IMG/VR virus record: IMGVR_UViG_3300035698_005308
Span: 1-23,289 of that record
From: a virus
Direction: 5' to 3' (one strand)
Length of the DNA stretch: 23,289 nt
The notes under the pieces were generated by a model. The model did not search any database and was not told where the DNA came from. It saw only the letters and a list, made by a program, of their open reading frames with translations. Positions 1 through 23,289 of this stretch are shown here, piece by piece. The position numbers were made by a program, and so were the translations under genes. Every line of letters begins with the position of its first letter. Position 1 is the stretch's first letter.

Positions 1-457
1 CCCAAGCCTCAACAGATGAATTCTCCCGAGCCACAACAGATGAATTATCCCAAGCCTCAACAGATGAATTCCCCCAAGCCTCAACAAATGAATTCCTCTG
101 AGCCACAACAAATGAATTCTTAACAAAAATCCTTTGTCCTCGGCGTTTTTGCCAACTTTTATCGTTGATAATAAACCGTTCATCAATTACTCTTTTTAAT
201 GCTTCTTTCATTTCCTTTTCAGCAAATTCCCCACTAAACCATTCAGGCTTGTAATCTTGGTCAACTCGTATCCCCCAATTATTCATATTGTGATTAAAAA
301 TATCTCCATCTTTTGGCGATAATTCAACACGAACAAAATCGGGATTTCGAGTATCATCTTTTAACCTTGCTTTTTTGATTAAATCTTCGTGGTTGTCAGA
401 ATCTAAATCGTAAAGTGTTTTGTTTTTTGTGATTACCCCTGAGAAAAATTGACACAT
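1..457 (-). CDS. Partial phage protein with C-terminal 8-residue tandem repeats
   Basis: The start ATG is at 457..455, with AAAGGAGC about 5 bases upstream. The frame stays open to the left edge, so the C-terminus is missing. About 152 codons are visible. The N-terminus reads MCQFFSGVIT, followed by HEDLIKKARLKDD and FVRVELSPKDGD, then a charged helical stretch (EWFSGEFAEKEMKEALKRV). I have a general memory of phage proteins that start this way, but I know no function for them. From about residue 112 the sequence becomes repeats of the form NSSVEAWx, five copies before the edge. Alternating small and hydrophobic residues in such repeats suit a solenoid or beta-helix. The gene begins 14 bases after the stop of the hydrolase gene, so it is probably in the same operon. 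The function is unknown. The reading frame is secure because the repeats are multiples of three and the frame is open throughout. Confidence 0.8.
   Translation of the reverse strand, partial: MCQFFSGVITKNKTLYDLDSDNHEDLIKKARLKDDTRNPDFVRVELSPKDGDIFNHNMNNWGIRVDQDYKPEWFSGEFAEKEMKEALKRVIDERFIINDKSWQKRRGQRIFVKNSFVVAQRNSFVEAWGNSSVEAWDNSSVVARENSSVEAW
3..120 (-). repeat. 24-bp coding tandem repeat, about five copies
   Basis: Units start at 3, 27, 51, 75 and 99, each 24 bases long, and the last is cut to 22. All five contain GATGAATT or AATGAATT in phase, and four contain an EcoRI-like GAATTC. Read on the minus strand they encode NSSVEAW plus one variable residue (G, D, E, R). Copies differ at only a few positions, such as Ser/Phe at residue 3, Glu/Val at residue 5 and Trp/Arg/Gln at residue 7. 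The array continues beyond the left edge to an unknown length. Confidence 0.95.
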
Positions 458-471
458 TTTAGCTCCTTTGT

Positions 472-963
472 TTAATTTCTGTTTTCATAATAAAATTTTA
501 ACTTTCCTATTTGACAAATAAACGCCATACTTTGCGACCAGTAAGGCTCTACTGAAATATCATAGTAGTGGGTAACTTCGGGCAAATCGTGTCTCTCAAG
601 GGCAATTTTGAGCGATTGTGAGGCTTTGGCAAGCTCTCTCTGAGTGCGTTTTGTCATCTTTTCGTGAATCCCCTTATTCCAACAGCTAAACTGGTATTTC
701 TGTAAACAGATTTCTTCTGGCGTTTTATTCCATTCTTTTGCCCTAGTTAAAATACATTGAGCAACCATTACCTGAGCTTCTAATGATTCCCCGGAAGATT
801 CATAAGCGATCGTTTCTACAACAATATCACTAGCCCAGGCCGGTTTTAAATCTACCAGTATCAACACCAAAGCAAATATAACCGCAACAACAAGAGCGAT
901 TATAAATATAGGAAAGAAGTAATAAAAGAAATTATCAATTATTTCTTTGAACAATCTTTTCAT
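472..963 (-). CDS. SleB-like cell wall hydrolase with N-terminal membrane segment (probable endolysin)
   Basis: This 163-residue protein has a hydrophobic segment at about residues 11-37, followed by PAWAS, which could be either a signal peptidase site or the end of a signal-arrest-release anchor. From about residue 48 it matches the Hydrolase_2/SleB pattern: IAYESSGESLEAQVMVAQCI, with the Glu of the YESSGE motif in the position of the family's catalytic Glu, then TPEEIC, QFSCWN, HYYD and PYW near the C-terminus. The family cleaves peptidoglycan glycan strands, so I infer that this is the lysin, exported by the host Sec system. The start overlaps the stop of the upstream small gene as ATGA (960..963), which indicates translational coupling. 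An alternative role is a virion-associated muralytic enzyme, but the membrane segment favours lysis. Confidence 0.82.
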   Translation of the reverse strand: MKRLFKEIIDNFFYYFFPIFIIALVVAVIFALVLILVDLKPAWASDIVVETIAYESSGESLEAQVMVAQCILTRAKEWNKTPEEICLQKYQFSCWNKGIHEKMTKRTQRELAKASQSLKIALERHDLPEVTHYYDISVEPYWSQSMAFICQIGKLKFYYENRN

Positions 964-1133
964 AGCGCTATCAAATTATGTTTTTCGATACATTTAATAT
1001 CATCCTCAATATCCAACATCTCATTCCTCAAGGCTTCTTTTACAACATAACCGATTTTCTCATCACCTAACAAAGAAACGATATTATCTCTTTTTGCCAA
1101 AAGACTATGAAGTTCTAACTTATCAATAAGCAT
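960..1133 (-). CDS. Small helical hypothetical protein
   Basis: A 57-residue protein beginning MLIDKLELHSLLAKRDNIVS. I chose the ATG at 1133 because GGAGGTG sits 5-11 bases upstream. A longer reading from the TTG at 1145 would begin inside that ribosome site. The protein is predicted all-helical and charged (EALRNEMLDIEDDIKCIEKH), with no membrane segment. It lies directly downstream of the pseudoknot RNA at 1152..1248 and is coupled by an ATGA overlap to the SleB-like hydrolase, so anything that controls its translation would also control the lysin. I do not recognise the family. Confidence 0.72.
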   Translation of the reverse strand: MLIDKLELHSLLAKRDNIVSLLGDEKIGYVVKEALRNEMLDIEDDIKCIEKHNLIAL

Positions 1134-1151
1134 AAACACCTCCAAATAAGC

Positions 1152-1248
1152 GAGGCCGTAAGTATGCCGCTAGACAAAAAAGAGCAGCGTTCAAACTTCG
1201 ACTGCTCTTTATACTTACGACCTCTGTTAATTTGGTTAAGCCTAGCGG
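1152..1248 (-). promoter_or_regulatory. Pseudoknotted leader RNA upstream of the lysin operon
   Basis: Read 5' to 3' on the minus strand, this contains three helices. P1 pairs 1248..1240 with 1175..1167 (9 bp). P2 pairs 1224..1211 with 1165..1152 (14 bp). P3 pairs 1210..1202 with 1187..1179 (9 bp) around a 14-base loop. P1 and P2 cross, giving an H-type pseudoknot with P3 stacked directly on P2. The single imperfect position in P1 (1241/1174) and in P2 (1220/1156) is a G-U pair on the minus strand but a mismatch on the plus strand, and the same holds for a possible tenth P3 pair (1201/1188). The structure therefore belongs to the RNA transcribed from the minus strand. It ends 9 bases before GGAGGTG of the next gene. 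Cis-regulation of translation or termination is inferred. I do not match it to a known riboswitch class. Confidence 0.72.
1176..1210 (-). terminator. Terminator-like hairpin inside the pseudoknot element
   Basis: On the minus strand the P3 helix AAAGAGCAG / CTGCTCTTT is followed by a run of Ts (TTTTTT counting the end of the stem). This is the layout of an intrinsic terminator for the ribbon-helix-helix gene. The loop is long (14 bases) and the stem only about half GC, so it may be weak or conditional. It is also the inner arm of the larger pseudoknot, which raises the possibility of a termination/readthrough switch. Confidence 0.4.
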
Positions 1249-1260
1249 ACTTTTTATTCA

Positions 1261-1425
1261 TTAGAGTTTTATCTTTTTTGATTTTAAATAATTTAATAAT
1301 GCGGCATCGATTAAAAATCGAATGAGCTTTCCTTCTCTTTTGGATAACTCAATAATTTTAAGATAGAGTTTTTTGTTTACTCTTGTGGGTTGGCTTTCTT
1401 CAAGTTTAAATTGTGTTGTTCGCAT
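1261..1425 (-). CDS. Ribbon-helix-helix (Arc/MetJ-type) small regulator
   Basis: A 54-residue basic protein starting MRTTQFKLEE. The segment PTRVNKKLYLKIIELSKREG, followed by an amphipathic helix (LIRFLIDAALLNYLKSKK), fits the ribbon-helix-helix DNA-binding fold: a short N-terminal strand and two helices. I chose the ATG at 1425. The in-frame ATG at 1446 lies upstream of the -10 box of the promoter that appears to drive the gene, so it could not be on that transcript. With the ATG only 9 bases beyond the -10 box the mRNA would be leaderless or nearly so, and indeed there is no Shine-Dalgarno sequence. It probably acts as a dimeric repressor of phage or host promoters. The target is unknown and an antitoxin-like role is possible, but no toxin partner is evident next to it. 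Confidence 0.68.
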   Translation of the reverse strand: MRTTQFKLEESQPTRVNKKLYLKIIELSKREGKLIRFLIDAALLNYLKSKKIKL

Positions 1426-1434
1426 GACAGTAAA

Positions 1435-1463
1435 AATATAACACATGCTGTATTAAAAGTCAA
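1435..1463 (-). promoter_or_regulatory. Sigma70-type promoter of the ribbon-helix-helix gene
   Basis: On the minus strand TTGACT (1463..1458) is followed after 17 bases by TATATT (1440..1435). This is close to the TTGACA-17-TATAAT consensus. The expected transcription start falls at about 1429..1425, right at the ATG of the regulator. It is one of only two strong promoter matches I see in the window. Confidence 0.72.
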
Positions 1464-1519
1464 CACTTATTTACAAATCTTTTTGGAAGTTAAAACAGCA
1501 ACGAGGAATGTTTTTTTAA

Positions 1520-1591
1520 AACGACCAGCAGTTAAATCATTTACAGGTTAAGACGTCTCATCCCCCATAGTAAAACTGATTGCTGGCCGTT
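1520..1591 (-). other. Long imperfect hairpin between lysis genes and the regulator promoter
   Basis: AACGACCAGCA at 1520..1530 pairs with 1581..1591 over 11 bp. The one imperfect position (1524/1587) is a G-U on the minus strand only. After a bulge the stem continues with 1536..1539 against 1577..1580 and 1540..1544 against 1570..1574. The 25-base loop holds a run of Gs (minus strand) that could pair with 1510..1503 downstream, though with two G-U pairs that extra helix could be chance. Position just after the stop of the 56-residue gene suggests a 3' processing or termination structure. There is only a short T run after it. Confidence 0.5.
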
Positions 1592-1606
1592 AATTGGCCG
1601 TTAATT
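1585..1606. repeat. 11-bp tandem direct repeat
   Basis: GGCCGTTAATT occurs twice back to back (1585..1595 and 1596..1606). The stop codon of the 56-residue gene lies in the second copy, and the first copy contributes one arm of the hairpin at 1520..1591. It looks like a small duplication. Confidence 0.9.
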
Positions 1607-1771
1607 ATTTGCGCCTTTTGCTACTCCTTTTACTGCTCCTTCTGCTGCGGATTTTACAATCTCTGAAAGCAAACTTCTGAATCTGATTCTATATTCTTCC
1701 TTTTTTTCTTTGGAAATATTAGGACTTCCTATAACCTTTTCAAAAATAATCCCAAGCAATTTAAAAATCAC
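1601..1771 (-). CDS. Short gene with GTG start, 56 residues, unknown
   Basis: The GTG at 1771..1769 overlaps the TAG of the upstream gene by one base (TAGTG), with AGAGGA about 5 bases upstream. The product begins MIFKLLGIIFEKVIGSPNIS, continues with a lysine/glutamate-rich helix, and ends in an Ala/Gly-rich segment (SAAEGAVKGVAKGANN). The N-terminal helix is amphipathic and hydrophobic, but I see no clear transmembrane span, so a holin assignment would be a guess. The tight stop/start coupling with a good ribosome site is the main reason to call it real. No family is recognised. Confidence 0.65.
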   Translation of the reverse strand: MIFKLLGIIFEKVIGSPNISKEKKEEYRIRFRSLLSEIVKSAAEGAVKGVAKGANN

Positions 1772-2301
1772 TAGTCCTCTATTATATAACCAAACAATTC
1801 CATTTCTTTAACCCCTTTAAAAAGTTGATTCCATTCGCTTGGAGTAGAATGTCTGGGCCCGAAAACCTCTAATATAGTAATTATTCTTTCTCTGACTCGT
1901 TCACTACAGTACCGAGTCCATGAATTATTTAGCTTTCTTGTCCATCTAAAAGGTAAAAGTTGGCCTAAGAGACCAATAAAGTCGTAGCGCCTTTTCCACC
2001 AAGATTCCTGTAATTCTAGGCCAATGCAATCTTTCCATAGTTGTTTTTCGTTTTTATCTAATATTGGTTTCCAAAATTTAAGAGTAATATGCGGTTTGAG
2101 GTATTTTTCGATTGGCACTTCCCGAAAACCCTTAAAATCCTGTGAGGCAAAATGGGTAAGTTTGTGAAGCTCTTGAATGTGATTATAATTCCCTCTGGAA
2201 TGCGCCTTTATAATCCAACTCATAAAACCTCTACGGTCATCCACTAAACATATTAAGGGTAAGTCAGATTCTTTAATATCACTTATTTTTATCCTGCTCA
2301 T
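1771..2301 (-). CDS. Permuted NlpC/P60 (YiiX-like) papain-fold protein
   Basis: This 176-residue protein carries the layout I associate with YiiX/YebB-like permuted NlpC/P60 enzymes. A GNYNHI motif puts a candidate catalytic His at about residue 41. A YDFIGLLGQLLPF segment follows at about residues 105-118, then an NNSWTRYCSERV motif with the candidate nucleophile Cys at about residue 132. Such proteins hydrolyse peptide, amide or thioester bonds. In phages they occur near lysis genes or as virion-borne wall-degrading factors. The start at 2301 has AGGAGAG upstream and overlaps the preceding gene by 23 bases. There is no signal peptide, so the protein acts in the cytoplasm or travels another way. 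The assignment rests on motif spacing, not on overall identity, and a non-catalytic relative cannot be excluded. Confidence 0.6.
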   Translation of the reverse strand: MSRIKISDIKESDLPLICLVDDRRGFMSWIIKAHSRGNYNHIQELHKLTHFASQDFKGFREVPIEKYLKPHITLKFWKPILDKNEKQLWKDCIGLELQESWWKRRYDFIGLLGQLLPFRWTRKLNNSWTRYCSERVRERIITILEVFGPRHSTPSEWNQLFKGVKEMELFGYIIED

Positions 2302-2467
2302 GGCTCTCTCTCCTAGTATCTACCAATTCCCCTATGATTTCCCATCCCCTGTCAAGCATTAACTCGGTTTCACCCATTACCGGCATATTGCTTTCAAGTG
2401 CCATCCTTTGAATTTCCAGCAATGCGTCAATTATTTTTTCTTTAAGTAGTATTATTTCTTTTGACAA
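2279..2467 (-). CDS. Small helical protein, TTG start
   Basis: A 62-residue charged protein (MSKEIILLKEKIIDALLEIQ at the start). The TTG at 2467 is supported by AGAGGA with 5 bases spacing, and no suitable ATG lies nearby. It overlaps the previous gene by 26 bases and the next by 23 bases. It is probably helical and soluble. In a phage lysis region such small overlapping genes are often accessory regulators, but I do not recognise this one. Confidence 0.62.
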   Translation of the reverse strand: MSKEIILLKEKIIDALLEIQRMALESNMPVMGETELMLDRGWEIIGELVDTRRESHEQDKNK

Positions 2468-2621
2468 CTTTATCCTCTATCTTCCTCGCTAATATCTCAA
2501 GCTGTTTAATATCTTGTTTTGTATTCTGTTCCATACTTTGTTTGAGATTATTAATTACCAATAATATAGTCTTAAACTGGTCATGGTCGTTTTGTTTGTC
2601 TAGGTCGAAATTATCTTCCAT
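2442..2621 (-). CDS. Short coiled-coil protein, 59 residues
   Basis: ATG at 2621..2619, TAA at 2444..2442. The protein begins MEDNFDLDKQNDHDQFKTIL and continues as one amphipathic helix (LVINNLKQSMEQNTKQDIKQ, then LEILARKIEDKVVK). Its start lies inside the last codons of the XhlA-like gene (11-base overlap) and its end inside the next gene (26-base overlap). Upstream, AAGG sits about 10 bases away, a weak ribosome site that overlap coupling may compensate. The function is unknown. A helical partner of the XhlA-like protein is possible. Confidence 0.58.
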   Translation of the reverse strand: MEDNFDLDKQNDHDQFKTILLVINNLKQSMEQNTKQDIKQLEILARKIEDKVVKRNNTT

Positions 2622-2850
2622 TTGTAAATAACCTTATAGTAAAACCAATTAAACTTGAAAAAATTAAAAATATTAAAGTAGCATGAATTTTATTATGTAT
2701 CTTTAGGGATTTTACATCATCCTTTATCTCATTCAAACCATCCATCTTATTGCAAAGATGTTTTAGGGTTAAGGTAGTCTTTGTTTTGTAATGAACATCA
2801 TCTTTAATATCTTCTAACTCCTGTGAGGTAAGGGTAATTTCATCTGCCAT
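2611..2850 (-). CDS. XhlA-like coiled-coil protein with C-terminal membrane anchor (holin-associated)
   Basis: A 79-residue protein starting MADEITLTSQELEDIKDDVH at the ATG at 2850, chosen because GGAGGCGT stands directly upstream. A longer reading from a TTG would start inside that site. Residues about 10-55 form a charged helix or coiled coil. Residues about 56-76 (IHATLIFLIFSSLIGFTIRL) form one membrane span, followed by a short basic tail. This is the architecture of the XhlA/haemolysin-like accessory holin family of phages, and it lies at the start of the lysis gene run. It is probably a cytoplasmic-membrane protein involved in lysis timing. A tail-tape or general membrane anchor role cannot be excluded. 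Confidence 0.6.
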   Translation of the reverse strand: MADEITLTSQELEDIKDDVHYKTKTTLTLKHLCNKMDGLNEIKDDVKSLKIHNKIHATLIFLIFSSLIGFTIRLFTNGR

Positions 2851-2880
2851 ATACGCCTCCAATTAGCTATGCTCCTTCTA

Positions 2881-2933
2881 CTTACCATACTTCGTACCAG
2901 ATGTTGTGAATATTACAATATCTGTCTGGTAAG
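2881..2933. other. Self-complementary intergenic segment
   Basis: CTTACCA (2881..2887) pairs with 2927..2933 over 7 bp, enclosing a 10-bp hairpin 2898..2907 / 2915..2924 with a 7-base loop. On the minus strand an alternative helix, ACCAGA (2930..2925) with TCTGGT (2901..2896), is equally possible. It fills the 87-base gap between the beta-helix gene and the XhlA-like gene. There is no T run, so it is not a classical terminator. It may be an RNA processing or stability element between the fibre and lysis blocks. Confidence 0.45.
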
Positions 2934-2937
2934 CGTG

Positions 2938-4377
2938 TCAAAATACCACCACATGACCTGCTGAACCGCCACCGCCACCGCCTACTGTCAAATCATCTTG
3001 GTCAATTCCGATATTTTGTTTATAATCTCCTGTCAAACCCACCCACTCCCAATAAGGAAATGAAGCATCTAAGGCAGGAGAACCAGCTGTTATGGTAAAA
3101 TCTCCACTACCAGGCTGGTTAAATAATGGGTCAGAAGTTGAATCATTATCTCCTGCTGTTAGACCATTTGTTCCAGCCGTACCATTCCCTTCATAAATAT
3201 TATAATTAAATAGTGGTTTAAAAACTGCCGTTTCTCCACGAAACCCATATTGTCCGTTATCGTGTGCTATGCTACCAATACACAAATTAGTTGAACCAAT
3301 TTCATCAAAACCTTGTGATGTCCCACCTGTATTATTATATGCTATCGAGTTTATTATCCTAAACGAATCCTCTACACCATCTCCAGCATTACTTTCAACA
3401 ACACTATATATAAAATCAGAATCCCCATTTACATTAAGACCATAAGCAGAACTATCATGTATATAAGACCAATATGTCTGAAAGCCAGAACCACTTCCAC
3501 CCGTACTATCAAGGGCATCATCGGTAGAGGTAGCAACTTCAACAAAATAAGCGTGTAAATTACCACTTGTTGCTCCATCAAATCCATAATCACCACAATT
3601 ACTTACTTTAAAATTATAGAAATTTCCACTTTTAATATTATTAACACAATCATCCACGCAATTATCAATCCTAAAGTTATACCAAGACCCACCAGTAGAA
3701 CCATTCCCATCAGCTATAATGCCGTAATTTCTTGCTCCTTCACCATTAAAAAATGGTCTATCTGTTCCATGAGGATTATCACCCCTTGTAGCATTATATC
3801 CAATCCAATTAACATATCTCTGTTTTTCATCCAAAATTTGTGCGGCAGCACTTGTATATGTACCTGCTTTAATAAAAACGTAATTGCTCCTTTCTACCAT
3901 ACCATCAGCGGCAGCTTGGGGAGTTGCTAACGCACCACCAAGATAACCAGTACCAGCAGAAGCATCGCCAACACTTCCACAGGCTCTATCTAATGTTACG
4001 GTATTAGCATTTGTATAAGCTGTTACTTCATAATGTCCTGCGGTAAAATTAGTTCCTGCTGTTATATGAATTAAATTATCTACCATAACGGCAGTAAAAC
4101 CACCAGCGGCAGAAGTTAGTGTAAGCCAACTTGAAGCAGAAGTTGAAGCTAAGTCATTTGTTTGATTGCAACCTGCGGCACACCAATCTTCTTGAGCGGC
4201 ATCTTGTTGCGAATAATCTGTACCAGCTCCACCATTATCATATCCACCACCATTATTATCATTTCCAGTAGTGCGAACTTCCCAAATTGTATCGTATGGT
4301 AATAAAGCAAAACATAGAGAAGGTATTAATAATAGTAAAAAACTACTCAGTATAAACTTCTGCACAATCAATTTCAT
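2938..4377 (-). CDS. Secreted right-handed beta-helix (pectate-lyase-like) protein
   Basis: I chose the ATG at 4377, which follows AAGGAG by 7 bases. An upstream in-frame ATG at 4404 has no ribosome site. The 479-residue product starts MKLIVQKFILSSFLLLLIPS then LCFA, a textbook Sec signal peptide with cleavage after CFA. The rest is rich in Gly, Asn, Asp and Ser, with the repeating short hydrophobic strands of a right-handed parallel beta-helix (DDCVNNIKSGNFYNFKVSNC; GLNVNGDSDFIYSVVESNAG) and a typical SPALDAS turn near the C-terminus. It ends in a Gly-rich stretch. Such proteins bind or cleave polysaccharide, and in phages they are tail spikes. A signal peptide is unexpected for a spike, so export to the host surface is an alternative. 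It overlaps the upstream gene by 35 bases. Confidence 0.75.
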   Translation of the reverse strand: MKLIVQKFILSSFLLLLIPSLCFALLPYDTIWEVRTTGNDNNGGGYDNGGAGTDYSQQDAAQEDWCAAGCNQTNDLASTSASSWLTLTSAAGGFTAVMVDNLIHITAGTNFTAGHYEVTAYTNANTVTLDRACGSVGDASAGTGYLGGALATPQAAADGMVERSNYVFIKAGTYTSAAAQILDEKQRYVNWIGYNATRGDNPHGTDRPFFNGEGARNYGIIADGNGSTGGSWYNFRIDNCVDDCVNNIKSGNFYNFKVSNCGDYGFDGATSGNLHAYFVEVATSTDDALDSTGGSGSGFQTYWSYIHDSSAYGLNVNGDSDFIYSVVESNAGDGVEDSFRIINSIAYNNTGGTSQGFDEIGSTNLCIGSIAHDNGQYGFRGETAVFKPLFNYNIYEGNGTAGTNGLTAGDNDSTSDPLFNQPGSGDFTITAGSPALDASFPYWEWVGLTGDYKQNIGIDQDDLTVGGGGGGSAGHVVVF

Positions 4378-5077
4378 TAAATACTCCTTGTTGTTCAATT
4401 TCACTACATCTATAAGTTATACCCTCAACTTCTTTAAAAACTATTCTACGATGGACAGAAAGACTATTATCAAGAATCCAACTAGGATGAATTTCTACAT
4501 TAACCAAGTTACAACGTCTAAATGTAAGGTTCTCCCCAATAATGGCGTCTGTATGTGGTTCTGCTTGAGAGAAGTTAATTTCTTCTTCCACTATCGTACC
4601 ATCGGGAATAATTACTTTGTGAAATGAATAATTTCTAGCTTTCTTTTTAGTCGGGTCAAAAGGATTTCCTATTTCTGGATTATAATAGACAGTTCCCCTA
4701 TCCTTATCGTTCTTATAATCATTCTTAGCGGGTTTCAATTCTTTATGAATTAACTTTCTCCCTTCTTTATATTTCTTATTTACTTTGTCTACCAATCCTG
4801 TATTCCACAAAGCCAATCTTACTTCTTCACTTTGGTCTGGAGTTAATAATAGGGTTTCATTTATATCTGGTTTAGCGATTTTATCAAATGACCATTCTTC
4901 TTTTATGTAATCTTTGTAAAGTGGATTCTTCTTTACCTTGCCCTTATCATTAATATAATAATACTCTGGTACAACTTCCCATTCCACATTGTTTTTATCT
5001 TTGACTTTATCTTTTGCAAAACAAAGCATAGGGACAGCCATCAATATAAGCAATACTTCAATCCATCTAAGTTTCAT
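4343..5077 (-). CDS. Signal-peptide protein with C-terminal cysteine-containing phage motif
   Basis: A 244-residue protein starting MKLRWIEVLLILMAVPMLCF then AKDK, a clear Sec signal peptide (possibly lipoprotein-like because of the LCFA region, though no strict lipobox is evident). The middle is lysine-rich and hydrophilic. From about residue 165 comes a segment NFSQAEPHTDAIIGENLTFR followed by CNLVNVEI, a pattern I recall from phage accessory proteins located among fibre genes. Its function is not known to me. The start at 5077 has AAGGAGATAT, which overlaps the stop of the fibre gene. The end overlaps the beta-helix gene by 35 bases. Confidence 0.65.
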   Translation of the reverse strand: MKLRWIEVLLILMAVPMLCFAKDKVKDKNNVEWEVVPEYYYINDKGKVKKNPLYKDYIKEEWSFDKIAKPDINETLLLTPDQSEEVRLALWNTGLVDKVNKKYKEGRKLIHKELKPAKNDYKNDKDRGTVYYNPEIGNPFDPTKKKARNYSFHKVIIPDGTIVEEEINFSQAEPHTDAIIGENLTFRRCNLVNVEIHPSWILDNSLSVHRRIVFKEVEGITYRCSEIEQQGVFNEIDCAEVYTE

Positions 5078-5085
5078 ATATCTCC

Positions 5086-6903
5086 TTACGATTCGGGTAT
5101 ATAAAATTCTATCTTAACCATAAAATAGTTATCAGTATCTACGGGGTCTGCATCTATATCTATATAAATGAATTGACCAGCGGCAACAATACCATTTGTT
5201 AAATCTGAACTAGACATATCGGCTTCACTTGAATTACCAGTAGTGGTATTTAATACATCTATAAGTGTAGGGTCTGCGCCTGGGAATGCTCCAGTAGTTG
5301 GGTCATCACAATTCATTAAATTAGCATCTAGTTCTGTAGTAGGGTCGGCTTTTGTAGCATCTACTTCCCAACCTGTTATAACTATTCCATCGGGGAATAT
5401 GGTTGAATCTAATTCAATTAATACTAAATTAGTGTTCCTATCGTATGCGGCATCAAGTCCAAGATTACCAAATATCATGTGGCGTAGAGGTATTGCTATT
5501 TCAAAAGCGCCATCATGTACTACTAGTTGTTCTTGAGTTGAATCTACTGCAATTTCACCTGCATTAGCTAAAGTTACGTCGCCAGCAGTATTTTCTATTT
5601 CTGTAGCTGTTGCTCCACCGAAGTCGTGAGTGCCTGTCCATACAGCACCATCAGCCTTATTAACCAAAGCCTTATCAGTTACTATTGCATCAAGCTCTGA
5701 AAAAGCATCTATCGCATCATCTTCTATAATTGCAGAACCTAATCCGTCTAATCTATCTAATTCTGCGACAGTTAAGGTTGTGGGAGTGGAAGTCGTTAAA
5801 CTTGTTGTAATAGTGGGAGTGGTAAGATTCCAAGAAGTTACTGCAACAGAATCATCTATTGAAATATTTGCATATGTTCCACCCAATTCTCCGCTGGGAG
5901 TTTCACCAGAACTATAAACAGCATTACCACCTTCGGTAAGAGTTAAAAAATTAGCTGTTGCTGAACCTGCTTGGTCAATCGCACCAGTAACAGAAAATGA
6001 AGTATAATTTGTATCCCAATCACCCAATCTCAACCATTCACTTCCAGCATCTATATAGAAAAAATTAGGCTCTGTGCCTGATTCTATTCTAAAATCCATA
6101 TCTTGATTATCTTCATTGAATACAAAATATCCTTGTCCCGGAGTTCCATTATCTCCAAAAATGCAAAACATTTGATCAGCGGCAGGAGAGCCATCGTCAA
6201 ACATTGTCCTTAAGCAAAATGCGCCTGCTTCATCGCCATTAGCTACTTCTTCTGAAGTTGCAACCATCTGTACATAAGTAGTATTTACCCCTGTGCTATC
6301 ATCGCCTTGAAAGTTTATTACCCCTATCCTATCCGAATCAGCAGGAGTAGGAGTAGCACCAGCTTTCCTTAAAGTTATTCTTGGACCGTTTGAATCGTCA
6401 TTTGTATTTTGTACCCTTAGCTCTGGCTCTGTCGTTGTCGCACTCGTGAAAATAGGTGAATATACACCTACATCTATTGTAAGGTCATTATCTAGGGTAG
6501 GACTATCAATTATTTCTGTAAAATCTATGGTATCATCTACTATATCTGCGGTAATATCATCGGGACCACCCGCTCCACCATCTGCTTCTGTAAAAGTTAT
6601 TTCTGTATTATCTAGAAAATTAGCAGTAGTATCGATTGCTGTACCGTCTACAGTTACGACATCTCCTGAACCACCTGCGGGTGTTTGCCAAGAAGAAGTA
6701 CCGTCTCCATCTTCCCTAAGATACTTAGATGCCCCACCTTCACCTGTGGATAATACGGCTGTGCCTTCAATAGTAGGGGTATTATTCGGCGAATACACTT
6801 CGATCGGCGTTCCTGAAGGAAATTCCATCGCATACTCTTTAAATGCTGCCTCTGCCTGAGACGAAAACAATAACAATAAAAAAATAAATATAAACTTTTT
6901 CAT
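5086..6903 (-). CDS. Tail-fibre-like protein with a signal peptide
   Basis: A 605-residue protein. The N-terminus MKKFIFIFLLLLFSSQAEAA is a classical Sec signal with an AEAA cleavage site. The body is rich in Asp, Thr, Gly and Ala with fibre-style signatures: GGASKYLREDGDGTSSWQTP near residue 57, repeated DDTIDFTE/DNTEITF strands, GVINFQGDDSTG near residue 190, and LDRLDGLGSAIIEDDAIDAF in a likely triple-stranded shaft. The C-terminal 150 residues look like a distinct beta-rich tip domain. The composition is that of phage fibres carrying host-binding tips. T7-like fibres are normally assembled in the cytoplasm, so the signal peptide is puzzling. The gene overlaps the upstream gene by ATGA at 6900..6903. 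GGAG is 8 bases before the start. Confidence 0.72.
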   Translation of the reverse strand: MKKFIFIFLLLLFSSQAEAAFKEYAMEFPSGTPIEVYSPNNTPTIEGTAVLSTGEGGASKYLREDGDGTSSWQTPAGGSGDVVTVDGTAIDTTANFLDNTEITFTEADGGAGGPDDITADIVDDTIDFTEIIDSPTLDNDLTIDVGVYSPIFTSATTTEPELRVQNTNDDSNGPRITLRKAGATPTPADSDRIGVINFQGDDSTGVNTTYVQMVATSEEVANGDEAGAFCLRTMFDDGSPAADQMFCIFGDNGTPGQGYFVFNEDNQDMDFRIESGTEPNFFYIDAGSEWLRLGDWDTNYTSFSVTGAIDQAGSATANFLTLTEGGNAVYSSGETPSGELGGTYANISIDDSVAVTSWNLTTPTITTSLTTSTPTTLTVAELDRLDGLGSAIIEDDAIDAFSELDAIVTDKALVNKADGAVWTGTHDFGGATATEIENTAGDVTLANAGEIAVDSTQEQLVVHDGAFEIAIPLRHMIFGNLGLDAAYDRNTNLVLIELDSTIFPDGIVITGWEVDATKADPTTELDANLMNCDDPTTGAFPGADPTLIDVLNTTTGNSSEADMSSSDLTNGIVAAGQFIYIDIDADPVDTDNYFMVKIEFYIPES

Positions 6904-7205
6904 AGACTATCTCCGAGTAAGTCAAAGGTATAAAAAGTTAATGCGGGAACGCTGTCGGTGAATCGGCCTGTAACTACTGTCCAAAGAGCATCATAATTCG
7001 TTCGAGTTTTCCCTGCGGCATAGGTATATTGTTTTGTGGAACCTATCCTATGAGCTTTTTGTATAATCCACGCCCCACTAGATGTTAAATAGCCATAATA
7101 CATATCTGTTGAATCGGTCATATCAGTATGAGCTATTTCAAAAACAACATTTTGCCCACCAACTTTATGAAAGATAAACCGATAATCATGCAAATTTATT
7201 GCCAT
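6900..7205 (-). CDS. Small beta-rich fibre-associated protein
   Basis: A 101-residue protein beginning MAINLHDYRFIFHKVGGQNV, with aromatic-rich strands (MYYGYLTSSGAWIIQKA; KQYTYAAGKTRTNYDALWTV) and no signal peptide. AAGAGGTG precedes the ATG. The end is coupled by ATGA to the fibre gene, which suggests an assembly partner or a fibre cap or chaperone. I do not recognise a family. The Tyr/Trp-rich strands would also fit a small virion decoration domain. Confidence 0.6.
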   Translation of the reverse strand: MAINLHDYRFIFHKVGGQNVVFEIAHTDMTDSTDMYYGYLTSSGAWIIQKAHRIGSTKQYTYAAGKTRTNYDALWTVVTGRFTDSVPALTFYTFDLLGDSL

Positions 7206-7215
7206 ATATCACCTC

Positions 7216-7665
7216 TTATTTCAAAGCCGCGCTAATCACTTTTGTCGCTTTTAGTTTTGCGTCAAAATCTCCACGTTCTTTTTTAAGCGCTTCAACTTGT
7301 TTTTTATTGCTTATTTGGAAATCCTGTTTATCTTTTTCGAGGCTTGCCCTATCTTTGGCAAGTTTTTTAAAACCACCTTCTTGAATCTTTTGTCGTTCCT
7401 CAGCATTAGCCATTAAAGTTTTCGCTTCTGCCATCAGCTTCTTTGCGTTCTCTGTAGCTTTAACGATACTTTCAATGTTCTTGATTTTTGTTTCTCTTTC
7501 GTTAAACTCTGCATCTTTTCCTTTATATCCCGCTTCTTTTTCTTCTAACTTCTTTTTTTGATTGTCGAGTTTAACTGATTCTTCCTCAACCTTTTCATTG
7601 TTCGCTGTCAACAAAGTAAGTACCGAGTTTAACTGCTGTAAAGCATCTTTGATTTTGTCTAGCAT
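7216..7665 (-). CDS. Long coiled-coil protein
   Basis: A 149-residue protein that is almost entirely Lys/Glu/Ala-rich heptad sequence (NEKVEEESVKLDNQKKKLEE; AEERQKIQEGGFKKLAKDRA), so a continuous coiled coil of about 140 residues. AAAGGGAGG stands before the ATG. It lies between beta-rich small proteins in the fibre block. A linker, rod or trimerisation element is the simplest reading. Sequence-only identification is impossible because coiled coils converge. It has no membrane or signal segment. Confidence 0.65.
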   Translation of the reverse strand: MLDKIKDALQQLNSVLTLLTANNEKVEEESVKLDNQKKKLEEKEAGYKGKDAEFNERETKIKNIESIVKATENAKKLMAEAKTLMANAEERQKIQEGGFKKLAKDRASLEKDKQDFQISNKKQVEALKKERGDFDAKLKATKVISAALK

Positions 7666-7676
7666 GAATCCTCCCT

Positions 7677-8108
7677 TTATTTTTGTCCTGTGATATATCC
7701 ATCTACATCGGCCAATTCAGTTCCACTTGAACCTGTAGCTGTTATCGTTATCCTAACATAAGGTATTTGTATATTATCATCAAACCAACCCATATAACTA
7801 CCATCAGCAGTCAATGTTTCGCTTGTCTGGGCAATCCCATCAAAATCAGAAAAATCAGCAGCAATCCAATTTGTGCCATCGTGAGAAATATGAGCAGTAA
7901 TGGCAATAGATACTACCGACCCCGAATCTGTTTCGTCGTAGTCAACATAGAAAGCAATCTTGTTATAATCGCTCGTATTCCATGTTCCAGTAATCGAAGT
8001 TGGGGCTGCATTTAAAAGCGTATCTATTACTTGTCTTTTTTCTGGCCCCGCCCAAGCGACACCGCAAAGAAAAGCAAAACAAAGAATCGTTGAAAATAGT
8101 CTTTTCAT
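7677..8108 (-). CDS. Secreted beta-sandwich protein
   Basis: A 143-residue protein with a Sec signal peptide MKRLFSTILCFAFLCGVAWA, cleavage after AWA. The mature part is about 120 residues of beta strands (YNKIAFYVDYDETDSGSVVS; IAITAHISHDGTNWIAADF; VRITITATGSSG), the pattern of small phage beta-sandwich domains that measure a signal along strands, often called receptor-binding or carbohydrate-binding. AAGGGGGT precedes the start. It is one of five proteins in the window with a cleavable N-terminal signal. The role is unknown. Confidence 0.65.
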   Translation of the reverse strand: MKRLFSTILCFAFLCGVAWAGPEKRQVIDTLLNAAPTSITGTWNTSDYNKIAFYVDYDETDSGSVVSIAITAHISHDGTNWIAADFSDFDGIAQTSETLTADGSYMGWFDDNIQIPYVRITITATGSSGTELADVDGYITGQK

Positions 8109-8117
8109 AGTACCCCC

Positions 8118-8351
8118 TTATGTATGGTTTTGTTTAGGTTTCTCAAAATCTATATTAACGTAACCTCCGCATGGAGTAGGATTAAGTTCGTCATGGGTGC
8201 AATGGTGATAACGGCAGTTCCTATGGTTAGGTATTTTTTCACTTCCTTTTGGTTTGTGAGCTTTGGCTTTTTTGTCCTCGACGAGATTTACCAAATCCAT
8301 AACTTCTTTTTTAGTATCAAAAGCTACATCCAGTTCAATTCTCCATTTCAT
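8118..8351 (-). CDS. Small protein with Cys/His cluster
   Basis: A 77-residue protein starting MKWRIELDVAFDTKKEVMDL, with AGGAGG upstream of the ATG. The first 35 residues look like a compact alpha/beta unit. The second half has HRNCRYHHCTHDE and a later Cys (PTPCGG), a plausible metal-binding cluster. It sits immediately after the large internal protein gene. No family with known function is recognised. The ribosome site and tight spacing support it as a gene. Confidence 0.6.
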   Translation of the reverse strand: MKWRIELDVAFDTKKEVMDLVNLVEDKKAKAHKPKGSEKIPNHRNCRYHHCTHDELNPTPCGGYVNIDFEKPKQNHT

Positions 8352-8360
8352 GGATTCCTC

Positions 8361-11300
8361 CTAACGATATACTTTTTTCTTTTTCTTTCCTTCTAATATA
8401 TATTTACTCCAACCCAACATTTCCAAAATTCCTTTTCTTACGTTTCCATCTTGGACATCTGCTACTCCAGCAGCAAAATTCTTAACAGTTGATACTGGTA
8501 AATAAAAAGAATCCCCTGCCTCGGATAAGGAGGATAATGCTTCTAGCACATCTTCTAAAAGTATGTCATCCCAGTCTATTTTACCTAACGCTCTTTTAAC
8601 AGAAGTAGTAACCGACAATATAGGTACTTCTAAATTAAATACTCGAAGTCCTAACGCCTTTCTTAAAATACTATCTATGGCATCACCAAAAATAAACAAT
8701 CCATTCAAAGAACCAAGCAATCCAGCTCTTAGATATTCTTTTTGGTCGTCTTCATCCCAACCTCCACCATTAGCAATAAATTGAAACATAACAGGAAGCA
8801 AAACATGGTAAATCAACATAGTCTTTGCAACTTTAGTAATATTTTTAGCTGATGTCCCACCCTTCTGAAACAAACTCCTTACCGCATTTAATTCTTTAGC
8901 AAGATATTGTCTTTGAGAAGTCTTAAACATAGTAAACAATCTCTCTATGCTTCCACCTAATTGGACTTCCGACAACCTTGATATGTCTGCGGATTGTTGA
9001 GTATTAGCGCTAAATTCCTCATATTCACTTATAATTGCATCCAAATTAACATTTTGATTTAATCTGGAACGCCTCAATATCCAACTTCCCCAAACGATCG
9101 CACCCTTATCCCCTAACCTATTATTTAATAATAATAAATTAGTTATGCTTTTTGCTGTAAAGAATTTATCAGTTAATCCTGCTTCCGTAGCAGCCTTAAT
9201 ATCCCTCTCCATGCCTGCGCCTCTGGTACGAATAAAGATACTTTCTTTTTGGAGAGTTTTATAATTCTTAATCGGATGAAACCAAAAATCTACTGCACCT
9301 GTTACAAAATCTGCTATTCCAACTTTTTCATAATAAGCAACAGTTGATACAAATTGTTTGATTGTTAAAGCTGGCTTTAGCATGAGCCTTCCAACAGTAA
9401 AACCTTTTCTAAGAAAATCTATTCCTGGATACTTTAGAGCATTAATATTCCCCTTATTAGCTAAATGTTCTATTTTGGTAACTATAGCACTATAAACACT
9501 CGTCGGAAATTCTTGATTTATAGCTTCTTTGACTTGGCTATCTTTAAATACAGCTTCCATTTCTCTTATCTTCTCAGCCCAAGCCATGAAATAATTTGTT
9601 TCTTTCATGTGATTATCTAAGGCGTAAATGCTACTTCTTGTTTTCAATGGTAGAAAATTCTTAACTCTTGCTTTTAAACTTTTAGCCGTAATCCCGACTC
9701 GAAAAGACGTATCTTCAATAAGCTGGTTTAATCCCTTAGTAGCATCTACTCTATAACCCTCTCTTGCAATTGGAGAATAAAATTCACTAAAAGTCAAATC
9801 TACTCCAAAAAATTTCCTATAAAGAGGATTCAATCTTTTCCATTGTTCTTTATACATAGCAAATTGCGCACGAGCAAACGCTTTGTCTTTGTCGGTAACA
9901 TTTTTCTCTATAGCAGAGATAATCTCAGACGTATATTTGTTGCCTTTTTCAAATGACTCTCTTAAAGATTCATCTTGCAACTCCATCCATTTTTTGATTA
10001 ACTCATCTTTAGTAAAGATAAGTTCAACCTCTACACCATCAGCGTTCTTAAATTTTCCAAGATTAACTTCTTTAGATAAGTCGTTTATTTTCTTATGGAC
10101 ATTGATAGTGTTTTCTGCAGTGCCTGCAAAACCTTCTTTTTTACTTTTTATCTCATAAGCTTCAAGAATAGCATTATCAAAATCTTCCCTAAACCTATAT
10201 TCAGAAGCCTTGTAAACATTCTCTTGAGTTAAGGTACTAAACAATTTTTGGAGTTTCTTGCTTTCAACGCCAGCGTTAAACTCTATAATATCCATATAAG
10301 TATCCCACTGACCTATCCATCGTGTGCCTAAGGCTTTCAAGAATCCTTTGAAAGATTTTGCTGTAGTTTTTCTTGCTCCTATCGTTTCTCGACCTGGGAT
10401 AACTCCCCCACTACCAGTAATCTGCTCGATAGTGGTTTGTTTCAATCCGTCAATATGTTCTTTTCTTTCAGTCCTTAATACTTCTCGTGCTTCCTTGCCT
10501 TCTTTTTTTAATTTAGTTATAGTATCTAAAATCCGAGTTAAATCTTTTATAGACTTATTATCAAAATCAGAAAACAAATCTAAAATATCGTTCTGTAGTG
10601 CTATGTCTTCTGCGGGAATTAAACCTGTGGTTTTATCTATGTTCTTTTGGATAATGTCTAAGGCTTCTACCCTGTCTGTTTTCATAGCCTTTTTAATCAA
10701 ATCCAAAGCGCCTTGAACTTCTGGCGTGAATTTACCCTTTATCTTCCCCGCTTGTTTTTTAGTTTTAGTACGTTTTAACTCTTTGCTTATTTTTGACTTT
10801 AAGATATTTCTTTCTTTTTGTGTCTCAATCCGTTCAATACGAGCTAGTATATCTGGCATAGCCTCATCAAGTTGAGCTTGAGTTTGTATTGATTTTATAG
10901 ATACAGGTATCTCAACATTAGCTTCTTTAAATAGTTTTATAACTTTTCCTTGAATATCTTTAATTTCTTTCTTAGCGATAGTTTTTCCTTCTCTAATTCC
11001 TCTAGCGACATCTTTAAGACTTTGCTTGATTAAAGTCATCTTTCGCTTGCGGACTAAAGCATTATCGAAAGTAAGAAGTTTTTGTTCATCGCCTACTTTG
11101 ATTGCTTGGTCAATCTCTTTTTCTTGAACAGTAACTTCGGGAGTTACTACTACCTCGATTGCTTGGTCAATCTCTTTTTCTTGAACAGTAACTTCGGGAG
11201 TTACTACTACCTCGGCTTTGAGTTGGGCTTGTTGCCAGATGTCGGTGAGTTGTTGTTTTATATTTTTTATACCTATAAGATTTTCACCTTTTTTCACTTG

Positions 11301-12746
11301 TTCTTTTGTAACAAATAACATATTTATACCTGCAACCGATGGGTCAGAAACATTAAATTCTTTATTAAGTGCTTTCTTTATTGATATTCCTTTTACTCCT
11401 CTTACCTCAGCAAGACCTTTTTCAGTGGTTAGAATAAAAACATCCAAATCACTTGTTGGTTTACCGATTCCTTTTGCCATTGAACCTGCTAACATAATAT
11501 CAAATGGTTGAGTAACTTTAATTTCTTCTAAAGCAGTATTTATTGTTTTTTCTACACGACTTAACTTATCAATGGGAAATTTCTCTACAAACTCCTCAGC
11601 AGTCTTAAACTTCTTAGCTTCTTCGACAAGTGGCTCTACAATGCCCTCTTTCCCCTTGGGAATTGGCTCAGGAGCGACTTCTTCTCCCTCAACAGGGGTA
11701 ACTACTGGCTTTTCGGGTTTCGCTTCACCTTCAGCTGGTTTTATAGGGATTACAGCGAGGTCTTGCTTCATCTGCCTAATGGTGGTTACGGTATCAACGC
11801 CCGCGCCCGGTAGAGCTAAAGCCGCCATCGCTGCCGCTGACTTCTGGGCTACGGTAATCAATCTATCTGTAATTTCTTCTCTTGTAGGGATGGTGTCGGG
11901 CTTTTCATCTAACAATCCAGCGATTGCTTCTGCGGACAAAGCTACAGCTTCCTGTCCTATTTCCTCTGACCATTCTCCGCCTACTGCGAGAGTATATTTT
12001 TTCATTAAACTTAACAAAGCGGATTTTACTGGCTTAGATATAAGAGTTTTCGTAAAAGCTCTCTTAAAAGGCGCGGCTAATAATTTTAATTGCCCTAATT
12101 CTATCTCTCCACTTATAGCACCTGCCGCCAAAGAAACAGGACGCGCGACTTCTAAATTTATATTATTTTCCATCAAGTCAAGAAATATTCCACCGCCTTC
12201 TGCGTCCATAGAGAATTTTAATACTCCGTAACTACCACCTACTGTCATCCCTGCGGCAAAAGCTGTTGGAACAGTGATTAATTCTTCAGGGGTAGCAATT
12301 TGCGGCCCGGCTTGACCTGCTACTGCTGTTATCGCTCCAAAACCCATGCCAGTTACAAGACCAGTAGCAAGACCTTCTTTCATAGCACCAATCGTAAAGG
12401 GAAGCGTATTCGCGACTTCGCCTAAAATATATCTCACTGGATGTTCTTTAAAACTAACCTCTTCTATCTTTCCTATTGAATCCAACTCCTTTAAATACTC
12501 CCTATTGCCTTGATTGATTGCCTTATCAATCGGTATCTCTCCCCACATCGCGGCTCTACCGTAACTACTTCGCATCATATTAGCTTTACCGCCTCTGAAG
12601 TTCTTTACGACGTGCTGGAAAAGGCTATCGTTATTCTCTGAATCAGGATTAACTTCTAACCCTTCGTAAGATTCGCTTATAGGAACAGCGTAATCAGGCA
12701 AAGGTTCTTTTTCTTTTATAGGAATAGCATAAGCGGGTAAAGGCAT
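8361..12746 (-). CDS. Large internal/ejected virion protein with embedded nucleotidyltransferase domain
   Basis: I chose the ATG at 12746 because it overlaps the upstream stop as TAATG; a TTG at 12764 is less likely. The product is 1461 residues. The order of visible parts is: N-terminal PLPAYAIPI / PLPDYAVPI motifs; small-residue helices (about 90-190); a Pro/Glu-rich linker (about 335-375); a GSMAKGIGKPTSDLDVFI motif at about 420-437, the GS...DxD signature of polymerase-beta-like minimal nucleotidyltransferases; a tandem 19-residue repeat near 511-548; long helical regions; and a C-terminal polyvalent-protein-like part with a hydrophobic helix (LIYHVLLPVMFQFIANGGGW). By size and position it takes the place of T7 gp16, which is ejected into the cell and spans the envelope. 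I see no lytic transglycosylase motif. The nucleotidyltransferase target is unknown. Confidence 0.75.
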   Translation of the reverse strand: MPLPAYAIPIKEKEPLPDYAVPISESYEGLEVNPDSENNDSLFQHVVKNFRGGKANMMRSSYGRAAMWGEIPIDKAINQGNREYLKELDSIGKIEEVSFKEHPVRYILGEVANTLPFTIGAMKEGLATGLVTGMGFGAITAVAGQAGPQIATPEELITVPTAFAAGMTVGGSYGVLKFSMDAEGGGIFLDLMENNINLEVARPVSLAAGAISGEIELGQLKLLAAPFKRAFTKTLISKPVKSALLSLMKKYTLAVGGEWSEEIGQEAVALSAEAIAGLLDEKPDTIPTREEITDRLITVAQKSAAAMAALALPGAGVDTVTTIRQMKQDLAVIPIKPAEGEAKPEKPVVTPVEGEEVAPEPIPKGKEGIVEPLVEEAKKFKTAEEFVEKFPIDKLSRVEKTINTALEEIKVTQPFDIMLAGSMAKGIGKPTSDLDVFILTTEKGLAEVRGVKGISIKKALNKEFNVSDPSVAGINMLFVTKEQVKKGENLIGIKNIKQQLTDIWQQAQLKAEVVVTPEVTVQEKEIDQAIEVVVTPEVTVQEKEIDQAIKVGDEQKLLTFDNALVRKRKMTLIKQSLKDVARGIREGKTIAKKEIKDIQGKVIKLFKEANVEIPVSIKSIQTQAQLDEAMPDILARIERIETQKERNILKSKISKELKRTKTKKQAGKIKGKFTPEVQGALDLIKKAMKTDRVEALDIIQKNIDKTTGLIPAEDIALQNDILDLFSDFDNKSIKDLTRILDTITKLKKEGKEAREVLRTERKEHIDGLKQTTIEQITGSGGVIPGRETIGARKTTAKSFKGFLKALGTRWIGQWDTYMDIIEFNAGVESKKLQKLFSTLTQENVYKASEYRFREDFDNAILEAYEIKSKKEGFAGTAENTINVHKKINDLSKEVNLGKFKNADGVEVELIFTKDELIKKWMELQDESLRESFEKGNKYTSEIISAIEKNVTDKDKAFARAQFAMYKEQWKRLNPLYRKFFGVDLTFSEFYSPIAREGYRVDATKGLNQLIEDTSFRVGITAKSLKARVKNFLPLKTRSSIYALDNHMKETNYFMAWAEKIREMEAVFKDSQVKEAINQEFPTSVYSAIVTKIEHLANKGNINALKYPGIDFLRKGFTVGRLMLKPALTIKQFVSTVAYYEKVGIADFVTGAVDFWFHPIKNYKTLQKESIFIRTRGAGMERDIKAATEAGLTDKFFTAKSITNLLLLNNRLGDKGAIVWGSWILRRSRLNQNVNLDAIISEYEEFSANTQQSADISRLSEVQLGGSIERLFTMFKTSQRQYLAKELNAVRSLFQKGGTSAKNITKVAKTMLIYHVLLPVMFQFIANGGGWDEDDQKEYLRAGLLGSLNGLFIFGDAIDSILRKALGLRVFNLEVPILSVTTSVKRALGKIDWDDILLEDVLEALSSLSEAGDSFYLPVSTVKNFAAGVADVQDGNVRKGILEMLGWSKYILEGKKKKKVYR
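11101..11214 (-). repeat. Perfect 57-bp tandem duplication inside the large virion protein gene
   Basis: Positions 11101..11157 and 11158..11214 are identical base for base. On the minus strand each copy encodes the 19 residues EVVVTPEVTVQEKEIDQAI (phase of the unit is arbitrary). The frame is preserved. Perfect identity with no silent change implies a recent duplication, in a linker just after the nucleotidyltransferase domain. Confidence 0.97.
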
Positions 12747-14137
12747 TATTCTATCTTCTCCCAAATCTCTGCGTTAAACTTATCTTCTGGAATTATAGCT
12801 TGCGCGCCGGTTGGCTTGTATCGTACTTTTACCATCTGAGATTCTACCTTAGCTTGTTCTTTATTAATTTCTTCTTTCGCTACTTGCATAATTTCTTCTT
12901 CGTTCGTATCAGGATTTTCATTAGCTCTTGTTAAAGTCTTGAATAACGCAGCAGATTGTACCGTGTTCTTGACAGGTGCGTTTTTAAAGAAACTCCATAA
13001 CGAACCCCAGAATCCTTTTTCTTCGACTCCGTTTAATTCCTTTGAGCGCATCTTAGCCGCATAAACTAAAGCTCCTAATCTATCTCTGGTAATTGATTTA
13101 TTCTTTAAAGCAGTAACCATAAAATCGCTCATGTTTTCTTTATCATCTGCTAAGAATATGTCCTCGGCGAATTGCATAAAGGCTTCGTTCTTTTTTTCAT
13201 CATCAAGTTCAAACTTACCTATCTCTAAATTCTTTTGAATGGCTTCTGCTAATTCGGGGTCTTGAGCGGCATATTCGTTTAGATTCTTAATCGCTTCTAT
13301 CCATGTTAATTCACCACTTGCGATACTTGATACTACGTTAATACGATTCTCAACTAACGCGTCAACTCGTTTAGTTTCTAAATCAACCTTTGCTCTTTTT
13401 TGAATAGTATTGATTTCTTTAAGATACTTTTCTTTTTCTACTCCAGTTAATTTATACGCTCCCTTATTTATTAACTGTTCTGTAAGCTCTGGATTATTAT
13501 GTAAATCATGCTCGACTTGCCCTGTTCTCAAATCCTCTTTAAACTTCTGGAAATTAACAAGAGCATCATTGTTTCCTGTAATAGCCGCAATCTCTTTAAA
13601 CTCTGCCGCCGCCCACCCTAATACTCGTGTTTTCTCATCGGGAGTTCCCGCATAAAATTCTTTTTTCTTTGCGACTGACTCTTCAGCAAAACTACTTATC
13701 ATACTTTCTGCAACTCTTCGATTGTGGAGATTTTTTAATTTGAATTGAGAATTTAAAACATCTCTATCATACTCTAGGGAGAATTGCTTTTGCGCGAGAG
13801 GATTGCGGATAGTCTGCGAAATCGCCTCTTTATCATCAGCGAATCGCTTACTATAAGTTCCTAAGAAATCCTCATTAGAAGTCTCAGTATCTTGTGAGGC
13901 ATCCTGTAATGCTTGATTGCGGGATTTTATCGACGCTGTCCCTGCCCGATACGTTTCTTCTTTTGCCTGTAAGAGATACATTCGCTCCCCGACTTCGGCA
14001 ACTACTTTACCCATCTCAGACATTGCCCTGCCACCTGCGGCAAAGTCTTGAGGGCTGACCTGTATCGTAGGGGTTTCTCTTGTAAGTTTTCCTGCGACTA
14101 AACTTGATTGGCTAGAATATTGGGGTATCTTTGGCAA
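12746..14137 (-). CDS. Internal virion protein (T7 gp15 position)
   Basis: A 463-residue, largely helical, charged protein without signal or membrane segments. The start is TTG at 14137 with AGGAG 7 bases upstream; the next in-frame ATG is about 40 codons in. It begins MPKIPQYSSQSSLVAGKLTR and continues with long helices (TIRNPLAQKQFSLEYDRDVL; EKYLKEINTIQKRAKVDLET). The middle-sized helical protein between a gp14-like and a giant gp16-like gene is the expected place of the internal core/ejectosome protein in T7-like phages. The assignment rests on gene order, length and composition, since sequences in this family diverge too much for motif recognition. The stop overlaps the next start (TAATG). 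Confidence 0.6.
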   Translation of the reverse strand: MPKIPQYSSQSSLVAGKLTRETPTIQVSPQDFAAGGRAMSEMGKVVAEVGERMYLLQAKEETYRAGTASIKSRNQALQDASQDTETSNEDFLGTYSKRFADDKEAISQTIRNPLAQKQFSLEYDRDVLNSQFKLKNLHNRRVAESMISSFAEESVAKKKEFYAGTPDEKTRVLGWAAAEFKEIAAITGNNDALVNFQKFKEDLRTGQVEHDLHNNPELTEQLINKGAYKLTGVEKEKYLKEINTIQKRAKVDLETKRVDALVENRINVVSSIASGELTWIEAIKNLNEYAAQDPELAEAIQKNLEIGKFELDDEKKNEAFMQFAEDIFLADDKENMSDFMVTALKNKSITRDRLGALVYAAKMRSKELNGVEEKGFWGSLWSFFKNAPVKNTVQSAALFKTLTRANENPDTNEEEIMQVAKEEINKEQAKVESQMVKVRYKPTGAQAIIPEDKFNAEIWEKIE

Positions 14138-14146
14138 AATAAACTC

Positions 14147-14665
14147 CTATTCAATCATACCTGCTATTTTAGAACCACTTTTTAATATCGTTTTTGTAGC
14201 TCCTGCGTAACCTGCTCTCTTGTAATCTTTCGCTAGTAAACTTCTATATGTCGCTTCCGCTCCGTATCGGGTTGTCTTAACATCACGTTCATAACGTATT
14301 TTTTCAAGCCCAGTTTCGAGATTGTATTTATTCGCGGCAATATCTAATTCAAATTGAGCGCTAGTAGACGCCATAACATCTAACGGAGTTCCTACATCTA
14401 CTCGTACGCCAGACTTAGCGAATCTAACTCGTTGCTCTGATGTCATACTCACTTTTTCGCGGGCAATCTTATCTCGTTCAAATTGACTTTGTTGTGTTAA
14501 GGAAGTAGATTCAAACGCCGCGGTTTGTTTTGTTGTTTCGATATTCGCTAATGCTGTTGAAGCGTTAAATTTCTCAGCAGCCGCCATCTGTTTCCCTTGT
14601 TGAACCTGCCCGACCGCATCCACTACCGTACCAACTGCCATCATTGCTATAGGAACCCAAGCCAT
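14147..14665 (-). CDS. Internal virion protein (T7 gp14-like)
   Basis: A 172-residue protein starting MAWVPIAMMAVGTVVDAVGQ, a hydrophobic small-residue N-terminal helix, then QQGKQMAAAEKFNASTALAN and a long helical body with the SEQRVRFAKSGVRVDVGTPL segment, which I associate with internal virion proteins of T7-like phages (gp14 position). T7 gp14 is ejected and sits in the outer membrane as part of the DNA-ejection channel. The start has AAGGAG upstream. It follows the GNAT-like gene by one base and is followed after nine bases by the gp15-position gene, so the three form one unit. Confidence 0.72.
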   Translation of the reverse strand: MAWVPIAMMAVGTVVDAVGQVQQGKQMAAAEKFNASTALANIETTKQTAAFESTSLTQQSQFERDKIAREKVSMTSEQRVRFAKSGVRVDVGTPLDVMASTSAQFELDIAANKYNLETGLEKIRYERDVKTTRYGAEATYRSLLAKDYKRAGYAGATKTILKSGSKIAGMIE

Positions 14666-14666
14666 A

Positions 14667-15080
14667 TCAGTTCTCCTTGGAATAGAGCGACATCCGAATT
14701 ACTTTATGTTTAATAAAACCAAGATGATTCAAAAGCCTGTTAGCGTCGAGAGAATCATCAAGGCACTCGACTATCATTGTTTTTATATTGTAAATATCAA
14801 TAAGTGCTACCATGTGGTTAGTTATTAACCTGAAAATCTCTATCTTATATTTTTTGGCTTCTTTGTTAAGGAATAAATAACATCCGCCAAATCCGTTCCA
14901 TAATGGGTATGCGCCGCCAACTCCGATAATTCTACCATCAATCATCCCTACAAAAGATTTACCCTGACGTGCATAGTAGTCAACAATGGGTGCGACTTTC
15001 GGGCCTGAGTATTCATTGTCTACTCCGTCGTAGGAAAAATGGTCTAACATCCCTTGATTATATGGTAATACATCAATCAT
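14667..15080 (-). CDS. GNAT-like protein at the T7 gp13 position
   Basis: A 137-residue protein. The segments KSFVGMIDGRIIGVGGAYPL (beta strands plus a hydrophobic core), then WNGFGGCYLFL, a helix, a strand (IKTMIVECLDD) and the C-terminal ANRLLNHLGFIKHKVIRMSL match the fold pattern of GNAT N-acetyltransferases, which end with a helix and the LGF motif. The acetyl-CoA loop (Q/RxxGxG/A) is not clearly present, so catalysis is doubtful. T7 gp13, located here, is needed for virion assembly and is GNAT-related. Oddly, no Shine-Dalgarno sequence precedes the ATG: the upstream bases belong to the inserted plus-strand cassette. Confidence 0.68.
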   Translation of the reverse strand: MIDVLPYNQGMLDHFSYDGVDNEYSGPKVAPIVDYYARQGKSFVGMIDGRIIGVGGAYPLWNGFGGCYLFLNKEAKKYKIEIFRLITNHMVALIDIYNIKTMIVECLDDSLDANRLLNHLGFIKHKVIRMSLYSKEN

Positions 15081-15096
15081 AATGAAATAATTTTAA

Positions 15097-15125
15097 TTGA
15101 CATAATTATTTTTATACGTTATACT
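15097..15125 (+). promoter_or_regulatory. Consensus sigma70 promoter of the HNH cassette
   Basis: TTGACA (15097..15102), a 17-base spacer, then TATACT (15120..15125). The -35 box is perfect and the -10 box has one difference from TATAAT. The expected start at about 15132 coincides with the first base of the leader RNA stem. It is the strongest promoter match in the window and opposes the phage transcription direction. Confidence 0.82.
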
Positions 15126-15132
15126 ATTTATA

Positions 15133-15225
15133 TCTAACAGAAGCTTGGTATTTTTTTGTCCACAATCGGCGGTGAGTAAGGTAGAAATTCTTAACCGAGT
15201 TTCTGTTAGAAACCTGAAAACCGCC
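15133..15225 (+). ncRNA. Structured leader RNA with pseudoknot upstream of the HNH gene
   Basis: Stem A pairs 15133..15149 with 15194..15210, 17 bp. Its only non-Watson-Crick pairs are G15143-U15200 and U15146-G15197, which are G-U on the plus strand and mismatches on the minus strand, so the plus strand is the structured RNA. The loop contains GGCGGT (15168..15173), which is complementary to ACCGCC (15220..15225) beyond the stem, giving a crossing 6-bp helix. A small hairpin 15177..15180 / 15190..15193 may form inside. The stem starts at the predicted transcription start, and the ribosome site GAGGTG follows the structure. The stem is secure as a signal. The pseudoknot helix is shorter and less certain. 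It is too short for a group I intron and lacks recognisable intron core elements. Confidence 0.62.
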
Positions 15226-15245
15226 TTTAATTTTGAGGTGAAGAG

Positions 15246-15602
15246 ATGCCAAAAGGATATAAGCATACCGAAAAGACTAAAAGAAAAATTAGTAAAAATC
15301 ATGCCAAATATTGGCTTGGTAAAAAAAGATTGGATATATCTAGAGAAAATCATTATAATTGGAAAAATGGAACTCATAAAAGTAGAGGATATGTTATGAT
15401 TCGTAAATATATTTTTTGTGATAAAAAAATTAACAGAAGTCGTCTTGTTATGGAAAAGAAACTTGGTAGATTTCTTAAACCCGAAGAAATTGTTCATCAT
15501 ATCAATAGAATTAAAGATGATGATAGACCTGAAAATCTTAAACTCTTTCTCAATCATAGTGAACATGCACGTTTTCATAAATCTAGTCGTAGTCCGAAGT
15601 AG
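15246..15602 (+). CDS. NUMOD3/HNH homing-type endonuclease
   Basis: A 118-residue basic protein. The N-terminus MPKGYKHTEKTKRKISKNHA is a NUMOD3-type DNA-binding helix, as found in phage homing endonucleases. The C-terminal half has the HNH layout: VHHINRIKDDDRPENLKLFL with the paired His, the Asn-containing centre (RPENL), and a final His in HARFH. GAGGTG lies 5 bases before the ATG. It nicks or cuts DNA and spreads into cognate sites lacking the gene. It is free-standing, since no intron or intein surrounds it. The reverse-strand reading across the same bases is a shadow. Its 3' end overlaps the convergent nozzle gene by 20 bases. Confidence 0.88.
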   Translation: MPKGYKHTEKTKRKISKNHAKYWLGKKRLDISRENHYNWKNGTHKSRGYVMIRKYIFCDKKINRSRLVMEKKLGRFLKPEEIVHHINRIKDDDRPENLKLFLNHSEHARFHKSSRSPK

Positions 15603-18492
15603 TCAGATGGATTATTATCGCTAAAATATTTAAAGGATACGGCCCGGCTTGAGTTATAACTACATAACCATCCCTATCCCATGCGCTAGGTTGTAAAATC
15701 TGTTGATCGCCGCTGAATGTTTCAATAAAATCACCCGAAGAACCGCTCTTAGGCAAGAAGTCAAATTCATCTTGGGTATCAGTATTTCCCGCTTTCATCT
15801 TTAAACTTTCGTGGACTCTAACTACTATTTTATTGATTCGTTTCAATTTCCCCTGAGCTGTATCCATGCCTGAACCTGCTTCAATACGCATAGGTTTTAA
15901 ATATGGCGTAAATCTTAATCCAGCGTGTATTTCCCCTCCACCGTTAGCAGGTGTGGTTATTGCGGCCACCCCGCCCGCCGTTACCACTGCTGTCGTAGCG
16001 GTATCTCCATCAATGAATAAATCAACGGTTTCCGCTACAAGATGAGTCAGACCTGTAACAGACGTAGAACATTTTCTGACTTCGCCCCCTGAGACATACG
16101 TCGTATAAGCGGTAGTATTAACAGCTACGCCTACGGTAGCGGTTGTATTTAATTGAAAGGTATCGCCTGACACACCAGCTACTTTGTATTTAGTGCGATT
16201 GACTTCTGTCATCCCCAATACACCCCTGACAATAACTATATCGCCATTGGAAAAACCATGCCCCGTAGCAGTCATCACCCCGGTAGTAGCTTTTGTTATG
16301 GCGGTAATCGGCTTCGGACTGTCTAAGGTAAGCCCACTGTCCACAAAGAAAGCATCCTCTTGTTCGCTACCATAATCCATCGGCTTGAAATATTCTATGT
16401 AACGAACTGTAGAACCATTTATTGTCCTTTTCACGATTATCCAAACTTCATCATTAGCACCATCACCGGGGATAACAGCGACAGTTTCTACAACTGCGTT
16501 TCCCGCCCCGAAAGAACCGCCTAAAATTTGTCTTGACCATGCGAGAACATCTTGATTGACTTGTCGAGTAAGACAAGCAAGTTCACCATCGGATCGTACA
16601 CACCATAAAATATTATAAGGAGATTGCTGATATGCCATCTCTACGATTCCATCGCCAGTGATATGCTCTGCAAGAACCGTAGCGTCAAATGCGCTTTCAA
16701 TATATTTGTTATCACTACTCATAAAACTCTTTCCAATAAATTCTCTAACAATTTTAGAATTACGTTGAACATAGAAAAGAGAGTCGCCCATTTTCTTCGG
16801 AGTAACACCTAAAGAGCCGTATGTAATTTCTCTTTTGATTGTAATATTAGTCGGAGTAATAGCAACTTCGTCGTTACCTGAACTCAAACTAAAAACACCT
16901 CCAAAAGTTCCCATTGCTAAAAACTTTCCAGAAGAAAACCATCGTATCGCATTGACTTGTTCTGAACCGATTGTATAAGTAAAAGCGTCTCCAGCGTTTA
17001 CGCCTACCGTCATATCTTCGTAATCGCCGGATACAGAAACCCAAGATTTCTGAGGAGCATTATTAATATTGGCAAAATGTATTCTTTGCTCAAAAATACT
17101 TACACAAGTAGGGCAATCATCTGAATCGTCAGCGCCGAATGGGTCGCCTGTGGTCGTAGGATGTGCTACACCCTGATCAGCCGTATCAGTCCCATTCGTT
17201 AAGACCTCACCAAGCGTGTACGCCGCATCCCTATCTTTTACCCTGTATGTTTTTGTAGTAAGTACCTCGACAATCACACAAGTGCTTCCGCTTGTATTAC
17301 CTGTTACCGTCTCTCCTGCGCTCCATGCCCCTCCGGGCGCTACATCTAAAGTTAAGAGTTCAGGAGCGTAATTAGCAATAGCAAAAGTTATTACATCAGG
17401 GGCGTAAGCTGTTGTAGGTACAGTATAGTCCGCAGTTTGTAAAGCCTCGCCTTTTACTAAAATTAATTCATCTATCCATCCATCAAAATAATTAGCAGGG
17501 CCACTTTCGTATGCTCCAATCCATAAATCAGCAGCTAAACTTCCAACATTATTAGTGCCAAAAGCAGTAGATACGGTTAAAATCTGTGATACTCCATCTA
17601 TAAAAATTAATCCAGTAGTAATATTTCTAACAAATAAAAGAGTATACCATGTATCGTCAGCTAATCCATTCCAGGCGCTAGTCATTGTATAGGTTCCTTT
17701 TGCGGTGCCATCTACAAAATTCATAACTATTTTATGAGCTGCGTCTTTATAAATATTCCAATAATGCGTTCCATCAACAAATTGGGAGAATAAAAATTGA
17801 ATGCCTGTTTTATCGTCAAATTTTACTCGACAGCCAATAGAAAAACTACCCACCCCAAAAGAAAAATCTGCATGATCAGCTACGGTTAGATAATCGCTAT
17901 CGCCATCTAATAAAAGAGAAGCTCCTCCAAATACATATTGAGCCGTATCTATTTGAGCCGTTCCTTGCGCTGCAGGCGTATGTGTACTTGTTTCATCGGT
18001 AATAGTAGTCGAGCCATCGGTTCCGTTAAGATGGAGCATCATTTTAATATTAGTATTCCAAGTGAGAGCGTTGCGGGTAAGTTTCCGAGGTTTATATGAA
18101 GGATGAGTTATCCACATCGTATCTGCGTCTTGAGCGAATTGTAAATCGAATAAATCAGCTTCAAGATAGGGGGATGCAATCTCATACGCAGAACCAGAAG
18201 ATAATAGTTGCCCTTGATTAGCGTAAAATCTGCAATACCTATCTCCAAACTCTATTATATAGGCTTGAGTAATTGAAAACTGGAAAGGTACAAGGCGGGT
18301 TTTTCTATCAGAGTCTTTTACTTCGGAAACATAATACGTACCGGGACGGCGCTTAGCGCCACCATAGGGAAGATTAATAAAATTTTCTAATGTCTTTACG
18401 CCTGAGTAATATCGCTCGACATCTGTCCTGCCATCTAAATACGGAGAAAGTTCACCAGAAGCGAAGGAATTGAGAATAGTCGAAGTTTTCAT
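15583..18492 (-). CDS. Tail nozzle protein (T7 gp12-like) with inserted LamG domain
   Basis: A 969-residue protein. The first 150 residues follow the tail tubular protein B pattern (NSFASGELSPYLDGRTDVER, then YYSGVKTLENFINLPYGGAK and RRPGTYYV), as do the later parts (VSVSGDYEDMTVG; AIRWFSSGKFLAMGTFGGVF; VREFIGKSF; GPYPLNILAIII at the C-terminus). Between about residues 150 and 362 sits a LamG/concanavalin-like jelly roll: a start strand MMLHLNGTDGS, GGASLLLDGDSDYLTVADHA, WYTLLFVRN, FIDGVSQ and FDGWIDELILVKG. The nozzle forms the distal tube of the short tail. LamG domains bind glycans, so I infer an extra receptor-contact domain. The start at 18492 has AGAGG about 12 bases upstream. Confidence 0.85.
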   Translation of the reverse strand: MKTSTILNSFASGELSPYLDGRTDVERYYSGVKTLENFINLPYGGAKRRPGTYYVSEVKDSDRKTRLVPFQFSITQAYIIEFGDRYCRFYANQGQLLSSGSAYEIASPYLEADLFDLQFAQDADTMWITHPSYKPRKLTRNALTWNTNIKMMLHLNGTDGSTTITDETSTHTPAAQGTAQIDTAQYVFGGASLLLDGDSDYLTVADHADFSFGVGSFSIGCRVKFDDKTGIQFLFSQFVDGTHYWNIYKDAAHKIVMNFVDGTAKGTYTMTSAWNGLADDTWYTLLFVRNITTGLIFIDGVSQILTVSTAFGTNNVGSLAADLWIGAYESGPANYFDGWIDELILVKGEALQTADYTVPTTAYAPDVITFAIANYAPELLTLDVAPGGAWSAGETVTGNTSGSTCVIVEVLTTKTYRVKDRDAAYTLGEVLTNGTDTADQGVAHPTTTGDPFGADDSDDCPTCVSIFEQRIHFANINNAPQKSWVSVSGDYEDMTVGVNAGDAFTYTIGSEQVNAIRWFSSGKFLAMGTFGGVFSLSSGNDEVAITPTNITIKREITYGSLGVTPKKMGDSLFYVQRNSKIVREFIGKSFMSSDNKYIESAFDATVLAEHITGDGIVEMAYQQSPYNILWCVRSDGELACLTRQVNQDVLAWSRQILGGSFGAGNAVVETVAVIPGDGANDEVWIIVKRTINGSTVRYIEYFKPMDYGSEQEDAFFVDSGLTLDSPKPITAITKATTGVMTATGHGFSNGDIVIVRGVLGMTEVNRTKYKVAGVSGDTFQLNTTATVGVAVNTTAYTTYVSGGEVRKCSTSVTGLTHLVAETVDLFIDGDTATTAVVTAGGVAAITTPANGGGEIHAGLRFTPYLKPMRIEAGSGMDTAQGKLKRINKIVVRVHESLKMKAGNTDTQDEFDFLPKSGSSGDFIETFSGDQQILQPSAWDRDGYVVITQAGPYPLNILAIIIHLTTSDYD

Positions 18493-18496
18493 TTTT

Positions 18497-18643
18497 TTAC
18501 TTGACCTCTATCTTTAAATTGTGAATCAATCCGCTCATACACGTTTTCACTGGAATCCTCTCAATGTCAAACCTTCTGAAATAATTTTTGATGGTCGTAA
18601 ACTTTAAATTTTTATTCTCGTGCAGTTTCCCATGAATCTTCAT
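18497..18643 (-). CDS. Possible small basic protein between tail genes
   Basis: An open frame of 48 residues from ATG 18643, rich in Lys and Arg (MKIHGKLHENKNLKFTTIKN at the start, ending IHNLKIEVK). It overlaps the end of the tail tube A gene in another frame and then fills the 119 bases before the nozzle gene. AGGAGG lies about 18 bases upstream, too far for a normal ribosome site, and no other start is better. The frame could therefore be chance. If real, it would be a small DNA- or RNA-contacting or assembly factor. Confidence 0.28.
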   Translation of the reverse strand: MKIHGKLHENKNLKFTTIKNYFRRFDIERIPVKTCMSGLIHNLKIEVK

Positions 18644-19397
18644 CAAATTTCTGAGAACTTCCCTCCTGCGCATCGACCGCTTTCGCTTTACTGAGTTTTT
18701 TATCAAATAATTCCTCTGCCGCGAGTCTTAACTTCGAGTCATTCGTTGTCGCTATAGTCATCTCTGCGGCAAGTTTGTAGCAAAATGCCATTATAAAAGC
18801 TGTAGAAAATTCTGTCGTAGTCGTTATCTGAGCTATGTATTTTATTTTTATACTTGTTTCGTTAGTAAGAAGTCTAGCGCCTTCGATTACAAACACGTCA
18901 TCTTCTTCTGTTGTCCTGATCACACGCAGACAATCAGTAGGCAAAGCATAGGCGTGGTCAAACTCAAATTCAGGGATTACAGCCTCAATTCCCGGTGAGG
19001 TAAAAGCGGTATCAGGGTCAGACGTAGAATAAACATATAATATGTCGCTTTCCCAGAACCAATACCCTGTGGCAGTACAAGCGGCGGCCGAGGCGACTTC
19101 CGTTCCTTCTGTACCGTCAAAATCAACCGAAGCTGGCTCAGTAGTAAGCGCGGCTTGCCAGACATTCGTTGTCCCTTCTGCTGTCCATGTCTCAACCTCT
19201 CCGCCTAATTCCGTAAGCGTCGCCCTCTTTATAGCGAAGTTCCACGGATGTTCTTCCAGTAATTCTTCACGAACCGACTCATAAATGTCATTCATTATCC
19301 GCGCTTGCTCAGTTAAATCTCCATCAAGTTGAGCTTGCGTTACTTTCTCCGCGCCTATTATTCGTAATGATTTATTTTGGATTTCAAGTTCAGTCAT
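18612..19397 (-). CDS. Tail tube protein A (T7 gp11-like adaptor)
   Basis: A 261-residue protein starting MTELEIQNKSLRIIGAEKVT, followed by YESVREELLEEHPWNFAIKR, the hallmark beginning of T7 gp11-type gatekeeper proteins (the ring that connects portal and nozzle). Later parts include the beta-rich middle with ATGYWFWESDILYVYS, the region FDHAYALPTDCLRVIR, and a C-terminal helix (AFIMAFCYKLAAEMTIATTN). Ribosome site GGAGGGAA lies inside the end of the ligase-like gene, with which it overlaps by 8 bases, so its translation is coupled to that gene. Confidence 0.88.
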   Translation of the reverse strand: MTELEIQNKSLRIIGAEKVTQAQLDGDLTEQARIMNDIYESVREELLEEHPWNFAIKRATLTELGGEVETWTAEGTTNVWQAALTTEPASVDFDGTEGTEVASAAACTATGYWFWESDILYVYSTSDPDTAFTSPGIEAVIPEFEFDHAYALPTDCLRVIRTTEEDDVFVIEGARLLTNETSIKIKYIAQITTTTEFSTAFIMAFCYKLAAEMTIATTNDSKLRLAAEELFDKKLSKAKAVDAQEGSSQKFDEDSWETARE

Positions 19398-20478
19398 AAT
19401 TTCCCTCCAGCCGTACGCAGAGCAAAGCTAACAAAACAATCCAAGTTCCCGCAATCGAAGCGTACCGCAAAGTTGTCTGACCACTCATGTTAATTAATAT
19501 AATCAATACAGATGCACTCAAACAATAAGTTAATCTATTTTTATCTTTTTTAAAAAAGAATTTTTTAAATATATTATAAATAAACATACAAAAAATAATA
19601 ACAATTGGCGCACCTAGTTCTAGTGCTAAATGGGCGTAGTCATTATGCGCGCGCCTTGTCTCATTTCTTCCCATAACATTCTTTTTTACTTTAAGCACTT
19701 TCTCGGTAAAGGTCGAGTATCCATGTCCGAGAAAAGGTCTTTTAAAAATCTCTTTAACCATGTCTGTCCAAACTTGAGGCCGACTGCAAGTAAATTTCGC
19801 TTTTACATAATGATAATTAGATAAAAACAATCCCATGCCGACTAGAATAATTAAAGCTAATACAATCCACTTCTTAAAGCTATATGATAAAAAGCAAAGT
19901 CCTAAAAAACAGGAGAATATCGGGCTTACTGATTTAGATAAAAGAAGTGTTACTGTCGGCACTACCGCAAGCAAAGGATGGACGAAAAACATCAACGGCA
20001 AAGCCATAGCCGAATACTGCCCTAGTTGAGAATGGCTCTCCATCATTCCATTTATTACGTAGGAATGTTTCCACACTAAATTTATATCAAAGAGCTGGAA
20101 TGAAGTAACGATTAAATTTATTATTGATACCGCAAGTATCGGGATTAAAAACTGTTTCGCATCTCCCGAATAACAAACTACTAAATAAAAGAGCAATACG
20201 CCACAAAATACATATATGAAGTTCCCACACGAAAACCAGAAATTAAACCATTCTTGACTTGGTACGCCATCAAAGAATACTCTTACAAGTGCAAGTAAGA
20301 GAAACGCGGTAATATGCCAAATCTTTAATTTTCTTTTTTGTTCAGAAATTAGACCTATCGCGAATAGGACAAATATCCCGATTATAAAAAACATCCCTCT
20401 TGCCATGCCTACTTTGTAGTCTTTAAATACAAAGATAGGCGATAGCAAGAGAAATATTTTAAGAACCTTATCAAACAT
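19390..20478 (-). CDS. O-antigen ligase/polymerase-like polytopic membrane protein
   Basis: A 362-residue protein with about ten hydrophobic spans. A periplasmic loop contains RPQVWTDMVKEIFKRPFLGH then GYSTF (about residues 234-258) and ARRAHNDYAHLALELGAPIV style sequence (about 277-292; Arg and His-Asn). These are the Wzy_C/WaaL-type signature features: R...W, PF.G.G, HN. Such enzymes polymerise or transfer lipid-linked polysaccharide in the periplasmic leaflet of the inner membrane. The gene starts in a one-base overlap with the upstream stop (TAATG) and ends overlapping the tail tube gene by 8 bases, so it is fully integrated in the structural operon. A serotype-converting or exclusion role is inferred. 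Distinguishing ligase from polymerase by eye is not possible. Confidence 0.8.
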   Translation of the reverse strand: MFDKVLKIFLLLSPIFVFKDYKVGMARGMFFIIGIFVLFAIGLISEQKRKLKIWHITAFLLLALVRVFFDGVPSQEWFNFWFSCGNFIYVFCGVLLFYLVVCYSGDAKQFLIPILAVSIINLIVTSFQLFDINLVWKHSYVINGMMESHSQLGQYSAMALPLMFFVHPLLAVVPTVTLLLSKSVSPIFSCFLGLCFLSYSFKKWIVLALIILVGMGLFLSNYHYVKAKFTCSRPQVWTDMVKEIFKRPFLGHGYSTFTEKVLKVKKNVMGRNETRRAHNDYAHLALELGAPIVIIFCMFIYNIFKKFFFKKDKNRLTYCLSASVLIILINMSGQTTLRYASIAGTWIVLLALLCVRLEGNYD

Positions 20479-20876
20479 TATTGAGGCGGTGGCCCGTAAT
20501 AAACGAACACTGTGCCTTCTGATAAAGCGATTCCTAAGCCTTCACTAAAATAAATTGGCTTTGCGAACCATTTAGTCTGAGAATCATACTGTGTTGCTTC
20601 TCCAATCTCATCATCTAATGGATAGGTAGAATGGTCGTTAATTTCGGCTGTTGTATCGCAATCCTTAATTCCTGCAAAAGAACTCGATGCATCAGCAAAA
20701 ATTGACCAACCATATATCCAAACTCCGTCAGTTGTAGCTATAGTCGTTCCTGCTGTCTCGTATGGCCCATAGGTTTTTAAGCCATATCGAGCTGACGTTG
20801 CGTATAATGGAGTCGCGGCTAAAGCGAACATCAACGCCATTACGATAAACAAAACTAAAAACTTCATGTTTCTCAT
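20478..20876 (-). CDS. Small protein with Sec signal peptide next to the capsid genes
   Basis: A 132-residue protein starting MRNMKFLVLFIVMALMFALA then ATPLYATSARYG, a signal peptide with cleavage near LYA/TSA. I kept the ATG at 20876 because GGAGGG is 6 bases upstream. The mature part is beta-rich with many aromatic residues (DGVWIYGWSIFADASSSFAG; VFVYYGPPPQ). It lies between the capsid-associated gene and the O-antigen ligase-like gene and overlaps the latter by one base. The neighbourhood suggests it acts in the envelope together with the ligase-like protein. No family is recognised. Confidence 0.62.
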   Translation of the reverse strand: MRNMKFLVLFIVMALMFALAATPLYATSARYGLKTYGPYETAGTTIATTDGVWIYGWSIFADASSSFAGIKDCDTTAEINDHSTYPLDDEIGEATQYDSQTKWFAKPIYFSEGLGIALSEGTVFVYYGPPPQ

Positions 20877-20904
20877 CGTTTCCCTCCCTCTATAAAGGTT
20901 TTAA

Positions 20905-21375
20905 TTATTCGTAACTGTAAAGAACTACGAGTTTAATTGTTCCTGATGCTGTCGCTCCACCCGTTGTGATGATGATTTGCCTGTCTGTGGTTGTAGCGCC
21001 TGCGATTGAAACTCCGTTTGCATCTTCCTCATCAACCTTATACGATTTTCCACCGATCGCATTGGTTCGTTGTACTTGGTTTGCTGTATTCCACGTTGAA
21101 GAAACCGCGATGTAACGGTCTGCATCCTCATAATCTCCGACTGTCAGTGTTACGCTGCTTCCGAGCGCGTCGCATTGCAAGATAACCTCGATAACGTGTG
21201 CGCCTCTTGGCAGATACTCACCTATTTCGATGATACTACCTGAAAGAATAGCATCTGCTTCGTAAGTATCGTGCAATACACGCACATTACCCGCCTGTAA
21301 CCCCGGAGCCATGATGTTGGAAGCTACAGGGTTGTCGGCAAGCGTCCTATTCGTACCCTTATATGTTGTTGCCAT
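20905..21375 (-). CDS. Capsid-associated beta-rich protein (possible decoration/head protein)
   Basis: A 156-residue protein, no signal, starting MATTYKGTNRTLADNPVASN. It has a beta-rich body with VLHDTYEADAILSGSIIEIG then PRGAHVIEVILQCDALGSSV and a C-terminal strand KLVVLYSY. GGAGGAGG precedes the ATG. Its location directly after the major capsid gene, and the small beta-sandwich composition, suggest a head decoration or stabilising protein as seen in many phages. I cannot name a family. Confidence 0.62.
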   Translation of the reverse strand: MATTYKGTNRTLADNPVASNIMAPGLQAGNVRVLHDTYEADAILSGSIIEIGEYLPRGAHVIEVILQCDALGSSVTLTVGDYEDADRYIAVSSTWNTANQVQRTNAIGGKSYKVDEEDANGVSIAGATTTDRQIIITTGGATASGTIKLVVLYSYE

Positions 21376-21407
21376 TATTAATCCTCCTCCTTAGTTAATA
21401 AGTTACA

Positions 21408-22283
21408 TTAAGTCTCGTCACAAAGAATTTCTATAACTTTATCTTCGTCAAGTCTGCTTGAACCGATTCCAAGATGAGCCTGAACTCTCGTTGCCATGTT
21501 CTTGGTGATGTCAATAGATACGTCAGTCGTGATGTCTCTCGCAATCGCAAGCCCTAAACCTGACTGCGCCCAACACATAACTCTACGATAAGAACTGGAG
21601 TCTGTATCAAGAAGAGTCTGCGAAATCAAGATGAACTTAAACCCTAAGAACGTGTCAATTTGACCATGTACTAATGCTTTAACAGAGTTATAATCAGCAC
21701 TTTTTATTTCAGTAGTTTTAAGTAAATCACGAAGTTGCGTTCCTGTTAATGCGATGAATCTCGGTTCCATGTCATCAACGTCGTTGTTATCGAGAATCAT
21801 TTTTGCATCAAGTAACTTCTGAATAGTCAATCCAGATGCGCCGACTGCGATAACATTACCAGCAGGAAATGTTACGGTATCTCCACCTGCTTTGCCGATG
21901 TATGATGTTGCAAACGCCTGGGTGATAATCTCATCATCGATTGAACGCCCTAACGAGTACGAAGCATTGATTGTGTATTTATTGGTGGGGTCTTGGAGCA
22001 TTTTCAATTCATCTTCTTTATCAATCAAATCGCCCCAGTCGTAATCGACCATAGAAACCTTGCGTCTCTGGTGCTGCGTATTTAATACTGGTGTATCTGC
22101 ATGGCGGGTTGTTCTTTTTCGTGCGGCGGTCTTGGCTATCTGATCCATGTAGGTATCTTCGCCAACTACTCCTGATTTTAATAATACTGAATTACGGAGC
22201 CGTGAGCCTTTCTGTTGGGAAAGGAGTATCACGTCCGCGTTAAACTGCTTAACTAAAGCAGCATCAACAGTGTATAGTCCCAT
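21408..22283 (-). CDS. Major capsid protein (T7-like podovirus type)
   Basis: A 291-residue protein starting MGLYTVDAALVKQFNADVIL. Capsid-like features are QQKGSRLRNSVLLKSGVVGE, the ADTPVLNTQHQRRKVSMVDY stretch (like the N-arm/E-loop region of HK97-fold capsids in this group), DWGDLIDKEDELKML, and the C-terminal segment with MCWAQSGLGLAIARDITTDV. Its position after a scaffold-like gene and before decoration and gp11-like genes fits. AAGGAGATTAACG is the ribosome site. At 291 residues it is shorter than T7 gp10A (about 345), so the insertion domains may be reduced. Confidence 0.82.
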   Translation of the reverse strand: MGLYTVDAALVKQFNADVILLSQQKGSRLRNSVLLKSGVVGEDTYMDQIAKTAARKRTTRHADTPVLNTQHQRRKVSMVDYDWGDLIDKEDELKMLQDPTNKYTINASYSLGRSIDDEIITQAFATSYIGKAGGDTVTFPAGNVIAVGASGLTIQKLLDAKMILDNNDVDDMEPRFIALTGTQLRDLLKTTEIKSADYNSVKALVHGQIDTFLGFKFILISQTLLDTDSSSYRRVMCWAQSGLGLAIARDITTDVSIDITKNMATRVQAHLGIGSSRLDEDKVIEILCDET

Positions 22284-22432
22284 CGTTAATCTCCTTTGTT
22301 AATGTTTAATTTCGTCGATGTAAGCGTGTCCCTTTCGGGGGCTAACAAAGTAAATAAGTTTTTGGGGCTCAACACCGTTGAGCGTATCCACTACTAGCAA
22401 CTATCGGGGGCTTTCCGTGTCCTTTAGTTGCT
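22284..22432 (-). promoter_or_regulatory. Structured leader of the capsid gene
   Basis: The 149 bases between the scaffold stop and the capsid start hold several signals, read on the minus strand. AGCAACTA (22432..22425) and TAGTTGCT (22403..22396) form an 8-bp stem directly after the stop. GCTCAAC-GGT-GTTGAGC (22383..22367) is a perfect 7-bp hairpin with a 3-base loop. CCC-GAAA-GGG (22339..22330) is a small stem with a GNRA-type loop. AGCCCC occurs three times (22412.., 22369.., 22343..), two of them as AGCCCCCG. GGACACG occurs twice. None is followed by a T run. A regulatory or processing leader that sets capsid expression is the likely meaning. Confidence 0.55.
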
Positions 22433-23289
22433 TTACTGCCCTAACTTCAATTTATACAGCCTTGCCCTTTTCTCGACAAACTCCTGATGCCGGGGGTCTG
22501 AGGCGTTATGCAATGGGCTTTTAGTATCAGCTTCCATTGTTTTAATTTCAGCGTCTGCTTCCGCAGGAGTTTGAGTCAAGCCTTGTCCTTTACCGATAAG
22601 TAAATCTTCGCTCATTACCTTGCCGATATTAGAAAAAGCCTCAATCACAACAGGATGGTTTCCGATTCCCTGCTTGAAAGCCGCAATCCCTTCTGGGGGG
22701 ACAAAAGTATCATAGACTTTATTCGCCAGCGCTACATTCTGCCCGTATGCCCCTCCCCACTTCTTATGAAGGTCGGCTACGGAGTCATTGTAAATCTTCT
22801 CATTATTCTCATTCATGCCGGAGAATTGACCTATGCCGTAATTCATGTAAAATTTATATAAACCATCAAACTGTTTAGGCGACATTCCAAGTTTATGCGC
22901 TTCCGTTCGAAATCCTTTTACCATCTCTTCATCCATCGGAAAGTCTTTAGGAATTTCCAAGTCAGTTGGTATTTTATACGCTTCGGCATTTTCAGGATGC
23001 CCAAGTTTCTTATGGAACATACTTATTGCTTCGGTATCGTTTTCATCTTTGGGGACAGGTAAACTTTCCCTGCCTAAGAACTTCTGCGCTGCTACTAATC
23101 CCCTATGTGCTTCATTCGCGTCTTTGTACTTTGCAAATACTGGGTCTGCCTTAATATCTTCTGGTAGCGTTGCGATATACTCTGGAGTTATTTCTTCATC
23201 TCCTCCACGTTCATTAAATAAATTACTAAAGCCTTTTCTTACGGTGTCAAGTATCCGTAAATACAACGGGTCAACAGTATCGTTTTTCA
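22433..23289 (-). CDS. Scaffold-like capsid assembly protein (5' end cut by one base)
   Basis: Reading minus-strand codons back from the right edge, the first complete codons give KNDTVDPLYLRILDTVRKGF and the codon straddling the edge is NTG, very likely the ATG start one base outside the window. The TTG at 23266 is therefore not the start. The visible 285 residues are charged and helical. LPEDIKADPVFAKYKDANEA precedes a central LGHPENAEAYKIPTDLEIP region that I associate with putative scaffold proteins of podoviruses, and the C-terminus is helical. Its position upstream of the capsid gene supports this. It would act in the cytoplasm, guiding capsid assembly. Confidence 0.72.
   Translation of the reverse strand, partial: KNDTVDPLYLRILDTVRKGFSNLFNERGGDEEITPEYIATLPEDIKADPVFAKYKDANEAHRGLVAAQKFLGRESLPVPKDENDTEAISMFHKKLGHPENAEAYKIPTDLEIPKDFPMDEEMVKGFRTEAHKLGMSPKQFDGLYKFYMNYGIGQFSGMNENNEKIYNDSVADLHKKWGGAYGQNVALANKVYDTFVPPEGIAAFKQGIGNHPVVIEAFSNIGKVMSEDLLIGKGQGLTQTPAEADAEIKTMEADTKSPLHNASDPRHQEFVEKRARLYKLKLGQ

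Follow-up and report, generated by a model that had tools for sequence, protein, structure and literature searches.

Retroregulation at the lambda tI/sib locus involves a terminator hairpin lying inside a longer stem that can be formed only by readthrough RNA; unlike the element described here, that structure has no crossing helix, acts on an upstream gene and has no adjoining ribosome binding site. An established phage lysis gene under RNA-structure control over its start site is gene e (lysozyme) of T4 (PMC3014915). As proposed for our element, a structure lies over the start of a lysis gene and the 5′ end of the transcript decides whether the site is free (PMC3014915). The two differ in which RNA is open: the short late RNA in T4, where the long one is closed, but here, by prediction, the long RNA, with the short one closed; that source describes no pseudoknot for gene e (PMC3014915). 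The leader of T4 gene 32 resembles our element in having a pseudoknot on the 5′ side of a phage ribosome binding site (PMC3014915), in that case a small H-type knot that lies 67 nt 5′ of the start codon, binds gp32 and has no inner terminator hairpin. Pseudoknots controlling translation in phages are rare, and a 2010 review described that of T4-type gene 32 as perhaps the only viral example in translational autoregulation (PMC3014915). Gene e is the system nearest in purpose to the present locus and gene 32 the nearest in form.

The locus is part of a virus record of 23,289 nt (the window, meaning the whole stretch of DNA that was analysed), in which all genes are on the minus strand except one HNH gene on the plus strand. 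The major capsid protein shares 46% identity with that of Pelagibacter phage Baldr and 42% with that of HTVC010P, suggesting that the source is an uncultured, marine-type, HTVC010P-like podovirus. Lysis timing in phages of this type is little known. Read along the minus strand, a sigma-70-like promoter (TTGACT-17-TATATT with an extended -10, 1463-1435) lies approximately 10 bases 5′ of the ATG (1425) of a small ORF of 54-61 aa (1261-1425), which is without a Shine-Dalgarno sequence. There follow the element (1248-1152), the Shine-Dalgarno sequence GGAGGUG (1143-1137), a 57-aa ORF (960-1133) and the lysin (472-963), a cell wall hydrolase (Pfam Hydrolase_2, 8.5e-14) whose N-terminus carries a hydrophobic anchor. 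The product of the upstream small ORF bears a weak resemblance to ribbon-helix-helix proteins, as judged by eye and from a low-confidence two-helix model whose sole PDB match was the plasmid copy control protein ORF56 (E 4.4). A first-pass annotation had placed the element in front of a lysin operon; the lysin is indeed in the operon, but the first gene 3′ of the element is the 57-aa ORF, an orphan for which a search for relatives found none. The intergenic gap housing the element measures 127 nt within an otherwise tightly packed genome. A TATAAA at 1213-1208 was considered as an internal promoter yielding a short lysin RNA and was rejected for want of an acceptable -35. A 152-aa ORF at the contig end owes its C-terminal repeat to tandem repeats of 24 bp in its coding sequence (window 1-120).

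Direct reading of the minus strand and recomputation of the helices confirmed that P1 and P2 cross and that a third hairpin, P3, stacks on P2, as the first-pass annotation had reported. P1 consists of 9 bp (1248-1240 with 1175-1167); its 5′ arm, CCGCUAGGC, starts 12 nt past the stop codon of the small ORF, and its 3′ arm, GUCUAGCGG, lies within the bulge between P3 and P2. P2 consists of 14 bp (1224-1211 with 1165-1152), with a 5′ arm, GAGGUCGUAAGUAU, whose first five bases are the same as in the Shine-Dalgarno sequence (GAGGU), and a 3′ arm, AUACUUACGGCCUC, whose terminal GCCUC can alternatively pair with the Shine-Dalgarno sequence. P3 consists of 9 bp (1210-1202 with 1187-1179) and a candidate tenth pair, U1201-G1188. 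The sole wobbles of P1 and P2 are G1241-U1174 and U1220-G1156, respectively, and together with the candidate P3 pair all three imperfect pairs are G-U on the minus strand and A-C on the plus strand. This pattern had been taken as good evidence that the RNA structure is under selection; it favours the transcribed strand but is weak evidence, because equal odds for the two strands would put all three wobbles on that strand in 1 of 8 cases, and the claim of selection is not supported by it. The position of the element was also as annotated, its end at 1152 lying 9 bases before the Shine-Dalgarno sequence, which starts at 1143. A further stem, P4, and a hairpin S, both absent from the earlier description, are present and are considered below.

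Taken as a whole, P2 and its crossing partner lie far beyond chance. None of 4000 dinucleotide shuffles matched the summed stacking energy of P1 and P2 (-42.5 kcal/mol) or that of the weaker helix (-17.1 kcal/mol), and P2 alone was matched in a single shuffle of 4000. Given P2, the significance of P1 is only moderate (p about 0.002-0.006): 25/4000 shuffles that kept P2 constant produced a crossing helix equal to P1 (p = 0.006), and 42/20000 shuffles produced an equal one that had an arm within the 13-nt bulge (p = 0.002). The same bulge-helix test in natural flanks, some of which include the true site, gave a helix as good as P1 in approximately 1%. The nested fold (P2+P3) has a z of -3.96. 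Within the window only 15133-15225 on the plus strand scores as well as the element, and among 7916 tiles of other phage and bacterial DNA of like G+C, one place (contig L031, around 1565-1630) was equal on both measures. At that place in L031, a phage contig (1565-1630, plus strand), interleaved inverted repeats of 9 and 12 bp, of the H-type pseudoknot form, lie in the gap that separates a capsid-like gene from the next.

The inner hairpin P3 (1179-1210) resembles an intrinsic terminator, as had been proposed: a GC-containing hairpin of 9-10 bp (-12.2 kcal/mol) is preceded by an A-run and followed by UUUUUU at 1181-1176. A simple terminator scanner (loop 3-8) omitted it because the P3 loop of 14 is too long. 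P3 may function as a terminator, and the 24 nt past its U-run (1175-1152) are all arm sequence except C1166. Because both 3′ arms are transcribed after the U-run, P1 and P2 cannot decide termination at P3, and it follows that any switch would act on translation or processing of the readthrough RNA. The earlier proposal of a switch for lysin expression can therefore be kept only in part: simple control of the terminator by P1 and P2 is impossible, whereas the idea of a switch is supported by the ability of the 3′ arms to pair alternatively with the Shine-Dalgarno sequence and the AUG.

The latter pairing is hairpin S (1129-1168), in which 1168-1163 pair with 1134-1129 at the start codon and 1159-1152 pair with 1142-1136 at the Shine-Dalgarno sequence. 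By reusing the 3′ arms of P1 and P2 (1168-1152) on the Shine-Dalgarno sequence and the AUG, hairpin S is incompatible with P2 and with the inner end of P1. With hairpin S, the local cost of opening the Shine-Dalgarno sequence, by nearest-neighbour estimate, was 8.8 kcal/mol, the highest of the 23 Shine-Dalgarno sequences scored in the window (next highest 6.4, median <2). The corresponding estimates were 8.9 kcal/mol in RNA starting past the terminator, 7.3 kcal/mol in the nested long RNA, and 4.7 kcal/mol with P1 and P2 formed and P4 off, this last figure representing reserved bases and not a pseudoknot model. Sequestration by the 3′ arms was equalled in 3.5% of shuffled upstream sequences and in 1.7% of random window segments, and hairpin S is only moderately significant (p 0.02-0.04). 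P4, which is part of the nested fold, pairs CCAAAU (1230-1235) with 1147-1142, so that its 3′ strand (1142-1147) takes up the two leading G of the Shine-Dalgarno sequence. Geometry indicates that P1 and P4 are probably mutually exclusive, because only 4 nt would be left to bridge a distance of some 20 bp between P1 and the base of P4. On sequence and computed energies, mutually exclusive pairings thus hide or expose the Shine-Dalgarno sequence.

We propose, with somewhat less than even confidence, that the element acts in cis as a structured leader of the lysin operon, with the pseudoknot as its translation-open state. Transcription from the upstream small gene would meet P3, where part of the RNA would end. 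Readthrough RNA would gain the 3′ arms of P1 and P2 at once, and the earlier-made 5′ arms would capture them to give the pseudoknot, provided that P1 can form in three dimensions. The pseudoknot would keep the 3′ arms off the Shine-Dalgarno sequence and the AUG, precluding hairpin S, and P1 should also block P4. In this way the pseudoknot would mark readthrough RNA and leave the ribosome binding site free, and translation of the lysin operon would be the outcome. RNA without the 5′ arms, arising from spurious starts or cleavage, would close via hairpin S. If true, this would be a compact way of tying lysin synthesis to one particular transcript. Given the stability of P2, intact RNA would be open at all times, so that no trigger is evident, and any factor shifting the balance would have to be postulated.

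In favour of the leader we count the crossing helices, the costs of opening the Shine-Dalgarno sequence, its sequestration by the 3′ arms, the arm sequence that directly follows the U-run, the wobbles, the 127-nt gap, an analogous arrangement before the HNH gene and the precedent of T4 gene e. Against it we count that no homologous leader was found, that P1 and hairpin S are of moderate significance, that the energies are nearest-neighbour estimates, that a trigger is not evident, and that distant lysin relatives have a plain terminator and promoter. The element is thus a statistically strong RNA fold for which the role of translational leader is plausible, if unproved. A more ambitious reading, which we consider improbable, is that the locus represents a new class of phage lysis-timing RNA, in which a terminator would sit in a bulge pseudoknot, the 3′ arms would serve as anti-ribosome-site, only readthrough RNA from the upstream regulator would give lysin, and the HNH gene would carry a related anti-sequestration pseudoknot.

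The main rival to a translational leader, although unlikely in itself, is a sib-like terminator combined with a processing site. Here P3 would end the upstream message and RNase III would cut the stacked P2+P3 stem (23 bp) of readthrough RNA, separating the upstream from the lysin message, with P1 minor or accidental. That P2 surrounds a hairpin of terminator type and is present in readthrough RNA alone is consistent with such a site, as is the z of the nested fold (-3.96), whereas P1 (p 0.002-0.006 given P2) and the complementarity between the arms and the ribosome binding site would be left unexplained. Next, and more doubtful, comes an ordinary terminator with a lengthened stem between the two genes, with P1, P4 and S as chance pairings and no switch. 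Lysin relatives carry plain terminators at the same place, and P1 and S, each improbable to a moderate degree only, emerged from a search through many candidates; however, P1 fills the bulge between P3 and P2 almost exactly (9/13 nt) and is GC-rich within a region of 35% G+C, and the cost of opening the Shine-Dalgarno sequence is the extreme of the window. The interleaved inverted repeats fold on the plus strand too (z -4.31), as would be expected of an element acting as DNA, either a protein binding site or a cruciform. The position directly before the Shine-Dalgarno sequence and the restriction of the wobbles (three of three imperfect pairs) to the transcribed strand both argue against a DNA-level element, which we consider very unlikely.

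In the HDV fold P3 has 3 bp, and P1.1 is formed by CC in L3 with the GG after P1. A divergent HDV-like self-cleaving ribozyme (minimal drz), cleaving before the lysin message, would match the strand order of the element (P1 5′, P2 5′, P3, P1 3′, P2 3′), and a 7-bp P1 starting at G1246 and then followed by GG can be drawn, with C1166. Minimal and theta phage ribozymes have the same order of P1, P2 and P3 and, like the element, are without the P4 of that fold (PMC10879173), whereas the element is without J4/2, P1.1 and a 3-bp P3 and is not next to a tRNA. Only C1166 lies between the 3′ arms of P1 and P2, so J4/2 would be one base and not C-N-A-A, which bears out the earlier remark that this region is absent; in addition, P3 has 9-10 bp and its loop, UCGAAGUUUGAACG, contains no CC for P1.1. 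A descriptor for HDV-like ribozymes recovered the control drz-Mtgn-1, in which further bases follow the catalytic C before the 3′ arm of P2 (C-N-A-A), and fitted the P1/P2 element only if no base follows the C; fits with 2-5 bases after the C used pairings other than P1 and P2. Covariance models of Rfam release 15 gave no match at gathering or permissive thresholds, in keeping with the first-pass annotation, which could name no riboswitch that the element resembled. A ribozyme of the minimal drz or theta type was rejected on J4/2, P1.1 and the 3-bp P3, and we regard it as scarcely credible.

Homologous leaders were sought via the lysin, the 57-aa, 61-aa, 176-aa and 1467-aa proteins and the capsid, and none with the element was found in the collections searched. 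The exact pattern of the 5′ half of the element had no match in viral contigs. Matches to the joined 3′ strands (6 genome, 12 viral) were dismissed as chance, because none is preceded by the core of either 5′ arm. Where compared, the contigs that are identical to the window cover only 15105-23283. The lysin relatives share only 28-33% identity and, in those inspected, have another gene order. In six viral contigs (L003, L004, L005, L008, L009 and L012) the lysin leader consists of an intrinsic terminator and then a promoter-like stretch, TTGACTTTC...TGACATACTGTTTTATAG, running into the ATG, so that the lysin start appears from its sequence to be near-leaderless. On inspection, the candidate pseudoknots of the same topology before the lysins of L008 and L009 each amounted to an intrinsic terminator plus a weak pairing upstream, with a promoter and a near-leaderless start coming next. 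As these relatives (approximately 30% identity) show a terminator, a promoter and a near-leaderless ATG, the pseudoknot is not general to this lysin family.

The two other structured regions of the window showed no sequence kinship with the element. The fold of 1463-1605 on the minus strand was no better than shuffles (z -0.87). The leader of the HNH homing endonuclease gene (window 15133-15245, plus strand) contains a 17-bp stem and a crossing helix, GGCGGU/ACCGCC, with a fold z of -4.2. Part of the ACCGCC stretch also belongs to a stem (CGCCUU with GAGGUG) over the Shine-Dalgarno sequence, and because of this overlap the knot and sequestration of the Shine-Dalgarno sequence would compete in the HNH leader. 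Within the HNH gene itself, AAATTAACAGAAGTCGT (window 15427-15443, plus strand) matches AAATTAACAGAGGTCGT in the linker and P2 arm of the element (1233-1217, minus strand) at 16/17 bases, probably by chance (p about 0.01). A sibling contig, IMGVR 3300031227_004970, is identical to the window where compared and starts at 15105, inside the HNH insertion, which suggests variation of the HNH element within the population.
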